From: Desulfolutivibrio sulfodismutans DSM 3696
GTDB taxonomy: Bacteria > Desulfobacterota > Desulfovibrionia > Desulfovibrionales > Desulfovibrionaceae
Reading direction: 5' to 3'
DNA length: 64,000 nucleotides
NCBI RefSeq assembly: GCF_013376455.1
Contig: NZ_CP045504.1
Coordinates: forward strand, 2,749,001-2,813,000
Shown: positions 1 through 64,000 of the stretch, one piece after another
Numbering within the stretch: position 1 is the first letter of the stretch
How the letters are laid out: each line of letters starts with the position of its first letter
Program-made: the position numbers and the translations under genes
Notes under the pieces: model-generated
Told to the model about the DNA's origin: nothing
The model's database searches: none
Seen by the model: only the letters and a program-made list of their open reading frames with translations

Positions 1-257
1 GGCAGGACTGCCCCAACCAATGCTTCCGGGTCGGGGCCGCCTCCTATGGCTTCCAGTTCCACCTGGAGGTCGATTCGGTGATCGCCAGCAACTGGATCAC
101 GCTCTTCCGGCAGGGGGGCATCGAGACCTACGCCCCCTACCGTGAGGCCTACGACGAGACGTATTTCGCCGGGCTTGCCGCCGATCTGCCCGTGCTGGTG
201 GCCGAGTCTCAGGAGTTCTGCCGCCGGGTGGTCCGGAACTGGCTGGCCCTGGCCTGA
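1..257 (+). CDS. Class I glutamine amidotransferase, C-terminal fragment
   Basis: The first 257 bases are the 3' end of a gene whose start lies outside the window; frame 3 is open to the TGA at 255-257. The translation contains GFQFHLE, the typical C-terminal motif of class I glutamine amidotransferases, in which the His and Glu complete the Cys-His-Glu triad that releases ammonia from glutamine. The nucleophile Cys would lie upstream and is not visible. The remaining tail (ending VVRNWLALA) is helical, as in GMP-synthase-like stand-alone amidotransferases. The substrate that receives the ammonia cannot be told from this fragment. A separate complete member of the family lies at 37705-38406. 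Confidence 0.75.
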   Translation, partial: QDCPNQCFRVGAASYGFQFHLEVDSVIASNWITLFRQGGIETYAPYREAYDETYFAGLAADLPVLVAESQEFCRRVVRNWLALA

Positions 258-578
258 CCTGTCGGCCCCGCGCCGCCCCCCGTCCCCTTCCAGTCCGCAG
301 GCCCGGGCGCGCCTGCGCGTACGCCCGGCGCCGACCGCGCATTGCCGCACAGCGCATGCCGGGGCGAGGCCCCCGCATCGAGACCCTTTGCGGGCGGATC
401 CTCCTCACCCCGCCCCTGCGGGCAGGGTCCGGCCCATCCCTCTCCACGAAACACCGGCATGCCGGACTGAAAAAATGTCCAGGGAGATACCCGCAGGGCT
501 GAAATAATTGGCAACCTCTGCCTGGCGTGCTACGTATCCGTACAAATCCGGCCGGGCATCGTCAAAACCAGGATCGCC
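258..578. other. Non-coding spacer upstream of the hybrid kinase
   Basis: No convincing gene is seen in these 321 bases; the open frames here are short and Arg/Pro-rich, as expected of antisense or random high-GC DNA. A short inverted repeat, CCGGGCG (303-309) and CGCCCGG (322-328), lies about 45 bases after the amidotransferase stop and could help end its transcript, but it has no T run. The last 60 bases before 579 are less GC-rich and probably hold the kinase promoter, though no clear -35/-10 pair was found. Confidence 0.4.
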
Positions 579-3548
579 ATGCCAACCGCCACCGCGCTTA
601 TACAAAACATTGCCCTGCTCCTGACCGGGGCGCTTCTGTTCGAGGCCCTGATGCAGGAACCGCAGGGAAAACCGGAGGGGCTGCCCAGACAGCTCGCGCT
701 GGGGGCGGGGCTGGGCGTGTTGGGCCTGGCGGTCATGCTCACGCCCTGGACCTTTTCCCCGGGCGTGGTTTTCGACACCCGCTCGGTCATGCTGGGCATC
801 TCCGGCCTGTTTTTCGGCGCCGTGCCCACCCTGACGGCCATGGCCGCGACCGCCTCCTTCCGGCTCTTCCAGGGAGGGGCCGGGGCCTGGACCGGGGTGT
901 CCGTGATCCTGGCCTCCGGGCTCATCGGAATCGCCTGGCGGCATCTGCGCGGACGGCCCCGGGAATACGGGCGGCCATTCCGGGAACTGTTCCTTTTCGG
1001 CCTGACCGTTCACGTCGCCATGCTGGCCCTGATGCTGACGCTTCCCTGGGACACCGCCCTCTCCGTCCTGTCCCGCATCTCGCTTCCGGTGCTTGCGATC
1101 TACCCTCTGGGCACGGCGCTTTTCGGCCTCATGCTCGTCAAAAGGATGCAGGGCGAACAGGCGCGGGCCGACCTGGAGGCCAGCGAGGCTAGGTACCGCC
1201 TGCTGGTGGAGACCGCCAACGAGGGAATCTGGTCCATGGACGCCACCCATGCGACCACCTTCGTCAACCAAAGCATGGCCAACATGCTCGGATATACGCC
1301 GCAGGACATGCTGGGGCGGAAGGTTGAGGACTTTTTTTTCGTCGAGGACATGGCATCCCACGCCCAGCGTATGCAGCAGCGCCACACAGGGGTCGATGAG
1401 ATCTACGAACGCCGCTTTCGGCGCAAGGACGGCTCCGCGCTCTGGACCCTGGTGGCCGCAAAGGTGCTCAAGGACGGCGCGGACCGGTTCGTCGGCTCGT
1501 TCGCCATGTTCACGGACATCACCGAACGCAAGCGCGCCGAACAGGACTTGAAAAACGAGTCCGCCCGCCGCCGCGCCTTGATGGACACCAGCAACGACGG
1601 AATCGTGGTCATCAATGCAGAGCATCAGGTCGTGGACGTGAACCGGCGCTTTGCCGACATGCTGGGATGCGGCGTCGACGACGTGATGCACATGCACACC
1701 TGGGATTGGGAAGCCTGTCAGACCGAGGAAGACATCCGCGCCAATTTTGCGGACTTGACGCGCTTAAACAGCGTGTTCGAAAGCCGCCACCGGCGCCGGG
1801 ACGGATCGGAATACGACGTGGAGATCAGCGCATGCGGGGCCTTGGTGGCCGGTGACCCCCTGGTGTTATGCCTGTGCCGGGACATCACCGAGCGCAAGCG
1901 GATGGAAGACGTGTTGCGGTTTCTGGCCCAAACCGGCAGCGGGCCCGCCAGCGAGCCGTTTTTCCACGCCCTGGCCAGGTATCTGGCCCAGAACCTGGGC
2001 ATGGACTTCGTCTGCATCGACCGTCTCGAAGGGGAAGGATTGACCGCCCGGACGGTAGCCGTCTGGTGCGACGGCCATTTCGAGGACAATGTGGCGTATG
2101 CCCTCAAAGACACGCCCTGCGGCGAGGTGGCGGGCAAAATGGTCTGCTGCTTCCCCGCCAACGTGCGTCGACTTTTCCCGCACGACCATGTGCTTACGGA
2201 ACTGCGGGCGGAAAGCTATGTCGGCGTGACCCTGTTCGGGCACACCGGGCAGCCCATCGGCCTGATCGCGGTTATCGGGCGCAGCCCCCTGGCGAACCGC
2301 GCATTGGCCGAGTCGACCCTGAGACTGGCGGCCGTCCGGGCCGCCGGAGAACTGGAGCGCCTGGACGACGAAGCGGCGCTACGCCAGGCCAAAGAGCAGG
2401 CCGAGGCCGCCAGCCAGGCCAAGTCCGAATTCCTGGCCAACATGAGCCACGAGATCCGAACCCCCCTCAACGGCGTTCTGGGCATGCTCCAGCTCATAAA
2501 GACCACGCCCCTGGACGCCGAGCAGGAGGGATATGCCGACATGGCCGTCCAATCCTCGCAACGGCTGACCCGGCTTCTCTCGGACATCCTGGATCTTTCC
2601 CGGATCGAGGCGGGCAGGCTGGCCATCCAGGCCGAGCCCTTCAGCCTGTCCGAGGCGTTGCGGGCGGTTGAACAGCTGTTCCTCCCCACCGCGCGCCAGA
2701 CCGGCGTCGAATTCCTGCTCCACATCGAACCGGACATCCCCGACCGTCTGATCGGCGACACCCTGCGCCTGCAGCAGGTGCTCAACAATTTCGTGGGCAA
2801 CGCCTTCAAGTTCACTTCCTCCGGGAGCGTCGCCGTGCAGGCCTCGAAAATGCCGCCCACGGATGGTGCCCGCTGCCGCGTCCTGTTCATGGTGTCGGAC
2901 ACCGGGTGCGGCATCCCCGAGGACAAGATCGACACCCTGTTCAAGCCGTTCATCCAGGCCAGCGCGGGCTACACCCGGACACACCAGGGGGCGGGCCTCG
3001 GCCTGGCCATTTGCAAGCACCTCGTGCGCCTCATGGGGGGCGAACTCGCCCTGGACAGCACGGTCGGCGAGGGAACCACCATGTACGTCACCCTGCCCTT
3101 CCCCACGGCGTCGCCCCTCCCCAGGCCGGAGCGCCCGCCCGGGGAGGCCCTGCCTTCTCTCAACGGCCTACGGGTACTCCTGGCCGACGATGACCTGATC
3201 AGCACCCTTGCCGCCACAAAGCTGATGGAACTGGGCGGGGCTTCGGTGACCGTGGCCGAAGACGGGGCCCAGGCCCTGGCCGCCTTGCGCCGCGCCCCCT
3301 TCGACCTCGTGCTGATGGACATCCAGATGCCGGTCATGGACGGATTGGAGTCCACCCGGGCCATCCGTAACGGCGAGGCCGGGGAAGACGCCAGGGATAT
3401 CCCCATCGTCGCCCTGACGGCTTACGCCATGTCCGGCGACAAGGAACAGTTCCTTGCGGCCGGGATGGACGGATACGTCTCCAAACCCGTCTCGCTCGCG
3501 GAGCTTGCCCGGGTGATCATGGCCAGCACGAGACCCGGGGCCGGATAA
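579..3548 (+). CDS. Membrane hybrid sensor histidine kinase (5TM-PAS-PAS-GAF-HisKA-HATPase-REC)
   Basis: This 989-residue protein starts with about five membrane helices (roughly residues 5-190) resembling the LytS-type 5TM receptor module, including the stretch [17 protein letters not shown] and the FRLFQGG turn. Two PAS domains follow (about 200-320 and 325-445, each ending in DITERKR), then a GAF-like region (about 455-600). The HisKA box has [11 protein letters not shown] with phosphoacceptor His at about residue 624. The ATPase domain has an N box ([10 protein letters not shown]), G1 (DTGCGIP) and G2 ([10 protein letters not shown]). The C-terminal receiver has its phospho-Asp in VLMDIQMP (about residue 914) and a terminal SKP Lys. 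All catalytic residues look intact. The partner regulator and the signal are unknown. The gene stands alone on the plus strand. Confidence 0.9.
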
Positions 3549-3684
3549 CATCCCGCCGATGCGAACGCCCCCTCGGAGGGACCGGGTCCGGTGGAATAAA
3601 AAACTGCGCCACGCGCAGCAGATAGCCCGGGGGGGTTGCCCGGGGCATACCTCGTCCGGCGGCGGGAGAACCCGGAACCCGGCC

Positions 3685-4836
3685 TTAGATGGCCGCCCCG
3701 AGCACCATGTTGTCGCGGTGCACGGCCTCGGGATAGGAGGCCTGCCCCAGCACCTGGGCGATGCGGTTGCTGCGCAGGCCCATGATCTTCAAAAGATCCG
3801 CCGCGCCGTAGTTGGACAGCCCCACCCCCACGGCCTCGCCGTCGGCCAGGACGATGCGCACCGGCGCGCCCACCCCGAAATCCCCGCTCACGTCCACGAT
3901 CCCGGCCGGAAGCAGGCTCTTGCCGCCTTCGCGCAAGGCCCGGGCCGCGCCCGCGTCGATGACGATGTCGCCCTTGGGGTCCAGATTGTAGGCCAGCCAG
4001 TATTTGCGCCGGGAGATGGCCTTTTTCTCCGGGGCCACCCAGGTGCCGATCTCCTCCCCGGCAAAGGCCCGGACCATGGCCCCGGGTTCGCGGCCGCACA
4101 GGATCAGGGTCGGCGTGCACAACTGAGCCACGCGCTTGGCCGAAAGAAGCTTGGAATGCATGCCGCCGGTGCCGAGCAGGGTCTTTTGGCCGCACATGGC
4201 CCCGATATCCAGGGCGCCGATGTCCGGGATGCAGGCCATGGGCGGGGCGTCCGGGGCCTCCTCGGGATTGTGCGCGAACACCCCCCGGGCCGAGGTCAGG
4301 TTCACGAAGAGATCCGCCCCGATCACCCCCACCAACAGGCCGGCCAGGCAGTCGTTGTCGCCGTAGACCAGTTCCTGCACGGCCACGGAATCGTTCTCGT
4401 TTAAGATGGGAATGACCCCGAAATCGAACAGGGTGCGCAGGGTGTTGCGCAGGTTGAGGTAGCGTTCGCGCGACTCCAGGTCGTCGCGGGTGAGGAGCAC
4501 CTGGGCCGCCGTGCGGCCGTGGCGGGCGAATTCCTGGTCATAGGCGTGGATCAGGCGGCTTTGCCCGATGGCCGAGGCCGCCTGGCGGTGCGGCACCAGG
4601 GAGGGATTGTAGTGGGAGCTGATGACCCCGCGCCCGGCGGCCACCGCGCCGCTTGAAACCATGAGCACGTCGCGGCCCTCGCCCGAAAGCGCGGCCACCT
4701 GCCGGGCCAGATCGGCCACCACGGCCTGATCCACCCCGCCTTGCCCGGCCAGCACCGCGCTGCCCACCTTGACCACCACCCGCCGGGCCTCGGCCATCAC
4801 CCGGCGGCGTTGCTCCCGCCAATCCGTATCGTCCAT
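3685..4836 (-). CDS. proB: Glutamate 5-kinase (AA kinase + PUA domain)
   Basis: ProB phosphorylates L-glutamate to gamma-glutamyl phosphate, the first step of proline synthesis. The N-terminal amino-acid kinase domain shows VVKVGSAVLAG, VSSGAVAAGR, ILNENDSV and GTGGMHSKLLSAKRV; the last 80 or so residues form a PUA domain, as in the long ProB type. The frame is open from further upstream, but the ATG at 4836 is preferred because AAGGA lies 8 bases before it and the protein then begins close to the kinase domain (383 residues; the long form is usually 360-380). The in-frame ATG at 4857 has no such site. No proA or obg is adjacent, so this looks like a dispersed proline pathway. Confidence 0.93.
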   Translation of the reverse strand: MDDTDWREQRRRVMAEARRVVVKVGSAVLAGQGGVDQAVVADLARQVAALSGEGRDVLMVSSGAVAAGRGVISSHYNPSLVPHRQAASAIGQSRLIHAYDQEFARHGRTAAQVLLTRDDLESRERYLNLRNTLRTLFDFGVIPILNENDSVAVQELVYGDNDCLAGLLVGVIGADLFVNLTSARGVFAHNPEEAPDAPPMACIPDIGALDIGAMCGQKTLLGTGGMHSKLLSAKRVAQLCTPTLILCGREPGAMVRAFAGEEIGTWVAPEKKAISRRKYWLAYNLDPKGDIVIDAGAARALREGGKSLLPAGIVDVSGDFGVGAPVRIVLADGEAVGVGLSNYGAADLLKIMGLRSNRIAQVLGQASYPEAVHRDNMVLGAAI

Positions 4837-4908
4837 GACGCGCGTGTCCTTGACCATGTTTTCGGAATATCGTGTTTTGGAAAATAATGGCGCGGGCATG
4901 GCCCGGCA

Positions 4909-5127
4909 TCAGGCCTCGGCGTCCGCCACCCGGCCCGTGGAAAGTTCACCTGGCGCGGCGACACCGCCGGAGGCCGTGGGCTGGTGCGCCGTACGGCGGA
5001 TCTCGGCCAAAGCGCCTGACCCGGACGCCTCGACCCGGGCCACATCGGCCTTGACCGAGGCCCGGACCTTCTCCAGAAGCGGCACAAAGCCGTAGGTCTC
5101 GGGGAAAAGGGGCAGTGGTTCGCTCAT
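4909..5127 (-). CDS. Small hypothetical protein upstream of proB
   Basis: A 72-residue frame beginning MSEPLPLFPETYGFVPLLEK. It lies on the same strand as proB, 72 bases upstream of the chosen proB start, so the two may be co-transcribed. AGGAG lies 11 bases before the ATG, which is a rather long spacing. The first half is a plausible amphipathic helix (LLEKVRASVKADVARV) and the tail is Ala/Gly/Pro-rich. I recognise no family. It may be a real small gene or a fortuitous high-GC frame; the ordered N-terminal half favours a gene. Confidence 0.45.
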   Translation of the reverse strand: MSEPLPLFPETYGFVPLLEKVRASVKADVARVEASGSGALAEIRRTAHQPTASGGVAAPGELSTGRVADAEA

Positions 5128-5345
5128 GGCCGCCGCATCTCCTGGGCAGGGTCGCCTGGGCTGAATCGCATGACGCCGCCATCCGGCGCAGGGGCAATGG
5201 TAGCGCCTTGGCGGTCTGCGGGCAAGTGGCCGGGCGACGGGTGCGGGAGACGCCCCTTGAAAAACGCCCCCGCATCTTTCACAAATCTGCCTGCATCCGC
5301 CCAGGCAAACTCCCGGTCGGGACTGGCCTGCCTGGGGCTCGTCCG

Positions 5346-6710
5346 TCAGGACAGGCTCTCCAGAAGCTTCTTGGCGGGCTCGTAGCCCGGGTCCAGCTCC
5401 AGGGCCATGCCCAGGTATGTTTTGGCCTCCACGGGCTTTCTGACCCGGTGCAGGGCCATGGCGATGTTGTATCCCACCGATGGCGCCTGAAGCACGATGG
5501 TCCCGTCGGCATTGAGGGCCTTCTGGAACGAATCCCAGGCCTTGTCATAGGCCCGGCCATCGGCGTAAGCCACCCCGATGTTGTAAAACAGCCCGGCGTC
5601 GTTCGGGGCCAGGCTCAAGGCCTTGGTGTAGTTGTCCACGGCCTCGCTCCATTTCCCCTGCTTGCGCAGCACAATACCCCGGTTGTTGAACATCCACAGG
5701 TCGTCGCGGGTCAACTCCAGGCCCTTGGCCTCGATGGCCTCGGTCATGTAGGCCAGGGCCAGCTCCTCGTCCTTCTCGCCGATCTTGCGGGCGATCTCCA
5801 TGAGCGACTCGCTGACCATGTCCGCCGCCACCCTGCCCACCACCTTTTTGGCCTGCTCGAAATAGTCCCGGGCCTTATCGGCCTCGTCGCGGGAAAGATA
5901 GGTTTCCCCGATCTCCACCTTGCGCTCGAAGTTCAGCGGCGAGAGGGCGTCGAGCTTGTTTAAAAAAAACAGCTTCTTGTCCGTGTCGCCGGTCTGCGAA
6001 TTCAGGTCCACGAGCTTTTTTAAGGGCTCGATGAAGAGTTTCTCGCTCTTGTAGGCCTTGAGGTAATGGACCTCGGCCTCCTTGTGGTTGCCCCGGCGCA
6101 ACTCCAGGTCGCCCATGAGCAGATGCCCCTTGAGGCTGTCCGGCTTGATCTCGAAGATGCGCGCCGCCAGGGCCTCGGCGTCGGCCAGCTCCCCGCTCTC
6201 CAGGAGGGCGGCGCACCGGTCCATGAGCACCCCGAGCTGGGTGTTGGGGCGGATGGCGAAGGCCGCCTTCTCGATGATGGCGTTGGCCGAGATGGGTTTG
6301 GTGATGAAGCTGTCCGCGCCCACCTCGTGGGCCAGGATGATCTCTTCCCGGGAGGTCTCGCTGCTGACCACGATGATCTTGGTCTTGTCGGCATAAAAGT
6401 TTTTGAGCACCTTGACGGTCTTGATGCAGGACGCCTTGTGCATGCGGCGTTCCAGGAAGACGATCAGCGGCGCCGTGGCCTTCTCGGCCAGCTTCCCGGC
6501 CAGGGTGACCACATCGTCGTATTCCTGGACTTCCCGGCAAACACTGCGGACATCCTGCTTGAGCTGGGAAATGGTGAACCGCAGCGCCTTGACGAAGGCC
6601 TCGTCGTCACTGCACACCAACACCACTCCGCCCTCGTTGAAGTAGTCCAGAACGATCTTCTCGTATCTTTTGGCACTCTGATCGGTCTTTAAACGCATAA
6701 CGGCGTCCAT
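5346..6710 (-). CDS. Receiver-like domain fused to TPR repeats (phospho-Asp replaced by Glu)
   Basis: A 454-residue protein whose first 150 residues have a receiver (CheY-like) fold signature: an acidic pair (D35, D36), a Ser/Thr position in VVSS (116-117) and the conserved Lys in ITKPIS (138). The strand that should carry the phosphorylatable Asp reads LIVFLERRM, with Glu at about 87, so ordinary phosphorylation is unlikely. The rest (about 155-454) is a series of TPR repeats, for example GHLLMGDLELRRGNHKEAEV and FYNIGVAYADGRAYDKAWDS, which usually bind proteins. It is the last gene of a leftward signalling cluster with two response regulators and a kinase (6759-11778). It probably acts as a scaffold or adaptor; that role is inferred. 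Confidence 0.85.
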   Translation of the reverse strand: MDAVMRLKTDQSAKRYEKIVLDYFNEGGVVLVCSDDEAFVKALRFTISQLKQDVRSVCREVQEYDDVVTLAGKLAEKATAPLIVFLERRMHKASCIKTVKVLKNFYADKTKIIVVSSETSREEIILAHEVGADSFITKPISANAIIEKAAFAIRPNTQLGVLMDRCAALLESGELADAEALAARIFEIKPDSLKGHLLMGDLELRRGNHKEAEVHYLKAYKSEKLFIEPLKKLVDLNSQTGDTDKKLFFLNKLDALSPLNFERKVEIGETYLSRDEADKARDYFEQAKKVVGRVAADMVSESLMEIARKIGEKDEELALAYMTEAIEAKGLELTRDDLWMFNNRGIVLRKQGKWSEAVDNYTKALSLAPNDAGLFYNIGVAYADGRAYDKAWDSFQKALNADGTIVLQAPSVGYNIAMALHRVRKPVEAKTYLGMALELDPGYEPAKKLLESLS

Positions 6711-6758
6711 GCCCCCCGGCTCGGAAATTCCAGGCGCGATGCGCGCCGCATAACCGCC

Positions 6759-7976
6759 TCAATCCTCGGCAGCACGGCGTTCCCGCCGCAACAGCTCCAT
6801 CAGTTCCGGTTCCAGCCTGAAAAGCGTGCTTTCGGTCTCGGGCGAGACATACACCGGCACGGTCTCGGGAAGGCCCTCCCCGGCCTGGGCGATCCTGGCG
6901 GCCAGCGCCTGGTCCACGGCGGTTCCGGCCGCCGCCGCCAGTTCCCCGCCAATGCGCAGGTCCTCGGCCAGGACCATGCCCGGCACGACCTCCCCGGGCG
7001 GTACCGCGCCGCGGGTGAAGCCTTCCCGGGCCTGGGCCAGGGTGGCGAAGGCCTCGAAAATACGGGGGTCGTACCAGCCCGTGCGCCCGCGCATGGCGAA
7101 AAGGGCCTGGGCCTTGGTGCGGCCCGAAGAGATCAGCGTATCGTAATCCAGGGCCACCTTCAAAAGCCTGGCCCCCAGGGGGATGTCCTGGCCGCTCGGG
7201 CCGCCCGGGGGAGGCCCCGAGCCGTCATAGCGTTTTTCCTGATGGCGGATGACCCCGGCCACCTCCTCGAGGCGGGGAATGTTCATCAAAAGGTCTCCGG
7301 CGATCCTCGGGTGCTGGTCGAAAAGCCGTTGCCTGCGCGGGTCGAGCTCCCCGGTCTGCAGCATGTCCGAGAGCATCCGCTCGGGCAGGGCGGCGCAGCC
7401 GATCTGGGACAACATGACCGCCAGCTCCAGCCGCCAGGGCTCCGGGACGCCAAGATATCCGGCCACATCCAGGACGATGCGCTTGACCCGCACGGATCGT
7501 CCATGGGCCTTGGCGTTGAGCAGGGCCAGAAGATCGGTGAGCACCTTGATGGTGCCGCGCAGCGTCCCTTTGAGAAACGTCCGCTCCGCCGTAACCAACC
7601 CGTACTGCTCGATGGCGGCGGCCAGGGCGGCGTCAAGCTCCTCCTCGGCGCAGGGCTTGGCCAGAAAGCGGAAGACGTGGCCGGTGTTCACGGCGTCCAT
7701 GGCCGAACGGATGTCGGCGTAGCCGGTGAGCATGATCCGTACCGTGTCGGGGCAGGTCTTGCGCAGCCGGGAGAAAAACTCCACCCCGTCCATGCCCGGC
7801 ATGCGCAGATCCGACACCACCACGGCATAGGGCCCGTTTTCGGCCACGGCCTCCAGGCCCCGCACCGGCCCAAGGGCCATGTCCAGGTCGTATTTTTTGC
7901 GCAGAGCCCGGCCATAGGAGGCCAGCGTTTCGGGGTCGTCGTCGACGAATAAAATCCTGCGTCCGCTGGGGGCCAC
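6759..7976 (-). CDS. Response regulator with degenerate HD-GYP domain (copy 1)
   Basis: A 405-residue protein: receiver domain (phospho-Asp about 56 in VVVSDLRMPGMDG, Lys in LAKPC), then a helical domain laid out like HD-GYP phosphodiesterases. The HD pair that should read LHDIGK is LSQIGCAALP, and the GYP segment is RHQEKRYDGSGPPPGG, so several metal ligands are missing and c-di-GMP hydrolysis is doubtful. The GTG at 7976 is chosen as start: AAGGAG lies 5 bases upstream, and the resulting length matches the paralogue at 10582-11778. The open frame continues upstream into the kinase gene, but that part is low-complexity. It lies between a kinase and a receiver-TPR gene in the same operon. Confidence 0.85.
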   Translation of the reverse strand: MAPSGRRILFVDDDPETLASYGRALRKKYDLDMALGPVRGLEAVAENGPYAVVVSDLRMPGMDGVEFFSRLRKTCPDTVRIMLTGYADIRSAMDAVNTGHVFRFLAKPCAEEELDAALAAAIEQYGLVTAERTFLKGTLRGTIKVLTDLLALLNAKAHGRSVRVKRIVLDVAGYLGVPEPWRLELAVMLSQIGCAALPERMLSDMLQTGELDPRRQRLFDQHPRIAGDLLMNIPRLEEVAGVIRHQEKRYDGSGPPPGGPSGQDIPLGARLLKVALDYDTLISSGRTKAQALFAMRGRTGWYDPRIFEAFATLAQAREGFTRGAVPPGEVVPGMVLAEDLRIGGELAAAAGTAVDQALAARIAQAGEGLPETVPVYVSPETESTLFRLEPELMELLRRERRAAED

Positions 7977-8082
7977 ACGCACTCCTTTGTCCCGGCGGGA
8001 ACTCCTTGGCGGCAGGCTCATCCGGTTCGCCGCGCGGCTGGCCGGACGGGCCACGTTGATCACATGGCGGCAGGGGCGGCGG

Positions 8083-9726
8083 TCAGCCGCTCGACCCGCC
8101 GTCTTTGCCTTGCGGGCCGTCGATGGGCAGCCGGACGGTAAACACGGTTCCCTGTCCCGGCGTGGTCTCAAAAAAGATGTCGCCTCCGTGCCGTTCTACC
8201 ACGGCATAGGCTAAAGACAAGCCCTGACCGGTCCCCTTGCCCACAGCCTTCGTGGTAAAAAAGGGATCGAAGACCCGCCCCCGGACCTCCGCAGGGATGC
8301 CCGGCCCGGTGTCGGCCAGGGAAACCGTCACGAACGGGCCCTGGCGGGCCGTCCGGGCGGTGATGCTTCCGAGGATGCCGGTTTTGTCACCGCGCGCCTC
8401 CTCCATGGCCTGGGCCGCGTTCAGGATCAGGTTCAAAAACACCTGCCCGATCTCCTGGGGCAGCCCGCACACCGGCGGCAACTCGGGATCCAGCTCCAGG
8501 ACCAGGCTGGCCGTATCCTTCCATTCGTTGCGGCTGACCAGCAGGGCGTCCTTGACGGCGGCGTTGATGTCGAAAAAGGTCTTTTCCCCGCCGCCGGGAT
8601 GAGAGAACTGGCGCATGGCCCGCACGATGTCCGCCACCTGGCGGATGCCCTTGCGGCTGTTGGCCACGGCGGCTGGAATCTCCGTGGACAGATAGTCCAG
8701 ATCGGCCTCGCATTCGGCCGCCTCCACGGTCTGGCGCAACTCCGGCGGCAGACAGTCGCCGCGTCCCTCCCCGGCCTGGCTCAGGGTGGCGAAGGCCTGC
8801 CGATAGGCCTCCACCAGGCGCAGGAGATCGGCGAAGGCCCCCTCCAGGAACCCGGCGTTGTAGCTTACGTACTGGATGGGGGTGTTGATCTCGTGGGCGA
8901 TGCCCGCAGCCAGGCGGCCGATGGACTGCATCTTGATCTCGTGGCTGGCCATGGCCTCGCGGACCTTGATCCCGGTGATGTCCCGGCCAAGGATGAGCAC
9001 GCCGCGGGATTGGCCGTCGGGCGAGGGCACGGGGTTGGCCGTCAGCCCCAGGAAACGCTCCCGCCCGGCCGTGCGCAGCCGGATCTCGTCCACGCGCACC
9101 GCCTCCCCCGTGCGGCGGCAGGCCTCAATGGCCTCCCGCACGGGCTCCCAGTCCCAGCCGATATCCAGATCGAAAAGCAGGCCCCCCAGTGCCTGGCGTC
9201 CGGAAAGCCCCAGCATCTCCGCTGCGGCCCGATTCCAGCGGGTGACGGCGCCCTCGCCGTCGAGGCTGATCATGATGGAGCCGATGGAGGACAGAAGCAG
9301 CTCGATATCCTGGTTGGCCTGGCGCAACTCACGCTCGGCGGCCTTGCGCACGCTGACGTCCCGGGCGAACAGCAGCACCCCGCCGCGTCCGTCGTCCACC
9401 CCCGGCAGACGCGTGGCCGAAAGCTCCAGATATCGCGTCCCGCCCCCGGAAAGCGGCACGGCCAGCTCCTTCATGCGGCAGGCCCGCCCCGAGAGGACCA
9501 TGTCCGCCGGACACTCCTCGCACGAACAGCCCTTTGCCGACAAAACCTCCCGGCAGGACCGTCCCACGGGATCGCCGACGTCCGCGAACCATCCGGCCAT
9601 GGCCCGGTTCATGCGCAGGACCACCATATCGGAGGAGAGGATGCACAACCCGTCCGGCACGACATCGAAGACCCGGGCCAGGGAGGCGTCGAGTCCGTCG
9701 GCATGGGCGTCTGCGTATCCGGTCAT
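8083..9726 (-). CDS. PAS-domain sensor histidine kinase (cytoplasmic)
   Basis: A 547-residue protein without obvious membrane helices. The first PAS domain (about 15-125) carries a Cys cluster, GCSCEECPAD (about 67-76), that could bind a metal or sense redox. A second PAS domain (about 140-255) ends in ILGRDITGIK. The dimerisation box AGIAHEINTPIQYV has phosphoacceptor His at about 278; a long helical insert precedes the ATPase domain with LILNAAQAMEEA, DTGPGIP and GTGQGLSLAYAVV. This is the HisKA_3/NtrB-like arrangement. Its ATG overlaps the stop of the TPR gene (ATGA at 9723-9726), so translation is probably coupled. It is the likely phosphodonor for the two flanking paralogous regulators. 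Confidence 0.9.
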   Translation of the reverse strand: MTGYADAHADGLDASLARVFDVVPDGLCILSSDMVVLRMNRAMAGWFADVGDPVGRSCREVLSAKGCSCEECPADMVLSGRACRMKELAVPLSGGGTRYLELSATRLPGVDDGRGGVLLFARDVSVRKAAERELRQANQDIELLLSSIGSIMISLDGEGAVTRWNRAAAEMLGLSGRQALGGLLFDLDIGWDWEPVREAIEACRRTGEAVRVDEIRLRTAGRERFLGLTANPVPSPDGQSRGVLILGRDITGIKVREAMASHEIKMQSIGRLAAGIAHEINTPIQYVSYNAGFLEGAFADLLRLVEAYRQAFATLSQAGEGRGDCLPPELRQTVEAAECEADLDYLSTEIPAAVANSRKGIRQVADIVRAMRQFSHPGGGEKTFFDINAAVKDALLVSRNEWKDTASLVLELDPELPPVCGLPQEIGQVFLNLILNAAQAMEEARGDKTGILGSITARTARQGPFVTVSLADTGPGIPAEVRGRVFDPFFTTKAVGKGTGQGLSLAYAVVERHGGDIFFETTPGQGTVFTVRLPIDGPQGKDGGSSG

Positions 9727-10589
9727 GGCGCACGTCCGGACATGTCGGGCTCCTCCAGATCCAGGTCCATGCTCCCGGAGTCCGTGTCCCTCTCGCCAGG
9801 CATGGGCCCGCCACGTTCGAGGACGGCCAGGAAATCCCTGGCCTGTTCGAAGGCCGGGTTGTTCGCCAGGGCCTTTTCCAAAAGCCTTTTGGCCTGCCTA
9901 CCCTGGCCTTTTTCGAAAAACGTCCGGGCGATGTTGTAGAGCAGATGCTCGTCCTCGCGTTTCAGGAGTTTGGCCGCCCGGTTGTAGAATTTCAACGCCT
10001 GGGCGTGCATGCCGTTTTTGCGCAGCCGGATGCCGAATTCGTTGAACAGATGCTTGTGTTCTTCGTCGAAGGCCCCGTCCAGGGTCACCACCCGGCGGAA
10101 AACGATGTCGGCGTTGTCCGTCTCGCCCCGGGCCAGATAGGTCAGCCCCAGGCCGAAGGTGCCCCGGATGTGCTCCTCGTCCAGGCGCAGGGCGTTTTTA
10201 TATTCGAATTCGGCGGAGATGAGTTCCCCGTTGGCCCGGTGGTCGTCGGCCTTTTCCACGCTCTCCTCGACCTGGCGCATGGCCGGGAGCACCTTGTTCA
10301 GGTAGACGTCGGGCTCGGGAAGAAAATCCTTGAGCAAGACGTCCTTGGTGATCCACCGGGACTTGCCCACGGGCACGAAATGCTTGTTGAGCTCACGCAC
10401 GCACAGGGAGCCGTCGGCCTCTTCCTCCACAAAGGCGTAGATGTGCTGCTTGACCTTGCGCTTGGTGGACCCAAACCCGATGATTCCCTTGGTCTGGGTG
10501 GAAAACACCCCCTTGATGGCGTCCGGGGCCGGACGGGACGGCGTTGCGGCGGCATTTTCATCAGGATGGGGCGGCTGGGCGTCAAGCAT
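9723..10589 (-). CDS. TPR-repeat protein of the signalling operon
   Basis: A 288-residue protein. The first 100 or so residues contain KGVFSTQTKGIIGFGSTKRK and a basic/acidic globular part of unknown family; residues about 105-265 form TPR-like helical pairs (FEYKNALRLDEEHIRGTFGL, LYNIARTFFEKGQGRQAKRL). The C terminus is acidic and disordered. It overlaps the upstream regulator gene by 8 bases (10582-10589) and the downstream kinase by 4, so all three are tightly coupled. Similar TPR proteins with this N-terminal segment sit beside response regulators in Desulfovibrio relatives, as far as I recall. The function is probably scaffolding between the kinase and the regulators. Confidence 0.8.
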   Translation of the reverse strand: MLDAQPPHPDENAAATPSRPAPDAIKGVFSTQTKGIIGFGSTKRKVKQHIYAFVEEEADGSLCVRELNKHFVPVGKSRWITKDVLLKDFLPEPDVYLNKVLPAMRQVEESVEKADDHRANGELISAEFEYKNALRLDEEHIRGTFGLGLTYLARGETDNADIVFRRVVTLDGAFDEEHKHLFNEFGIRLRKNGMHAQALKFYNRAAKLLKREDEHLLYNIARTFFEKGQGRQAKRLLEKALANNPAFEQARDFLAVLERGGPMPGERDTDSGSMDLDLEEPDMSGRAP

Positions 10590-11778
10590 CCAAAAGCTCC
10601 GCGAATTCCAGTTTGTCGCGCGGCGGCACGAGAACCCGGACGCTCACGTCCTGTCGGCCCCCAAGGGCCCCCCGCAGCTTTTTAATGGCCATGGCCCCAA
10701 GCTCCTGCCCCTTGCTCAAAAGCACCTCGCCCGAAAGGTCCAGCACCTCCTGATCCAGGAGCATGCCCGGCCTGAGCTGGCTGATGAACAGATGAGCCCG
10801 CTCGAACCCGTCGGGAAAATTGATCATGGACTCCAGGGCGTCGAGCACCGCCGGGTCATACCAACCGCGACGGCCGCGCATGCGTTCCAGGGCTTTTTGG
10901 GCCGGTTCCTCGAATTTTCCCGAGGCCGAGGCCATGCGCTCCAGGGTGTCGAAGTCCAGGGCGGCCTTGAGCAGCCTGGCCCCTTGGGGAATGGCCTCCC
11001 CCTTCACGTCGCCCGGCGGCAGCCCTCCGCCATCAAAGCGTTTTTCCTGGTAGGAGACGATCTCCGCCACCTCCTTGAGACGAGGAATGTTGGCGATGAG
11101 ATCTGCGGCGACCTTGGGATGCATGGCGAACTCGAAGGCGAAATTTCCGGACAGGGGCTGGCCCTGATAGGCCTTGCGCAGGATGTCGCGCGGCAGGGCC
11201 GCGCATCCGATCTGGGAGAGCATGGCTGCCAGTTCCAGCCGCCAGGGATCGGGAAGCCCCATATATTGGGCCAGGTCCATGACCAGCCGCTTCACCCGGG
11301 AGGACTTCCCGAAGGCCTCGGGGTTGACCATGGCCATGAGGTCGGTGAGCAGCCGGATGGTGCCGCGCACGGTGCCGCGCAAGAGCTCCTTTTCCGCCAC
11401 AACCAACTGGTATTGGCGAAACCCGGCCGCAACCGCAGCCTCCAGGGCGTCCTCGGGGCAGGGCTTGGTCAGGAAACTGAACACCTTGCTGGCGTTGACG
11501 GCCGCCACGGCCGCCGTCACGTCGGCGTATCCCGTAAGCATGATCCGCACGGTCTCGGGGCTTTTCTGGCGCACGTTCTCCAAAAAGGCCACCCCGTCCA
11601 TCCCGGGCATGCGCAGGTCCGAAATGATCACCGCGAAACGCATGGTTTCGTCAAGCGCGGCCAATCCCTCGGCAGGCCCTCCCGCAGTCATGACCTCGTA
11701 TTTTTTTCGGAAGATGCGCCGGTAGGAAGCCAGCATTTCCGGGTCATCATCGACAAAAAGGACGCGAGACTTGTCCAT
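10582..11778 (-). CDS. Response regulator with degenerate HD-GYP domain (copy 2)
   Basis: A 398-residue paralogue of the regulator at 6759-7976 and the first gene of the leftward operon. The receiver has phospho-Asp about 54 in IISDLRMPGMDG and Lys in LTKPC. The output domain again has LSQIGCAALP in place of LHDIGK, while the distal motif reads YQEKRFDGGGLPPGD, so the same HD ligands are lost in both copies. The ATG at 11778 is preferred to the frame start at 11802 because GGAGA precedes it by 5 bases and the receiver begins right after it. Conservation of the same substitution in two copies suggests a non-catalytic output, perhaps nucleotide binding or partner docking. Confidence 0.87.
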   Translation of the reverse strand: MDKSRVLFVDDDPEMLASYRRIFRKKYEVMTAGGPAEGLAALDETMRFAVIISDLRMPGMDGVAFLENVRQKSPETVRIMLTGYADVTAAVAAVNASKVFSFLTKPCPEDALEAAVAAGFRQYQLVVAEKELLRGTVRGTIRLLTDLMAMVNPEAFGKSSRVKRLVMDLAQYMGLPDPWRLELAAMLSQIGCAALPRDILRKAYQGQPLSGNFAFEFAMHPKVAADLIANIPRLKEVAEIVSYQEKRFDGGGLPPGDVKGEAIPQGARLLKAALDFDTLERMASASGKFEEPAQKALERMRGRRGWYDPAVLDALESMINFPDGFERAHLFISQLRPGMLLDQEVLDLSGEVLLSKGQELGAMAIKKLRGALGGRQDVSVRVLVPPRDKLEFAELLDA

Positions 11779-11915
11779 ATGCTCTCCGAAGCACCCCTGC
11801 AAAAGCTAAGAAGCCGGATCGGCCACGCTCTCTGCGTAGTCGATTTTACCCCACCACACAAGAGGGGGGGACGACGCGAGGCAGGCCCGCCGTTTCGGGT
11901 GGAATCCCTTCGGGA

Positions 11916-11944
11916 TTGACATGTACGGTTCCATGCCGTATATA
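11916..11944 (+). promoter_or_regulatory. Sigma-70-type promoter
   Basis: TTGACA (11916-11921) is followed, after 17 bases, by TATATA (11939-11944). The -35 box is perfect and the spacing optimal. It points rightward to the PilZ gene at 12277, giving a leader of about 325 bases, or to a small RNA. Confidence 0.55.
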
Positions 11945-12190
11945 TTTCTAACGTCAAAAAAAGTATTTCCATATTTATCCTCACCTTATTCGCCACGGCT
12001 TTCCAGGCGACAGTTGTGTTTCATTTTCAAACAACCCGGTTTTGCATCGGATTTTTTCCTGTCGTATCAGGAAGTCATGATCCTTTCACGCCTTTTCCTG
12101 TTTCGCATGACCCGGGCAGCACGTTGCCGCATGGGTGGAGTGGCGGAAATATGTGTTTTAATTTCCCAGATAATTGACCTGGAGGACGTC

Positions 12191-12219
12191 GCCGCTGTGC
12201 GCAAAGTGCGCACGGCGGC
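12191..12219. other. Hairpin in the PilZ operon leader
   Basis: GCCGCTGTGCGCA (12191-12203) and TGCGCACGGCGGC (12207-12219) form a 13-base stem with one mismatch and a 3-base loop, ending 57 bases before the PilZ start codon. There is no T run, so it is unlikely to be an ordinary terminator. It may be an mRNA regulatory structure or a protein site. Confidence 0.5.
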
Positions 12220-12276
12220 GGCAATGGACGCGAAACGGCGGCATCGAACCGAAACCCCGCGCAACAGGAGACCAGG

Positions 12277-12963
12277 ATGGACCAGACCACAGGCCACCCG
12301 CCCTCCGTGCAGCGATCCCCCGGCATCCAGGTGGAATTACGGCCGGAGATGCCCGTAGTGCTGCAAATTCCCCGGGACGGGGCCAAGTATTCCAGCAAGA
12401 TCGTCGGGGTTGAGCCCTACAAATATATCATCGCCAAAATGCCCCTGGCCCCCGGCATCCGCTCGATGATTTTTCCCGGCCAGGGGCTCACCCTCAAATC
12501 CGAATGCGACGGAATCATCTACGGGTTCGATACCGAGATTCTCCATGCGATCCTCAGGCCCGCTGCCCTCTTGCTTTTGGCCTATCCCATGAGCACGGAA
12601 AAAATCGAGCTGCGCCGCCACAAACGGCTATCCTGCCTGCTCCCCGTGCGGCTGCAGAATCCCTTTGCCCACACCCTGGCCTTCATGGTGGACATCAGCC
12701 TCGGCGGCTGCCGCCTGGTGGTCGACAAAAACGACACCGGCGGGATACTCAACGTCATGGCCGGGGACGAGGTGACCATCCTCTCCCTGCACGAGGTGTT
12801 CGGCGATGATGGGTTGCGGGCGATCATCGCCAACACCGCGCAAAAAAACCAAAAAGCCTTTTTCGGTGCGGCCTTTACGGGGAATGATCCCGATCACGGA
12901 AGACGGGTTGCAGCCTTCCTCGAACGCATCGCCGCCCTCATCAAGGATCAAAAGGGCGGCTAA
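12277..12963 (+). CDS. PilZ-domain c-di-GMP receptor protein
   Basis: A 228-residue protein with an N-terminal YcgR-like beta domain (about 15-105) and a C-terminal PilZ domain. The c-di-GMP binding motifs are present: R113-xxx-R117 in RRHKR and D139-ISLGG in VDISLGGCR. Such proteins bind c-di-GMP and change partner interactions, often at the flagellar motor or in exopolysaccharide export. ACAGGAG lies just upstream of the ATG. It is the first gene of a run with an HDOD protein and a GGDEF-EAL protein, so receptor and turnover enzyme are probably co-expressed from the promoter near 11916. Confidence 0.9.
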   Translation: MDQTTGHPPSVQRSPGIQVELRPEMPVVLQIPRDGAKYSSKIVGVEPYKYIIAKMPLAPGIRSMIFPGQGLTLKSECDGIIYGFDTEILHAILRPAALLLLAYPMSTEKIELRRHKRLSCLLPVRLQNPFAHTLAFMVDISLGGCRLVVDKNDTGGILNVMAGDEVTILSLHEVFGDDGLRAIIANTAQKNQKAFFGAAFTGNDPDHGRRVAAFLERIAALIKDQKGG

Positions 12964-13026
12964 CCCTGGACGGGACTGGCGCGTTTCGGGCAACATCCGG
13001 CGAACCCGCACGAGGTCTTGTGGCCC

Positions 13027-14277
13027 ATGGGCTTGCTCCATATCGAACATATCAAACCCGGCATGATCCTGGCCGCCGATCTGCGCACCCCCCTGGGACG
13101 GTTTCTTTTGCCCAAGGGGTCGGCCGTGACCGAGGAATGCCTGCGCTCCTGCAAGATGTGGGGGGTGGCGGCGGCCGAGATCGAGGGCGTCACCCGGCTT
13201 CAGGCCGAACGCCAGGCCCTGGCGGCCATCCCCCAGGATACCCTGGCGGAACTGAAAAACCGCACCCGGGACCTGTTTTCCGGATGCGACGCCAGCCATC
13301 CGGCCATGCGCGAACTGGCCCGCCTGCATCTGCAACGCCACGCCATGGCCAGCCTGGACGGCCAGCGGCCTGGCGAGCGCCCCTCGCACCGGCCCCCCGC
13401 CGTGACACGCCACGGACAGCGGCCCGCCGCGCCGCCCTCCATGGCCGATCTCATTCGCAAAGGGGACCAGCTTTTCTCCCTGCCCGCCATTTTCAACAAG
13501 ATCATGGAGGTCATCCGCGACCCCAAAAGCTCGGCCGCGTTCATCGCCGAAACCATCGGCAAGGATCCGAACCTCTCGGCCAAACTGCTCAAGCTGGTCA
13601 ACTCCAGCTATTACAGCTTTCCTGAGCCAGTGGGCAGCCTCAGCCGGGCCGTGATGATCGTGGGCTCCAGCCGTCTGACCAGCATGGCCGTGGGCATCCT
13701 GACCATGACCCTCTTCAGGAAAATCCCCAAACGGCTTATGGATGTGGCCTCCTTTTGGCGCCACGGCCTGGCCTGCGGCGTGGTGGCCCGGCTTATGGCT
13801 GCGCGCCGCAGGGACATTGAGGAGGAGCCGCTTTTCGTGGCCGGCCTTTTGCACGACATGGGCCGCATGCCCTACGCTGCCCAACAGCCCGGGCTCACGG
13901 CCGCAGCCCTGTTCGAGGCCCAGTCCAGAGGCGTCCCATCCTTTGTCGTGGAGTCGGAGATATGGGGATTCGACCATGCCGCCCTCGGCGGGGCCATGCT
14001 GTCCGCCTGGAAATTCCCCGAGCAACTGATCCGGGCCGTGGCCCACCACCACCAGCCCACGGCGGCCAACCCCGGCCTGGAGGCCTCTTTGGTGCATGTG
14101 GCCGACATCATCGCCCACGCCATGGACCACGGCGGCGGCCAGGGATTCCCGGTTCCGCCCCTCGTGGCGGAGGCCTTCACGGCCACGGGGATTTCCCCGG
14201 ACGACCTGTCCTCCATCGTCATCCAGGCCCAAAGCCAGCTTGACGACATCACCCGCATTTTCATCGAGGAACCATGA
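13027..14277 (+). CDS. HDOD-domain signalling protein
   Basis: A 416-residue protein. The N-terminal part (IKPGMILAADLRTPLGRFLL) is the small domain often placed before HD-GYP or HDOD modules. Residues about 150-350 form an HDOD domain: FNKIMEVIRDPKSSAAFIAE, LLKLVNSSYYSFP, and FVAGLLHDMGRMPYA, with a later AHHHQP segment. HDOD proteins are usually non-catalytic regulators in two-component and c-di-GMP pathways. The frame can begin at a TTG at 13018, but the ATG at 13027 is preferred. The stop overlaps the next gene (ATGA), which indicates coupling to the GGDEF-EAL protein. Confidence 0.88.
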   Translation: MGLLHIEHIKPGMILAADLRTPLGRFLLPKGSAVTEECLRSCKMWGVAAAEIEGVTRLQAERQALAAIPQDTLAELKNRTRDLFSGCDASHPAMRELARLHLQRHAMASLDGQRPGERPSHRPPAVTRHGQRPAAPPSMADLIRKGDQLFSLPAIFNKIMEVIRDPKSSAAFIAETIGKDPNLSAKLLKLVNSSYYSFPEPVGSLSRAVMIVGSSRLTSMAVGILTMTLFRKIPKRLMDVASFWRHGLACGVVARLMAARRRDIEEEPLFVAGLLHDMGRMPYAAQQPGLTAAALFEAQSRGVPSFVVESEIWGFDHAALGGAMLSAWKFPEQLIRAVAHHHQPTAANPGLEASLVHVADIIAHAMDHGGGQGFPVPPLVAEAFTATGISPDDLSSIVIQAQSQLDDITRIFIEEP

Positions 14278-16652
14278 CACACGACACGACACGCCCCGAT
14301 CCGGACGACGCAGAGCTTTTGGCCAGGCGTCTGTCGCATCTTGAAGCGGTCTACAACTCCACCCTCGACGCCCTTTCCAAGGCGGCGGCCCTGGGCGATT
14401 TTCACATCGGGCTGACCACCGTGGACTCCCCCGTCCCCATCCTTGAGGAAACCGAGCGCAAGGCCCGGGGGCTCGTGCGCCTGACGGCGGTCGCCTTCCA
14501 TCTGGTGGACGAAGCCACGGGGCAGTTCTACCCGGCCCTGCAATCCCCCCCGCAGGCGGCCGACACCATGGCCGCCCTCATGGACACGCTGGTGGAGGAT
14601 CGTTCCATCGCCTGGTGCCTAAGCCGCAAAAAGCCGGTCATCAAGGCCACCGGCGGCCACCGCCTGATCCTGCATCCCATGGCCACCACGGCCCGCATAC
14701 GGGGGTTTTTCCTGGGGATGCTCGACCAGGAGCCCAGTTCCATCCCCGAAACCACCCTGGCGTTTTTGTCCATCGTCATGCAGTACGCCGCCGGCGCCCT
14801 GGAGAGCTTCGAGCTCTACCGCCTGATCCGGGCCACCAACCGCACCCTGGAGCACAAGGTGGAGGAACTCACGGCCGCCCGGGCCAGCCTGGAGGCCGAG
14901 GTGGCCGAACGCAAGGAGGTGGAACGCAAGCTGGCGCGATCCCGGGACTTCCACCTGACCCTTTTCGAGAGATTCCCGGTCATGATCTGGCGCTGCAGCG
15001 CACTCGGCGAGCACGACTATTTCAACAAAACCTGGCTCACCTTCTTCGGACGCCCCCTTGAGGAGGAACTGGGACGGGGATTTCTCCGCTCCATCCACCC
15101 CGAAGACCTCAAACAGGCCGAGGCCGTCTTTACCGCAGCCTGTACCGACAGGTCGGCCTTCGAGCGGGAATTCCGGATCAAAACCGCCGCCGGGGAATAT
15201 CGGTGGATCTCGGACCACGGACGGCCGTTTTACGACCTTGACGGCGAATTCGGGGGTTACATCGGGGCCGCCAGCGACATCACCGACCGCAAGCGCATGG
15301 AGACGGAACTGCGCTACCAGGCCTTGCACGATCCCCTGACCAACCTGCCCAACCGCAGCCTGCTCATGGACCGCATCAGCCGGGCCCAGGAACGCGCCCA
15401 ACGCCACCCCGAATCCCGGTTCGCCCTGGTGTTCATCGACCTGGACCGGTTCAAGGTCATAAACGACAGCCTGGGGCATCTGGTGGGGGACAAGCTTTTG
15501 GCCTCCTGCGGGGCCCGGCTGGGTGAGGCCGTGCGCGGTCTGGACACCCTGGCCCGGTTCGGCGGCGACGAATTCATCGTGCTTTTGGAGGAGATCGCTT
15601 CCCTGGGCGAGGCCATCAAGATCGTCAAGCGCATCCGGGACCGGCTCAAGTTCCCCTTCGTCATCGAGGACAAGGAACTGTGGGTCACGGCCAGCTTCGG
15701 CATCGTACTCGGCGGGCCGCGCCCCATGCGGGCCGAGGAGCTTCTGCGCAACGCCAACATCGCCATGTACGACGCCAAAAAACTCGGACGCAACCGGTTC
15801 AAGGTCTTCTCGGACAAGATGCTGGCCGCGGCCATGTCCTGGATGAACCTGGAAAACGAACTGCGCACGGGGCTTGTGAACGAGGAGTTCCATCTGCTGT
15901 ATCAGCCCATCGTGGACGCCGTCGATTACCGGCTGCTGGGATTCGAGGCGCTTTTGCGCTGGCGGCATCCGTCCCGGGGGGTGCTCGGCCCCTCGGAATT
16001 CATCCACATCGCCGAGGAGAGCGGCCAGATCGTGGAGATCGGGCATCAGGCCCTGCGCCTGGCCTGCCAGACCATGGCCGCCTGGAGGGAGCAGCTCGCC
16101 CCGGCCAGGGATCTGACCATGTCCGTCAACCTGTCCTGCAAGCAGTTCCGGCAGTCGGACATGGCCGAACGAATCCTGGAGGCGCTCACGGAGTCCGGCC
16201 TGCCGCCCTCCCGGCTCAAGCTCGAAATCACCGAATCGGCCATCATGGAAAACGCCAAAAACGCCCTGACCGTCTTAAACAAGCTCAAGGCCTCCGGCAT
16301 CCTCATCGCCATCGACGATTTCGGCACCGGCTATTCGTCGTTGTCCTATCTCCAGACCTTTCCCGTGGACGTGCTGAAGATCGACCGCATGTTCATCTCC
16401 GGAATCGGCCGCAACAAGGAGGCCAGCGACATCGTGCAGTCCGTGGTGGCCCTGGCCAAGAGCCTGGGGCTGCATGTGGTGGCCGAAGGCGTGGAGGAGG
16501 AGGGCCAGGCGGAGGCCCTCAAGGTTCTGCGCTGCGACAGCATCCAGGGGTTCTATTTCTTTCCGCCCCTGCCCGAGGCCGAGGCGTTGGCCCTGATGCG
16601 CCGCCTGGACGGCGACGCCAGGGGGTTCGCCCGGCTCATCCCTTCCGGATGA
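14274..16652 (+). CDS. PAS-GGDEF-EAL c-di-GMP turnover protein
   Basis: A 792-residue cytoplasmic protein. An N-terminal GAF-like region (about 60-180) is followed by a coiled coil (about 180-222), a PAS domain (about 225-340), a GGDEF domain with intact GGDEF (430-434), and an EAL domain. The inhibitory I-site RGLD (421-424) lies exactly five residues before GGDEF, so product feedback is likely. The EAL domain keeps the EAL triplet (558-560), NLS, EITES, DDFGTGYSS, KID and AEGVE, so phosphodiesterase activity looks possible as well. It could both make and degrade c-di-GMP. Its 3' end overlaps the convergent glycosyltransferase gene by 17 bases. Confidence 0.93.
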   Translation: MTHDTTRPDPDDAELLARRLSHLEAVYNSTLDALSKAAALGDFHIGLTTVDSPVPILEETERKARGLVRLTAVAFHLVDEATGQFYPALQSPPQAADTMAALMDTLVEDRSIAWCLSRKKPVIKATGGHRLILHPMATTARIRGFFLGMLDQEPSSIPETTLAFLSIVMQYAAGALESFELYRLIRATNRTLEHKVEELTAARASLEAEVAERKEVERKLARSRDFHLTLFERFPVMIWRCSALGEHDYFNKTWLTFFGRPLEEELGRGFLRSIHPEDLKQAEAVFTAACTDRSAFEREFRIKTAAGEYRWISDHGRPFYDLDGEFGGYIGAASDITDRKRMETELRYQALHDPLTNLPNRSLLMDRISRAQERAQRHPESRFALVFIDLDRFKVINDSLGHLVGDKLLASCGARLGEAVRGLDTLARFGGDEFIVLLEEIASLGEAIKIVKRIRDRLKFPFVIEDKELWVTASFGIVLGGPRPMRAEELLRNANIAMYDAKKLGRNRFKVFSDKMLAAAMSWMNLENELRTGLVNEEFHLLYQPIVDAVDYRLLGFEALLRWRHPSRGVLGPSEFIHIAEESGQIVEIGHQALRLACQTMAAWREQLAPARDLTMSVNLSCKQFRQSDMAERILEALTESGLPPSRLKLEITESAIMENAKNALTVLNKLKASGILIAIDDFGTGYSSLSYLQTFPVDVLKIDRMFISGIGRNKEASDIVQSVVALAKSLGLHVVAEGVEEEGQAEALKVLRCDSIQGFYFFPPLPEAEALALMRRLDGDARGFARLIPSG

Positions 16653-17814
16653 TCCGCCGCACCCGGCCCGAAAAAGACACCTCGTAGGCGATGTCCCGCC
16701 AGACCATGGTCCGGGTGAGCAGGGTGCGCCCCATGCACCAGCCGATCATGGGGAACACCATGGCGAATCCGGCCAGAAAGGCCCCCCGGGGGAGGGGACG
16801 CGGGGACAGGCTCCGGAAAAAAAGCCCCACCCCGGCCAGCCCGGCCAGAAAAACGGCCGAGGCAAGGGTCAGCCCCACGGGGAAAAACCCCACCAGGCCC
16901 GCCAGCAGGATCACTCCGGCCGCCACCGGAACCAGGGACAGGGCCAGGGCTGCGGGAATGGCGGCAAGCCATGTGCCGGGCATGCAGAATTTCAGATAGA
17001 GCAGTTGCCGGGTCAGCCAGTCGCTCCACCGGGACAGGCTCATGGCGGCCAGGGGCGTGGCAAGGACCGCCGCCCCGGCCACAGGATGGCAGACCACGCC
17101 CTTTTTGCGCAGCATGGCGGCCATGGAGCAGTCGTCCACAATGCTCTCGGCCCACAGCCCGGCCACGCCGAAGCGCTCGAAGGCCTGCCGGGTCAGGGCC
17201 ATGGCCCCGCCCCAGGGCTGGGTCACGGCCCGGATGGATTGCAGCATGTGCAGCGCCAGACAGGTGGCGAACATGCCCACCACCCCGGGGGCGTCGGACA
17301 AGGGTTCGACGCGGTGGAAGCCGCTGGCCAGGGCCGTCTCGCCCCGGACCAGCGGCGCAGCCAGGGTGGCGGCGAAATCCGGCCGGGCCAGATGGGTGCT
17401 GTCGCCAAACAGGTAAATGTCGGGCCGCTGCCCCAGGCCTTGCAAAAAGGCCACCCCGGCCAGCAGGTTGTGATTTTTCTGGCCGCACCGCGTGGCCAGC
17501 CCGGCCGCGACCCGGAACACCCGGCCATGGCCCTCCCGGATCAGTTCCTCCACCAGGGGCACGGCCGGATCGTCATCCGTGGCCGTGGCGAAAACCACGA
17601 TCAGGCCCGGATAGTCCTGGCGCACCAGGGTGGCCAGGGCCTCGCGCACCCCGGGGGCGTCTCCGGTCACGGGCACCACCAGGGCCGCCCGGGGAAACAC
17701 GGCCGGACGCGGTCCCGGCCCGGGGACGCCGCGCACATGGTTGCGCCCAAGCGCGACGAGGGTCGCCAGTGCGGCCAGGATCAGGGCCATGACGCCGACA
17801 AAACACGCGGTCAC
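16636..17814 (-). CDS. Membrane glycosyltransferase, GT2/GT21-like
   Basis: A 392-residue protein with one N-terminal membrane helix and about three or four C-terminal ones (about 270-360). The catalytic domain shows the acidic motifs ATATDDDP, FGDSTH and ESIVDDCS, and a (Q/R)xxRW-like LSRWSDW, the pattern of processive or ceramide-glucosyltransferase-like GT2/GT21 enzymes that use nucleotide sugars at the membrane. The start is GTG at 17814 with no strong ribosome site, only 7 bases after the preceding gene, so translation may be coupled; an ATG at 17790 is an alternative. It is the last gene of the radical SAM/GT1 operon. The acceptor is unknown. Confidence 0.82.
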   Translation of the reverse strand: MTACFVGVMALILAALATLVALGRNHVRGVPGPGPRPAVFPRAALVVPVTGDAPGVREALATLVRQDYPGLIVVFATATDDDPAVPLVEELIREGHGRVFRVAAGLATRCGQKNHNLLAGVAFLQGLGQRPDIYLFGDSTHLARPDFAATLAAPLVRGETALASGFHRVEPLSDAPGVVGMFATCLALHMLQSIRAVTQPWGGAMALTRQAFERFGVAGLWAESIVDDCSMAAMLRKKGVVCHPVAGAAVLATPLAAMSLSRWSDWLTRQLLYLKFCMPGTWLAAIPAALALSLVPVAAGVILLAGLVGFFPVGLTLASAVFLAGLAGVGLFFRSLSPRPLPRGAFLAGFAMVFPMIGWCMGRTLLTRTMVWRDIAYEVSFSGRVRRIIRKG

Positions 17815-17821
17815 GGCGGGG

Positions 17822-18259
17822 CTATCCGTTGGGCGGAGGGGGCGTGGCCCGCTCCGGGCTCAGAGGGGGGTCGGGCAGGGGATGGGCGTCCGCGTCCGGC
17901 GGGGGAGGGATGCGCTGGGCGTGCAGGGGAAGCTTCTTGCCGCCGACGGTGGTCAATACGCCGCTGATCTCCCGGCCGCCTGCGATCTCGCCCTCAAAGA
18001 CGTGGCCCGCGCCGTGCAGCACGTACATCTTGTCCCCGAAAACCGCCCCGGCCACATGGTAGATATCCTTCTGGCCGCCGAGCCCGGTGACCGTGACCAG
18101 CCCGGTGAGCATCTGGCCGTCCTGCTCCATGCGGGCCACGATGCTCGAACCGTACAGGCTGCCCGACCACCATCCGGCCACCCCGGATTCCTGGGCCGGG
18201 GCCGATACGGCCGAGGCCGAGACCGCCAAAAGAAGGCACAGCAACAGGGGGATTTTCAC
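17822..18259 (-). CDS. Secreted small beta-rich hypothetical protein
   Basis: A 145-residue protein with a signal peptide (KIPLLLCLLLAVSASAVSA, probable cleavage near residues 20-22). The mature part is beta-rich (GWWSGSLYGSSIVARMEQDG, MYVLHGAGHVFEGEIAGG), followed by a Pro-rich acidic tail (PPPPDADAHPLPDPP). The start is the GTG at 18259: it overlaps the stop of the glycosyltransferase (GTGA) and has GAGG 6 bases upstream. The longer open frame reaching 18616 is antisense-like low complexity and is not used. I recognise no family; the position suggests a periplasmic role tied to the glycan operon. Confidence 0.72.
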   Translation of the reverse strand: MKIPLLLCLLLAVSASAVSAPAQESGVAGWWSGSLYGSSIVARMEQDGQMLTGLVTVTGLGGQKDIYHVAGAVFGDKMYVLHGAGHVFEGEIAGGREISGVLTTVGGKKLPLHAQRIPPPPDADAHPLPDPPLSPERATPPPPNG

Positions 18260-19520
18260 TTCGAACCTCGCTCGCCCGCCCGGGCCGGGCAGGCAGCCAG
18301 AAGCCTTTCGAACAGGAGATGATGAGCCCGGACCATGGCCCCCAGAGAATAGTCCGCCACGGCGCGGGCCCGGCCCGTGCGGCCCAGGCGGTCCCGCTGG
18401 GCGTCGTCCTGCAAAAGGGTGAGCATGGCCTGGGCCAGGGCCGCCGGATCGCCGGGGGGGCCAGGAGGCCGCACCACCCGTCATTCGCGTCAGGCGCGTC
18501 AGGCGCGTCAGGCGCGTCAGGCGCACCGGGCGCACCGGGCGCGTCGGGAACCGGCCCGGAGACGGGTCCGGCCCGGCCCGAAAGCATCTCGCCCGAAAGC
18601 ACCTCGGGGATGGCACCCACGGCCGTGGCCGCCACGGCCACGCCCATGGACATAGCCTCCAGGATCACGTTGGGCAAGCCCTCGCGCCGGGAGCTTAAAA
18701 CCACGACCCTGGCCTGTTGGTAAAAGGGCCTCGGGTCGGCCCCGCCGGGATAGGAACGGATGCGGCCCTTGAAGGGATGGCGGGCGATGAGCCGGGCCAC
18801 CCCGGCCGCAAGAGGGCCGTCTCCAACCAGCCACAGCTCGGCCCGATCATGCTCCCGGGCCACGATCTCGAAGGCCTGAAGCAGCGTCTCGTGGTCCTTG
18901 TCTTCCGACAGCCGGGCCACGCACAGGATCACGTCGCGCACCGGGCGCATATCCTCCGGGGGCGGGACGAAATGGTCCGTGTCCACGCCGTTGGGAATGA
19001 CCGTGACCCGATCGGACGCCTGCCCCAGGCCGTCGACCAGGATGTCGCGCAGGGGGCGGGAGTTGCAGATGTGGTGGTGGGCCAGGCGGCGCAGGAACCG
19101 TTCGTGCTGCCGGGCGATGGCCCCGCCGCCCCGGCAGGTGCCGACGACCACCGGAAGGCCCTTGAGCCTTCCAAATATCCGGCCCCAGATGTTGGGCACG
19201 GCGGTCAGGGGCACGAGGATGTCCGGGGGCGTTTGGCCAAGCCGCCGCCACAGGCCGCGCAGGGCGTCCGGGCCCACCGTGGGGCGTTGCGACAGCCAGA
19301 CCAACGGGATGCCGCTGGCCTCGGCCTTCGCAGCGAAATCGCGCCCCGGGGCCAACATCCACATCTCCACCGCAAACCGGGCCGGATCAAGCCCCCGGGC
19401 CAGTTCCAGGGCCTGGCGCTGGGTGCCGCCGAAAAGCAGATCCTGGAGCAAGAAAACCACCCGGGCCGGACCATGTACGGCGGCCGCCCCGGGCGTGATC
19501 GTCGTGGCGGGGTGGGCCAT
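18256..19520 (-). pseudogene. GT1-family glycosyltransferase interrupted by a frameshift in a C7 run
   Basis: The first 325 or so residues are a GT-B enzyme of family GT1/GT4: GGTQRQALELARGL near the N terminus, VIPNGVDTDHF, and the donor-site EGLPNVILEAMSMG. After GLLAPP the frame runs off into unrelated sequence, while the correct continuation (GDPAALAQAMLTLLQDD to the stop at 18256) lies in another frame. One extra C in the C7 run (G7 at 18454-18460 on the plus strand) would restore a normal 421-residue enzyme. A 9-bp tandem repeat lies just 5' of the run on the coding strand. The ATG at 19520 overlaps the upstream stop (TGATG). Cause: assembly error, true mutation, or slippage-based switching. 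Confidence 0.8.
18487..18549. repeat. 9-bp tandem repeat within the GT1 gene
   Basis: Four perfect copies of GCGTCAGGC (18487-18522) are followed by two GCACCGGGC (18523-18540) and one GCGTCGGGA (18541-18549). On the coding strand it encodes Ala-Pro-Asp and Ala-Pro-Gly triplets inside the loop before the GLLAPP segment. Because the unit is a multiple of three, changes in copy number would keep the frame. Confidence 0.9.
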
Positions 19521-20734
19521 CAATATCCCATGAGCCCGCAGCAGCGGGTGCAGGCGGGCATGAGTCCCTCGGAAAAAAGGCTGCCCCGGAAGCGGCGGTA
19601 GGGCTCGCTATTCCACAGCTCGGTGATGGTGTGTTCCTTGACGTTGCCCACAATGTAGTCGTGGTAGTCCCGGCAGGGGGACATGTCGCCATTGGAGTCC
19701 AGCTCCACGGCCTGGAAGATGGAGATGCACTTGTCGTAGCCGAAGGTGGAGCTGTGGTCGCCGTAATACTCTTTGAGATTGGCCAGGCCGGTGATCTTGG
19801 GGATGATGTTCACCGGGGGCATGTTCAGGGGCCTGGAGCGGCGCTGCACCTCGGCGAGCTGCCTGTCCAGGGTCTCGTGGTCCTTGATGGTCCAGTCGCC
19901 CACCCAGCCCCAATGCAGCTTGGGGGTGAACCCGAAACGCCGGGCGAAGTCCGCGTCGTGGGCCTGGGCGCTTTTTTCGTCGATCCACCAGGACAGGTAA
20001 TAGACGAACAGATCCACGCGGTCCTTGTAGGCCTCGTAGATGTCCACCAGATGGTGGACGTTGGCGCTGGAGATGGTGGTCAGGGCGGCCACCAGGGGCA
20101 GCTTGGCCCCCCGGGATTTCTTGGCCTCGTTCACGGCGGCCAGGGCGTCCTGGATGACCTGGTAGTTGTCGCGGCCGCTGGCCGAGGGCCGGGCCGCGTT
20201 ATGGGTCTCGGCGCAGTGGCCGTCGATGGACACCTGCAGAAGGAACATGGGCGCGGCCACCAGCCTGTCCGCCGCCTTCTCGATGCCTGTGGAGTTGGTG
20301 GCGATGGAGGTGGGCATCTTGAGCTCCGTGGCCCGGTCGATGATGTCCAGCCAGCCGTTGTACATGGTGGGCTCGCCGCCCCACAGGTAGACCGACGGAC
20401 GGTGTCCGTGGGCCGCCAGATCGTCCAGGAGCGCCAGGTAGCGTTCCTTGGAGACCTCGGATTTTTTGAGATCCTTGAGGTTCTGGCCGTGCAGAAAGCC
20501 CTGGTCGCCCCACTGGCCGCAGGTGTGGCAGCGCAGGTTGCAGACATCGGTGATGCGGATGGAGAGTTGGCGGATGCTCCGGGCCACGCCGGTCTCGGCC
20601 TGGGGGTTTAGGGGGCCGAACAGGAATTTTTCCTTCTCAAGGGCCGCCAGCCGCCCGGCGATCCAGGGATGGCGGGCGATCTTGACGGAATGCTTGAGGA
20701 TGGTGCCCAGGGAAACGCTGCTTTTTTTGGACAT
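19520..20734 (-). CDS. Radical SAM/SPASM-type protein
   Basis: A 404-residue protein. The [4Fe-4S] motif CNLRCHTC (Cys 65, 69, 72) has the standard C-x3-C-x2-C spacing, followed by LWGGEPTMY, the SAM-binding GGE region. The C terminus has further Cys residues (YDKCISIF, SPCRDYHDY, CTRCCG) that could hold an auxiliary SPASM-type cluster. The reaction cannot be named; relatives act in peptide maturation or in cell-surface sugar or lipid modification. The ATG at 20734 has GGAGG 6 bases upstream; the frame upstream of it is not used. First gene of a leftward operon with two glycosyltransferases and a secreted protein, so a role in modifying a glycan or surface peptide is plausible. Confidence 0.85.
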   Translation of the reverse strand: MSKKSSVSLGTILKHSVKIARHPWIAGRLAALEKEKFLFGPLNPQAETGVARSIRQLSIRITDVCNLRCHTCGQWGDQGFLHGQNLKDLKKSEVSKERYLALLDDLAAHGHRPSVYLWGGEPTMYNGWLDIIDRATELKMPTSIATNSTGIEKAADRLVAAPMFLLQVSIDGHCAETHNAARPSASGRDNYQVIQDALAAVNEAKKSRGAKLPLVAALTTISSANVHHLVDIYEAYKDRVDLFVYYLSWWIDEKSAQAHDADFARRFGFTPKLHWGWVGDWTIKDHETLDRQLAEVQRRSRPLNMPPVNIIPKITGLANLKEYYGDHSSTFGYDKCISIFQAVELDSNGDMSPCRDYHDYIVGNVKEHTITELWNSEPYRRFRGSLFSEGLMPACTRCCGLMGY

Positions 20735-21135
20735 AAGGGGCCTCCGCGCTCCGCGCCCGGGTGGAGATTTTCTGGCGATCCGCCGGAAGGGCGCGGTGGG
20801 GGTGTTGTATGGGATGCGCGGCGTTTCGCGCCGCACAGGGAATGCTGCCGCGCGGCCTGCATACCCCCCCCACGGTGCAGGCGTCAACTCGCTTTGGCCA
20901 ATCGCATTCCAACATTATACATGTTCGTTTTCGTACAATATTTCACAAACGAAAAAAAACATGGAAAACCCCCTTCTGCTTATTTTCTACTTCAAACCGA
21001 GGATATTTTTTGATAAAGCCCACAGGGCCTATGGCCGGGAAGCCTTTCCCCTGCCCCCGTCCAAGTCTGCGGGGCGTCGCCGGGGATTCCCGAGTCCGTG
21101 CCACCCAACGAGCCAACCGTGAGGAGGAAGCGTTT
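20735..21135. other. Divergent promoter region, radical SAM operon and liv operon
   Basis: About 400 bases between the leftward radical SAM gene and the rightward liv operon; the part from 20905 to 21015 is AT-rich. A possible rightward promoter is TTGGCC (20894-20899) with TATACA (20916-20921) after 16 bases. The open frame across it (starting near 20761) reads through low-complexity sequence and is only the upstream extension of the substrate-binding gene. No riboswitch or other gene was recognised. Confidence 0.4.
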
Positions 21136-22323
21136 ATGAGGAAGTGGATCGCCCTTGCCGCCGCATGTTGCATGACCGTCATGTCCATGACGGCCTTCGC
21201 CCAAGACAAGATCGAGCTCACCGTACCCCTGCCGCTTACCGGAGGCCAGGCCAAGTTCGGGGAAATCATCAAAAAATCCTATGACATCGCCCTGGAAGAG
21301 ATCAACGCCAAGGGTGGCGTGAACGGTAAGCTGTTGGTCCTGAACTACGAAGACTCCCAGGGCAAACCCGAAATCGCCCGGTCCATCGCCGAAAAAATCA
21401 TCGACGTGCAGAAGCAGCCGGTGCTTTTCGCCGAATACACCTCGGCCTGCGCCAAGGCCGTGGCCGCCGTGGCCGAAGAACGCAAGACCCCGTATCTGGT
21501 CATCGCCTCGGCCGCCGACGAAATCACCCAGCAGAACTACAAGTACGTCTTTCGCTTAAACCCCACCAACGCCTATTATTCCGAGGGCCTGCTGGGATTT
21601 ATGTCCGACGTGGTCAAGCCCCAGTCCGTGGCCATCCTGTACGAATCCTCCGACTTCGGAACCTCCGGGGCCGATGAAATGGCCAAGGCCTGCGAGGCCA
21701 AGGGCATGAAAGTGCTCATGAAGGAAAAGTACGAGAAGGGCGCGGTGGACTTCAAGCCCATCTTGTCCCAGGTCAAGGCCGCCAACCCCGATGTCATCTT
21801 CATGGTGTCCTACGTCATGGACGCGGCGCTGCTCATGCGCCAGATCAAGGAACTGCGCATCGACGCCAAGCTGTTCGCGGGCGGCGCGGCCGGGTTCGCC
21901 ATTCCGGAATTCATCGACAACGCCAAGGACGCCTCCGAATATGTGGTCACGGCCACCCTGTGGTCGCCCCAGGTACCCTTCAAGGGCGCCAAGGAGTTCG
22001 CCGAGAAATACAAGGCCGCCCATGGCAACTATCCGTCCTACCACGGCGCCCTGGCCTATTCGTCGCTGTTCGTCATCGCCGACGCCCTGTCCCGCACCAA
22101 GGCCATGACCGCCGACGACATCCGCGACGCCCTGCTGGCCACCAACATGCAGACCGCCTTCGGCGACGTGAAGTTCGAGAGCAAAAACGGCTACCAGAAC
22201 CAGAACTTCGCCGAGACCCTGGCCCTGCAGGTGATTGGCGGCAAGCATGAGACCATCTGGCCCGAAAAGTACGCCAGCGCCAAGTACGTGTTCCCCATCC
22301 CCAAGTGGCGGGAACGCAAATAG
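21136..22323 (+). CDS. livK: Branched-chain amino acid ABC transporter, periplasmic binding protein
   Basis: A 395-residue protein with a signal peptide (about 1-22, ending TAFAQ) and a Leu/Ile/Val-binding type I periplasmic fold: IELTVPLPLTGGQAKFGEII, INAKGGVNGK and YKYVFRLNPTNAYYSEG. It captures the substrate, probably branched-chain or related amino acids, for the LivHMGF complex encoded directly downstream. The ATG at 21136 follows GAGGAGGAAG. The exact ligand cannot be read from the sequence; relatives also bind amides or aromatic acids. Confidence 0.9.
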   Translation: MRKWIALAAACCMTVMSMTAFAQDKIELTVPLPLTGGQAKFGEIIKKSYDIALEEINAKGGVNGKLLVLNYEDSQGKPEIARSIAEKIIDVQKQPVLFAEYTSACAKAVAAVAEERKTPYLVIASAADEITQQNYKYVFRLNPTNAYYSEGLLGFMSDVVKPQSVAILYESSDFGTSGADEMAKACEAKGMKVLMKEKYEKGAVDFKPILSQVKAANPDVIFMVSYVMDAALLMRQIKELRIDAKLFAGGAAGFAIPEFIDNAKDASEYVVTATLWSPQVPFKGAKEFAEKYKAAHGNYPSYHGALAYSSLFVIADALSRTKAMTADDIRDALLATNMQTAFGDVKFESKNGYQNQNFAETLALQVIGGKHETIWPEKYASAKYVFPIPKWRERK

Positions 22324-22367
22324 CCGGCGCCTCATTCCATAGAATGTCTTGAAAAGGGGACGGGTCG

Positions 22368-23294
22368 ATGTGGGTTCAAGTTGAAGTCTTCATGCAAACG
22401 CTGGTCGCCGGGATACTTCTCGGCGGTCTGTACGCGCTCATAGGAATCGGCATGACGCTCATTTTAGGCGTCATGAAGATCATCAACCTCACGCATGGCC
22501 AGCTCATGATGGTGGCCATGTATATTGCGTTCTGGATGTTCGAGTTGTTTCACATCGACCCGTACCTCTCGCTTTTCATAGCCCCGCCCCTGTTGTTCGC
22601 CCTCGGGGTGGGTTTGCAAAAGTATTTGATCAATCCCGTGCTCAAGGTGGAGTCCATCCTGCCCCACAACCAGGTCATCCTGACCGTGGGCATCGGCCTT
22701 GTGCTGCAAAACCTGGCCACCATCTTCTTCACCTCGGACTACCGGTCCACGCCGGTGGATTACGCCTCCAGCGCCTGGTATTTGAGCGACCTGTGGGCCG
22801 GGACGCCGGTTGAAATCTCCCTGTCCCTGCCCTGGACGGTGTCCTTTTGCCTCTCGGTCGCGATCACCCTGCTTCTGTGGTTCTTCCTGGCCAAGACGGA
22901 CACGGGCAAGTCCATCCGGGCCACGGCCCAGGACAAGGACGCGGCCATGCTCATGGGCGTCAACGTGAGCCGGATGCAGGTCATCACCTTCGGCCTGGGC
23001 GCGGCCCTGGTGGCCTGCGCCGGGTGTCTGTTCCTGCCCATCTACTACCTGTTCCCGGCGCTTGGATCCCAGTTCACGCTCATCGCCTTCGTCATCACCA
23101 TCCTGGGAGGCCTGGGGTCCACCATCGGCGCCATCCTGGGCGGTCTCATCCTCGGCGTCTTCGAGTCCATGACCGCCACCTACGTGGGCATGGGCTGGGC
23201 GCCGGTGGGGCGCTTCGCCATTTTCGTCGCGGCCCTGGTCTTTCTCCCCGGCGGCGTGGCGTCACTCCTAAAAAGCAAGAAGTTGACGAAATGA
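22368..23294 (+). CDS. livH: Branched-chain amino acid ABC transporter permease
   Basis: A 308-residue inner-membrane permease with about eight helices. The hallmark is the N-terminal GGLYALIGIGMTLILGVMKI followed by NLTHGQLMM, and the cytoplasmic coupling loop DKDAAMLMGVNVSRMQ. GGGGA precedes the ATG by 8 bases. It pairs with LivM: its stop overlaps the livM start (ATGA at 23291-23294). Confidence 0.93.
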   Translation: MWVQVEVFMQTLVAGILLGGLYALIGIGMTLILGVMKIINLTHGQLMMVAMYIAFWMFELFHIDPYLSLFIAPPLLFALGVGLQKYLINPVLKVESILPHNQVILTVGIGLVLQNLATIFFTSDYRSTPVDYASSAWYLSDLWAGTPVEISLSLPWTVSFCLSVAITLLLWFFLAKTDTGKSIRATAQDKDAAMLMGVNVSRMQVITFGLGAALVACAGCLFLPIYYLFPALGSQFTLIAFVITILGGLGSTIGAILGGLILGVFESMTATYVGMGWAPVGRFAIFVAALVFLPGGVASLLKSKKLTK

Positions 23295-24223
23295 AGAAGC
23301 TCCTCCCCCTCATCATCCTGGGAGCGCTCGCCGTGCTCCCCTTGGTCGGGCTGAACACCTATCTCATGCACGTCATCATCCTGGCCGTCATGTGGACCAT
23401 GGCCGGGATCGCCTGGAATCTCTTGGGCGGCTACTGCGGCCAGGTCTCTTTCGGCCACGCGGCCTTTTTCGGCATGGGGGCCTACACCGCTGGCCTTTTG
23501 ATGCACCATTTCGGCATCTCCCCCTGGTGGGGGCTTTTGGTCAGCGTCCCCATCGTGGCCCTGGTGGCCCTGCTCATGGGGCTTGTCGTGCTGCGGCTGC
23601 GCGGCCCCTATTTCGTCCTGGCCACCCTGGCCATCGGCGAGGTGCTGCGCATCACCTGCGAGAACCTGACGCCCCTGACCAACGGCACCCTGGGCATCAT
23701 GATCACCCGCACCTGGGTGGAAAAAACCCCCTATTATTACATCATCCTGGCCCTGGCGGCCCTGGCCTTCGTGGCCATCCGGGTGATCATCGCCTCGCGC
23801 TGGGGCTACTACTTCGTAGCCGTGCGCGAGGATCAGGATGCGGCCGAGTCCCTCGGGATCAACACCACGCTCTACAAGACCATCGCGCTCACCGTCAGCG
23901 CCGTCATCACCGGTCTGGCCGGGGCGTTCTACACCACCTACATGGGGTACATCGATCCCCAGGTGGTGTTCAGCCTGGGTGAAATCTCCATCCTGATCAT
24001 CATGGTGGTCATGGTCGGCGGGGTGGCCACCCAGTGGGGTCCGGCCGTGGGCGCGGTGATCATGGTCCTTCTGGCCGAACTGATCCGCTCCATCCCCAGG
24101 CTCGGCACCGCCTATCAGACCCTGTTCGGCATTCTCCTGATCGTCATCATCATCTACCTGCCAAACGGCCTGGTGGGCGATTTCCATAAGATCCGGCGCA
24201 TCTTCAGGAAAGGAGCGGCATAG
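23291..24223 (+). CDS. livM: Branched-chain amino acid ABC transporter permease
   Basis: A 310-residue permease with about nine or ten helices. Typical LivM features are AGIAWNLLGGYCGQVSFGHA, LRLRGPYFVLATLAIGEVLR and the coupling loop REDQDAAESLGINTTLYK. The ATG at 23291 overlaps the livH stop by four bases; a much longer open frame in the same phase starts inside livH but is not coding there. It forms the translocation pore with LivH. Confidence 0.93.
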   Translation: MKKLLPLIILGALAVLPLVGLNTYLMHVIILAVMWTMAGIAWNLLGGYCGQVSFGHAAFFGMGAYTAGLLMHHFGISPWWGLLVSVPIVALVALLMGLVVLRLRGPYFVLATLAIGEVLRITCENLTPLTNGTLGIMITRTWVEKTPYYYIILALAALAFVAIRVIIASRWGYYFVAVREDQDAAESLGINTTLYKTIALTVSAVITGLAGAFYTTYMGYIDPQVVFSLGEISILIIMVVMVGGVATQWGPAVGAVIMVLLAELIRSIPRLGTAYQTLFGILLIVIIIYLPNGLVGDFHKIRRIFRKGAA

Positions 24224-24226
24224 CAA

Positions 24227-24949
24227 ATGGCCATGCTTGAAGTAAAAAAAGTGTCCATGTTTTTCGGTGGCCTGGCCGCGCTGTCGAACGTGAGCTTCGA
24301 GGTCCAAAAGGGCGACATCCTGGCCCTCATCGGACCCAACGGCGCCGGGAAAACCACCCTTTTCAACTGCGTCAACGGCTTCTACAAACCCTCGCTCGGC
24401 GAGGTGCTCTTCAAAGGAGAGCGCATCTCGGGCTTAAAACCCCACCAGATCTGCCGCCAGGGCGTGGCCCGGACCTTCCAGGTGGTCAAACCCCTGTCGC
24501 GCATGGACGTGTTCGACAACGTCCTGGCCTCGGCCTTCCTTCGCAATCCCACCCGGGGCGCCGCCGAAAAGGTGGTGGACGAGGTGCTGGAGTTCACGGG
24601 GCTGGCCGAGGATCGCCATGTGATCTCCAAGGGCCTGCCGCTGGGCAAGCGCAAGCGCCTGGAGATCGCCCGGGCCCTGGCCACCCAGCCGGAGATGATC
24701 CTTTTGGACGAGTCCTTTGCGGGCCTAAACCCCACGGAACTCGACGTGTCCATCGAGATCATCAAAGGCATCAAGAAAAAGGGCATCACCATCATGATCA
24801 TCGAACACCACATGAAGGTCATCATGTCCATTTCCGACCATATCGTGGTGCTCAACTACGGCCAGCAGATCGCCGAGGGCGCGCCCCAGGAGATCGGACA
24901 GAACCCGCTGGTCGTCGAAGCCTATCTCGGGGAGGCCGCCGGTGCTTGA
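24227..24949 (+). CDS. livG: Branched-chain amino acid ABC transporter ATPase
   Basis: A 240-residue ABC ATPase. Walker A is GPNGAGKTT (about 36-44) and Walker B is MILLDESFAGLN. The signature motif, normally LSYGQ or LSGGQ in this family, reads LPLGKRKRLEIARAL. The C-terminal stretch YGQQIAEGAPQEI is typical of LivG. The gene begins 3 bases after livM and overlaps livF by 8 bases. The altered signature should still allow a functional heterodimer with LivF, which has a normal LSGGE. Confidence 0.92.
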   Translation: MAMLEVKKVSMFFGGLAALSNVSFEVQKGDILALIGPNGAGKTTLFNCVNGFYKPSLGEVLFKGERISGLKPHQICRQGVARTFQVVKPLSRMDVFDNVLASAFLRNPTRGAAEKVVDEVLEFTGLAEDRHVISKGLPLGKRKRLEIARALATQPEMILLDESFAGLNPTELDVSIEIIKGIKKKGITIMIIEHHMKVIMSISDHIVVLNYGQQIAEGAPQEIGQNPLVVEAYLGEAAGA

Positions 24950-25646
24950 GATCAAAGGAATCGACGTGTTTTACGGCGACGTCCAGGTCATCTGGGACGT
25001 GTCCTTCCGGGTGGGCGAGGGCGAGATCGTGGCCATGATCGGGGCCAACGGCGCGGGCAAGTCCACCACCATGCGCACCATCTCCGGCATCCTGTCCCCC
25101 CGCAAGGGCGAGATCATCTTTGACGGGGTGGCCATCCACAAGGTGGAGCCCTACCGGCTCATCGAGATGGGGCTGGCCCATGTGCCCGAGGCCAGACGCC
25201 TGTTCGTGGAGATGACCGTGGAGGAAAACCTGGAGATGGGGTCGCTTCGCGGCGAGGCCAAGAAAAAGCGCGAAGACAACAAGGAATTCGTCTTTTCCCT
25301 GTTTCCGCGCTTAAAGGAACGCCGCCGCCAGCAGTCCGGCACCCTCTCCGGCGGCGAGCAGCAGATGTTGGCCATTGGCCGGGGACTCATGTCCATGCCC
25401 AAGCTCATCATGTTCGATGAGCCGTCCTTGGGACTGGCCCCCATCCTGGTGCGCGACATCTTCAACATCATCAAATCCATCCGCGAACGAGGCAAGACCG
25501 TGCTCATCGTGGAGCAGAACGTGCGCCAGACCCTGGCCGTGGCCGACCGGGCCTATGTCCTGGAGAACGGCAAGATCACCATGGAAGGCACGGGACAGGG
25601 ACTCTTGCACGACGAGCACGTCAGGCACGCCTACCTCGGGGTGTAA
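24942..25646 (+). CDS. livF: Branched-chain amino acid ABC transporter ATPase
   Basis: A 234-residue ABC ATPase with Walker A GANGAGKST, signature LSGGEQQML and Walker B LIMFDEPSLGLAP, plus the LivF-typical HVPEARRLFVEMTVEENLEM. The start is GTG at 24942, 8 bases inside livG, with GGGAGG just upstream. It completes the LivHMGF transporter with LivG. Confidence 0.93.
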   Translation: MLEIKGIDVFYGDVQVIWDVSFRVGEGEIVAMIGANGAGKSTTMRTISGILSPRKGEIIFDGVAIHKVEPYRLIEMGLAHVPEARRLFVEMTVEENLEMGSLRGEAKKKREDNKEFVFSLFPRLKERRRQQSGTLSGGEQQMLAIGRGLMSMPKLIMFDEPSLGLAPILVRDIFNIIKSIRERGKTVLIVEQNVRQTLAVADRAYVLENGKITMEGTGQGLLHDEHVRHAYLGV

Positions 25647-25739
25647 ACGGGCTCCATTGTTTTTGGCGTCAAGACAGGATAGCGTTTTTCCAACCCGGCC
25701 GCGCCCGGCGTGGCGGGAACGCACCACTGGAGGATACCC

Positions 25740-26387
25740 ATGCTGGTTCGCGACTTTATGACCATTCATGTCCATACCGTGATGCCCGATGACTCCATCT
25801 CCGACGCCCTGTGCCTTATGCGTCAGAAAAAGGTCAAGCATCTGCCGGTGGTCACCCCCGACCGTCAGGTGGCAGGCATGCTTTCAGACCGCGACATCAA
25901 GGAGTACATCCCCTCCAAGGGCACCTCGCTCGACATCTACGAACTCAATTACATCCTTGCCCGGACCAACGTGGACGGCATCATGAAGTCCCCGGTGCTC
26001 ACCGCCGCCCCGGACATGACTGTTGAAGAAGCAGCCATGATCATGCACGACAAGGACATCGGCTGCCTGCCCGTGGTGGAAGACAAAAAGCTTGTGGGCA
26101 TCATCTCGGACACGGACATCTTCCGGGTGCTCATCGAGATCACCGGGGTACGCAGCGGCGGCCACCGCATTGCGGCGGTCATCGACGACTCTTCGGGCTC
26201 CATCAAAATTCTGGCCGACGAGATCCGGGACCATGGCTTCCGGCTCCAGTCCATCATGTCCTCCAGCGAAAAGGCCCCTCCAGGAAAGCGCTATGTGGTC
26301 ATCCGCACCCGGGGCGAGGGCGATTTCGCGGCCCTGGCCGCCGCCATTGAGGCCAAACCCGGCATGGGCGTGGTGCATATGATCTAG
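25740..26387 (+). CDS. CBS-pair plus ACT-like domain protein (AcuB-like)
   Basis: A 215-residue cytoplasmic protein with two CBS motifs (about 1-60, MLVRDFMTIHVHTVMPDDSI; about 75-135, VDGIMKSPVLTAAPDMTVEE) and a C-terminal ACT-like domain (about 140-215). CBS pairs bind adenine nucleotides or SAM, and ACT domains bind amino acids. The position just after livF and the ACT domain suggest sensing of energy state and amino-acid supply for the transporter or its pathway; that is an inference. GGAGG lies 6 bases before the ATG at 25740. A strong terminator follows. Confidence 0.85.
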   Translation: MLVRDFMTIHVHTVMPDDSISDALCLMRQKKVKHLPVVTPDRQVAGMLSDRDIKEYIPSKGTSLDIYELNYILARTNVDGIMKSPVLTAAPDMTVEEAAMIMHDKDIGCLPVVEDKKLVGIISDTDIFRVLIEITGVRSGGHRIAAVIDDSSGSIKILADEIRDHGFRLQSIMSSSEKAPPGKRYVVIRTRGEGDFAALAAAIEAKPGMGVVHMI

Positions 26388-26410
26388 CCCCGGCAGGGGC
26401 GGCATCTTCC

Positions 26411-26444
26411 GGACGCCCGCGTTTGCGCGGGCGTCCTTTTTTTT
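26411..26444 (+). terminator. Intrinsic terminator of the liv operon
   Basis: GGACGCCCGCG (26411-26421) and CGCGGGCGTCC (26426-26436) form a perfect 11-bp stem with a TTTG loop, followed by eight T (26437-26444). It lies 24 bases after the CBS-gene stop. Confidence 0.95.
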
Positions 26445-26538
26445 CGCCCGGACCCGAACCGCCTCCCCTGCCCGCCGCGCCTGACGCTTCGTCCGGGCCT
26501 TGCCCCAAAGCCGCTTTTGGGCAAGACTGGCCACCCAC

Positions 26539-29500
26539 ATGGAAACGCGCGACATCGCCGAATACATCCGGGCCCTCCTGGCCTCCGAATCCCTGGGCGG
26601 CTTCGTGGCCCACCACCGGCTCATCCCCGGCCGGGACGCCCGGACCGCCGCCACCCTGCGCCCCTGGCCCGCGATCCTGACCGAGCTTCTGGCCGCCAAG
26701 GGCATCGACTCCCTGTATTCCCACCAGGCCACGGCATGCGACCTCATCCGGGCCGGGCGGCATGTGGCCGTGGCCACACCCACGGCCAGCGGCAAGTCGC
26801 TGATCTACCTGTTGCCCGTTTTGGAGCAGTTTTTACGCGACCCCGAATCCCGGGCCGTGTTTCTTTTTCCCCTAAAGGCCCTGGCCCAGGACCAGTTGCG
26901 GGTCATCGAGGAGCTGCTCGCCCCCCTGCCGCCCTCGGCCAGGCCCCGGGCGGCCATCTTCGACGGCGACACCTCGTCCCATTTCCGGCGCAAGCTGCGC
27001 GACAACCCGCCCAACATCCTGCTCACCAACCCGGAGATGCTGCATCTGGCGCTTTTACCCCACCACGAGAACTGGTCGGCGTTTTTCGCGGGCCTGACCC
27101 ATGTGGTGGTGGACGAGATGCACACCTACCGGGGGGTCATGGGCTCGCACATGGCCCACGTGTTCCGGCGGCTGACCCGGATCTGCGGCCGCTACGGGGC
27201 GCACCCGGCCTTCGTCTTCTGCTCGGCCACCATCGGCAACCCCGGAGAGCTGGCCCGCGACCTGACCGACCTGGACGTCACGGCCATCACCGACAGCGGC
27301 GCGCCCACCGGCCCCCGGCACTTCGTCTTCGTAAATCCCCCGGGCAGCCCGGCCACCGCCGCCGTGAACCTCCTGCGCGCGGCGCTTCACCGGGAGTTGC
27401 GGACCATCGTCTACACCCAGTCGCGCAAGATGACCGAGCTGATCGCCATGTGGCTCTCCGAGAAGGCCGACAAGGACGGGGTGAACGCCTCCCGGGTCAG
27501 CGCCTACCGGTCGGGGTTTCTGCCCGAGGAGCGCCGGGAGATCGAGGCCCGCATGACCTCGGGGGAGCTTTTGGCCGTGGTCTCCACCAGCGCCCTGGAA
27601 CTGGGCATCGACATCGGCGGGCTGGACCTGTGCGTGCTGGCCGGATACCCGGGTTCGGTCATGTCCACCTGGCAGCGCGGCGGCCGGGTGGGCCGCTCCC
27701 GGCGCGAATCCGCCGTGGCGCTCATTGCCGGGGAGGACGCGCTGGATCAGTATTTCATGCGCAATCCGGCGGACTTTTTCGACCGCCCCCCGGAGTCGGC
27801 GGTCATAAACCCCGCCAACCCGGCCATCGCCGCCCGGCACCTGGAATGCGCCGCCTCCGAGATGCCGCTTCGGGCCGGGGAGCCCTATCTGGCCGATCCG
27901 GAGTTTCGGGCCGAACGCGACCGGCTGGCGGACGCGGGCCTGCTTCTGGCCGACGAAGACGGGTCGCGCTGGTACGCGGCCCGCAAAAGGCCCCACCGCG
28001 ACGTGAACCTGCGCGGCACGGGCGGCCGTTTCCGCATCGAGGCCGAGGGCCAGACCCTGGGGGAGATCGACGAGCACCGGGCCTTCCGCGAGACCCATCA
28101 GGGCGCCATCTACCTGCACCGAGGACGCACCTTCGAGATCGCGGACATGGATCTGGCCACGCGCAAGGTCACGGCCGTGGCCTGCCGGGCCGACTATTAC
28201 ACCAAGGCCCGGGGGCACAAATCCACGGAGATTTTGGCGGTCAGCGGCCAGGCTGCGGCCTACGGGGCCAGAGTGTATTGCGGGCGGCTCAAGGTCACGG
28301 AGTGGATCACGGGCTATGAGCGCCGCCGAGTGCGCGGCGGGACGCTGCTGGGCATCGTGCCCCTTGACCTGCCGCCCCTGACGTTTGAGACCGACGGCTT
28401 CTGGTACGCCATCCCCCGGGAGGTGCAGGAGGAGATGGACGCCCGGCTTTTCCATTTCATGGGCGGCATCCACGCCATGGAGCATGCCCTGATCGGTATT
28501 CTGCCCCTGCTTGTACTCACGGACAGAAATGACTTAGGCGGCATCTCCACCCCCCTGCACGAGCAGGTGGGCCGGGCGGCGGTCTTCGTCTACGACGGCA
28601 TCCCCGGCGGCATGGGCCTGACCAAGATGGCCTTCGCCCGGGCCGCGGAGGCCCTGTCGCGCACCCTGGCGGTCATCGCCTCCTGCGAGTGCGAGACGGG
28701 CTGCCCGTCCTGCGTGCACTCCCCCAAGTGCGGCTCGGGCAACCGGCCCATCGACAAAGCCGCCGCGCAATTTCTCCTGGAACGTCTGACCTCCCGCGCC
28801 CCCGAACCCGCCCCGCCCCCCGTGGCCGTCCCCCAGCCGGGAGAGACAAACCCGGCCACCGGCCTGCACAAGGAGTCCGACATGGCACGCGACACCCCCA
28901 AATCGCCCCCGACACCCCGGATTCAGGTGGATGCCCCGTACGCCCCGCCCCCCGCCGCCCCTGTGGCGGCATCCCGCCCGGAACCCGACCCGGCGACAGC
29001 CCCTTCAGGCCACGCCGCCGCCCCCGCCGCCCCCCGGCGCTACGGGGTGCTGGACGTGGAGACCCGGCGTTCGGCCGAGGAGGTGGGCGGCTGGGGCAAC
29101 GCCAAACGCATGGGGGTCAGCGTGGCCGTGCTCTATGATTCGGCCCTGGACGACTTCATCAGCTACCGCCAGGAGGAACTGCCGGAGATGGCCAAGGCCC
29201 TGGCGGTCCTGGATCTGGTGGTGGGGTTCAACATCAAGCGGTTCGACTATCAGGTGCTTGGCGGGGTGTGCGACTTCAACTTCCGAGGCCTGCCCACCCT
29301 GGACCTGCTCGAAAAGGTGCATGAGCGGCTGGGCTACCGCCTGTCCCTGGACGGGCTGGCGTCGGCCACGCTTTCGGCCAAGAAATCCGCCTCGGGCCTT
29401 GCGGCGCTGGCCTGGTGGAAGGAAGGCCGACTGGATCTCATCGAGGAATACTGCCGCAAGGACGTGGCGCTCACCCGCGACCTGTACCTCTTCGGCCGGG

Positions 29501-29565
29501 AGCAGGGCTATCTGCTGTTCACCAACAAGGCGGCGCGCACCGTGCGGCTGCCCGTGGCGTGGTGA
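26539..29565 (+). CDS. DEAD/DEAH-type helicase fused to a DEDD nuclease (MrfA-MrfB-like)
   Basis: A 1008-residue protein. Residues about 1-740 match the YprA/MrfA helicase family: Walker A TPTASGKSLIY (about 80), VVDEMHTYRG (DEMH about 192-195), SATIG, GRVGRSRRE, and a C-terminal four-Cys cluster CECETGCPSCVHSPKC (about 716-731). A Pro/Ala linker (about 755-830) leads to a DEDD-type RNase H fold (about 835-1008): VLDVET, VGFNIKRFD, EYCRKDVALT (Y-x3-D). In B. subtilis these are separate proteins, MrfA and MrfB, acting in repair of mitomycin C damage. The ATG at 26539 is chosen, though no strong ribosome site precedes it. An internal ATG at 28882 has an excellent ribosome site, so the nuclease may also be made alone. 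Confidence 0.88.
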   Translation: METRDIAEYIRALLASESLGGFVAHHRLIPGRDARTAATLRPWPAILTELLAAKGIDSLYSHQATACDLIRAGRHVAVATPTASGKSLIYLLPVLEQFLRDPESRAVFLFPLKALAQDQLRVIEELLAPLPPSARPRAAIFDGDTSSHFRRKLRDNPPNILLTNPEMLHLALLPHHENWSAFFAGLTHVVVDEMHTYRGVMGSHMAHVFRRLTRICGRYGAHPAFVFCSATIGNPGELARDLTDLDVTAITDSGAPTGPRHFVFVNPPGSPATAAVNLLRAALHRELRTIVYTQSRKMTELIAMWLSEKADKDGVNASRVSAYRSGFLPEERREIEARMTSGELLAVVSTSALELGIDIGGLDLCVLAGYPGSVMSTWQRGGRVGRSRRESAVALIAGEDALDQYFMRNPADFFDRPPESAVINPANPAIAARHLECAASEMPLRAGEPYLADPEFRAERDRLADAGLLLADEDGSRWYAARKRPHRDVNLRGTGGRFRIEAEGQTLGEIDEHRAFRETHQGAIYLHRGRTFEIADMDLATRKVTAVACRADYYTKARGHKSTEILAVSGQAAAYGARVYCGRLKVTEWITGYERRRVRGGTLLGIVPLDLPPLTFETDGFWYAIPREVQEEMDARLFHFMGGIHAMEHALIGILPLLVLTDRNDLGGISTPLHEQVGRAAVFVYDGIPGGMGLTKMAFARAAEALSRTLAVIASCECETGCPSCVHSPKCGSGNRPIDKAAAQFLLERLTSRAPEPAPPPVAVPQPGETNPATGLHKESDMARDTPKSPPTPRIQVDAPYAPPPAAPVAASRPEPDPATAPSGHAAAPAAPRRYGVLDVETRRSAEEVGGWGNAKRMGVSVAVLYDSALDDFISYRQEELPEMAKALAVLDLVVGFNIKRFDYQVLGGVCDFNFRGLPTLDLLEKVHERLGYRLSLDGLASATLSAKKSASGLAALAWWKEGRLDLIEEYCRKDVALTRDLYLFGREQGYLLFTNKAARTVRLPVAW
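28870..28884 (+). promoter_or_regulatory. Internal ribosome binding site and ATG within the helicase-nuclease gene
   Basis: AAGGAG (28870-28875), six bases, then an in-frame ATG (28882-28884) at codon 782, in the linker between the helicase and nuclease domains. Spacing and match are optimal. Initiation here would yield a free nuclease of about 227 residues. Confidence 0.6.
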
Positions 29566-29637
29566 CGGCGGGTCGAAGGGAACGCCCAGGTAAAACCATA
29601 GCGGGGCATACGCGGCGAAGAACTCCGGAAAGCCCGG

Positions 29638-29922
29638 TTACCGGCGCGCTATCTGGTTCTCCTGAATCTCGACATACCGCTCCAGCACGGCATTGATGCG
29701 CGTCTGATATCCAGGCCCCTGGCGCTTGAAAAATTCGAGAACCCCCGGACTCAGACGAATCGTGACGTTCTGCTTTTTCGCGGGGTGTTCCGCCCGTACC
29801 GCCCGCATCCAAAAGGCCTCGTCCGTAGGCAGGGCGTCGGGATCGGACGCGGCCCGCCGCGCGATCTCCTCTTCCGAAAACCGGGACACCTGTTCCATGT
29901 CAGACTTGAGCTTCCGCTTCAT
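29638..29922 (-). CDS. brnA: BrnA-family antitoxin
   Basis: A 94-residue protein of the BrnA family. Its C terminus (QNVTIRLSPGVLEFFKRQGP, then GYQTRINAVLERYV) is a ribbon-helix-helix DNA-binding unit; the N-terminal half (EEIARRAASDPDALPTDEAF) is the part that wraps the toxin in known BrnTA complexes. Its start overlaps the toxin gene end by 23 bases, so the two are translated together, toxin first, as usual for brnTA. It should repress its own promoter. Confidence 0.9.
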   Translation of the reverse strand: MKRKLKSDMEQVSRFSEEEIARRAASDPDALPTDEAFWMRAVRAEHPAKKQNVTIRLSPGVLEFFKRQGPGYQTRINAVLERYVEIQENQIARR

Positions 29923-30175
29923 ATATCTTTCTCTCCGCCTTGTTCGCCCGTCGCATGGAGATCACGCGCACCGCCCCGTCGCGAAGGGCATATGCCAAAA
30001 ACACGATGGTGTTCTCCAGGCATCCCAAAGCGACATACCGCGTTTCGCCATAGTCCCTGCGGTCGTCCACACGGATGGTCATCGGCCCCTGAAATACGGC
30101 CCAGGCATCCTCCAACCACAGACCATGCTTGTAAAAATTGGATGTGTTTTTGTCTTCGTCCCAGGCAAACCGCAT
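29900..30175 (-). CDS. brnT: BrnT-family toxin (ribonuclease)
   Basis: A 91-residue RelE-like RNase toxin of the BrnT family, recognisable from FAWDEDKNTSNFYKHGLW near the N terminus, ETRYVALG in the centre and VRVISMRRANKAERKIYE at the C terminus. It cuts RNA and slows growth when not bound by BrnA. The frame is open up to an ATG at 30193, but that codon lies inside the palindromic operator, so the ATG at 30175 is preferred; neither start has a clear ribosome site. Confidence 0.9.
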   Translation of the reverse strand: MRFAWDEDKNTSNFYKHGLWLEDAWAVFQGPMTIRVDDRRDYGETRYVALGCLENTIVFLAYALRDGAVRVISMRRANKAERKIYEAEAQV

Positions 30176-30184
30176 ACGAACCAA

Positions 30185-30202
30185 TACGTACATTTGTACA
30201 TA
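30185..30202. promoter_or_regulatory. Palindromic operator of brnTA
   Basis: TACGTACA (30185-30192), TT, TGTACATA (30195-30202): arms match at 7 of 8 positions. The site lies just upstream of the brnT start at 30175, where the BrnA ribbon-helix-helix would be expected to bind. Confidence 0.55.
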
Positions 30203-30316
30203 CAGTCAATGTCTGCCGGGAAAAACACAGCCTCGCGCCAGCACCTCCATGGACGCAAAAAAGCGGCGAACCCCGTGTGCCAGGGCCGCCGCCATCAGGG
30301 GACAGACCGGTTCGCG

Positions 30317-32578
30317 CTATTGCTCTTCGGTCTCCCCGCCGTCCAGGGACCGCACGTAGCGGCAGGATTTTTCAGGGCAGGCCAGGTGTTCGCCCCGGGC
30401 CTGGGTGCGCTTTTTGACCAGGATGCCCGAGCCGCACTTGGGGCAGGGCTCGGCCACGGGCCAGTCCCACACGGCGTAGTCGCACTGGGGGTAGCGGTCG
30501 CAGGAATAAAACACCTTGCCCCGCTTGGAGCTTTTTTCCACCAGCTCCCCGCCGCAGCCCTCGCGCGGGCATTTGACCCCGGTCTTGAACGGCTCGGCGT
30601 GCTTGCAGGCCGGATATCCCGAACAGGCCACGAACCGGCTGCCGGTGCGCGATTTTTTCAGCACCAGATCCTTGCCGCAATCCGGGCACTTGCCCATCAC
30701 CACGGGCTCGTCGGCCTGTCTGGCCACCAGCTCGATGCCGCCGTCCGGGGTGCGGGTGAAATTCGAGGTGTTCTTGCAGTCGGGATAGCCCGAGCAGGCC
30801 AGGAACTCCCCCATGCGGCCGAACTTGATGACCATGGGCTGGCCGCACTTGTCGCAGACAAGCCCCGTCTCCTTGCCCGCCTTGACCGCGGCCATGTCCT
30901 CGGAGGCCTTGTCCAGGGCGGGATAAAATCCGTCCGTGAAATCCTTGAGAAGCGCCACCCAGTCCCGCTGGCCCTCGGCCACCTCGTCCAGGGCGGCCTC
31001 CATCCCGGCCGTGAACCCCACATCCATGATGGTCGCGAAATGGTCGATGAGCAGGTCGGCCACGGTGGTTCCCAGCTCCGACGGCACGAAGTGCTTCTCT
31101 TCCAGCTTGGCGTATTCGCGGTCGATAAGCGTGGAGATGATGGCCGCATAGGTGGACGGACGGCCGATGCCCTTCTCCTCCAGCTCGCGCACCAGGGAGG
31201 CCTCTGTATAGCGCGGGGGCGGCTGGGTGAACTTCTGGTCGGTCTTGAGCTCCGCGAGCGTCAGGGGCTGTCCCTGGGCCAAAGGCGGCAGGGTTTTGGC
31301 CTCGTCCCCGGCCTCCATGCCGTAGACCTTGAGATAGCCCGGAAAGATCAGCCGCTGGCCCTTGGCCCGGAACAGGGCCGTGCCCGCCGAGATCTCCGCC
31401 GTGGTGTCCCAGAACCGGGCCTCGGCCATCTGGGAGGCCAGGAAACGCTCCCAGATGAGCTTGTACAGGGCATACTGCTCCCGGGGCAGAAAGGATCGCA
31501 CGTCGTCCGGGGTGACGGCCGGGTCAACGGGCCGGATGGCCTCGTGGGCGTCCTGGGCCGAGGCCTTGGTCTTGAAATAGCGGGCCTTGGCCGGATAGAA
31601 CTCCGGCCCAAGCGTGTCCACGATGAAATCTTTGGCGGCCTGGCGCGCCTCGTCGGCGATGCGCACGGAGTCGGTACGCATGTAGGTGATCAGCGCCACC
31701 GTGCCGCGTTCGCCCAGCTCCACGCCCTCGTACAGCCGCTGGGCCGCGCCCATGGTCCGCTTGGCCGTAAACCCCAGGCGCTGGTTGGCGGCCTGCTGCA
31801 GGGTGGAGGTGATGTAGGGCGGCGGCGGGGACTTGGCGCGTTCCTTCTCGGCCACGGCGGTGACCGCGAAGGGGCTTTTCAAAATGGCGTCGCGAAGCGT
31901 GGCGGCCGTCTCGCCGTCGCCGATGACCGGCTTTTTGCCAGCCACCTTCCACAGCTCGGCCTCGAAGACCGGGGGTTCGGCGGCCGCCAAAAGGGCCTTG
32001 AACACCCAGTATTCCTCGGGCACGAAGGCCTGGCGCTCTTTTTCCCGCTCAACCACCAGCCGAAGCGCCACGGACTGCACCCGGCCGGCGGAGATGCCCC
32101 GTTTGACCTTTTTCCACAAAAGGGGCGAAACCTTGTAGCCCACCAGCCGGTCCAGGATGCGCCGGGCCTGCTGGGACAAGAACAGCTTTTCGTCGATTTC
32201 GCGCGGGTGGGTCAGGGCCTCACGCACGGCCTTGGCCGTGATTTCGTTGAAAAAAATGCGGTGGATGGGCCGGTCTTCCGCTTTGAGCAATTCGGCCACA
32301 TGCCAGGCAATGGCCTCTCCCTCGCGATCCGGGTCCGGGGCCAGGTAGATGCGGCTGGCCTTGGCCGCGGCCTCACGCAGCTTGGAAACCACCTTCTGCT
32401 TGCCCTGGATGATCTGGTACTGCGGCGCGAAATCCTTTTTCTCGTCCACGCCCAGGGTCTTGGTGGGCAGGTCGCGGACGTGGCCGACCGAGGCCTCCAC
32501 GGCATAAGCGCTGCCGAGGAATTTCTTGATGGTCTTCACTTTGGCCGGGGATTCGACGATGATCAGCTCTTTTGCCAT
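30317..32578 (-). CDS. topA: DNA topoisomerase I
   Basis: A 753-residue type IA topoisomerase that relaxes negative supercoils. The N-terminal Toprim domain begins IIVESPAKVKTIKKFLG, followed by LAPDPDREGEAIAWH with the Mg-binding acids; the nucleophile Tyr lies in ITYMRTDSVRI. The C terminus has four zinc-finger units (starting CDKCGQPMVIK, CPDCGKDLVLKK, CPREGCGGELVE and CPKCGSGILVKK), more than the three in E. coli TopA. The ATG at 32578 matches the usual N terminus; the longer frame upstream is not coding. No ribosome site stands out, and the 90-residue gene at 32646 lies 68 bases upstream on the same strand. Confidence 0.96.
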   Translation of the reverse strand: MAKELIIVESPAKVKTIKKFLGSAYAVEASVGHVRDLPTKTLGVDEKKDFAPQYQIIQGKQKVVSKLREAAAKASRIYLAPDPDREGEAIAWHVAELLKAEDRPIHRIFFNEITAKAVREALTHPREIDEKLFLSQQARRILDRLVGYKVSPLLWKKVKRGISAGRVQSVALRLVVEREKERQAFVPEEYWVFKALLAAAEPPVFEAELWKVAGKKPVIGDGETAATLRDAILKSPFAVTAVAEKERAKSPPPPYITSTLQQAANQRLGFTAKRTMGAAQRLYEGVELGERGTVALITYMRTDSVRIADEARQAAKDFIVDTLGPEFYPAKARYFKTKASAQDAHEAIRPVDPAVTPDDVRSFLPREQYALYKLIWERFLASQMAEARFWDTTAEISAGTALFRAKGQRLIFPGYLKVYGMEAGDEAKTLPPLAQGQPLTLAELKTDQKFTQPPPRYTEASLVRELEEKGIGRPSTYAAIISTLIDREYAKLEEKHFVPSELGTTVADLLIDHFATIMDVGFTAGMEAALDEVAEGQRDWVALLKDFTDGFYPALDKASEDMAAVKAGKETGLVCDKCGQPMVIKFGRMGEFLACSGYPDCKNTSNFTRTPDGGIELVARQADEPVVMGKCPDCGKDLVLKKSRTGSRFVACSGYPACKHAEPFKTGVKCPREGCGGELVEKSSKRGKVFYSCDRYPQCDYAVWDWPVAEPCPKCGSGILVKKRTQARGEHLACPEKSCRYVRSLDGGETEEQ

Positions 32579-32645
32579 GGCAGGCGTGCTATAGCCATCC
32601 CCTTGGCCGCTGGCAAGGCCAAAGCGCCCCCGCCGGACAAATGTC

Positions 32646-32918
32646 TTATTTCTCCGCCGCCTTTTTTTCCGTCTCTCGGCTCCGGGCCGCCTCCTGATGC
32701 CGCACCCGGGCCTCCCAGACCAGATTCCCCACCCGGCGACCCAGATCCGTCCGGCGCGCCTTGACCAGGGCGTCGGCCGCCTCCCGGTTGCCCTGGCTTG
32801 AGAGCAGCACGGCCGAATCCAGGTCGCGCAGGTGGCTGGCGCACTCCCGGACCAGGGCGGACAGGTCGAGCTCGGCCAGCTCCAGCGGCACACGCACGGA
32901 ACGCACTTTCTTGGCCAT
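32646..32918 (-). CDS. Hypothetical protein upstream of topA
   Basis: A 90-residue, highly charged, probably helical protein (MAKKVRSVRVPLELAELDLS at the start, RSRETEKKAAEK at the end). The ATG at 32918 has GGAGG 7 bases upstream; the frame start at 32987 is less likely. It shares direction with topA and is probably in the same transcript. I do not recognise the family. Overlapping frames on the other strand are shadows. Confidence 0.65.
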   Translation of the reverse strand: MAKKVRSVRVPLELAELDLSALVRECASHLRDLDSAVLLSSQGNREAADALVKARRTDLGRRVGNLVWEARVRHQEAARSRETEKKAAEK

Positions 32919-33163
32919 GATTCCCCTCCGTTTTGCAAACGTATTACGAACAAACGACTTTTCCGTCAACGATTCGGACACGGCCACATGCGGCGATCCT
33001 CACAACGCGGGCTCTCCGTCAGGACGGCACAGGCCCCCGGGGATTGGTTTTTTATGGGAATCCGTTTTTTCCTTGAGCGCGGCGGCAAGGTCGGGTACGG
33101 TGCGTTCGGCGTCCAAATGCAGTGCGATGGCAGGAGTTTTGCAGAGAAAGCCGGGGAGGAACC

Positions 33164-34164
33164 ATGCCGCTCACGAAAAGTGACAAGCTGATCATTGTCG
33201 GCGCGGTGGTCCTGGCCCTGGCGGTGGTGGCGGGGCTCGCCGCGTGGCGCAAACCGCATCTTTTCACGGGCGGCAAACCCGCGCCGGAGATGACCACCCG
33301 CGACTTCAGCGCCCCTGCGCCGCCCGTCCCGGCCGCACCCGCAACGCCAACACCGCCCCCGGCCCCGACGTCGGCCGTGACGCCCCCCCCGGCGGCATCG
33401 CCGCCAACCGCCCAGGCCCCTCCCGCCGCGACCGGCGTCGCCGCACTGCCCGCCCCGGACACGGCCGTCCCCCTGGCCCCGGCGCCCGCCGCGTCCCCCT
33501 CCCCGGCGGCCCAGACGCCCGCAGCGGGCAAGGAACCGGTTTCCCCGGAGATCGTCTCCCAGCATCCCCTCTTCGCCGGGGACCAGACCCTGGACAAAAT
33601 GTTTTCGGACATGGGCCAGGAGGCGGCCGCCCCCAAGGTCGACACCGGGAAAAGGCCCGCCGCGACCGCCCAGACGCCGCCGCCGGTCCCGGACGCCCCG
33701 CCCAAGGCCCCGGCTCCGGAAGCGCTGCCCGCAACAGCCGAATCCCTGGACGCGCCGCCCCAAAAGCCCGGCCTTGCCGCGAAAAAACCCGTCAAGGACA
33801 AGCCCGTCGCGGCGGGCAAGCCCGCGCCCGGCCCCTCCAAAGGCGCGGTCGTGGCCGTCTCGGCCGTGGACAAGCCCGGGGAATACGTCCTCACCGTCAC
33901 CACTACGTCCCCCGTGGGCGAGGTGACCCGGACCTACATGGACGGCCCCCCAGGCTGGTCATCGACCTGGCCGGGCGCTGGACCTATACCGGCCCCCTGT
34001 CCCTGTCCGGAAAAAGCCCCTTGATCACGCTGGTGCGCATCGGCAAACACCCGGACATCCTGCGGCTGGTGCTGGATCTGGCCCCCGAGGCCGTCACCCG
34101 GCTGCGCGAGGCCCCGGTGGTGGACAGAACCCCAAATGGCGTGGTCATCCGGCTGCCGAAATAG
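33164..34164 (+). pseudogene. Pro/Ala-rich envelope protein with AMIN domain, frameshifted in a C6 run
   Basis: The protein begins with a cytoplasmic tip and one membrane helix (KLIIVGAVVLALAVVAGLAA, about 7-26). A long Ala/Pro-rich linker follows (about 45-235), then the start of an AMIN-type domain. At GGCCCCCC (C6, 33946-33951) the frame shifts; the rest (LVIDLAGRWTYTG, ILRLVLDLAPEA, GVVIRLPK) continues in the next frame to the stop at 34164. One extra C would give a 333-residue membrane-anchored protein ending in AMIN, a domain that binds peptidoglycan or glycans. The ATG at 33164 follows GGGGAGG. The gene precedes an SGNH-hydrolase-like gene and a DUF1134 gene, all envelope-related. Confidence 0.8.
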
Positions 34165-34287
34165 CGCATTGCCCGCAAAACCGGACAACGACACTGCGAC
34201 ACCGCCACATCCCAGGCCTTCCAGCAACGCGTCCCCAAGGGACCAAACCGAGCGGGAGTCATCCTCGCGACAGGGAGAAAACGTGCC

Positions 34288-35367
34288 GTGAAGCGCGCCG
34301 TGCGCCTCATTTTCCGAATGGTCCTGTGGCTTGCGATTGCAGCCGTGTGTGTGGAGGCCGCCTGCTTCGGGGCCATCACCCTGCTCAACGCCATCATCTA
34401 CGACAACCTGCGGGAAGGCCCCCGGGCGGCCTACGACCCCTACGCCCTGTTTTTGCAGCAGGACGGCATCTGGCCCACCATGGGCATCGCCCAGGCTGAA
34501 AAACCCGAGGACAACCGGATCGTCTGGTTTTTTGGCGGCTCCACCATGCGGGCCGGGAACTCGCCCTTTGACACCTCCATCCCCAGCTACGTAGCCACGG
34601 CGCTCAATAATGGCCCGGGCCCCGTGCGCTACAACTGCTTCAATTTCGGCGTCAATTCCTTCAATTCCCTGCTTGAAACCAAATATCTCCAAAAACTTCT
34701 GATCGAATTCCCCTTCCGGCCGAATCTGGTGGTTTTTTACGACGGGGCCAACGACGCCAACTATTTCACCCTCTACAAGCATCCCTATGGCCACGAGGGC
34801 ATGGACCGGGTCCAGGGGCTCCTGGAGAGCTATTTCAAGACCCCCATCGGCATCTTAAAACCCCTGTGCGCCGCCTGGTACGCCTCATTTACCCGGGAGA
34901 TGTATTCCAAGCTGGCCTACGCCATGACCCCGCTTGATCCGGATTCGCCGCTCTTGCAGGAATACGTCGACCTGACCGTCAAACGCTACGACCATGTAGC
35001 CAAGGTCACCGCCGCCTACGGATCGCAGTTTCTGCTGTTCCTGCAACCCCTGTACTGGGGGGAAACCTGCCTGGACATGGACCCGGCTGTGCATCAGGAA
35101 GAAGAAACCATCATCCTCGGACGCCGGTCCTTTCCCCATGTGCGCCAAAACGTCCTGATCGTCTATGCGGCCCTGGAAAAGGCCCTGGCCGAACGGCCCT
35201 ATTTTGTGAACCTGCAAAACGCCTTGTGTTCCCGCACGGCTCCGGCGTACACTCCCGATGGCGTGCATCAGACCGAATCCGGCCGGGAAGGCGTGGCCCA
35301 GGCCATGCTCCCCATTTTGCGCGACCGCCTCGCCGCCGAGGAACAGACACAAGGGAGGACGCCATGA
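34288..35367 (+). CDS. Membrane-anchored SGNH-hydrolase-like protein
   Basis: A 359-residue protein with an N-terminal membrane anchor (about 5-33). The periplasmic part has SGNH-like blocks: FFGGSTMRAG (block I, GGS with a Ser), FYDGANDANYF (G-x-N-D, block III) and TPDGVHQTESG near the C terminus (D-x-x-H, block V). Such enzymes deacetylate or acyl-modify sugars and lipids. The start is a GTG at 34288. Its stop overlaps the next gene by four bases, so the two are coupled. The substrate is unknown. A second SGNH-like membrane protein is at 50518-51711. Confidence 0.8.
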   Translation: MKRAVRLIFRMVLWLAIAAVCVEAACFGAITLLNAIIYDNLREGPRAAYDPYALFLQQDGIWPTMGIAQAEKPEDNRIVWFFGGSTMRAGNSPFDTSIPSYVATALNNGPGPVRYNCFNFGVNSFNSLLETKYLQKLLIEFPFRPNLVVFYDGANDANYFTLYKHPYGHEGMDRVQGLLESYFKTPIGILKPLCAAWYASFTREMYSKLAYAMTPLDPDSPLLQEYVDLTVKRYDHVAKVTAAYGSQFLLFLQPLYWGETCLDMDPAVHQEEETIILGRRSFPHVRQNVLIVYAALEKALAERPYFVNLQNALCSRTAPAYTPDGVHQTESGREGVAQAMLPILRDRLAAEEQTQGRTP

Positions 35368-36128
35368 AACGCGTATGCGTAATGCTCTGTTGCGCCGTGC
35401 TCGTGACGGCGACAGCCATGGCTCAGGGACTTCAGGAACGCCCTCTGGGCGATGCCCAACAACCAACAACGACCGTAACGCCCTCTGCCCAGGTCAGCCC
35501 GGCCCATCCGGCACCAGGCTCCCCAGCTACGACGCCACCCCAGCAAACCGCGCCATCCACAACTCCGCAACCAGCCGCGCAGCCCGGAGTCCAGCCCGCG
35601 CCGTCCGAAGCCGCCGCCCCGCCCCATCCAAAAGAGACCAAGCAGCGCAAGTACTCCAAGGAAGAGGTGCATCGGGAGGTCATGGGCTTTTTCGACGGCG
35701 GATCGGCCGGGTTGGCCGAACTGGTGGCCAAGGCCTTCAAGGATATGGGAGAGCCCACCGGCTACATCAAGGGCAGCGAGGCCGGAGGGGCGCTCCTGGT
35801 CGGCCTGCGCTACGGCACGGGCTACCTGTACCTGAAAAATCACAAGCCCATCGAGGTCTTCTGGCAGAGCCCCTCCCTGGGCATCGACATCGGCCTCAAC
35901 GCCGTGCGGGTCTTCACCCTGGTCTACGGCATGGATCGCCCAAGCGATATCTTCCAGCGCTACCCCGGGGTCGACGGCAGCGCCTATTTCATCGGCGGCT
36001 TCGGCATGAACTATCAGACCACCAGGGGCATCGTCCTGGCCCCCATCCGCTTCGGCGTGGGCCTTCGCCTGGGCGCCAACGTGGGCTACCAGCACTACAC
36101 GCGCACCCAGGAGATCAACCCCTTCTAG
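35364..36128 (+). CDS. DUF1134 (EipA-like) envelope protein
   Basis: A 254-residue protein with a signal peptide (CVMLCCAVLVTATAMAQ), a Pro/Thr-rich linker (about 30-95) and a C-terminal DUF1134 domain (about 100-254) with VFWQSPSLGIDIGLNAVRVF, GVDGSAYFIGGFGMNYQ and APIRFGVGLRLGANVGYQHY. The Brucella member, EipA, is needed for cell-envelope integrity. The ATG at 35364 has GGGAGG just upstream and overlaps the preceding stop (ATGA). With the AMIN and SGNH genes it forms a small envelope operon. Confidence 0.88.
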   Translation: MKRVCVMLCCAVLVTATAMAQGLQERPLGDAQQPTTTVTPSAQVSPAHPAPGSPATTPPQQTAPSTTPQPAAQPGVQPAPSEAAAPPHPKETKQRKYSKEEVHREVMGFFDGGSAGLAELVAKAFKDMGEPTGYIKGSEAGGALLVGLRYGTGYLYLKNHKPIEVFWQSPSLGIDIGLNAVRVFTLVYGMDRPSDIFQRYPGVDGSAYFIGGFGMNYQTTRGIVLAPIRFGVGLRLGANVGYQHYTRTQEINPF

Positions 36129-36204
36129 GGTTTCTCGCCTTTACCGACTTCAAACGGCGACGGGTTTCATCAGGGCCTGTCGCCGTTATCTTTTTCGCGC
36201 GCTC

Positions 36205-36927
36205 TCAGGCAAGCATGCCCAGGCAGGCGGCTACTTCCCCCAGGACGATGCAGGCCCCTAAAAAATCGCCGTTCACCGCCCCCCGGCTCCTGGCCAGCCC
36301 GGACAACATGGCCGCAACCGCCGCGCCGCACACCAATGCCAGGACCAGCCCCCGGCCGGGAACCAGAAAAACGCCGACAACCGCAGCCGTTCCAAGCGCC
36401 GCCGCCATGACCCCGGGACGCGCCCCGTCCAGAAAAAGTCTGCCCAGGCCCGGCCTGCCCAGATGCCGGGTCATGCCCATAAGCCACACCACGCAGGCCC
36501 GGCCCACGACAAACGAAAACACCACCGCCCATCCCCGGCCCGACTCGAATAGCGCGGCAAACAGCACCAGCTTGCCCGCCAGAACCGCAAAAAGCCCCAT
36601 GGCCCCGAAGGCCCCCACCCGGCTGTCCTTCATGATCTCGAAAAACCGTTCCCCCCGGGCCATGCTGCCCCAGGCGTCGGCCACATCGGCCAGCCCGTCG
36701 GCATGTAGCCCCCGGGTGGCCCACAGGTCGAGCACCACCACCAGCCAGGCGCACACCCACGGGCTGCCGCCATACAGCGCCTGCGCCGGGGCGACCGCCA
36801 CCCCGCCAAGCACCAGCCCCACCGCCGGAAACCAGGCCACCGAGGCCGCAAAATCCGCCTCGCGCGCCCCGGCCGCCGGGCCGAAGCGGGTCAGAAAGCC
36901 CAAGGCCGCCAAAAAACCGCGAAACAT
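36205..36927 (-). CDS. cobS: Adenosylcobinamide-GDP ribazoletransferase
   Basis: CobS joins adenosylcobinamide-GDP with alpha-ribazole, the last joining step of cobalamin synthesis. The 240-residue membrane protein has six or so helices and the conserved motifs RGLHADGLADVADAWGS (about 71-87) and NGDFLGACIVLGE near the C terminus. No other cob gene and no cobalamin riboswitch is visible next to it. The 265-base leader contains several strong hairpins that may affect its expression. Confidence 0.93.
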   Translation of the reverse strand: MFRGFLAALGFLTRFGPAAGAREADFAASVAWFPAVGLVLGGVAVAPAQALYGGSPWVCAWLVVVLDLWATRGLHADGLADVADAWGSMARGERFFEIMKDSRVGAFGAMGLFAVLAGKLVLFAALFESGRGWAVVFSFVVGRACVVWLMGMTRHLGRPGLGRLFLDGARPGVMAAALGTAAVVGVFLVPGRGLVLALVCGAAVAAMLSGLARSRGAVNGDFLGACIVLGEVAACLGMLA

Positions 36928-36947
36928 CCCGACCTCCGGTCTGGTTG

Positions 36948-37063
36948 CCGGGGAGAGGGCTTCGCCCCCTCCCCGGACCCCTCCCCGACCGGGGGGACCA
37001 TGTCCCCCCGGTCTCCCCGTCTCCGGCCATGCCCCCGGGGCGTTGCGCCGGGGGCATGGCCGG
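36948..37063. repeat. Three strong intergenic hairpins upstream of cobS
   Basis: 36948-36976: CCGGGGAGAGGGC and GCCCCCTCCCCGG, 12 of 13 pairs. 36987-37013: GACCGGGGGGAC and GTCCCCCCGGTC, a perfect 12-bp stem. 37023-37063: CCGGCCATGCCCCCGG and CCGGGGGCATGGCCGG, a perfect 16-bp stem. No T runs follow. They resemble dispersed REP-like or RNA-processing elements. Confidence 0.7.
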
Positions 37064-37111
37064 AAGAACGGGCGGCCGGGAAGACATCCCGTCGACCAGG
37101 GAACGGCACGC

Positions 37112-37176
37112 CGCGAAGCGCGACAAAATTTTTGAAAGGGGGTCCGGGGGGAAACTTTTTATAAAAAGTTTCCCCC
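37112..37176 (+). repeat. Dispersed intergenic repeat, copy A (direct)
   Basis: Begins CGCGAAGCGCGAC and ends in a perfect hairpin, GGGGGAAACTTTTT (37147-37160) with AAAAAGTTTCCCCC (37163-37176). The same arrangement occurs in reverse orientation at 39995-40061. The hairpin may also end the leftward transcript of the gene at 37193. Confidence 0.75.
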
Positions 37177-37192
37177 TGGAATTCCTGCCTCC

Positions 37193-37669
37193 CTACCCGC
37201 CCCGCTTGGCGGGCGCGGGCAGGGACTTGCCGGTCATGGATTCGATATCGATGCGCACCACGGCCACGGCGGCCACGATCTCGGGAACAAAGCCCTGCTG
37301 GGGGCCGTCGTGAGCGCGCATGAGAACCCGCAGGCCGTGCAGCTTGTCCTCGGGATCATCGAGGAACACCGCCCGTCCGAATCCGATCACCGAGCGGTAC
37401 TGGGTGGTGTACTGGCAGGGTAGTTCCCCGGTGAGGATCGACACATCCGCATCCACCTCGAAGCAGACCTCGGGGTTTTGGGCCAGCGCCTCAATTTTCT
37501 TGCCTTTTTTGGAGGAATGGAAATACAGGGCGCCTGCGTCGTACCCGTAGTTGACCGGCACAACGTAGGCCCGGCCCTCGGAGATCATGCCCAGGCGGCA
37601 GACGCGCTGGGACCGCAAAACGGCCTCGATGTCCGTAACGTCCGTGATTTCCCTGTCGGCCTTGCGCAT
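37193..37669 (-). CDS. Pyridoxamine 5'-phosphate oxidase-family flavin-binding protein
   Basis: A 158-residue split-barrel protein. The opening VTDIEAVLRSQRVCRLGMIS, then AYVVPVNYGYD and LYFHSSKKGKKIEALAQNPE, is the pattern of the PNPOx-like/NimA group, which binds FMN and reduces small compounds such as nitroimidazoles; several members are heme- or F420-linked. AAGG precedes the ATG by 7 bases. It is flanked by the two inverted repeat copies with the next two genes. The exact substrate is unknown. Confidence 0.85.
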   Translation of the reverse strand: MRKADREITDVTDIEAVLRSQRVCRLGMISEGRAYVVPVNYGYDAGALYFHSSKKGKKIEALAQNPEVCFEVDADVSILTGELPCQYTTQYRSVIGFGRAVFLDDPEDKLHGLRVLMRAHDGPQQGFVPEIVAAVAVVRIDIESMTGKSLPAPAKRGG

Positions 37670-37704
37670 GCATCCGCCTTACGGTGAAAGGGTGAAGGGG
37701 GCGT

Positions 37705-38406
37705 CTATTTTCCGATGGCGGCAGCCAGGGAATCCAGAAACCGGTGGAGATGATCCTTGAGCGGGGCGAACTGGGCCCGGCCGTTGTGCATCTCTTTGGG
37801 AAGCTGCACGTACGGCCCGGGTACGATCTCCGTGCCGCAGTGCTTGATGAGCCTGACCAGGTTGGCCGGGACCGACTCCAGGTGGAATTGCAGGCCGACC
37901 ACCCGGTCGCCCAGCACAAAGGCCTGATTGGCGCAGCCCTGGCTTGTGGCGGCATGGATCGCGCCCTCGGGGATGGAGAAGGTGTCGCCGTGCCAATGAA
38001 AGGCTGCGAACGTCTCGGGAAATCCGGCAAACAGCGGATGCGCCGCACCCTCGGGGGTCAGGGTCACCGGATGCCAGCCGATCTCCGTATGCTCGCCCCG
38101 GGTCACGCTGCCGCCCAGGATATGGCTCAGCAGCTGCGCCCCCAGACAGATGCCCAGGACGCCCTTTCCGGCGTCCACGGCGGCCCGGATGGCTGCCTTC
38201 TCAGCCGCAAGCCAGGGGTAGGCCTCGTCTTCGTGGATGTTCATGGGACCGCCCATGACCACCAGGAGGTCGAAGGCCTCCGGCGCGGGCGGCGTTTCGT
38301 CCGCGTCCAGGCGGGTTGTGGCCAGTGCATGGCCCTGGGCCTCGGCCCATAGCCGGATGCCGCCGCAATCCTCGAACTCGACATGCTGCAACACATGAAT
38401 ACGCAT
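37705..38406 (-). CDS. Type 1 glutamine amidotransferase
   Basis: A 233-residue stand-alone class I amidotransferase. The nucleophile Cys is in GICLGAQLL and the catalytic His in GLQFHLESVP; MGGPMNIHEDEAYPW is the oxyanion-side segment seen in GMP-synthase-like domains. Such proteins in this context hydrolyse gamma-glutamyl bonds or feed ammonia to unknown partners. The ATG at 38406 is preferred over 38415 since AAGGA lies 8 bases upstream. It lies 35 bases upstream of the flavin-binding gene on the same strand, so they may be co-transcribed. Confidence 0.9.
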   Translation of the reverse strand: MRIHVLQHVEFEDCGGIRLWAEAQGHALATTRLDADETPPAPEAFDLLVVMGGPMNIHEDEAYPWLAAEKAAIRAAVDAGKGVLGICLGAQLLSHILGGSVTRGEHTEIGWHPVTLTPEGAAHPLFAGFPETFAAFHWHGDTFSIPEGAIHAATSQGCANQAFVLGDRVVGLQFHLESVPANLVRLIKHCGTEIVPGPYVQLPKEMHNGRAQFAPLKDHLHRFLDSLAAAIGK

Positions 38407-38661
38407 GGGGATCATCCTTCTTTTTGCGGACGGGGCCGAGGGGGCCTCCCCAGTGCGGAGACGCGGCCGACGACCGTTTTTCGACCGTCTGCTTTTCGGT
38501 CCCGGGACGGGGGCTTGTCAAGCCCGACGGCCCCGCAGTCCGCCCTCTCAGACCGTCGGTGACAGAACCGGCCATTGCGGCTATCATGAGCGCAGGATCG
38601 ATCCTCTCCGAGCAAAAGAACAACTCCCTCCCGGGACCGCCCGACCACCATGGAGCGCGCC

Positions 38662-39969
38662 ATGCACACGCCGTCGCAGCACCCTGAAACCCTGGCCCTG
38701 CACGCCGGTCACACCCCGGACACGGACACCCTGTCCCGGGCCGTGCCCATATACCAGACCACCAGCTATCTTTTCCGGGACACGGCCCACGCCGCCGACC
38801 TGTTCGCCTTGAAAACCCCGGGCTACATCTACACCCGGATCATGAACCCCACCACGGACGTGCTGGAAAAACGGCTGGCGGCGCTGCACGGCGGCTCGGC
38901 GGCGCTATGCACGGCCTCGGGCATGTCGGCCATCTTCTACGTGGCCGCCGGGCTGGCCAAGGCCGGGCAGAACTTCGTTTCCGGTTCGAACCTTTACGGC
39001 GGCACACATACCCTGTTCGCCCACACCCTGGCCCGCTTCGGCATCGAGGTCCGGCTGGTGGACTCCTCGGACCCGGTCAATTTCGAGCGGGCCGCCGACG
39101 AAAACACCCGATTCCTCTATTCCGAATCCATCGGCAACCCCCGCTGCAACGTGGACGATCTGGAGGGCATCGCGGCCGTGGCCAAAAGGCTCAAGGTGCC
39201 GTTTGTCCTGGACAACACCGTGGCCCCGCCGCCGGTGTTCAACCCCTTCGACGTGGGCTGCGACATCGCGGTCTATTCCCTGACGAAAATGATCGGCGGC
39301 CACGGCGTCTGCATCGGCGGGGCCGTGGTGGAGGCGGGCGGTTTCGACTGGAAGGCGGCCGGGAAATACCCGGAGATCACCAAGCCCGACCCCACCTACC
39401 ACGGGGCCAACTTCTGGGACGCCCTGTGCGCCCTGGAAGGCACGCCCTGCACGGCCTTTTGCACCAAGCTGCGCACGGGGCTCCTTCGCGACATCGGGGC
39501 CGCACCCGCCCCCATCAACAGCTTCCTCATCCTGCAAGGCCTGGAGACCCTGCCGCTCCGCGCCCGGGCCCACTGCACGAACGCCGCCGCCGTGGCCGAT
39601 TTCCTCTCCGGGCATCCGGCCGTGTCCTGGGTCAACTACGCCGGGCTTCCCGGCCACATGGACCATGCCCGGGCCAAAAAGTACTTCCCCCTGGGACCGG
39701 GGGCGGTGTTCGGATTTGGGATCAAGGGCGGGCTGGCGGCCGGACAGAAGTTCATTGAGGCCGTGAAACTGTGCTCACACCTGGCCAATATCCTGGACGC
39801 CAAGACCCTGGTCATCCACCCGGCCAGCACCACCCACTCCCAGCTCACCCCGGCCGAGCAGCTCGAAGCTGGCGTGCCGCCGGACCTGGTGCGCATCTCC
39901 GTAGGCATCGAACACCCGGACGACATCATCGCCGACCTGGACCAGGCCCTGGCCACGTCGCAACGCTAG
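38662..39969 (+). CDS. O-acetylhomoserine sulfhydrylase-like PLP enzyme
   Basis: A 435-residue Cys/Met-metabolism PLP enzyme (cystathionine gamma-synthase fold). YTRIMNPTTDVLEKRLAALH near the N terminus, TASGMSAIF, and the Schiff-base Lys in YSLTKMIGGHG fit O-acetylhomoserine (thiol)-lyases, which form homocysteine from O-acetylhomoserine and sulfide. The ATG at 38662 has GGAG 6 bases upstream; the frame also allows an ATG at 38650. It diverges from the amidotransferase gene. In a sulfate reducer, sulfide is abundant, so direct sulfhydrylation is a reasonable route to methionine. Confidence 0.88.
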   Translation: MHTPSQHPETLALHAGHTPDTDTLSRAVPIYQTTSYLFRDTAHAADLFALKTPGYIYTRIMNPTTDVLEKRLAALHGGSAALCTASGMSAIFYVAAGLAKAGQNFVSGSNLYGGTHTLFAHTLARFGIEVRLVDSSDPVNFERAADENTRFLYSESIGNPRCNVDDLEGIAAVAKRLKVPFVLDNTVAPPPVFNPFDVGCDIAVYSLTKMIGGHGVCIGGAVVEAGGFDWKAAGKYPEITKPDPTYHGANFWDALCALEGTPCTAFCTKLRTGLLRDIGAAPAPINSFLILQGLETLPLRARAHCTNAAAVADFLSGHPAVSWVNYAGLPGHMDHARAKKYFPLGPGAVFGFGIKGGLAAGQKFIEAVKLCSHLANILDAKTLVIHPASTTHSQLTPAEQLEAGVPPDLVRISVGIEHPDDIIADLDQALATSQR

Positions 39970-39994
39970 GGGAGGGAGAGGCCTCCGGCGGCCA

Positions 39995-40061
39995 GGGGGG
40001 AAACCTTTTAAAAAAGGTTTCCCCCCTGGACCCCCCTTCGAAAATTTAGTCGCGCTTCGCG
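39995..40061 (-). repeat. Dispersed intergenic repeat, copy B (inverted)
   Basis: Reverse complement of copy A (37112-37176): it reads CGCGAAGCGCGAC on the minus strand, with the hairpin GGGGGGAAACCTTTT (39995-40009) and AAAAGGTTTCCCCCC (40012-40026). It lies just after the sulfhydrylase stop and may also end that transcript. A partial third copy (CCGGGGGAAA, TGA, TTTCCCCCGG) is at 40163-40185. Confidence 0.75.
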
Positions 40062-40105
40062 TCCGCGCTCGGGAGAACGCATGTTCTCCGAACCACCATG
40101 ACTTG

Positions 40106-40150
40106 CGTTGGCGTTTCCGGCACAGCCTTGCTGTGCCGGAAACGCCAACG
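40106..40150. repeat. 45-base perfect inverted repeat
   Basis: Arms CGTTGGCGTTTCCGGCACAG (40106-40125) and its exact complement (40131-40150) are perfect over 20 bp with a CCTTG loop. It lies between convergent genes and has no T run. It may block both transcripts or be a mobile-element relic. Confidence 0.9.
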
Positions 40151-40241
40151 ATATCAGGGGGTCCGGGGGAAATGATTTCCCCCGGGCGGGGTTCGGGGCG
40201 GCAGCCCCGACGGCTTGGCGGGGCGGAAGCCCCGACGCCGT

Positions 40242-41306
40242 TTAGGAGGCGAAGGTAGCGTCGTAGCCGGAGATGAGTTCGGCCATGAGTTCGGCGACGG
40301 AGGTCAGGCCGGTGACGCGCCAGGCGTTTTCGCCGGCAAAGATCAGGCCGTTTTCCAGGTTGCCGCGCTTGGCGTTTAAAAGCGCCATGGTGATGCAGAA
40401 AGGGCTGGTGGTGTAGTTACAGCCGGAGAGGCAATGGAAGGGGCAGGAATAGGGGCTGCGCCTGCCGGCCTCCACCTTTTCGATGAACTGGTTGCGGATG
40501 GCCCGCCCGGGCATTCCCACCGGGCTTTTGATGATGTGCATGTCCTCTTTTTTGGCGTCCAGGTAGGCCTGTTTGAAGGCCGGGGACACATCGCACTCGT
40601 GGGTGGCCACGAAACGGGTGCCCAGTTGCACGCCCCGGGCCCCCAGATCGAAATATTTCCGGATATCCGCACCGGTATAGACCCCTCCGGCGGCGATGAC
40701 CGGGATGTCGCCGAAGGCGGCCACGGCCTCCACGACATCGGGCACGAGTTTTTCCAGACGATATTCCGGGTCGGCGATCTGATCGGGCTTGAATCCCAGG
40801 TGCCCGCCAGCCATGGGCCCCTCCACCACGAAGGCGTCGGGCGTGCGGCCGAAGCGGGATTTCCATTTGCGGCAGATGATGGAGGCGGCGCGGCCCGACG
40901 AGACGATGGGCACGAGCTTGGGCGAGGTCTTGCCGTCAAGGTGGCGGGGGAGGTCCAGTGGCAGGCCTGCCCCGGAAAAAATGATGTCGATGCCTTCTTC
41001 CACCGAGGCCCGCACCAGCTCAGCGTAGTTGGTGAGGGCGACCATGATGTTGACCCCGAGCACCCCGGAGGTCCGGCTCTTGGCCTCGCGAATCTCCCGG
41101 CGCAGGGCCCGGGAGTTGGCCGAAACGTAGTTCGTCTTGAAGTCCGCCTCTTCGCCCCCGATGCCTGCGGCGGAGATCACGCCCACGCCGCCAGCCGTGG
41201 CCACGGCAGAGGACAGCCCGGCCAAAGACACGCCGATGCCCATACCGCCCTGGATGATGGGTGTAGGGATGATCAAATCCCCGATGACAAGCCGAGGCAA
41301 CGCCAT
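40242..41306 (-). CDS. Nitronate monooxygenase/FabK-family flavoenzyme
   Basis: A 354-residue TIM-barrel FMN protein of the NMO/enoyl-ACP reductase II family: PIIQGGMGIGVSLAGLSSAV at the N terminus, VEGPMAGGHLGF, IPVIAAGGVYTGADIRKYFD and GARGVQLGTRFVAT. A Cys-rich loop (SCPFHCLSGCNYTT) near the C terminus is common in the clostridial and Desulfovibrio members and may bind a cluster. Substrate assignment is uncertain: nitronate oxidation or enoyl-ACP reduction (FabK). The ATG at 41306 has AGGAAAG close upstream. Confidence 0.85.
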   Translation of the reverse strand: MALPRLVIGDLIIPTPIIQGGMGIGVSLAGLSSAVATAGGVGVISAAGIGGEEADFKTNYVSANSRALRREIREAKSRTSGVLGVNIMVALTNYAELVRASVEEGIDIIFSGAGLPLDLPRHLDGKTSPKLVPIVSSGRAASIICRKWKSRFGRTPDAFVVEGPMAGGHLGFKPDQIADPEYRLEKLVPDVVEAVAAFGDIPVIAAGGVYTGADIRKYFDLGARGVQLGTRFVATHECDVSPAFKQAYLDAKKEDMHIIKSPVGMPGRAIRNQFIEKVEAGRRSPYSCPFHCLSGCNYTTSPFCITMALLNAKRGNLENGLIFAGENAWRVTGLTSVAELMAELISGYDATFAS

Positions 41307-41582
41307 GGTCTTTCCTGAAAGCTTCTTTGGGTCAAAAGGGAAAAACAGTCCCCGGGCACGCCGAGGCCTGTCCAAGACTGACCCGCGAAGCGATGGTGTT
41401 GGTGGGAAAACGCCACGCTGTCAAGAGGGAAATGGCGGTCAGACAAAAAATCAATTGCCTGCCTGCTTTCTCGCCTCCCTTCCAATCCGCCGCACATCCC
41501 GTCTGTCTGGACAAAGATGTTTTTTGACAGTCTGTTACGCCCGGCGTATGAGCAGGCAAATTTTTCCAGAAAGGGGGAGGGG

Positions 41583-42869
41583 ATGGCCGCAAAAACGTAT
41601 CAGGTGGAGGAGAAAGTACCTTTTCTTCAGGCAATTCCATTAAGTTTTCAACATCTTTTCGCCATGTTCGGGGCCTCGGTGTTGGTGCCGACGCTGTTTA
41701 AGATCGATCCCGCCGTGGTGCTTTTGATGAACGGCGTGGGCACCCTCATCTATCTTGTTTTATGCAAGGGAAAGGCCCCGGCCTTTCTGGGCTCGAGCTT
41801 CGCCTTCCTGTCCCCGGTCTTCGTGGTTTTGGGGGCCAACCAGGCCATGTGGGGGGCCAACTACGGTTTGGCCCTGGGCGGGTTCATCGCCTCGGGGTTG
41901 ATTTTTGTGGCCGTGGCCCTTCTGATCGGGGCTTTTGGCTCGGGCTGGATCAAATTCGTGCTGCCTCCGGCCACCATGGGCCCCATCGTGGCCCTGATCG
42001 GCCTGGAACTGGCCAGCGTGGCCACGGACATGGCCGGGTTCAAGCCCGACGCCAGCGGCGTCTATAATACGAGCGGCATCATCGTGGCCATGGTGACGCT
42101 TTTCACCGTGGCCTTCGGCTCCCTGCTCTTTCGAGGCTTCATGGCCGTCATTCCGGTCCTGACCGGCATCGTGGCGGGCTATCTGGTGTCCATCCCCATG
42201 GGGCTGGTCAACTTCGACGTCATCGCCGCCGCCCCGGTCCTGGCCTTCCCCACGGTCTACACCCCGGTTTTCGACATAAACGCCATCCTGATCATCCTTC
42301 CGGCCTCCCTGGTGGTCATCTCCGAACACATTGGGCATCTGGTGGTCACGGGCAACATCGTGGGCCGGGACCTGACCAAAGACCCGGGCCTGCACCGGTC
42401 GCTTCTGGGCGACGGCGTATCCACCGTCCTGTCCGGATTTTTCGGTTCCGTGCCCACCACCACCTACGGCGAAAACATCGGGGTCATGGCCATCACCCGG
42501 GTCTTCTCCGTATGGGTCATCGGCGGCGCGGCGGCCATCTCCATCGTCTTGGCCTTCATCGGCAAGCTCTCCGCCGTGATCCAGTCCATCCCGACCCCGG
42601 TCATGGGCGGCATCTGCATCCTGCTTTTCGGGGTCATCGCGGCCTCGGGCATCCGCATGCTGGTGGAGACCCGGGTGGACTATTCCAAGCCCATCAACCT
42701 GACGCTGACGGCCATCGTGCTCATCGTGGGCATCAGCGGCATGGCCGTCACCATCGGCACGGTGCAGCTCAAGGGCATGGCCCTGGCCACGGTGGTGGGC
42801 ATGGCCCTGTCCCTGACCTTCCACCTCCTGGAACGCTTCGGCCTGACCAACACTCAGACCGACATCTGA
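41583..42869 (+). CDS. uraA: Uracil/xanthine permease family transporter
   Basis: A 428-residue NCS2 transporter with about 12-14 helices. FQHLFAMFGASVLVPTLF, PVFVVLGANQAMWGANYGL and VPTTTYGENIGVMAITRVFS are diagnostic of UraA-type uracil:proton symporters. GGGGGAGGGG precedes the ATG at 41583. It converges on upp, with which it shares a bidirectional terminator, and together they salvage uracil. Confidence 0.92.
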   Translation: MAAKTYQVEEKVPFLQAIPLSFQHLFAMFGASVLVPTLFKIDPAVVLLMNGVGTLIYLVLCKGKAPAFLGSSFAFLSPVFVVLGANQAMWGANYGLALGGFIASGLIFVAVALLIGAFGSGWIKFVLPPATMGPIVALIGLELASVATDMAGFKPDASGVYNTSGIIVAMVTLFTVAFGSLLFRGFMAVIPVLTGIVAGYLVSIPMGLVNFDVIAAAPVLAFPTVYTPVFDINAILIILPASLVVISEHIGHLVVTGNIVGRDLTKDPGLHRSLLGDGVSTVLSGFFGSVPTTTYGENIGVMAITRVFSVWVIGGAAAISIVLAFIGKLSAVIQSIPTPVMGGICILLFGVIAASGIRMLVETRVDYSKPINLTLTAIVLIVGISGMAVTIGTVQLKGMALATVVGMALSLTFHLLERFGLTNTQTDI

Positions 42870-42897
42870 ACCCGGCGAGACGGTTCCCCAAAAAAAG

Positions 42898-42922
42898 GGC
42901 GCCCAGAGGGCGCCTTTTTTTT
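42898..42922. terminator. Bidirectional intrinsic terminator between uraA and upp
   Basis: GGCGCCC (42898-42904), loop AGA, GGGCGCC (42908-42914), then eight T (42915-42922), with an A run just before the stem on the left. It can end both the rightward uraA and the leftward upp transcripts. Confidence 0.9.
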
Positions 42923-42946
42923 GGCCAATGATCAAATTCGCGTCAG

Positions 42947-43573
42947 CTACTTGGTGCCGAAAATCTTGTCCCCGGCATCACCCAGACCGGGAATGATATA
43001 CCCCACCTCGTTGAGCTTTTCGTCGATGGAGGCCACATAAACATCCACGTCCGGGTGCTCCTGCTCAAGCCGGGCCAGGCCCTCGGGGGCGGCCACCAGG
43101 AAAAGCCCCTTGATCTTCTTACAGCCGTGCTCTTTCAAGAGCTTGACCGTGGCCACAAGCGTGCCGCCGGTGGCCAGCATGGGGTCGAGGATCAGCGCCG
43201 TGCGCTTATGGATTTTTTTGGCCAGCTTGACGTAATAGCTCACGGGCTCCAGGGTCTCTTCGTTGCGATACATGCCCACCACGCTGACCTTGGCCCCGGG
43301 CACCAGATCCAAAACGCCGTCCATCATGCCCAGGCCCGCCCGCAAGATCGGCACCACCGTGATCTTTTTGCCGCGAATCTGCTCCACCTCGACCGGCCCG
43401 GCCCAGCCCTCAATCACCATCTTCTCGGTCTTGAGATCCTTGACGGCCTCGTAGGTCAAAAGGCGGGCGACCTCATTGGCCAGGTCGCGAAAGGCCTTGG
43501 TGCTGAGGTCTTTTTGGCGCAAAAGGCCCAGCTTGTGGCGCACCAGGGGGTGATCGACGACGGTGACCGGCAT
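42947..43573 (-). CDS. upp: Uracil phosphoribosyltransferase
   Basis: Upp converts uracil and PRPP to UMP. The 208-residue protein begins [20 protein letters not shown] and contains [27 protein letters not shown] (PRPP-binding loop) and [16 protein letters not shown], matching the family closely. AGGAG lies 7 bases upstream of the ATG at 43573; the frame upstream is not coding. Confidence 0.96.
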
Positions 43574-43718
43574 TGGCCTGCTCCTTTTCAGTGGCGAACA
43601 TGCATTGCGTCCGGGGGGAACGGCTGCCGCGCCCCCGCTTGCGCGCGTTGGTCGTGAACTTTGGATCATATCCGACAGTTTGGCAAGATGTGGGGCATGT
43701 TCCCCCTGGATTCGCCAC

Positions 43719-43740
43719 TATATACAAATAACGGTATATA
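43719..43740. promoter_or_regulatory. Palindromic site upstream of upp and the hybrid kinase
   Basis: TATATAC (43719-43725) and GTATATA (43734-43740) are perfect arms 8 bases apart, in an AT-rich stretch of the divergent intergenic region. A regulator of upp or of the kinase gene may bind here, or it may be part of a promoter. Confidence 0.4.
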
Positions 43741-43889
43741 CGATATGGTTCTCTCTACTGATTCGCCGATTTTCCCGGATCGATGATTTTCTTGCCATCA
43801 ACCCCTGGCCGCCGTATATTCACCATGGCTCATCACCCTCTCCTCGCAGGCCGGTGAAATCCGACGCCGAAACACCGTCCGGAGATGCC

Positions 43890-45161
43890 ATGGACGAAGA
43901 CGACACAGAACTTGTACAGCTCAAAAAGGAACATCTCCGCCTCCAGGAGACGTATGCGGGTCTTGAAAAACGCCTGCGGGACTGCGAAGATTCGGTTCGA
44001 TCCAAAACGCGGTTCCTGGAGGATTTAAGCCTGGAACTGCGGACGCCCATAAATGGCGTGTTGGGCATGCTGCAGTTGGCGCGGACCACCCCCTCCCCCG
44101 AAGAACGCCAGGAATACCTGGAGATGGCCCAGGTCAGCGCCGCCACGCTCCAGTCCCTGGTCAACGACCTCCTGGAATTTTCCGCTTTGGACTCCGGGCG
44201 TCTGCCCCTGGTGGAAAAACTCTTTGACCTGCGGGCCGAATTTGCCCCCCTGCTGCGGAATTTTAAAAGCCAAAGCCAGTGGAAATCCCTGGAATTCTCG
44301 TATCAGATAGACGACGCGCTCCCCCTGCGGCTCATCGGTGACGCCGCCCGCATCAAGCAGATCCTGGTCAACCTGCTCAACAACGCCTTCGCCTACACCA
44401 AAAAAGGGTTTATCTCCGCGACCGTCGGCCCATGGCGCGGACAAACCAGCGGACGCGACGCACCGGCCACCACCCCGCGCCAGGATCGCTGCCTCCTGCA
44501 TGTCACCGTCAAGGATTCGGGCATCGGCATTGCCCCAAAACGCCAGGCCGATCTGTTCGAGCCCTTCGCCATCGGCGCGCACCCTTTGGAAAAACAGTAT
44601 ACCGGAGGCGCGGGATTGGGACTCGCCGTCTGCAAACGACTGGTGCGCATGATGCATGGGGATATCTGGCTGGAATCCCGGGAGGGGCACGGCAGCACCT
44701 TCCACTTTACCGTGGAGTGCGGCCTTGCCGATCAGTCCGTCGCGACGGACGCCCCCAAAACCACCGCCGCGCCAGACGTTCAGCCACGAAACTTGAAGAT
44801 CCTCCTGGCCGAGGACGAACCCGTCAACCGCATTTTCACCGTTCGCGTCCTGCAAAAATGCGGGTTCACCGTGCTCACCGCCGTGGATGGCAAAGAGGCC
44901 TTGCAGCTTCTCGGCCGCGAACCCGTGGACATCGTGCTCATGGACATCCAGATGCCTCGCTTAAACGGTCTGGACGCCACCCGGGCCATCCGGGCCGGAC
45001 AGGTTCCCGGCCTCAATCCGGCCATCCCCATCGTCGCCCTGACCGCATTCGCCATGGAAAGCGACAAGATCCGGGGGATCGAGGCCGGGATGGACGAATA
45101 CCTCACGAAACCCTTCGAGGCGCCCATGCTCATGGAGGCCATCCAGCGGGTCATGAGTTAG
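43890..45161 (+). CDS. Hybrid histidine kinase-like protein lacking the phosphoacceptor His
   Basis: A 423-residue cytoplasmic protein: coiled coil (about 5-40), HisKA-like helices, HATPase domain (NLLNNAFAYTKKG, DSGIGIA, GGAGLGLAVCKRLV) and a C-terminal receiver with phospho-Asp in VLMDIQMP (about 352). The HisKA motif reads LSLELRTPINGV: the residue that should be His (SHELRTP) is Leu at about 48. It therefore cannot autophosphorylate in the usual way, though the ATPase and receiver look intact. The ATG at 43890 has GGAG 5 bases upstream; the open frame starting at 43563 is mostly intergenic. It may be a receiver fed by another kinase, or an allosteric partner. Confidence 0.85.
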   Translation: MDEDDTELVQLKKEHLRLQETYAGLEKRLRDCEDSVRSKTRFLEDLSLELRTPINGVLGMLQLARTTPSPEERQEYLEMAQVSAATLQSLVNDLLEFSALDSGRLPLVEKLFDLRAEFAPLLRNFKSQSQWKSLEFSYQIDDALPLRLIGDAARIKQILVNLLNNAFAYTKKGFISATVGPWRGQTSGRDAPATTPRQDRCLLHVTVKDSGIGIAPKRQADLFEPFAIGAHPLEKQYTGGAGLGLAVCKRLVRMMHGDIWLESREGHGSTFHFTVECGLADQSVATDAPKTTAAPDVQPRNLKILLAEDEPVNRIFTVRVLQKCGFTVLTAVDGKEALQLLGREPVDIVLMDIQMPRLNGLDATRAIRAGQVPGLNPAIPIVALTAFAMESDKIRGIEAGMDEYLTKPFEAPMLMEAIQRVMS

Positions 45162-45182
45162 CCCCACCACAGCACATGGGTT

Positions 45183-46364
45183 TTACGAAACACCGCCCTC
45201 GCCGCACAAGACACGCCGGTTCAGGACGAACCCTCCCGGCGAGGGCGCCAGAAGCCCCATCCCCGAAAGCCGCTTAAGATCGCGACGAGCCGTCTGTTCG
45301 CTGGCCCGGCCGTACAGCAGGCTAAACGGCGACACCCGGCACAGGGCCTGAATCCCCACCGGCAACGCCTGAACGTCGAGCAGAAGACGCAGCAGGGCAT
45401 GCTGCCTGGCCGTCACCTGTCGCGCCTGGCGCAACTCCTCATAGTGGCGCTCCAAAACCACCTGCCGCAACCCCTCGGCGATCCGCTCCTCCACCTCGCG
45501 CCCGCCCCAGACCAGCCCATCCAGGCAAAAGGCCACAAACCGCGTGGGATCGTCCCCCCCGGCCGGGCCGGAGTCCTGGCCCGGGCCGCTTTGCCGTAAG
45601 TCCGGATGTTTCGGTGACAGGCTCTCGTATGCGGCGGCATGCCGCAGATAGTATTCCGACATGAGGCACGACTCGAACACGCGGCCTGCGGCCTGGAGGA
45701 TGACGGCTTCCGCCAGCCGCGCCGCCAGGGGATACGCCCCGGACAACGGCCGCAGGGAAAGGATGTGGTAGTGGGCCAGGGCCGCGCGTACGGCGGGTTC
45801 TTCGTCCGCCATGTCGGGTCCGACAAACCACGCGGCAAAGGCCTTGATCAGCGAAACGGCGCGGGTCTCCTGCGCACGATCATCCGGATCACCCCCTGCA
45901 GGCGGCGCAGCCCGGCCAGGGCCCGGGCCATGCCCCCCACCGGCCCACGGCCCGAGCGCATGCCGCAGGGCCTCCAAAACGGATCGGCCAAGCCGCCCGT
46001 CGCCAGGGCCGCCGCCCCATTCCGCCACCCGCCGCCACTCCTGTGCGACAAAGTCGCGCCACTGCGGCCCTCCACCAGCCCCGCCGCCCCCCGCAGGGCT
46101 AGGGGAGGCCTGGAGGGGCCGCACAGGGCCGTCTCCGGCCCGCTCCACCGTGACGGCGCACCCGGCAAGCGCCTGCGCGGCGACCCGCCCCCGATGCGCG
46201 AACTCCTGCGCAAAGGCCTCCCGCTCCCGAGGCAGGACGGGGAGTGCGGCCAGGGTTGCGGCGCGGGCTCGGATCTCGGCGCATCGAGGGGCAAGGACGT
46301 CCGCGTCATGGGGTCGGCCCCATGGGGGAGGCGGCGGGACATGTTGACCTTCCTTTGTTTGCAT
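45183..46364 (-). CDS. Degenerate Fic-like protein with C-terminal winged helix
   Basis: A 393-residue, Arg/Ala-rich protein. Its layout follows Fic/DOC proteins: an N-terminal helical part (LPREREAFAQEFAHRG), a central AHYHILSLRPLSGAYPLAAR that occupies the place of HPFxDGNGR, and a C-terminal winged-helix segment (ASEQTARRDLKRLSGMGLL). The catalytic His and the Gly-Asn loop are not preserved, so AMPylation is unlikely. The start at 46364 lacks a ribosome site; an ATG at 46342 with AAGGAAGG lies in a frame one base away (C5 run, 46324-46328), hinting at another homopolymer error. The family call is tentative. Confidence 0.55.
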   Translation of the reverse strand: MQTKEGQHVPPPPPWGRPHDADVLAPRCAEIRARAATLAALPVLPREREAFAQEFAHRGRVAAQALAGCAVTVERAGDGPVRPLQASPSPAGGGGAGGGPQWRDFVAQEWRRVAEWGGGPGDGRLGRSVLEALRHALGPWAGGGHGPGPGRAAPPAGGDPDDRAQETRAVSLIKAFAAWFVGPDMADEEPAVRAALAHYHILSLRPLSGAYPLAARLAEAVILQAAGRVFESCLMSEYYLRHAAAYESLSPKHPDLRQSGPGQDSGPAGGDDPTRFVAFCLDGLVWGGREVEERIAEGLRQVVLERHYEELRQARQVTARQHALLRLLLDVQALPVGIQALCRVSPFSLLYGRASEQTARRDLKRLSGMGLLAPSPGGFVLNRRVLCGEGGVS

Positions 46365-46463
46365 TTTGTTAATATATTTGATATATTTAATATTCTTAAA
46401 TTTTTGAACTTTTTTTACTTTTTAGATATAAAATGTCATTCTCTTTGTCAATACAAATGACTG

Positions 46464-46718
46464 TCAGTTCACATCGGTGACGATCCGCCGCACATGCCGC
46501 GCCGACAGCCCGTAGCGCTGCACCAGGTCCGGCACGGCAAGCCCCATGGCGAACATCCGGCGGATTTCCCCGTCCCGCCGTCTACGCCGTGAGTCCACCC
46601 CTGTCGGAATGTCCAGGCGGCACCCGCCCCACTCGCCGATAATCACCTCCACAGCGGTCCAGGCGCATTCTTCCCCCAATCGTTCCGCCAGCTTGGCATG
46701 CAATTCGTTTTCGCGCAT
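46464..46718 (-). CDS. Mor-like transcription activator (phage Mu Mor/C family)
   Basis: An 84-residue protein. A C-terminal helix-turn-helix (FAMGLAVPDLVQRYGLSARH) follows a region with WGGCRLDIP, the GG-x-LxxP strand turn that Mor-type activators use at their dimer DNA interface. Mor activates middle transcription of Mu-like phages. GGAGG lies 3 bases before the ATG. It diverges from the S24-family repressor gene, and its promoter overlaps an inverted repeat (46784-46804). No phage structural gene is nearby, so it may be a relic that still serves in a switch. Confidence 0.7.
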   Translation of the reverse strand: MRENELHAKLAERLGEECAWTAVEVIIGEWGGCRLDIPTGVDSRRRRRDGEIRRMFAMGLAVPDLVQRYGLSARHVRRIVTDVN

Positions 46719-46783
46719 ACTCCTCCCGCCGCCATATGCGGCCGCGTCTTCGCCGGATCACGGCGACCTGATGTTGAGGAATA

Positions 46784-46804
46784 TTTATTCCCGATTGGAA
46801 TAAA
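46784..46804. promoter_or_regulatory. Operator inside the mor-like promoter (O1)
   Basis: TTTATTCC (46784-46791), CGATT, GGAATAAA (46797-46804) are perfect 8-bp arms. It lies between the leftward -35 TTGACA (complement of 46805-46810) and a weak -10 (TAAATA, complement of 46782-46787) spaced by 17 bases. A second, overlapping palindrome GGAATA-TT-TATTCC is at 46778-46791. Confidence 0.6.
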
Positions 46805-46810
46805 TGTCAA

Positions 46811-46838
46811 TTGATATATTCCAAAATATGCCTAGACT
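46811..46838 (+). promoter_or_regulatory. Promoter of the repressor gene with half-operator (O2)
   Basis: TTGATA (46811-46816), 16 bases, TAGACT (46833-46838), pointing to the repressor ATG at 46869. The spacer contains ATATTCCAAAATAT, half of the ATTCC/GGAAT operator, which suggests autoregulation. Confidence 0.5.
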
Positions 46839-46868
46839 TCATTCCACACCCATGCCACAAGACACACC

Positions 46869-47711
46869 ATGCACAACGCCCCCCCCGCCTCCTCAAACGA
46901 GAACGCCACGGAAGGGTCGCTTTTCATCAAGGCCTTAAACGTCCTGGTGGAAATCAACGACGTGCCGCAAAACGCCCTGGCCGAACACGCCGGGGTCAGC
47001 CAGGGCTACGTCAGCAAGATCCTGTGCGGGAAGCAGCTCCCCAAGGAGCATCTGCGGGAACGATTGGCGGAATATTTCAACCTGTCCTACCGGGAAATGC
47101 TCGACATGGGCCGCGATCCCTCTCCGTCTGACGGGAGCGAGGCATATTCCATTCCTTTCCCCGGATCAGACCCTGCGTCGCGGCTCGATGCCGTACGCGA
47201 AGACCCCTCCTTCACCCTGGGCGACGTCGGCGGCCCTCCGCCCCGCCGCAACCATGCCCTGCTGGCCAGCCTCCTGCGCGACTTCAAAAGCCGGGAGATC
47301 CAAAACCGCTCCTATACCGAGATCCCCCTGCGCGAGGCCACGGGCTCCATGGGCGGCGGCTCCACCGAAACCGGAACCCGGGCCATCACCTACTTAAGCT
47401 TTCGCACGGAATGGATCCGCGCCAAGGGCAACCCGGAATACATGTCCGTCATCCGGGCCTTCGGGGACAGCATGTCCCCCACCATCCCCGACGGCAGCGT
47501 GGTGCTTGTGGACGAGAGCCGACGGCAGTTCGTCAAAAACAAGGTTTTCTACATCCGGCACAACGCGCAGATGTACATCAAACGCCTGGTGGGAACCCCC
47601 GCCGACATCGCCATCGTCTCCGACCAGGACGGCTCGAGCCTGCCGCTTCAGCCCGGCGAAGACTTCGAAATCATCGGCCGATGCATCTGGACGGCCAGGG
47701 ATATCGAATAG
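46869..47711 (+). CDS. S24-family (CI/LexA-like) phage-type repressor
   Basis: A 280-residue protein: a Cro/CI-type helix-turn-helix (about 33-58; NALAEHAGVSQGYVSKILCG) and a C-terminal S24 peptidase-like domain with nucleophile Ser about 201 in FGDSMSPTIPDG and Lys about 238 in MYIKRL. Such repressors self-cleave or form cooperative dimers. The linker contains no obvious Ala-Gly bond, the usual cleavage site, so induction might use an anti-repressor or another bond. No ribosome site is apparent before the ATG. It lies opposite the Mor-like gene and upstream of a 92-residue gene whose promoter carries a perfect ATTCC/GGAAT operator. Confidence 0.88.
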   Translation: MHNAPPASSNENATEGSLFIKALNVLVEINDVPQNALAEHAGVSQGYVSKILCGKQLPKEHLRERLAEYFNLSYREMLDMGRDPSPSDGSEAYSIPFPGSDPASRLDAVREDPSFTLGDVGGPPPRRNHALLASLLRDFKSREIQNRSYTEIPLREATGSMGGGSTETGTRAITYLSFRTEWIRAKGNPEYMSVIRAFGDSMSPTIPDGSVVLVDESRRQFVKNKVFYIRHNAQMYIKRLVGTPADIAIVSDQDGSSLPLQPGEDFEIIGRCIWTARDIE

Positions 47712-47740
47712 CCGGGCGACCCTGGCCGTTGGAAACGCCC

Positions 47741-47768
47741 TTGACATATTCCACGCTTGGAATATACT
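47741..47768 (+). promoter_or_regulatory. Promoter with operator between its boxes (O3)
   Basis: TTGACA (47741-47746), 16 bases, TATACT (47763-47768). The spacer is filled by a perfect 8-bp inverted repeat ATATTCCA (47746-47753) and TGGAATAT (47758-47765). A bound repressor here would block RNA polymerase. It serves the gene at 47804. Confidence 0.7.
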
Positions 47769-47803
47769 TATGCCTGTCTTGTCGCACAACCAGCGAGGCA
47801 TGC

Positions 47804-48082
47804 ATGGACCCGTTCACCCTTTGGGAAAAAGCCCCCCTCGGCGGCTGGCAATCCGCCATGACTTATGCGCGTATGGAAGACGCCCGAGCGGCCCTGGACG
47901 CCTGGGCCGACGATTTTTTGGCCGAATACGGCCTGCTGCCTGTCTGCGGCCGGGATTTCCGCCTCACCGAGGACCACGCCCCGGACATCCGCCTGGAACC
48001 CAGGGCTGGCGGGCCGCAACAGATTTCGGGTTTTCCAGCAGTCATGCCCCCGCCCACCCGACGTATGACCCTTCCCGCCTGA
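47804..48082 (+). CDS. Unknown 92-residue protein under repressor-operator control
   Basis: It begins MDPFTLWEKAPLGGWQSAMT and has an acidic helix (RMEDARAALDAWADDFLAEYGL), then a Pro-rich tail (PAVMPPPTRRMTLPA). CGAGG lies 5 bases before the ATG. I know no family. Its promoter (47741-47768) is a near-consensus sigma-70 site with an operator in the spacer that resembles the one at the mor-like promoter. This makes it the main candidate output of the S24-family switch, possibly an effector induced on DNA damage or another signal. Confidence 0.6.
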   Translation: MDPFTLWEKAPLGGWQSAMTYARMEDARAALDAWADDFLAEYGLLPVCGRDFRLTEDHAPDIRLEPRAGGPQQISGFPAVMPPPTRRMTLPA

Positions 48083-48265
48083 CGTCCGCCCGCACCCGAA
48101 AGCCGCCGCTTCGCCGCCAGACCAGACCTTTTTCCTTGCCGTTGACCATGGAATCAGAATACGGCATATTCATTTTCGCCTTTCCCAGTGGTGGTTCTTT
48201 CGTTTTCCGCGTTGAAAATTGCCACATCAGCACCGAAACAACGCCTGAACTCCCCGGAGTACCCC

Positions 48266-50398
48266 GTGAAATGGAACAATATCAAAGTCGGAACAAAAAT
48301 TACGATATGTGTGGCCTTTTTCATCTGCATACTGGCTGCCTCGTCCTTTATCTCCATCCGGGGCATCCAGGACATCCTGGGCAAGGGGACGGACGCCAGT
48401 TCACTGCATGAATTGTCCAGCCGGTTCCTGCAACGCGAGGTGGACCATCTCAAATGGGTGCAAGCCCTCAGCCTGTTCGTGCATGATCCCACGTCCACGG
48501 CGCTTTCCGCCCAGACCGACCCCACCCAATGCGCCTTCGGAAAATGGTATTACAGCGAGGCCCGCACGAACATCGAACGCCGCATCCCCGCCCTGGCCGC
48601 CCCCCTGCGGGAGATCGAAGATCCCCATTCACGGCTGCACGCCACGGCCAGGCGCATCGCCGATCTGCGCGCCGCCGGGGATCTTGCCGGGGCCGAGGCC
48701 ATCTTTCGCAGCGAGAGCCTGGCCCAGCTCGAAAAGGTGCAGGCCTTGCTGACGGCCATGCGCCAGACGGTGCAGGGCGACGTGGAAGGCATCGAAAAAG
48801 GCATGGCCCAGGAAGGAGCGCGCATCGAATCCACCGTGACGGTCTTCGGCGCGGTGGCCGTGCTCGTCGGCGTCGCCTTGGCCGCGCTCATCACCCTGTC
48901 CATCGTCCGCCCCATCTCCGCCGGGGTGGCCCTGGCCCGGTCCGTGGCCGCAGGCAACCTGAACCATCCCGCGCCCAAGCCCAGAGGCGACGAAATCGGG
49001 GTCTTCATCGCCAGCCTGACCGACATCGCCACGGCCCTCCGGGGCCTGACCGCCGAATACGACGACATGGTGCGGGCCATCGAGTCCGGCGATCTGCTGC
49101 GACGCGGCGACCCGGGACGCTTCCAGGGGAGTTTTGCGGGCCTCATCACCGGGGCCAACACCCTGGCCGACGTGTTCGTGGCCCACATCGACAACATCCC
49201 CACCCCGGTCTTGACCATGGATCGCGAGTTTGCCGTGCGGTTCATGAACCGCACCGGCCGCGCCCTGTTCCCCGGCCGGGAGACGCACGGTCAAAATGCC
49301 TTCGACCTCCTGCGTCCCGCTGACTGCCGCACCAGAGACTGCGCCGTGGCCACGGCCCTGCGCGAGGGCCGCATGGCCCAGGCCGAGACCGAGGCCACCC
49401 CCGGGGAACGGCGCATGGACATACGCTATTTCGCCACCCCCATCGTCAGCCGTGAGGGGGTCGTGGCCGGGGCTTTGGAAGTGATCATGGATCAGACCGA
49501 CATTGTGGCCGCCCGGCGCAAGATGCTGGATGCCGCCACAGATGCCGACCAGGTGGCCACCGGGGTCGCGGACGCGGCCCGGGAATTGTCGACCCGGGTG
49601 GAGCAGGCCGGGCGGGGCTCCGAACTCCAGGCCGTGCGCCTGGGAGAGACGGCCACAGCCATGGAGGAGATGAACGCCACGGTGCTGGAAGTCGCCAAAA
49701 ACGCCTCCCAGGCCGCCGAAAGTTCCGACGCGGCTAGGCAGAAGGCCAAGACCGGCGAAGACATGGTGACCCACCTGGTGCGCGGCATCGACGAGGTGCG
49801 CGCCCAGTCCATGGACCTGCTCCAGAACATGAACAGCCTGGGGGAGAAGGCCCAGGGCATCGGGCGCATCATCGGGGTCATAAACGACATCGCCGACCAG
49901 ACCAACCTCCTGGCCCTGAACGCGGCCATTGAGGCCGCCCGGGCCGGAGAGGCCGGACGCGGATTCGCCGTGGTGGCCGATGAAGTCAGAAAATTGGCGG
50001 AGAAAACCATGGTAGCCACCCGCGAGGTGGGCGAGGCCATCGAAAGCGTCCAGGCCGGGGCCCGGGACAACGCGGCCCGGGTGGACGGGACGGTGCGCGC
50101 CGTGGAGCGGGTGACCGAATTGGCCGGACAATCGGGCCAGGCCTTGCGCGAGATCGTGGTTCTGGTGGACGCCGCCTCGGATCAGGTGCGCTCCATCGCC
50201 ACCGCCTCCGAAGAGCAGTCCGCCGCCAGCGAGGAAATCAACCGGGCCGTGGACGAGATCAACCGGGTCTCGGCGGAGACGGCCCAGAGCATGAACGACT
50301 CGGTGCGCACGGTCATGTCCCTGGCCGAACAGTCGGACATCCTCTCGGAACTGATCCAATCCCTGCGTGGCGACGGAGTGACGGCGCAGCCGTCCTGA
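48266..50398 (+). CDS. Methyl-accepting chemotaxis protein with CZB and PAS domains
   Basis: A 710-residue chemoreceptor. TM1 (about 11-33), then a CZB zinc-binding domain: [10 protein letters not shown] (His about 61), CAFGKWYYS (Cys about 89) and [12 protein letters not shown]2 (about 190-215) is followed by HAMP, a PAS domain (about 300-420; [15 protein letters not shown], then RDCAVATAL) and the long MA signalling hairpin with [23 protein letters not shown] domains sense zinc or oxidants such as HOCl. The start is GTG at 48266 with GGAG 6 bases before it; the frame upstream (to 48188) looks non-coding. Confidence 0.93.
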
Positions 50399-50447
50399 TC
50401 CGCCCGGCGGGTTGAAAATAATCCCCGACCCTGGCACACTGTCGCTG

Positions 50448-50482
50448 CGTCAAACGACCGCCGTCCCGGCGATCGTTTGACG
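50448..50482. other. Hairpin after the chemoreceptor gene
   Basis: CGTCAAACGA (50448-50457) and TCGTTTGACG (50473-50482) form a perfect 10-bp stem extended inside by CGCCG/CGGCG around a 3-base loop, 50 bases after the stop. No T run, so a rho-dependent end or a protein site. Confidence 0.65.
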
Positions 50483-50517
50483 TCCCGGCCGCCACTCCAG
50501 GCAAAGGATCATCCCCC

Positions 50518-51711
50518 TTGGCTCACCCGCCCGACGCCCCCAAGCCCAAACGCCGCATGGCCACGCTGAGGCGCCTTTTTTTTATCGGGCTTTACCTTCT
50601 TGGGCTCCTGGTCTTCCTCGAACTCGCAGGGCGGCTGACCTGGCTTTGCCTGGACAAGACCTGGGGACTTCTGGTGCCGCAGGAGATCTCGCGCTTCGAC
50701 GACGCCCTCGGCTGGTCGCTTACGCCGGGAGCCCGGGCCGTATCCAAAAGCACCGGCCAGCCCATCGAATACGCCATCAATACCGCAGGATTCCGGGACC
50801 GTGACTTCCCTCGGGAAAAACCTGCGGGCGTCTTTCGCATCCTGGTCGTGGGCGACTCCCACGCCTTCGGTTTCGGCGTGCCCCTGGACAAGCACTTCAC
50901 CAAGCTCCTTGAGGGCTATTTCACGGGCGTCGAGGTCATGAACCTGGGGGTCAGCGGCTACGGCGTGGATCAGGAACTGCTTTTTCTGCGCGACACGGGC
51001 TTTGCCTACCATCCGGATCTGGTGGTGGCCTACGTGCCCCACTACGCCGACTCCCGGCACGTCCGGGACAAGGTCTGGGGCATGGGCAAACCCCGTTTCC
51101 TGCTGGAAAACGGCGCGCTGGTCCTGACCAACAGCCCCGTGGCCAACAATTCCCTCCTCTACCGTCTGCTCATTGACGCCGACCGCTTCGCATCCTCCTG
51201 GAGCAAGGCCTATCTGCTGCTCCGCGACGCCGTGATCCACTTTTCCGTACAAAAGGACCAGGTCAAGGCCGAAACCCTGCCCGATGACCTGGCCCGCTCC
51301 GTGGGCAACGGCGCCGCAACCACGGCCGCCACTGCCGATAAACCCGCCGGGGAAACCGCTCCAGTCGCTCCGGACGCGGCTGCAGCCGAGGCCGAGGCCC
51401 TTCTGGCCGAGGTCAACCGCATGGGCGAGACCATCGTCTTCGCCATGAACGACGAATCAGAAGCCCATGGCGCGAAATTCGCCCTGGTGACGCGCATTGG
51501 CGTATTGGCCGTGGCCGCCTACAACCGGGGGATTCCCGCCCTGTACCTCTTCGATCCCCTGCAAAATCCCCGGCTGATCCTGGCCGGAGATCCCACCCGG
51601 CACCCCAACGAACCGGCCAGCGGCATCATCGCCTGGGAGATCGCCCGTTTCCTCATGGCCAACGGCTTGGTGCCCGCGCCCCACATTCCGCAGCACGGCA
51701 TCCCAAAATAG
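50518..51711 (+). CDS. Membrane-anchored SGNH/GDSL-like hydrolase
   Basis: A 397-residue protein: N-terminal membrane helix (about 18-40, RLFFIGLYLLGLLVFLELAG), then a GDSL-type segment LVVGDSHAFGFGV (Ser in block I) with DPTRHPNEPASG near the C terminus (D-x-x-H). Block III is not obvious. A low-complexity Ala/Thr insert occupies about 265-300. Such proteins modify cell-surface polysaccharides by acyl transfer or removal. The start may be TTG at 50518 (AAAGGA 9 bases upstream); an ATG at 50557 is the alternative. Confidence 0.75.
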   Translation: MAHPPDAPKPKRRMATLRRLFFIGLYLLGLLVFLELAGRLTWLCLDKTWGLLVPQEISRFDDALGWSLTPGARAVSKSTGQPIEYAINTAGFRDRDFPREKPAGVFRILVVGDSHAFGFGVPLDKHFTKLLEGYFTGVEVMNLGVSGYGVDQELLFLRDTGFAYHPDLVVAYVPHYADSRHVRDKVWGMGKPRFLLENGALVLTNSPVANNSLLYRLLIDADRFASSWSKAYLLLRDAVIHFSVQKDQVKAETLPDDLARSVGNGAATTAATADKPAGETAPVAPDAAAAEAEALLAEVNRMGETIVFAMNDESEAHGAKFALVTRIGVLAVAAYNRGIPALYLFDPLQNPRLILAGDPTRHPNEPASGIIAWEIARFLMANGLVPAPHIPQHGIPK

Positions 51712-51741
51712 TTTTTCGGCGCGATTCTTGCTTGTTTTTCG

Positions 51742-52281
51742 CTAGACCGTGGCCAGAAGCGTCCGGGACGGGGGTGGCGTCAGACCCGCCGTGGATGTCG
51801 CCGAATAGGCCGCCGCCGCGTAGGGACGGGTGGCCAGGGGCATGGCCCAATCGCAAGAGCCGCAGGTCGAACCGGCCTCGGCCATGCGCTGGGACAGGGT
51901 CGCCGCCTCAAGGACCGCCGCGAAGGACTCGGCCCTGGAAAAGCCGCCCAACGCCGTTGTTGCGTCAGAGCCCGAGTTCGCTGCGGAAACCGAGACATCG
52001 TCAGAGAGGAGTTCGACGTTGCGCGAGGTGTACGAGATGCCGAATTTGCCAAACGACAGTCCGGCCTCGGTGGTCACCACCCGGGCGCGCAAAGGGGTCG
52101 AGGAAGCCGCCGCCAGGGAGGATTCCTGCGCATAGATCGCAAAAGGGGTCTGTCCGACCGCTGAAACGGCCATGGAGCGACTCGCCTGCCGCGTCGGGAT
52201 CTCCCCGGGCGACGTTTGTTCGGCTGCCTTGCCGACGGTCGTCCCCGCCTGCACAAGGCAGGGGACCGCATCTCCATCCAT
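51742..52281 (-). CDS. Hypothetical Ser/Ala-rich protein
   Basis: A 179-residue frame with ordered central sequence (VVTTEAGLSFGKFGISYTSR, then VELLSDDVSVSA) and Ala/Ser-rich ends; a CGSC pair (about 139-142) is present. Similar proteins are found in some Desulfovibrio relatives near flagellar or secretion genes, as far as I remember, but I cannot name the family. The ATG at 52281 lacks a ribosome site, and a start near 52173 is possible. A perfect GTCAAC/GTTGAC palindrome lies upstream. Confidence 0.5.
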   Translation of the reverse strand: MDGDAVPCLVQAGTTVGKAAEQTSPGEIPTRQASRSMAVSAVGQTPFAIYAQESSLAAASSTPLRARVVTTEAGLSFGKFGISYTSRNVELLSDDVSVSAANSGSDATTALGGFSRAESFAAVLEAATLSQRMAEAGSTCGSCDWAMPLATRPYAAAAYSATSTAGLTPPPSRTLLATV

Positions 52282-52317
52282 GGATGCGTTTCTGGGTGTC
52301 GATCTTCATATACAACC

Positions 52318-52333
52318 GTCAACAGGCGTTGAC
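52318..52333. promoter_or_regulatory. Small palindrome upstream of the hypothetical gene
   Basis: GTCAAC (52318-52323), AGGC, GTTGAC (52328-52333), just 5' of the leftward gene at 51742-52281, within a possible promoter (TTGTCA and TATATG on the minus strand). A regulator site is plausible, not proven. Confidence 0.35.
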
Positions 52334-52458
52334 AAGGGCCATGCGCCTCTTTTCACGAGCGAGACGGTCAAAAACGCCGCATCCGGTTGACGCGGGCGCT
52401 TACGCTGGCATATTCCCTGTTGCCGGGGCCTTGACGACCACCCGGGCCCGGAGGAATC

Positions 52459-53313
52459 ATGCCAACCACCATCCTCGCCAAACGGCGGCTCATCCCGGGA
52501 AAGACCAGCGAGCTGGTCTTGGACGCCCCGCACATCGCGGCCAAGGCCCAGCCCGGCAACTTCCTCATCCTGCGCGTGAACGACCACGGGGAGCGCATCC
52601 CCCTGACCATCGCCGACGCCGACCCCGAAAAAGGGACGGTGACCATCGTCTATCTGGTCCTGGGCAAGAGCACGGCCCTGCTTGAGACCCTTGAGGCCGG
52701 GGACGCCATCCTCGACGTATGCGGGCCCCTTGGCGCGCCCACCCACATCGAAAAGACCGGCGTCGTCATCTGCGTGGGCGGCGGCACGGGCATCGCGGCC
52801 ATGCACCACATCGCCAAGGGACACGCCCGGGCCGGGAACCACGTGGTGGCGGTGATCGGCGCCCGCACCAAAGAACTGCTTCTTTTCCACGACGAACTGT
52901 CGGCCTTTTGCCACGAGGTGCTGGTGACCACGGACGACGGCAGTATGGGCCGAAAGGGGCTGGTCACCGAGACCCTGCGCGACCGGCTGGCCGCCGACCC
53001 CACCGTGTCCGAGGTGGTGGCCGTGGGCCCGGTGCCCATGATGCGGGCCGTGGCCGAGACCACCCGGCCGTTTGGGGTCAAGACCACGGTCAGCCTCAAC
53101 TCCATCATGGTGGACGGCATCGGCATGTGCGGGGCCTGCCGGGTCACCGTGGGCGGCCAGATCCGCTTCGCCTGCGTGGACGGCCCGGAATTCGACGGCC
53201 ATCAGGTGGACTTCGGCGAGTTGTGCGCGAGGCTTGGGGCCTTCCGCGACCAGGAACGCGTCTCCCTGGAAAAATTCCACGAGTGTCGCTGCCATGACCA
53301 CAAAAAAGCCTAA
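52459..53313 (+). CDS. nfnA: NfnA: flavoprotein subunit of NADH-dependent ferredoxin:NADP+ oxidoreductase
   Basis: A 284-residue FAD/NAD-binding protein of the NfnAB complex, which couples NADH, ferredoxin and NADPH by flavin-based electron bifurcation. FILRVNDHGERIPLTIADAD and VVICVGGGTGIAAMHHIAK are the FAD- and nucleotide-binding parts; the C-terminal [2Fe-2S] motif DGIGMCGACRVTVGG (C-x2-C) with later Cys in CVDG is diagnostic. Its 3' end overlaps nfnB by 20 bases. Desulfovibrio-type anaerobes commonly have this pair. Confidence 0.93.
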   Translation: MPTTILAKRRLIPGKTSELVLDAPHIAAKAQPGNFLILRVNDHGERIPLTIADADPEKGTVTIVYLVLGKSTALLETLEAGDAILDVCGPLGAPTHIEKTGVVICVGGGTGIAAMHHIAKGHARAGNHVVAVIGARTKELLLFHDELSAFCHEVLVTTDDGSMGRKGLVTETLRDRLAADPTVSEVVAVGPVPMMRAVAETTRPFGVKTTVSLNSIMVDGIGMCGACRVTVGGQIRFACVDGPEFDGHQVDFGELCARLGAFRDQERVSLEKFHECRCHDHKKA

Positions 53314-54715
53314 GCCCTCCCCGCGCACGCCCATGCCCGAGCAGCCCGCCGCCGTGCGCCGGGCCAATTTTTCCGAGGTCACCCTGGGCTACGACCTGTC
53401 CATGGCCATGACCGAGGCCGCCCGCTGTTTGCAGTGTAAAAAACCGGCCTGCATCAAAGGCTGCCCCGTGGAGGTCAATATCCGCGACTTCGTGGGGCAC
53501 ATGGCCAAAGGCGACGTGGACGCGGCCTACGCGGCCATCAAGGCCACCAACAGCCTGCCGGCGGTATGCGGCCGGGTCTGCCCCCAGGAGATCCAGTGCG
53601 AGGGGGCCTGCATCCTGGGCAAAAAAGGCGAGCCCGTGGCCATCGGCCGCCTGGAGCGCTTCGTGGCCGACGAGTTCGCGGCCCGCTCGGCCTGCGAACA
53701 GATCACCGGACAGGCGGCCTGCGCCGCGTCCCGGGACGGCCTGTCCGTGGCCTGCATCGGCTCGGGCCCCTCAAGCCTCACCGTGGCCGGATACCTGGCC
53801 GCCCGGGGGATCAAGGTCACGGTCTACGAGGCCCTGCACGAACTGGGCGGCGTCCTCACCTACGGCATCCCGGAATTCCGCCTGCCCAAGGCCATCGTGG
53901 CCCGGGAGATCGCGGCCCTGACAGACAGCGGCGTGACCTTCGTCACCAACTGGGTGGGCGGCAAGACCTTCACCATCCCGGAACTGTTCGAAATGGGCCA
54001 CAAGGCCGTGTTCATCGGCGTGGGCGCTGGCCTGCCCCGGTTCCTGAACATCCCCGGGGAGAGCCTCATCGGCGTGTTCTCGGCCAACGAATACCTGACC
54101 CGGGTGAACCTGGGCCGGGCCTACGCCTTTCCGGACTACGACACCCCCATCTATCCCGGCAAAAAGGTCGTGGTCCTGGGCGGCGGCAACGTGGCCATGG
54201 ACGCGGCCCGCACGGCGCTTCGCCTGGGGGCCGAGGAGGTCCGGCTGGTCTATCGCCGCTCGAAAGAGGAAATGCCCGCCCGGGCCGAGGAACTGCACCA
54301 CGCCCTGGAGGAAGGGGTCATCCTGGAATGCCTGTGCGGCCCCCTGGCCTTTGTCGGCGATGAGCGCGGCTACCTCACGGGTCTTGAGGTCCAGCACATG
54401 TGCCTGGGCGAACCCGACGAGTCCGGCCGCTGCCGCCCCTGCGCCATAGAGGGCGACACGGCGCACATCCCCTGCGACCTGGCCGTGGTGGCCGTGGGCA
54501 CGGGCCCCAATCCGGTGCTGTTAAACGCCACCCCCGGCCTGGAGAAAAATCGCCGGGGCTATGTGGTCGTCAACGAGGACACGGGCGAGACCAGCATTTC
54601 GAACGTCTTCGCCGGGGGCGACATCGTCACCGGCTCGGCCACCGTCATTTTGGCCATGGGCGCGGGCCGCCGCGCCGCCAAGGTGATCGCCGAACGGCTT
54701 GTGGGCCACGGCTGA
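53294..54715 (+). CDS. nfnB: NfnB: large subunit of NADH-dependent ferredoxin:NADP+ oxidoreductase
   Basis: A 473-residue glutamate-synthase-small-chain-like flavoprotein. The N-terminal double [4Fe-4S] region has CLQCKKPACIKGCPVEVNI and CGRVCPQEIQCEGACILGKK. The FAD and NADPH domains follow: GSGPSSLTVAGYLA (first Rossmann) and VVLGGGNVAMDAARTAL (second). It carries the NADP(H) site and a bifurcating FAD in known complexes. The start at 53294 lies within nfnA. Together with nfnA it is a two-gene operon. Confidence 0.92.
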   Translation: MTTKKPKPSPRTPMPEQPAAVRRANFSEVTLGYDLSMAMTEAARCLQCKKPACIKGCPVEVNIRDFVGHMAKGDVDAAYAAIKATNSLPAVCGRVCPQEIQCEGACILGKKGEPVAIGRLERFVADEFAARSACEQITGQAACAASRDGLSVACIGSGPSSLTVAGYLAARGIKVTVYEALHELGGVLTYGIPEFRLPKAIVAREIAALTDSGVTFVTNWVGGKTFTIPELFEMGHKAVFIGVGAGLPRFLNIPGESLIGVFSANEYLTRVNLGRAYAFPDYDTPIYPGKKVVVLGGGNVAMDAARTALRLGAEEVRLVYRRSKEEMPARAEELHHALEEGVILECLCGPLAFVGDERGYLTGLEVQHMCLGEPDESGRCRPCAIEGDTAHIPCDLAVVAVGTGPNPVLLNATPGLEKNRRGYVVVNEDTGETSISNVFAGGDIVTGSATVILAMGAGRRAAKVIAERLVGHG

Positions 54716-54843
54716 TCCCTTTCACCGCACCCGGAGCGCTTGTCATGAATCGGCCCCGGAATTGTTACAAATCACGTCGCGACACTCCCCACCGCCCGAC
54801 GGCATGAGCCCGCCGGGCGCGTCGTCACTCATTATCCAGCAGG

Positions 54844-54861
54844 CTGTAACACACCCGTAAC
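54844..54861 (+). promoter_or_regulatory. Pho-box-like direct repeat
   Basis: CTGTAAC (54844-54850) and CCGTAAC (54855-54861) are direct repeats with an 11-base period, the spacing used by PhoB dimers, 79 bases before the pstS start. This suggests phosphate-starvation control of the pst operon. Confidence 0.5.
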
Positions 54862-54939
54862 GTCGCCTCCCTACTTTGACACCGTTGTCAGCAGGTGTCG
54901 GGGTCCATTTCAACACGCAAACGTATAAGGAGACGGGTT

Positions 54940-55749
54940 ATGAAAAAACTGGCCGCTCTTCTCGCGACCTTCATCTTGGTCGCGACCAGCGCCTTCGCGG
55001 ACACCACGGTAAAGGTCGACGGTTCCACCACGGTCCTGCCCATCATGCAGAAAATGGTCGAGGCCTACATGAAGGCCAACCCGACCGTAAAGTTCACCGT
55101 GTCCGGCGGCGGCTCCGGAAACGGCATCAAGGCCATCATCGACAAGACCACGGACATCGCCATGGCCTCGCGCAAGATGAAGGACAAGGAATTCGCCCTG
55201 GCCAAGGAAAAGGGCGTGAACGCCAAGGAAATCGTCGTCGCCATCGACGCCATCGTCCCCGTGGTCAACCCGGCCAACAAGATCTCCGCCGTCACCCTGG
55301 CCCAACTCAAGGATCTCTACGCTGGCAAGACCACCGAGTGGAAGGCCCTGGGCGGCGAGGGTCCGGTCGTGGTCATCTCCCGCGACACCTCGTCTGGCAC
55401 CTACGAAACCTGGGAAGAGCTGGTCATGAAGGGCGAGAAGGTCTTCCCGGGCGCCCTGCTCCAGGCCTCCAGCGGCGCCGTGGTGCAGGCCGTCAGCAAG
55501 AACAAGAACGCCATCGGCTACGTGGGCGTGGGCTACCTCGACGCCTCCACCAAGGGCCTGACCGTGGACGGCGTGGTCGGCAACGAGGAGAACGCCTCCT
55601 CCGGCAAATACCCCATCTCCCGCGACCTGTACCTCTACGTCAACGGCGAGCCCACCGGCGAGATCAAGAAGTTCGTGGACTGGGCCCTGGGCGCCGAAGG
55701 CCAGAAGCTGGTCAAGGAAGCCGGATTCGTTCCGCTTAAGAAGAAGTAG
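54940..55749 (+). CDS. pstS: Phosphate-binding protein PstS
   Basis: A 269-residue periplasmic phosphate-binding protein: signal peptide (KLAALLATFILVATSAFA), then TVKVDGSTTVLPIMQKMVEA and SGGGSGNGIKAIIDKTTDIA, with RDTSSGTYETWEEL around the ligand. It delivers phosphate to PstCA. AAGGAG lies 7 bases upstream of the ATG at 54940. A strong UUCG hairpin separates it from pstC, a typical way to keep the binding-protein transcript in excess. Confidence 0.95.
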   Translation: MKKLAALLATFILVATSAFADTTVKVDGSTTVLPIMQKMVEAYMKANPTVKFTVSGGGSGNGIKAIIDKTTDIAMASRKMKDKEFALAKEKGVNAKEIVVAIDAIVPVVNPANKISAVTLAQLKDLYAGKTTEWKALGGEGPVVVISRDTSSGTYETWEELVMKGEKVFPGALLQASSGAVVQAVSKNKNAIGYVGVGYLDASTKGLTVDGVVGNEENASSGKYPISRDLYLYVNGEPTGEIKKFVDWALGAEGQKLVKEAGFVPLKKK

Positions 55750-55770
55750 TTTCCGCTTTATCCGGGTCGT

Positions 55771-55796
55771 TCGGCCGGGGGTTCGCCTCCGGCCGA
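55771..55796 (+). other. Intercistronic UUCG stem-loop between pstS and pstC
   Basis: TCGGCCGGGGG (55771-55781), TTCG loop, CCTCCGGCCGA (55786-55796): 11 pairs, including one G-U, capped by a UUCG tetraloop. It may protect the pstS mRNA 3' end or attenuate pstCA. Confidence 0.8.
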
Positions 55797-55848
55797 CGGC
55801 CTTTCCGGTTCCATCCCCAACGCCGCGCACGAAGGACAAGGTGAGGCC

Positions 55849-56742
55849 ATGGCCGTCAGCCGCAAAGCCAAAGACTCCGTCATCCGCATCGCTTTCCTGG
55901 TCACCGCCCTGTCGTCCATCGTGGCCCTGGGGCTAATCATGATCTATCTGTTCATCGAAGGCCTGCCCATCTTCGAGCACGTCTCGGTGATCGACTTTTT
56001 GTTCGGCCACCTGTGGTATCCCACCTCCGACCCGGCCGACTTCGGCATCTTTCCCCTGATCGTGGCCTCAGTGGCCGTGACCCTGGTGTCCTCGGCCCTG
56101 GCCATCCCGCTTGGGGTCATGACCGCCATCTACCTGGCCGAGATCGCCGGTCCCAGAACCCGGGGCTTTTTCAAACCGGTGGTGGAGCTTTTGGCCGCCC
56201 TGCCCTCGGTGGTCATCGGCTTTTTCGGCATGGTGGTCGTCGCCCCCTTCCTGCAGGAGGCCTTCGATCTGGCCACGGGATTAAACCTCTTCAACGCCGC
56301 CATCATGCTGGCGTTCATGTCCGTGCCCACCATCTGCAGCGTCTCCGAGGACGCCATCTATTCCGTCCCGGCCGAGCTCAAGGAGGCCTCCCTGGCCCTG
56401 GGGGCCACCCATTGGGAGACCATCGCCCGGGTCATCCTTCCGGCCTCCCTGTCAGGCATCAGCACCGCCATCATCCTGGGCATGTCCCGGGCCATCGGCG
56501 AGACCATGGTGGTGCTCATGGTGGCCGGCGGCGCGGCCATGATCCCCACATCCCTTTTCTCGCCAGTCCGGCCCATGCCGTCGAGCATCGCCGCCGAGAT
56601 GGCCGAAGCCCCCTTCCGGGGCGACCATTATTACGCCCTGTTCGCCATCGGCATCGTGCTGTTTCTTTTTACCCTGCTTTTCAACATCATCGCCGACCAC
56701 ATTTCCGAGAAGCACAAACAGGTCGGCGCGGCCACGCTGTAG
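55849..56742 (+). CDS. pstC: Phosphate ABC transporter permease PstC
   Basis: A 297-residue permease with six main helices: FPLIVASVAVTLVSSALAIP, LGVMTAIYLAEIAG, LAALPSVVIGFFGMVV, AFMSVPTICSVSEDAIYSVP (coupling loop), and RAIGETMVVLMVAGGAAMIP. It forms the phosphate channel with PstA. Confidence 0.94.
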   Translation: MAVSRKAKDSVIRIAFLVTALSSIVALGLIMIYLFIEGLPIFEHVSVIDFLFGHLWYPTSDPADFGIFPLIVASVAVTLVSSALAIPLGVMTAIYLAEIAGPRTRGFFKPVVELLAALPSVVIGFFGMVVVAPFLQEAFDLATGLNLFNAAIMLAFMSVPTICSVSEDAIYSVPAELKEASLALGATHWETIARVILPASLSGISTAIILGMSRAIGETMVVLMVAGGAAMIPTSLFSPVRPMPSSIAAEMAEAPFRGDHYYALFAIGIVLFLFTLLFNIIADHISEKHKQVGAATL

Positions 56743-56757
56743 GGAGGCATTTTGTCC

Positions 56758-57633
56758 ATGACCACCATTCCCATCGGCGCCAGCAAGCGCACCCGGAACA
56801 CGACCCAGAAGGTCATGTGGGGCCTTTTCGGCGCCTCGTCGATCATCAACCTCACGGCGCTTCTCATCATCTGTTCCTTCGTGCTCATAAACGGCCTTCC
56901 GGCCATCAGTTGGACCTTCCTCACCGAGGCCCCCACGGATTCCATGACCGCCGGGGGCATCTGGCCGTGCATCCTGGGCACCATCCTCCTAAGCCTGGGG
57001 ACCATGGTCGTGTCCTTTCCCCTAGGCGTGGCCTCGGCCATTTACCTCAACGAATACGCCACCCCGGGCAAGGTCGTACGCATCATCCGCCTGGGCATCA
57101 GCAATCTGGCCGGGGTGCCCTCGGTGGTCTTCGGACTTTTCGGACTGGCCTTTTTCGTGACCTTTTTCGGCATGGGCGTGAGCATCATGGCGGGCATCCT
57201 GACCCTGGGCATCCTGGTTTTGCCGGTGATCATCGGCACGGCCGAGGAGGCCCTCAAGTCCGTGCCCCAGACCTACCGCGAGGCGTCGCTCGGCCTTGGA
57301 GCCACCAAATGGCAGACCATCCGCCTGGTGGTGCTCCCGGCGGCCATGCCGGGCATGCTCACCGGGGCCATCCTGGGCCTGTCCCGGGCGGCCGGGGAGA
57401 CGGCGGCCATCATGTTCACGGCCTCGGTCTTTTTCACCCCCTACCTGCCCACTTCGGTTTTTGACAGCGTCATGGCCCTGCCCTACCATGTCTACGTCCT
57501 GGCCACGGCCGGGACCGACATCGAAAAGACCCGGCCCCTGCAGTACGGCACCTCGCTGGTGCTCATCGTGCTGGTTTTGGGCATGAACCTGGTGGCCATC
57601 CTGTTGCGGGCCAGATTGCAAAAACGCCGCTAG
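56758..57633 (+). CDS. pstA: Phosphate ABC transporter permease PstA
   Basis: A 291-residue permease: ASAIYLNEYATPGKVVRII, ISNLAGVPSVVFGLFGLAFF, GILTLGILVLPVIIGTAEEA and VPQTYREASLGLGATKWQTI are PstA signatures. The ATG at 56758 has GGGAGG 10 bases upstream; a TTG at 56752 with closer spacing is an alternative. No pstB or phoU follows before the terminator at 57830, so the ATPase gene must be elsewhere. Confidence 0.93.
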   Translation: MTTIPIGASKRTRNTTQKVMWGLFGASSIINLTALLIICSFVLINGLPAISWTFLTEAPTDSMTAGGIWPCILGTILLSLGTMVVSFPLGVASAIYLNEYATPGKVVRIIRLGISNLAGVPSVVFGLFGLAFFVTFFGMGVSIMAGILTLGILVLPVIIGTAEEALKSVPQTYREASLGLGATKWQTIRLVVLPAAMPGMLTGAILGLSRAAGETAAIMFTASVFFTPYLPTSVFDSVMALPYHVYVLATAGTDIEKTRPLQYGTSLVLIVLVLGMNLVAILLRARLQKRR

Positions 57634-57829
57634 TGCCGCGTTCACAAAAAACATGTATGTTTTTTTGAATAAAAATCATGAATTCAGGGCGTTGCTGCTC
57701 GTTCACGCCTAACGGAAAGTATCGCACGCAACACCCGGGCGTCGCCGGGACGGACGCCGCTTACGCAACGGAACCTCCACCCGAAGGCCCGCGTGAAAAA
57801 AAAGGCCGATGACCTGACCCCTCTTCGCC

Positions 57830-57872
57830 AAAAAGGCGACCCGACGCCCCCCGCGTCCGGTCGCCTTTTTTT
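57830..57872. terminator. Intrinsic terminator after the pst genes
   Basis: AAAAAGGCGACC (57830-57841) pairs with GGTCGCCTTTTT (57859-57870), with an inner GACGC/GCGTC helix, followed by more T (to 57872). Placed between pstA and the PhoH gene. Confidence 0.85.
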
Positions 57873-57929
57873 CTTGCGCTCCCCCCGGGAGCCCTTCCCC
57901 AACCTTCTGCAAAAGGAAGCGGATCGCCC

Positions 57930-59132
57930 ATGAGTGAACCAAGCGCCCCCAAAAAAAACTACGTCCTGGACACCAACGTCCTCATCGAAAACCCCGAGTG
58001 CCTGCTCAACCTCCGTAACGGCGCCGAAAACAACATCTTCATCCCCTACCATGTGCTCATGGAGCTTGAGGGCCTGAAAAAAACCCCCAAGCTGCGGCAC
58101 ATCGTCTCCAAGGTAATCCAGCTGCTCATGGAGCATCGCGACAAAATCACCTTCATCAAAAACGAAAAAAGCAGCTCCCAGTTCACGGACATCGTGGACA
58201 ACCACATCCTGGCGGAGATCAATTCGGGCGGCATCGAAAACCCCATCCTGGTCACCAACGACCGCATCCTGCAACTCCAGGCCGGGCTGGCGGGCATACA
58301 CAGCGAGGAACTGCGCGATTCCAAGCCGTTCGAGTCCGAATCCCAGCGCTACACCGGCTTCGTGGAGGACGACCAGCCGCCCGTGCCCAACTCCTTTTCC
58401 TGGCGCGAGGGCAAGCCCGTGCTGCACGCCCCGGACGGGGACAAGGTCATCGGCTACTTATGCGAGGTCTGGAACATCAAGCCCCGCACGGTGTACCAAA
58501 ACCTGGCCCTGGAGCTGATCTGTTCGCAGCACATCGACCTGGTGTCCATCCAAAGCGAGGCCGGATACGGCAAGACCTACCTGGCCCTGGCCGCGGCGTT
58601 GTATGCCGTGCAGGAGAAAAAACTCTACGACAAGATCTTCGTGCTCAAGCCCACCATCGAAATCGGGGCCAAGATGGGCTATCTGCCCGGCGACGTCTCG
58701 GAAAAGATGGAACCCTACATGAAGTACATCTACGATCTGTTGGTGAAGCTGCACAAGTCCCGGGCGGCCAACAAGGTCTTTTTGAACCCCAACGACGACA
58801 TCCTGCGCCTCAATCCCAAAAAATTCGAGATCCTGCCCCTGGCCTACGTGCGCGGCATGAACATCGAAAACGCCTTCGTGATCATCGACGAGGCCCAGAA
58901 CCTCTCGCGCACCGAGGTCCGGGCCATTCTCACCCGCATGGGCGAAGGGGTCAAATGCCTGTGCCTGGGCGACACCTCCCAGGTGGACAACCCCTATTTG
59001 AACGAAGCCAACAACGGCCTGAACTGGATCGTGCGCAAGTTCAAGGGGTTCGCCAACTACGCCCACATCGTGCTCAAGGGCGACAAGTCGCGCGGGCCCA
59101 TCACGGACATGGTGCTCAAGTCCCGCCTCTAG
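57930..59132 (+). CDS. PIN-PhoH family ATPase/RNase
   Basis: A 400-residue protein. The N-terminal PIN domain begins NYVLDTNVLIENPE with the metal-binding acids and includes LVTNDRILQ. The C-terminal PhoH ATPase has the P-loop SEAGYGKTYLAL, FVIIDEAQNLSRTEV (Walker B) and LCLGDTSQVDNPYLN. The P-loop has Ser-Glu where GPAG is usual. PIN-PhoH proteins are RNA helicase-nucleases. AAGGA lies upstream of the ATG; the adjacent pst operon is separated by a terminator, so it need not be phosphate-linked. Confidence 0.92.
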   Translation: MSEPSAPKKNYVLDTNVLIENPECLLNLRNGAENNIFIPYHVLMELEGLKKTPKLRHIVSKVIQLLMEHRDKITFIKNEKSSSQFTDIVDNHILAEINSGGIENPILVTNDRILQLQAGLAGIHSEELRDSKPFESESQRYTGFVEDDQPPVPNSFSWREGKPVLHAPDGDKVIGYLCEVWNIKPRTVYQNLALELICSQHIDLVSIQSEAGYGKTYLALAAALYAVQEKKLYDKIFVLKPTIEIGAKMGYLPGDVSEKMEPYMKYIYDLLVKLHKSRAANKVFLNPNDDILRLNPKKFEILPLAYVRGMNIENAFVIIDEAQNLSRTEVRAILTRMGEGVKCLCLGDTSQVDNPYLNEANNGLNWIVRKFKGFANYAHIVLKGDKSRGPITDMVLKSRL

Positions 59133-59320
59133 CGAGATGGCCGACGGTTTTTAAACGCGGGGTTCCGCTCGGTTGAAAAACGCGGGCGTCCCTGGCATGA
59201 AGGGCAGGCCCGGCTTTCCGCCGGGCCGCCCGCTTTCATGGGCGCAACCGGGCCGTCTTTCCCCTTTGCGGCTTCCACCCCATGCCCGTCCGCCCTGGGC
59301 GGCGCGAGGAACCACACCCC

Positions 59321-61048
59321 ATGCCCCACGCCGATCTCATCGCCGACATCGGCCTGTCCATCGTGGCCGCCACCAGCATCGGCGTGGTGGCCAAGGCCCT
59401 GCGCCAACCCCTGATCCTGGCCTATCTGGCGGCGGGCATCCTGCTCGGACCCAAAATGGGTTTCGGGCTGGTGGCCGACGAGGCCACCATCAGCCTCATC
59501 GCCGAAATCGGGTTGATCCTTTTGCTTTTCATCATCGGCCTGGAGATCGACCTGAAAAAGCTGGCCGCCTCGGGACGCTCCCTGGTGGTCACGGGCCTTG
59601 GCCAGTTCCCCCTGGGCGTGGCCCTGGGGCTGGCCTTTTTCGCGCCCCTGGGGTTCGCCCTGGGCGACGGCCGCTTCGACGCCCTGTACCTAGCCGTGGC
59701 CCTGAGCCTCAGCAGCACCATGATCGTGGTCAAGCTGCTCTACGACAAGTTCGAACTGACCACCCTGCCCGGCAGCATCACCCTGGGCGTCCTGGTCTTC
59801 CAGGACGTGTGGGCCATCCTGTTTCTGGCCGTGCAGCCCAACCTGGCCGATCCGGCCGTGGGCACGGTGCTTGTGTCCTTCGCCAAGGGGGGCCTGCTGG
59901 TCGTCGCGGCCATGGCCGCGAGCAAATTCATCCTGCCCCGACTTTTCGGGTTCATCGCCAAGGTGCCGGAGCTGGTCCTGGTCACGGCCGTGTCCTGGTG
60001 CTTCCTGGTCAGCGGCCTGGCCGGGGCCGTGGGGCTGTCCCGGGAGATGGGGGCCCTGGTGGCCGGGGTCTCCCTGTCCACCTTCCCCTACAATGTCGAT
60101 GTCATCGCCAAGGTCGTCAACATCCGCGACTTTTTCGTGACGCTTTTCTTCGTGGGCCTGGGCATGCAGATTCCCGTGCCCACGGGGGAGCTTCTGGGTT
60201 TTGCGGCCCTGGCCTCGGCCTTTTTGATCGCGGCCCGCTTCGCCTCGGTCTTTCCCATCCTCTACGGCCTGAAAAACGGCCTGCGGCCGAGCCTGATCTG
60301 TTCCATCAACCTGTCCCAGCTCAGCGAATTCTCCCTGGTCATCGCCGCCCTGGGCCTGAACATGGGCCATATCTCGGACCAGACCGTGGGCATCCTGACC
60401 TTCGTCTTCGCGGCCACCTCCGTGGCCTCCACCTACATGATCCAGTACAACCACGAGATCCAGAAGGTTCTGGCCGCCGGGCTTCGCCGCCTGGGCCTGC
60501 GGGACGTGACCGACGCCGGAGACCGGGTCGAACCCCATGCCGACCCGGACATCGTGTTTCTGGGATTTTTCCGCGAGGCCAGCTCCATCTTTCAGGAGAT
60601 CGAAACCCTCAGCCAGGGTTCGGCGACGCCCCCGCGCGTGTTGGTGGTGGATTTCAACCCGGTGGTCATCCGCGAGCTGGCCAGCCGGGGCGTGGCCTGC
60701 GTCTACGGCGACATCGCCAACCTGGACACCCTGGTTCACGCCCATATTGGCGCGGCCCGGGCCGTGGTCTGCTCCATCCCCAACTCCATCCTGCGCGGAA
60801 CAACCAACCAACGCCTGCTGCGCATGGCCAAGCGCCTGTGCCCGCAGGCGAAGGTGGTGGTCACGGCCAACACCCTGGCCGGGGCCCACAGCCTGTACGC
60901 CGATGGCGCGGATTTCGTGTTCGTGCCCCGCATCCATGCCGCAGAACGCGCCGCCCGGGTCATTTTGTCCTTTCAAGGCGGGACGGGGGACGACGTGCGC
61001 CAGACGGAAACCGCCGCCCTGAACGCCCGGCATGAGGTTCTGGGCTAA
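59321..61048 (+). CDS. Kef/CPA2-type cation:proton antiporter with TrkA-N-like domain
   Basis: A 575-residue membrane protein with 12 or so helices (about 5-385): LAYLAAGILLGPKMGFG, IGLILLLFIIGLEIDLKKLA, LSLSSTMIVVKLLYDK and SINLSQLSEFSLVIAALGL. A C-terminal Rossmann-like TrkA-N domain (about 410-560) carries RVLVVDFNPVVIRELASRG and VACVYGDIANLDTLVHAHI; its first glycine loop (GFFREASS) is imperfect. Such proteins extrude K+ or Na+ in exchange for H+ under nucleotide or thiol control. The ATG at 59321 has GAGGA 10 bases upstream. Confidence 0.9.
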   Translation: MPHADLIADIGLSIVAATSIGVVAKALRQPLILAYLAAGILLGPKMGFGLVADEATISLIAEIGLILLLFIIGLEIDLKKLAASGRSLVVTGLGQFPLGVALGLAFFAPLGFALGDGRFDALYLAVALSLSSTMIVVKLLYDKFELTTLPGSITLGVLVFQDVWAILFLAVQPNLADPAVGTVLVSFAKGGLLVVAAMAASKFILPRLFGFIAKVPELVLVTAVSWCFLVSGLAGAVGLSREMGALVAGVSLSTFPYNVDVIAKVVNIRDFFVTLFFVGLGMQIPVPTGELLGFAALASAFLIAARFASVFPILYGLKNGLRPSLICSINLSQLSEFSLVIAALGLNMGHISDQTVGILTFVFAATSVASTYMIQYNHEIQKVLAAGLRRLGLRDVTDAGDRVEPHADPDIVFLGFFREASSIFQEIETLSQGSATPPRVLVVDFNPVVIRELASRGVACVYGDIANLDTLVHAHIGAARAVVCSIPNSILRGTTNQRLLRMAKRLCPQAKVVVTANTLAGAHSLYADGADFVFVPRIHAAERAARVILSFQGGTGDDVRQTETAALNARHEVLG

Positions 61049-61060
61049 TCGGCTCACGTT

Positions 61061-61747
61061 ATGGGCAAATACAAGGAATACCGGTTGAACCTGGAGGAAA
61101 TCCAGGCCTCGCTCCTTGACGTGCAGCGCGATTTCGAACGCATCAGCGAAGAGATGCTCATGCGCCGCGAGCCCCTGGACAACCGGATCATCGACAACCT
61201 CCTGGCCGGATACGCCTATGTGGACCAACTCCTTGAAGAAGGGGTGGACCTTTTCACCCTGAAGGGCTCCGACCACATCCTGGAGCTCAACCACATCGTG
61301 CTGTGCGGCCTGGACGAACGGGTGCGCCTGGAATTCGGCCCCCACATCCTGGAGACCCGCAGGCGTTTCAGCCAGGGCATCGGCCAGATCCTGTCCTGGT
61401 ACGAACGCAAGAAGTCCAAATCCCCCTACAAGCGGGCCGCCGGGGTCTACGTCCTGGGCGTCAGCCAGCCCCAGCTTTTCCTGGAGGGCAACCACCGCAC
61501 CGGCTCGCTTCTGGCCAGTTTCATCCTGGTCAGGGACGGCAAGCCCCCCTTCGTGCTGACCAGGGAAAACGCCCTGGCCTACTTCAACCCCTCCACGCTC
61601 ATCAAATACAAACACAAGAAAAAATTCCTGGACATGCAATATTTTCTGAAAAAGTACATGGGATACTTCACGGAGTTTTTGGAGGAAACCCTGGATAAAC
61701 GGTTTCGCCGGAAGATCCTCCTGGAGAATCAAAAAAAGACCTCGTGA
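61061..61747 (+). CDS. Fic-like protein with altered catalytic motif
   Basis: A 228-residue, helical protein 12 bases downstream of the antiporter gene and probably co-transcribed. The segment QLFLEGNHRTGSLLASFILV resembles the Fic core HPFxEGNGRTGR, but the catalytic His is Gln and the Gly before Arg is His. The following PPFVLTRENALAYFNPS is like the Fic flap region. It lacks the N-terminal inhibitory motif I would expect. It may be a non-AMPylating Fic-like protein or a different fold. Assignment is tentative. Confidence 0.55.
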   Translation: MGKYKEYRLNLEEIQASLLDVQRDFERISEEMLMRREPLDNRIIDNLLAGYAYVDQLLEEGVDLFTLKGSDHILELNHIVLCGLDERVRLEFGPHILETRRRFSQGIGQILSWYERKKSKSPYKRAAGVYVLGVSQPQLFLEGNHRTGSLLASFILVRDGKPPFVLTRENALAYFNPSTLIKYKHKKKFLDMQYFLKKYMGYFTEFLEETLDKRFRRKILLENQKKTS

Positions 61748-61901
61748 ACATCGGAACTCCTGGACAATAATCCTGCTTCCTTGTTATTTTCATGCACAAG
61801 TCACGCGGTTTGTCTCCTTTTGCCGCCTCTTCCCGGGGTATGCGTCCCGGAATTTCCTTAGCGGCGCGGCTGGCGCATGGCGGTGCAACCGGGAGCCGGA
61901 A

Positions 61902-62924
61902 ATGCCCTGGACACGATGCCTCGGATTTGCATTCATGGCCGCAGCCACCCTGGCCGCAGCCTGGGCCGCCGTTTGGGCTGTCGCCGCACAGGACGAACTG
62001 CAACGGCGGGTCATCGTGGTGCAAAGCTACAATCCCGAATACGTCTGGTGCCGGGAGATCGATGCGGGCATTCGGGAAGCCCTGGCCGGAACAGGCGCAA
62101 CCATTGAAACCCTCTACCTGGACGCCAAACGCCGACCCGACCCGGCCTCGCTTCGCGCCGCCGCGGACACGGCCCTGGCGCGCATCCAGGCCGCCACTCC
62201 CCAGGTGGTCATAGCCGTGGACGACGCGGCCCAGGCCTCTCTGACCGTCCCCTTCCTGAAAGACCGGCCCACCCCCCAGGTGGTTTTTTGCGGGGTCAAC
62301 GCCCCCCTGGCAACCTATGGGTTTCCAGCACCGAACGTCACCGGGGTGCGGGAGCGCTACCATTTCCGAGAGGGCTTCGCCCTGATCAAAAAGATCGTGC
62401 CCCAGGCCAAAAGCGTCGCCATTTTCGGGGAGGATTCGGAGTCCATGCGTTTTGTGGTGGAAGACCTGAACCAGATCATCCCCTTCGCCCTGGAGATTGC
62501 CGGGGTGGAGATATGCCGGACGTTTCAGGAATGGCGGCAGAAGGTCGCCTGGTATCAATCCCGGGCCGATGTCTACGCCTTCGGCCCCTACAACGCCCTT
62601 ACGGATGAACGCACCGGGCGCATCGTCCCCCCCGACGAGGTCATGGCCTGGACCGTGGCTGCGGCCGCCAAGCCGACCCTGGGCTTTTCCGACATCGCCA
62701 AGGAGCACGGCATGCTGTGCGGTATCCTGGAATCCGGCCGCGAGCAGGGCCGGGTCGCCGGGGAGATGGCCCGCCACATCCTGGACACCGGGACGACGGC
62801 CGGGAGCATGCCGGTACGCATCAATGTCGAAGGCGTGGTCATGGTCAACTTGAGGACCGCAGAACGCCTGGGCGTGCGCATCCCCTTTCCCATCATCGAG
62901 GCGGCGGGGGTTGTGTTGCAATGA
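61902..62924 (+). CDS. Periplasmic ABC-type substrate-binding protein (ABC_sub_bind type)
   Basis: A 340-residue protein with a signal peptide (FAFMAAATLAAAWAAVWAVA). The mature part is a type I periplasmic binding fold of the ABC_sub_bind group: VIVVQSYNPEYVWCREIDAG, QVVFCGVNAPLATYGF, NVTGVRERYHFREGFALIKK. No permease or ATPase is next to it; the following gene, coupled by ATGA, is a Cache sensor. It therefore probably presents a ligand to the sensor rather than to a transporter. GGGAG lies 6 bases upstream of the ATG. Confidence 0.85.
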   Translation: MPWTRCLGFAFMAAATLAAAWAAVWAVAAQDELQRRVIVVQSYNPEYVWCREIDAGIREALAGTGATIETLYLDAKRRPDPASLRAAADTALARIQAATPQVVIAVDDAAQASLTVPFLKDRPTPQVVFCGVNAPLATYGFPAPNVTGVRERYHFREGFALIKKIVPQAKSVAIFGEDSESMRFVVEDLNQIIPFALEIAGVEICRTFQEWRQKVAWYQSRADVYAFGPYNALTDERTGRIVPPDEVMAWTVAAAAKPTLGFSDIAKEHGMLCGILESGREQGRVAGEMARHILDTGTTAGSMPVRINVEGVVMVNLRTAERLGVRIPFPIIEAAGVVLQ

Positions 62925-64000
62925 ACGCCGTCCGAAGGTTTGTTTCGGTCTTGTCCTTGGACCGGCATCTGGCCCCGGTCCTGACCGTGGTCTTTGCCGG
63001 GGTGCTTTTGAGCACCCTTCTGGCCTATTTTTCGACCAAGAACACCCTGACGAAACTGGCCCTGGGCCAGACCCACCAGACCCTGGGATTCCTCAACCGG
63101 GAGATCGGCTCCCGGGTCAAGGAAATAGCCGCCCGGCTCGACCTGTGGAGTCGTGAAGATATCTATGCCCTGGCCCTGGAGAACTCTTACCTGGGGGTGT
63201 CGGCCCGCGAGGAGGCCACCCGGCGTATGGCCTCCCGGGTCAAGGGCAGCTCGTTTGACCGGGTGTTTTTGATCAAGCTCAGCGGCGAAATCGTGGCCGC
63301 TTCGAACCCGGACATGGTGGGCCGCTTCTCGGTCGGGGACAGGGCCTATTTCCAGAAGGCCCTGGACGGAAACCTCTCCATGGAGACCCTGGCCGCCGGA
63401 CGCCATTCCCAAGTGCCCATGCTGGTGATTGCAGCGCCCATCCGCACCCCGGAAGGGATCCTGGCCGGGGTCATTGCCGTGGCCATGGAGACTTCTCGCT
63501 TTGCCGAGGAGTTGCCCCTCGGGATGCATACCCGGGAAACCGGCACCGGCTTTATCCTGGACAAGACCGGGGTCATCCTTGCCGCACCATCCGGCATCGC
63601 CTCGGGACATTCCTGGGCGAACTGGCGCATGGACGAGGTCCGGAAGTCCGCTACCTCGGGAGAACCAGCCCATTTTCGCGAGGGAGACGTGAAGCGTGTG
63701 CTTATGGCCATGTCCAACGCCGAGACCGAGTGGTACCTGGTGCTTTCAGCCGAAGAGGATGAGCTCCTGCGCCCGGCCGCCCGCATCGCCTGGCTGACCG
63801 GCGGCGTGTCCCTGGCCACCCTGGCCCTGGTGGCCCTGACACTGGCCGCCCTGGGACGGGCCATGGCCGGATTGCGCCAGTCCGAGGAAAAATTCTCCCG
63901 GATATTCATGTTCGCCCCGGACACCATTCTCCTGGCGGACATGGAAACCGGAAAAGTCGTCGACGCCAACGAAGCCTTCACCGCACAAACGGGCTACGCG
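62921..64000 (+). CDS. Membrane sensor with dCache and PAS domains (5' part)
   Basis: The frame from the ATG at 62921 stays open to the window end (360 codons). TM1 (about 18-42: VLTVVFAGVLLSTLLAYFST), then a periplasmic double Cache domain (about 45-275; FDRVFLIKLSGEIVAASNPD, VGDRAYFQKALDGNLSMETL, GTGFILDKTGVILAAP), TM2 (about 285-310), and a PAS domain beginning QSEEKFSRIFMFAPDTILLA. The output domain is outside the window; a histidine kinase or diguanylate cyclase is expected. Translationally coupled to the binding-protein gene, which probably supplies its ligand. Confidence 0.88.
   Translation, partial: MNAVRRFVSVLSLDRHLAPVLTVVFAGVLLSTLLAYFSTKNTLTKLALGQTHQTLGFLNREIGSRVKEIAARLDLWSREDIYALALENSYLGVSAREEATRRMASRVKGSSFDRVFLIKLSGEIVAASNPDMVGRFSVGDRAYFQKALDGNLSMETLAAGRHSQVPMLVIAAPIRTPEGILAGVIAVAMETSRFAEELPLGMHTRETGTGFILDKTGVILAAPSGIASGHSWANWRMDEVRKSATSGEPAHFREGDVKRVLMAMSNAETEWYLVLSAEEDELLRPAARIAWLTGGVSLATLALVALTLAALGRAMAGLRQSEEKFSRIFMFAPDTILLADMETGKVVDANEAFTAQTGYA

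Follow-up and report, generated by a model that had tools for sequence, protein, structure and literature searches.

What does a response regulator do once its HD-GYP output domain has lost the residues of its metal centre, and why should one operon carry two such proteins? The question is raised by a group of genes in a window of 64,000 nucleotides from Desulfolutivibrio sulfodismutans DSM 3696 (contig NZ_CP045504.1), which is the whole stretch of DNA that was analysed. The two regulators, RR1 (6759-7976, minus strand, 405 aa) and RR2 (10582-11778, minus strand, 398 aa), each consist of a receiver, a degenerate HD-GYP domain and a small C-terminal domain according to Pfam and AlphaFold2; the start of RR1 was placed by inference, and its longest open reading frame starts at 8171.

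A five-gene block and its conservation

The block in the window is composed of five genes: RR2, a TPR protein, a PAS kinase, RR1 and a REC-TPR protein. The first-pass annotation had described RR1 and RR2 as paralogues that flank one kinase and one TPR protein, and this description holds. Between them, the open reading frames and Pfam place a histidine kinase with two PAS domains, a DHp and a HATPase_c domain (8083-9726, minus strand) and a TPR protein whose N-terminal region is conserved (9723-10589, minus strand), the kinase gene overlapping the TPR gene by 4 bp and the TPR gene overlapping RR2 by 8 bp. RR1 and RR2 are 53% identical across 353 residues (E 3e-121), a likeness that cannot be put down to chance. 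A further member, absent from that annotation, is the REC-TPR gene (5346-6710, minus strand), which starts 48 bp past RR1 and matches Pfam Response_reg at 40.7 bits together with TPR; its receiver sequence is without the Asp and reads FLERRMH. A promoter scan upstream of RR2 returned three terminator-like sites and no sigma-70-like promoter site.

Both regulators have the complete receiver of a two-component response regulator in their sequences, with the Asp, the acidic pair, the Thr/Ser and the Lys all in place. Pfam scores are 64.6 bits for Response_reg and 124.4 bits for HD_5 in RR1, and 76.0 and 122.7 bits in RR2. The predicted phosphorylatable residues are Asp56 of RR1 (7809-7811, minus strand), in a column that is invariant in 35 aligned rows, and Asp54 of RR2 (11617-11619, minus strand), invariant in 52. 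Confident AlphaFold2 models (pLDDT 91.3 and pTM 0.82 for RR2, 89.9 and 0.76 for RR1) show the receiver, the HD part and a long helix joining the two, at residues 109-151 of the RR2 model and 111-153 of the RR1 model. The HD-GYP fold is seen both in the HD_5 match and in the RR2 model, which was the one compared against the PDB and which aligns with the HD-GYP chains 9rbz, 3tm8 and 4mcw.

The five-gene block is present in 11/11 fetched genomes of two genera (3 in g1 and 8 in g26), and RR1 and RR2 are both present in all 11 of these. Within the genus, dN/dS is 0.17-0.22 for RR1 and 0.15-0.22 for RR2; in the window's genus it is 0.15-0.18 for the HD parts of RR1 and RR2 alone and 0.08-0.15 for the receivers, and these ratios indicate that both proteins are under purifying selection there. 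That one or both regulators are remnants drifting since the duplication, a fate the first-pass annotation had considered for one copy, is therefore largely refuted in the window's genus by these ratios and by the presence of both genes in every block genome, and we regard it as very improbable. What speaks for drift is confined to RR1, whose C-terminal part is relaxed (dN/dS 0.45-0.62), and which in genus g26 no longer has the DGxGxP stretch where the old GYP loop was, with its receiver motifs kept; this loss may reflect relaxed constraint on that surface.

An ancestral loss of the metal centre

The sequences confirm the annotated motifs, with LSQIGCAALP present in both regulators and the GYP motif altered to GPPPG or GLPPG. 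In alignment with intact HD-GYP proteins, LSQIGC lies at 7395-7412 in RR1 and at 11203-11220 in RR2 (both minus strand), where it takes the place of the HD pair with its adjoining Lys, so that the pair defining an HD-GYP phosphodiesterase reads SQ in both proteins. The GYP position is taken by GPPPG in RR1 (7203-7217, minus strand) and by GLPPG in RR2 (11011-11025, minus strand), neither of which is a GYP motif. The changes exceed the motifs that had been named: the column of the first His holds R or K, the HH pair has become Q then E, the last Asp is replaced by L or A, and the middle His is retained. Because the metal ligands are lost, the HD domain of RR1 and RR2, as judged by its ligand columns, cannot be a metal-dependent phosphodiesterase.

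The same loss runs through a family of homologues, here called the dead-HD family. Its Desulfovibrionales members are 56 rows that scored higher with a dead-HD seed than with intact seeds, a sample that is for this reason tilted toward dead members. Any dead-HD match was found in 73 rows. Of these, 16 scored higher as intact and served as the alignment's intact rows, including a near relative that keeps HD (70.7 versus 86.4 bits), and one wrong-frame row was dropped. The HD pair is retained in 0/56 of these rows and is SQ in most, the first His has become R or K in 50/56, the first His of HH has become Q in 53/56, the last ligand Asp is retained in 0/56, and a single ligand His is kept in 54/56. 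Their receivers keep the Asp in 52/56, the Lys in 52/56 and the Thr/Ser in 56/56. Among 80 named relatives, the best 80 of 164, the HD pair is retained in 0/80, SQ again being the usual reading, and the single His is kept in 67/80; the scan patterns for this set did not include the SQ column and fixed Q at one ligand column, so that the Q found in 80/80 rows is forced. One His alone is thus reliably retained among the HD-GYP ligand columns. The family appears under record titles of about a dozen phyla, the labels coming mostly from metagenome bins and titles reading 'Deltaproteobacteria bacterium' being filed under Myxococcota. A third response regulator with the same dead domain is encoded in this genome (contig 1, 1848812-1849894). 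In a quick tree of 84 rows, built with four distant rows and 48 of 80 named relatives set aside, RR1 and RR2 are sister clades at an SH-aLRT of 88, a branch support that is not strong.

By these alignments the catalytic loss is ancestral to the whole dead-HD family and is not an event of the duplication that gave RR1 and RR2. The first-pass annotation had argued that a loss shared by duplicates implies selection for a non-enzymatic role; the argument from duplication falls with the age of the loss, but a non-enzymatic role is still the best reading of the sequences, and both copies are under purifying selection. As an old trait of a widespread family, the loss suggests that the dead-HD domain probably grips partner proteins and does not cut a messenger. 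A residual or altered enzyme, hydrolysing some other substrate without the usual metal centre, seems highly unlikely: HD domains are varied, and in the available part of one report the HDOD regulator DVU0330 is weakly active on bis-pNPP (PMC4114195), but the dead-HD domain has one ligand His left, and the other ligand columns hold conserved non-ligands.

Comparison with c-di-GMP receptors and other regulators

A dead HD domain could still bind c-di-GMP, gated in RR1 and RR2 by the receiver, as a receptor of the kind represented by DvhD of Desulfovibrio vulgaris (PDB 9RBZ, 9RC0). As far as the accessible sections of its report go (PMC13090378), DvhD likewise has SQ for HD, holds no metal and does not hydrolyse c-di-GMP, which it binds at an effective Kd near 99 nM. 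The DvhD HD-GYP chains 9rbz and 9rc0 are among the few PDB matches of the HD part, and the RR2 model has the same fold (Foldseek probability 1.00 for 9rbz; Z 19.7 and rmsd 4.6 over 195 residues in VIA-align, whose list tested mostly the receiver part). In those same sections, however, DvhD is described as membrane-bound, with a dCache-PAS-HD-GYP architecture and no receiver, and it keeps the GYP Tyr and a PRSYR element that bind c-di-GMP, both of which are missing in the RR1/RR2 family. In the alignment, the R, P and Y columns of the DvhD R650/Y652/R653 element are gaps in 136/136 family rows (the 56 plus the best 80 of 164), the GYP Tyr (Y621) is not among the common letters, and the position of Y523 is mostly Glu or Asp, so that the DvhD-type contacts are not found in the family. 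A pattern search for an R-x-Y-R-like string found none in the rows that could be scored (51 of the 56, and 77 of the best 80 of 164), a weak test because only 3/8 scorable intact controls matched, and the alignment is the main one. On this evidence we consider a DvhD-like receptor rather unlikely.

The first-pass annotation had also pointed to a divergently transcribed c-di-GMP gene set, and Pfam does find next to the block, on the plus strand, a PilZNR+PilZ gene (12277-12963), an HDOD gene (13018-14277) and a GAF-PAS-GGDEF-EAL gene (14274-16652). In three block-bearing genomes (G001, G002 and G027), however, there are no PilZ, HDOD or GGDEF matches beside the block, and no relative of the HDOD gene exceeds 41% identity, so we rejected these neighbours (12277-16652) as part of the conserved block. 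The link of the block to c-di-GMP is weakened both because this HDOD gene is not conserved in those three genomes and because the family is without the residues that hold c-di-GMP in DvhD.

By analogy with Shewanella oneidensis, RR1 and RR2 might inhibit or tune an active phosphodiesterase encoded elsewhere. There, according to the available portions of two reviews (PMC6335343, PMC8846402), HnoD is a response regulator with a degenerate HD-GYP domain, inactive itself, which suppresses HnoB by contact in a system whose kinases feed several response regulators; we compared it by description only. An intact HD-GYP gene is present in 14/79 named and 7/50 Desulfovibrionales operons with a dead-HD regulator, and a further one in 0/24 control operons. 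Most operons of the family are nevertheless without such an enzyme, the window block holds no intact phosphodiesterase and, unlike the HnoD system, no EAL partner or H-NOX, and the GGDEF-EAL gene is not beside the block in relatives. We therefore judge a tuning role of this kind unlikely.

NosR of Burkholderia pseudomallei (NCBIfam NF053512) is likewise a receiver with a degenerate HD-GYP domain adjoining a histidine kinase, and in the parts of its report at hand NosK phosphorylates it (PMC12570481). NF053512 is the best NCBIfam match of both RR1 and RR2, at 234.1 and 256.2 bits, below its curated cut-off of 400, and NosR reads HG-GTP in contrast to their SQ. Sensing of NO as in the NosP and H-NOX systems was also considered and set aside: Pfam matches in the block include no FIST gene, the only FIST match of the genome lying far off (contig 1, 3677579), and the HNOB match of the genome is likewise elsewhere.

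A kinase cassette and a proposed mechanism

The kinase carries HEINTPIQ in its DHp domain, and its predicted phosphorylation site is His278 (8893-8895, minus strand), in AHEINTPIQ with the E-x-x-T phosphatase pattern. The paralogue most like it in this genome, at 50% identity and 268 bits (the two that follow reach 210 and 110 bits), belongs to a copy of a cassette made of a kinase, an RR-HDOD and an RR-dead-HD gene. An RR-HDOD gene adjoins the RR-dead-HD gene in 59/79 named loci, in 24/50 Desulfovibrionales regions (26/50 are without it) and in 0/24 intact controls, which were hand-picked from the matches and are not a random draw. In the named set, 5/7 loci with an intact RR-HD-GYP also have an RR-HDOD alongside, these loci having been found via the RR-dead-HD gene. 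An H-box pattern left 35/57 near kinases of the named set unmatched and is given no weight here. The window block shares with the cassette a regulator of the same dead-HD family and a kinase of the same kin. It differs in lacking an RR-HDOD, the HDOD gene at 13018 being receiver-less and divergent, and in having two dead-HD regulators and two TPR proteins. We infer that the operon is a variant of the cassette with a second dead-HD regulator, the replacement of the RR-HDOD being deduced from its absence in the block rather than from any intermediate form. A single kinase serving two outputs, which in the first-pass annotation would compete, fits the gene order and the usual plan of the family.

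Our preferred reading, to which we give about an even chance, is that one PAS kinase signals through both RR1 and RR2 and that the HD-GYP domains of these two regulators are phosphorylation-switched protein-binding modules, not enzymes. What the sequences themselves supply is the lost metal ligands, the intact receivers, the conservation of both copies and their membership of an old dead-HD family. The kinase would phosphorylate both receivers, and the signal would travel through the long helix to the HD domains, where it would alter their pairing with each other or their hold on a partner; the TPR and REC-TPR proteins of the same block are possible candidates. The duplicated dead-HD regulator would occupy the usual place of the RR-HDOD, and RR1 and RR2 may for that reason mirror the HDOD/dead-HD pair.

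More tentatively, and somewhat short of probable, there may be a widespread and so far undescribed plan in which one kinase serves two response regulators whose dead HD outputs, one an HDOD and the other an SQ-type HD-GYP domain, target partner proteins independently of c-di-GMP; the window lineage would have rebuilt the pair from two dead HD-GYP copies. If the cassette genes cooperate, they form a phosphosignalling unit that is common, has two arms and is of no known output, and the block in the window offers a natural experiment on exchanging one dead output for a copy of the other. Annotations often label proteins of this sort 'HD domain-containing phosphohydrolase' or count them among the c-di-GMP phosphodiesterases; since the dead-HD family is without the metal centre and without the known c-di-GMP contacts, it should leave those counts. 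When plasmid records were searched with the HD part, the 20 matches listed held only relatives of less than 60% identity, and most of these were named HD phosphohydrolases.

The gene block and its conservation

The two regulators of the window block belong to an old family with a dead HD-GYP domain (SQ in place of HD), duplicated in one lineage and now providing two regulators beside one kinase; the observation made in the first-pass annotation is confirmed, and the inference drawn from it corrected. Within the 4.44 Mb genome, five minus-strand genes follow one another in transcription order: RR2 (10582-11778; Pfam Response_reg and HD_5), a TPR protein (9723-10589), a PAS histidine kinase (8083-9726), RR1 (6759-7976; Response_reg and HD_5) and, ending the block, a REC-TPR protein (5346-6710). 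RR2 overlaps the TPR gene by 8 bp and the TPR gene overlaps the kinase by 4 bp, with gaps of about 106 bp from kinase to RR1 and 48 bp from RR1 to REC-TPR. RR1 and RR2 are 53% identical across 353 residues, all the motifs named for them (LSQIGCAALP, with GPPPG in RR1 and GLPPG in RR2) are found in the window sequence, and they do bracket one kinase and one TPR protein on the minus strand, as first described. The REC-TPR protein carries a pseudo-receiver lacking the phosphorylatable Asp (FLERRMH). The first PAS domain of the kinase (window ~9530-9600, minus strand) contains a cysteine cluster, GRSCREVLSAKGCSCEECP, that may serve metal or cluster binding, or redox sensing. Just past the window, at 2813259-2814053 of contig 1, lies a kinase-like stretch that is related to the kinase of the block and interrupted by a single in-frame stop; it may be a broken gene.

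The same five genes stand in the same order in two genomes of the window's genus (G001, G002), in G027 of a second genus, and in each of the seven other genomes of that second genus that were examined (L266-L272), 11 genomes with the window's own; no dead-HD gene was found in the seven other regions around the next matches of the TPR gene (L273-L279). Within the window's genus, Nei-Gojobori dN/dS ranges over 0.17-0.22 in RR1 and 0.15-0.22 in RR2, below the kinase (0.29-0.34) and the TPR gene (0.33-0.42). These low RR1 values indicate that RR1 is not drifting there, and the possibility raised earlier that one copy is drifting does not hold in this genus, where the HD parts of RR1 and RR2, taken by themselves, have values of 0.15-0.18. 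In the C-terminal part of RR1 the ratio is 0.45-0.62, and in the second genus (L266-L272) RR1 has lost DGxGxP from the old GYP loop and retains its receiver motifs; some surfaces of RR1 are thus less constrained than those of RR2.

Age of the ligand loss

The HD parts were aligned with those of intact HD-GYP proteins from the same genome and from relatives, giving 56 family rows (the window and 50 Desulfovibrionales regions) and 16 intact rows. The family rows were picked by their higher score with the dead-HD seed, so that their counts describe the family's appearance and not the frequency of such loss: the first His column holds R in 44/56 and K in 6/56, the HD pair S in 50/56 and Q in 45/56 with H and D in 0/56, the Lys column after it C in 40/56, the HH pair Q in 53/56 and then E in 27/56, and the last Asp column L in 41/56 and D in 0/56, with the middle His retained in 54/56. 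First His, H and D are all present in 16/16 intact rows. The family's receivers are whole (Asp 52/56, Lys 52/56, Thr or Ser 56/56).

A scan of named genomes, using patterns that leave out the HD column, returned 164 relatives, of which the best 80 were retained. Among these best 80 of 164, S and Q each occupy their HD-pair column in 76/80 and none has an intact HD pair, one having H at the D column; their titles, mostly of metagenome bins, bear 13 phylum labels (two loci have none), including Thermodesulfobacteriota, Nitrospirota, Pseudomonadota, Planctomycetota, Armatimonadota, Bacteroidota and Verrucomicrobiota. A tree of 84 rows groups RR1 and RR2 as sister clades (SH-aLRT 88); each clade takes in orthologues of two more genomes of the genus and one genome of another (99 and 99). 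RR1 and RR2 thus diverged after the domain was already dead. The shared loss, first taken as a sign of selection on the duplicates, is an old one that predates a duplication in one lineage and was inherited by both copies (HD pair 0/56, and 0/80 in the best 80 of 164).

The kinase, RR-HDOD and RR-dead-HD cassette

The main interest of the finding lies in a wider cassette. In most relatives the dead-HD gene stands after an RR-HDOD gene and a kinase. Adjacency was counted on one strand with gaps below 300 bp, and a kinase within 2 kb, over 50 Desulfovibrionales regions and 79 named loci, one of the best 80 of 164 being without a whole RR-dead-HD frame. RR-HDOD adjoins RR-dead-HD in 59/79 named loci and 24/50 regions, 54/79 and 30/50 have a kinase in that range, and both are present in 46/79 and 19/50; beside intact RR-HD-GYP, RR-HDOD was found in 0/24 hand-picked control regions. 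One cassette of this kind lies in the window's own genome, near 1.847 Mb (L085, contig 1, 1841000-1857000), holding the genome's third dead-HD regulator, with the GYP loop deleted, and the nearest paralogue of the window kinase (50%, 268 bits; the next reach 210 and then 110 bits). From these counts and this kinship, the plan of the family is a single kinase accompanied by two HD-type regulators. The window block varies it by having another dead HD-GYP in the usual position of HDOD and two TPR proteins added; we infer that the second copy took over HDOD's place. We found no description of this cassette in the open-access literature, which takes in few subscription papers, and one may exist elsewhere.

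In five regions (L109, L113, L117, L124, L128) and in 14/79 named loci (from the best 80 of 164), the cassette also includes an HD-GYP gene that is intact, which is reminiscent of the HnoD-HnoB pair. In a Bacillota-labelled bin (L204, 4357-6762) a kinase is followed by two dead-HD regulators side by side, and RR-HDOD is missing, possibly a second, separate instance of the window's arrangement.

Structure models, c-di-GMP and mechanism

The RR2 model (52 rows; pLDDT 91.3, pTM 0.82) has a helix at residues 109-151 connecting receiver to HD domain, and the RR1 model (35 rows; pLDDT 89.9, pTM 0.76) has one at 111-153, its elements following in the order seen in RR2 as far as the HD part extends. 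With RR2, Foldseek placed receivers on top (3kcn, probability 1.00), then 9rbz and 4mcw among others, and VIA-align gave Z 24.3 for 3kcn (rmsd 1.3, 135 aligned), 19.7 for 9rbz (4.6, 195) and 19.3 for 3tm8 (2.3, 161). As modelled, RR2 keeps the HD-GYP fold and not its chemistry.

The known parallels to such regulators are HnoD, NosR and DvhD. According to two reviews HnoD inhibits HnoB (PMC6335343, PMC8846402), and according to PMC12570481 NosR is a degenerate HG-GTP protein phosphorylated by NosK; neither RR1 nor RR2 reached the NosR-family cut-off in a profile search. Among solved domains with SQ, that of D. vulgaris DvhD (9RBZ, 9RC0) is the nearest; according to PMC13090378 it does not hydrolyse c-di-GMP, yet binds it (effective Kd near 99 nM), with Y523, L577, K582, Y621, M646, R650, Y652 and E668 named as contacts. 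Counting by offset along the DvhD chain places R650, Y652 and R653 in the PRSYR that follows FCAM, and Y621 in GYP. The R-x-Y-R element is a gap in 136/136 family rows (the 56 and the best 80 of 164 named), and a pattern check, itself a weak test, agrees; the GYP Tyr is replaced in the family, and E or D takes the place of Y523 in 42/56 and 66/80 (best 80 of 164) rows. Because of these changes, the canonical c-di-GMP site looks absent from the dead-HD family, though c-di-GMP might bind at some other site.

The dead ligands, whole receivers, conservation and cassette rest on data. In the mechanism that we propose, both receivers would be phosphorylated, the helix between receiver and HD domain would carry the switching, the HD domains would bind partners, and RR1 may pair with RR2.

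The adjoining c-di-GMP gene set is indeed present and divergent, with PilZ, HDOD and GGDEF-EAL genes, but the block's neighbours differ in three genomes sharing it (G001, G002, G027), where relatives of the divergent HDOD gene do not exceed 41% identity. In a survey of D. vulgaris regulators, one HDOD regulator is reported to lack c-di-GMP activity (PMC4114195). At its N-terminal end, the window's HDOD protein (13018-14277) has ~45 residues that resemble the small domain at the C-terminus of RR1 and RR2 (NF053512 positions 369-405, E 2.5e-4).

Follow-up and report, generated by a model that had tools for sequence, protein, structure and literature searches.

A single gene in the 64,000-nucleotide stretch of Desulfolutivibrio sulfodismutans DSM 3696 analysed here (hereafter the window; positions 2,749,001 to 2,813,000 of contig NZ_CP045504.1) encodes a YprA-family SF2 helicase continuous with a C-terminal DEDDy exonuclease-like domain. 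The two parts share one reading frame, this joined frame is conserved among relatives, its catalytic residues are intact, and it belongs to a lineage separate from that of the mrfAB operons. The explanation that best accounts for these observations, to which we give a probability of roughly 0.7, is that the product is a DNA-repair type unwinding-and-digesting enzyme; the DNA substrate, the polarity, the repair role and any link to mitomycin C are proposed by analogy. We hold more tentatively, at odds clearly below even, a two-part proposition: that a helicase of this kind and a DEDD exonuclease have been joined at least twice (with a DEDDh enzyme in the mrfAB operon and with a DEDDy enzyme in the Desulfobacterota fusion), and that the fused gene often gives two products, the free nuclease setting nuclease dosage.

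The gene is read from the + strand as a single open frame of 1008 aa (window 26539-29565), from an ATG at 26539 to a stop codon at 29563-29565, without internal stop; the original prediction of a one-frame helicase-nuclease gene was borne out in its coordinates, frame and domains. The helicase part has the complete architecture of YprA/DUF1998 (MrfA-type) SF2 helicases, i.e., a DEAD/DEAH RecA1 domain with Walker A TASGKS and a DEMH box (residues 61-233, 26719-27237, +; Pfam PF00270, E 1.7e-27), a Helicase_C RecA2 domain (residues 279-387, 27373-27699, +; PF00271, E 7e-14), an Hrq1-type winged helix (residues 423-494, 27805-28020, +; PF22982, E 2e-9) and a C-terminal MZB/DUF1998 zinc-binding domain (residues 648-726, 28480-28716, +; PF09369, E 6e-21). 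Within the latter lies the cysteine cluster CECETGCPSC (28684-28713, +), whose C716, C718, C722 and C725 are invariant in 66 sequences. Among PDB entries, the helicase part is closest to B. subtilis MrfA (6znp, E 8e-148, about 710 residues). The predicted YprA-type helicase with a four-Cys cluster is upheld. A Pro/Ala-rich linker follows (residues 769-825, 28843-29013, +; pLDDT under 50), which varies in length between relatives, the spacing from the zinc cluster to the DxE motif ranging from 56 to 182 codons.

The DEDDy 3'-5' exonuclease-like domain, a member of the RNase_H_2 superfamily, spans 29029-29562 (+) and is recognised by profile, motif alignment and predicted structure. The motifs VLDVET, FNIKRFD and YCRKD, originally picked out by reading, prove to hold the catalytic residues D839 and E841 (29053-29061), D903 (29245), Y971 (29449) and D975 (29461) on the + strand; all five, including the Y-x3-D arrangement, are invariant in the 75 aligned sequences, and the protein ends about 33 residues past the last catalytic Asp. 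RNase_H_2 (PF13482) scores 21.5 bits at residues 884-983 of the whole protein, just under the cut-off of 22, and 25.3 bits on the nuclease domain alone, over that curated cut-off; it is matched by all 27 family members scanned (E <= 0.1; best 2.4e-10). The domain is modelled with a pLDDT of 95.8 as a DnaQ-type fold that carries the DxE, D and Y-x3-D of DEDDy exonucleases. Its structural matches are the proofreading domains of family-B polymerases (Z about 15-16, 2.4-4.6 Å, 138-164 residues), and also those of T7-type polymerases. The nuclease-like character of the C-terminal domain, on which the original prediction depended, is borne out. The likeness to the family-B domains (Z about 16) lies in the predicted fold and the DEDDy active site; sequence identity is 10-18%, and the window nuclease is carried by a helicase rather than a polymerase. 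In the full-length model (mean pLDDT 87.4, pTM 0.88), whose best PDB match is MrfA (6znp, Foldseek E 1.6e-69), the joint between the two halves, proposed earlier as a target for structure prediction, comes out as a disordered linker at residues 769-825. On this model, the protein would be a helicase to which a 3'-5' exonuclease is tethered flexibly, substrate and polarity being assigned by analogy.

Two genes separated by a stop codon in close relatives had been named as the sign of an assembly artefact. No such arrangement was seen: the frame is joined in both other genomes of the genus, at 86-95% identity. Within the family Desulfovibrionaceae, a match is present in 177 of 199 genomes, mostly in frames of 950-1150 aa. 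Across the phylum Desulfobacterota, the nuclease profile matches 126 of 395 genomes, strong matches lying nearly all in helicase-containing frames. Many families besides Desulfovibrionaceae are represented, fusion loci being named from, among others, Desulfovibrio, Solidesulfovibrio, Desulfoluna, Desulfobacter, Desulfobacula, Desulfobulbaceae and Desulfohalobiaceae. This conservation of the joined frame in genus, family and phylum rules out an assembly artefact or a lost stop, and would fit one main fusion lineage across Desulfobacterota. The short frames examined are mostly contig edges or gaps; the apparent split genes correspond to runs of N (locus L066), to contig edges (genomes G573, G442 and G308) and to a broken contig (G481). 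A search of plasmids returned no relative of the fused nuclease at E 1e-3. Free-standing nucleases of the fused subfamily do occur. One, of 219 aa (L231:3113-3769 region, - strand), adjoins an HD phosphohydrolase-like gene in genome G419, whose sole helicase match is distant (E 6e-4). The second, diverged and of 188 aa (L229:2867-3430), is found in genome G298, which also has a fused copy. The G298 gene has an RmuC-like gene on one side and a NERD-like nuclease/helicase gene on the other, the neighbours being named by eye.

The linker of the window gene itself contains a putative start for such a free nuclease. A Shine-Dalgarno-like AAGGAG at 28870-28875 (+), proposed as an internal ribosome-binding site, lies 6 nt ahead of an in-frame ATG (AAGGAG-N6-ATG, 28870-28884). 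Translation from this ATG (28882-28884, residue 782 of the fusion) would yield a nuclease of 227 aa, the proposed internal gene spanning 28882-29565 (+) as read from the sequence. The main start at 26539 is without an evident Shine-Dalgarno in 26500-26539, and the internal ATG has a strong one. The stretch between zinc cluster and nuclease was surveyed for ATGs preceded by a match of 5 nt or longer to the Shine-Dalgarno sequence in 130 representative linkers (nuclease identity under 85%). In-frame sites are present in 26 of the 130, against 3 in frame +1 and none in frame +2, and exceed the numbers expected from codon shuffling (5.6 ± 2.3) and from synonymous-codon resampling (14.6 ± 2.3). Likewise, a Shine-Dalgarno precedes 26 of 158 in-frame ATGs and 3 of 238 out-of-frame ones (p 1e-8, a guide since the rows are related). 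Local mRNA structure is weaker at the ATGs with a Shine-Dalgarno (z +0.96) than at other in-frame ATGs (z +0.17; p 4e-5, again a guide), with z +0.66 at the site of the window gene. The safer evidence is the redundancy series, in which the excess is kept at four identity cut-offs, down to 7 sites against 4.4 ± 1.1 under the synonymous null at the strictest. The sites cluster 9-39 codons ahead of the nuclease across the family, and lie 57 codons ahead in the window gene. Taken as a set, the family shows the sequence marks expected of a gene within a gene, in-frame start codons with a ribosome-binding site in weakly folded mRNA, more often than chance predicts.

These statistics suggest that, in many species, the linker start makes a gene within a gene that gives a free nuclease. 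Such genes would then produce both the fusion and, from the linker Shine-Dalgarno and ATG, an extra nuclease subunit adjustable by lineage, a proposal whose chance we put only a little below even. It draws strength from the excess over the codon-shuffle, synonymous-codon and out-of-frame controls, from the weaker mRNA structure and the position of the sites just ahead of the nuclease, and from the existence of the free-standing relatives of 219 aa and 188 aa. There are also published precedents in Cas11d and RpnS, since in Cas10d/Cas11d and RpnL/RpnS (PMC10327210) the C-terminal part is likewise translated from an internal in-frame start, which was shown experimentally there and is deduced from sequence statistics only for the window gene. 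Against it, a strong site is found in only about a fifth of representatives, and about half of the count is already explained by the synonymous null. Because most representatives are without a strong site, the internal start would at best be a feature of some lineages. If used, it would let a fused machine adjust, by simple means, how much nuclease it has per helicase; this reading adds to the unwinding-and-digesting enzyme and does not replace it. It has also to be considered that the sites could be disused relics of a two-gene ancestor, as their position just ahead of the nuclease domain, where an ancestral gene would have started, might indicate. This appears unlikely: the fusion is old and phylum-wide and its linkers are highly divergent, and disused signals should neither exceed the synonymous null nor keep low mRNA structure.

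Comparison with the two-gene systems bears on where the fusion came from. The survey of one-gene and two-gene arrangements called for by the original prediction gives a mixed picture across Desulfobacterota, in which the joined frame recurs and two-gene mrfA-mrfB operons of another lineage coexist with it. A YprA helicase is found at E <= 1e-60 in 130 of 297 genomes of the phylum. Besides the fused genes, 36 further helicase loci were fetched, one of them (L254) being a fused gene and some being truncated at contig ends. In 18 of the 36, the helicase gene is followed or overlapped by a separate MrfB gene with a DTETTGL-type motif; MrfB genes were sought there by motif only, so that helicase-only rows inside the mrfAB clade may hide missed ones. 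All 17 operon MrfBs with a readable third motif have HNxxD (DEDDh), and one, analysed by Pfam, combines RNase_H_2 (121 bits) with TPR repeats. A tree of 50 helicases places B. subtilis MrfA with the mrfAB operons of Desulfobacterota (100/100); the fused helicases, beside nuclease-less ones, are separated from them by a 100/100 branch. A tree with a broader fused sample shows the same split. Rooting is at the midpoint only, with a single sequence from outside Desulfobacterota. Within that scope, the fused helicase stands outside the clade that unites the mrfAB operons with B. subtilis MrfA. In the broader tree, helicase-only rows nest in the fused group next to one deep fused row (support 87), and because they fall within this group, loss of the nuclease in helicase-only families is as likely as its late gain; one old fusion with later nuclease losses is possible.

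The nucleases differ as well. MrfB of B. subtilis is a DEDDh enzyme with His258, an N-terminal extension and a C-terminal TPR domain (PMC11194089). The fused nuclease shows an invariant YxxxD in 75 sequences where operon MrfBs have HNxxD and is without their DTETTGL-type ExoI motif, and Pfam finds no TPR domain anywhere in the fusion. Its profile aligns weakly with those of MrfB in hhalign (probability 72%, 69 columns), and the fused nuclease is only remotely related to MrfB. Clearly closer to MrfB (96.6%) is an unfused RNase_H_2 protein of 282 aa encoded by the genome of the window. This protein, whose gene lies downstream of mnmE (L148:4961-5809, about 1832960-1833808 of contig C1), matches the MrfB structure 8UN9 at E 0.0018 and PF13482 at 116-118 bits. 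Its third motif reads YNAAD, which is DEDDy-like. With the fused nuclease as query, 8UN9 was not found in the PDB by sequence search, whether as single sequence or profile, nor is it among the 50 structural matches listed for the nuclease model.

These data weigh on the simplest account of the gene, a true MrfA-MrfB fusion in which the loss of a stop codon merged the two genes of an mrfAB operon and one chain carries out mitomycin repair as in B. subtilis. Indeed, the helicase is of the same family and matches MrfA over some 710 residues, the nuclease belongs to the Pfam family of MrfB, as the RNase_H_2 matches of all scanned members attest, and a 2025 preprint (PMC12458937) names such proteins fusions to MrfB homologues. 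Set against this are the grouping of B. subtilis MrfA with unfused mrfAB helicases apart from the fused clade, the DEDDh type of the operon MrfBs where the motif is readable, the weak profile similarity of the nucleases and the missing TPR domain, and we regard a true MrfA-MrfB fusion as strongly disfavoured and improbable. Because helicase branch, DEDD type, TPR domain and profile distance all differ, the fusion is a parallel pairing rather than an mrfAB operon that was joined up: helicases of the YprA type have apparently been paired with a DEDD exonuclease twice, as operon and as fusion, and the latter would have arisen when a YprA-only helicase was joined to a different DEDD exonuclease. 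The claim that MrfA is fused to MrfB stands in part: a YprA-family helicase and a DEDD exonuclease are indeed naturally fused outside Bacillota, and the fusion is conserved, but the identification of the parts as MrfA and MrfB is not supported. The annotation is corrected accordingly: the window gene is something other than MrfAB, and a role in mitomycin repair cannot be taken for granted. No Desulfovibrio mitomycin fitness phenotype was found in the literature searched.

The fusion as such is already known, the preprint stating that YprA helicases of the repair branch can occur as fusions with homologues of MrfB/YprB (PMC12458937). The main text searched describes these fusions without the split drawn here and does not mention Desulfobacterota, DEDD typing or an internal start. 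What is added here, from sequence only, is the assignment to a separate lineage, the DEDDy type of the active site and the putative internal start. MrfA-MrfB (YprA-YprB) of B. subtilis resembles the window protein in combining a DUF1998/MZB helicase with a DEDD exonuclease for presumed coupled unwinding and 3'-5' digestion, and differs in its two genes and in the features of MrfB given above (PMC11194089). Helicase and DEDD-type exonuclease also share one polypeptide in S. aureus DinG, which has an N-terminal 3'-5' exonuclease (PMC12345164), and in WRN, although both belong to other helicase families and carry the exonuclease at the N-terminus.

In the favoured explanation, the YprA-family helicase, presumed from its relation to MrfA to translocate 3'-5', would open a damaged or blocked duplex. 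The active-site-intact DEDDy exonuclease, presumably 3'-5' and tethered by the flexible linker of variable length, would then digest the 3' strand so exposed, on the pattern suggested for MrfA and MrfB. A joint reaction need not follow from tethering, because MrfB alone also degrades ssDNA. That a fusion would be evidence for one machine outside Bacillota holds insofar as it supports coupled unwinding and 3'-5' digestion; it does not show that the pathway is that of MrfAB. The independent pairing of one helicase family with two different DEDD exonucleases speaks for an intended coupling of unwinding with 3'-end digestion, the question raised by MrfA and MrfB, and the fusion provides a single polypeptide in which such coupling can be assayed and imaged. 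Alternatively, the fused nuclease could have RNA as its substrate, or could serve as a proofreading-like trimming enzyme. A role in anti-phage defence, such as YprA-family helicases have in DISARM, Dpd or Druantia, is very improbable: the helicase core distantly matches defence helicases, but mostly through its generic core, no conserved partner genes lie nearby, and the full-length helicase is best matched by MrfA, whose branch is described as repair-related.

The genomic surroundings fit a stand-alone repair enzyme, with no sign of an obligate partner, since synteny is confined to near relatives and no neighbour gene is conserved beyond them. The search for a sigma-70 consensus promoter came up empty, a result that carries no information here. 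A terminator hairpin of the upstream CBS-domain gene (26411-26436, +; 11 pairs followed by 8 T, -25.4 kcal/mol, z -4.9) intervenes and sets the fusion gene apart from the genes upstream. On the other side, between the fusion and topA, overlapping genes for a BrnA antitoxin (PF14384, 64 bits) and a BrnT toxin (PF04365, 82 bits) occupy 29638-30193 on the - strand.
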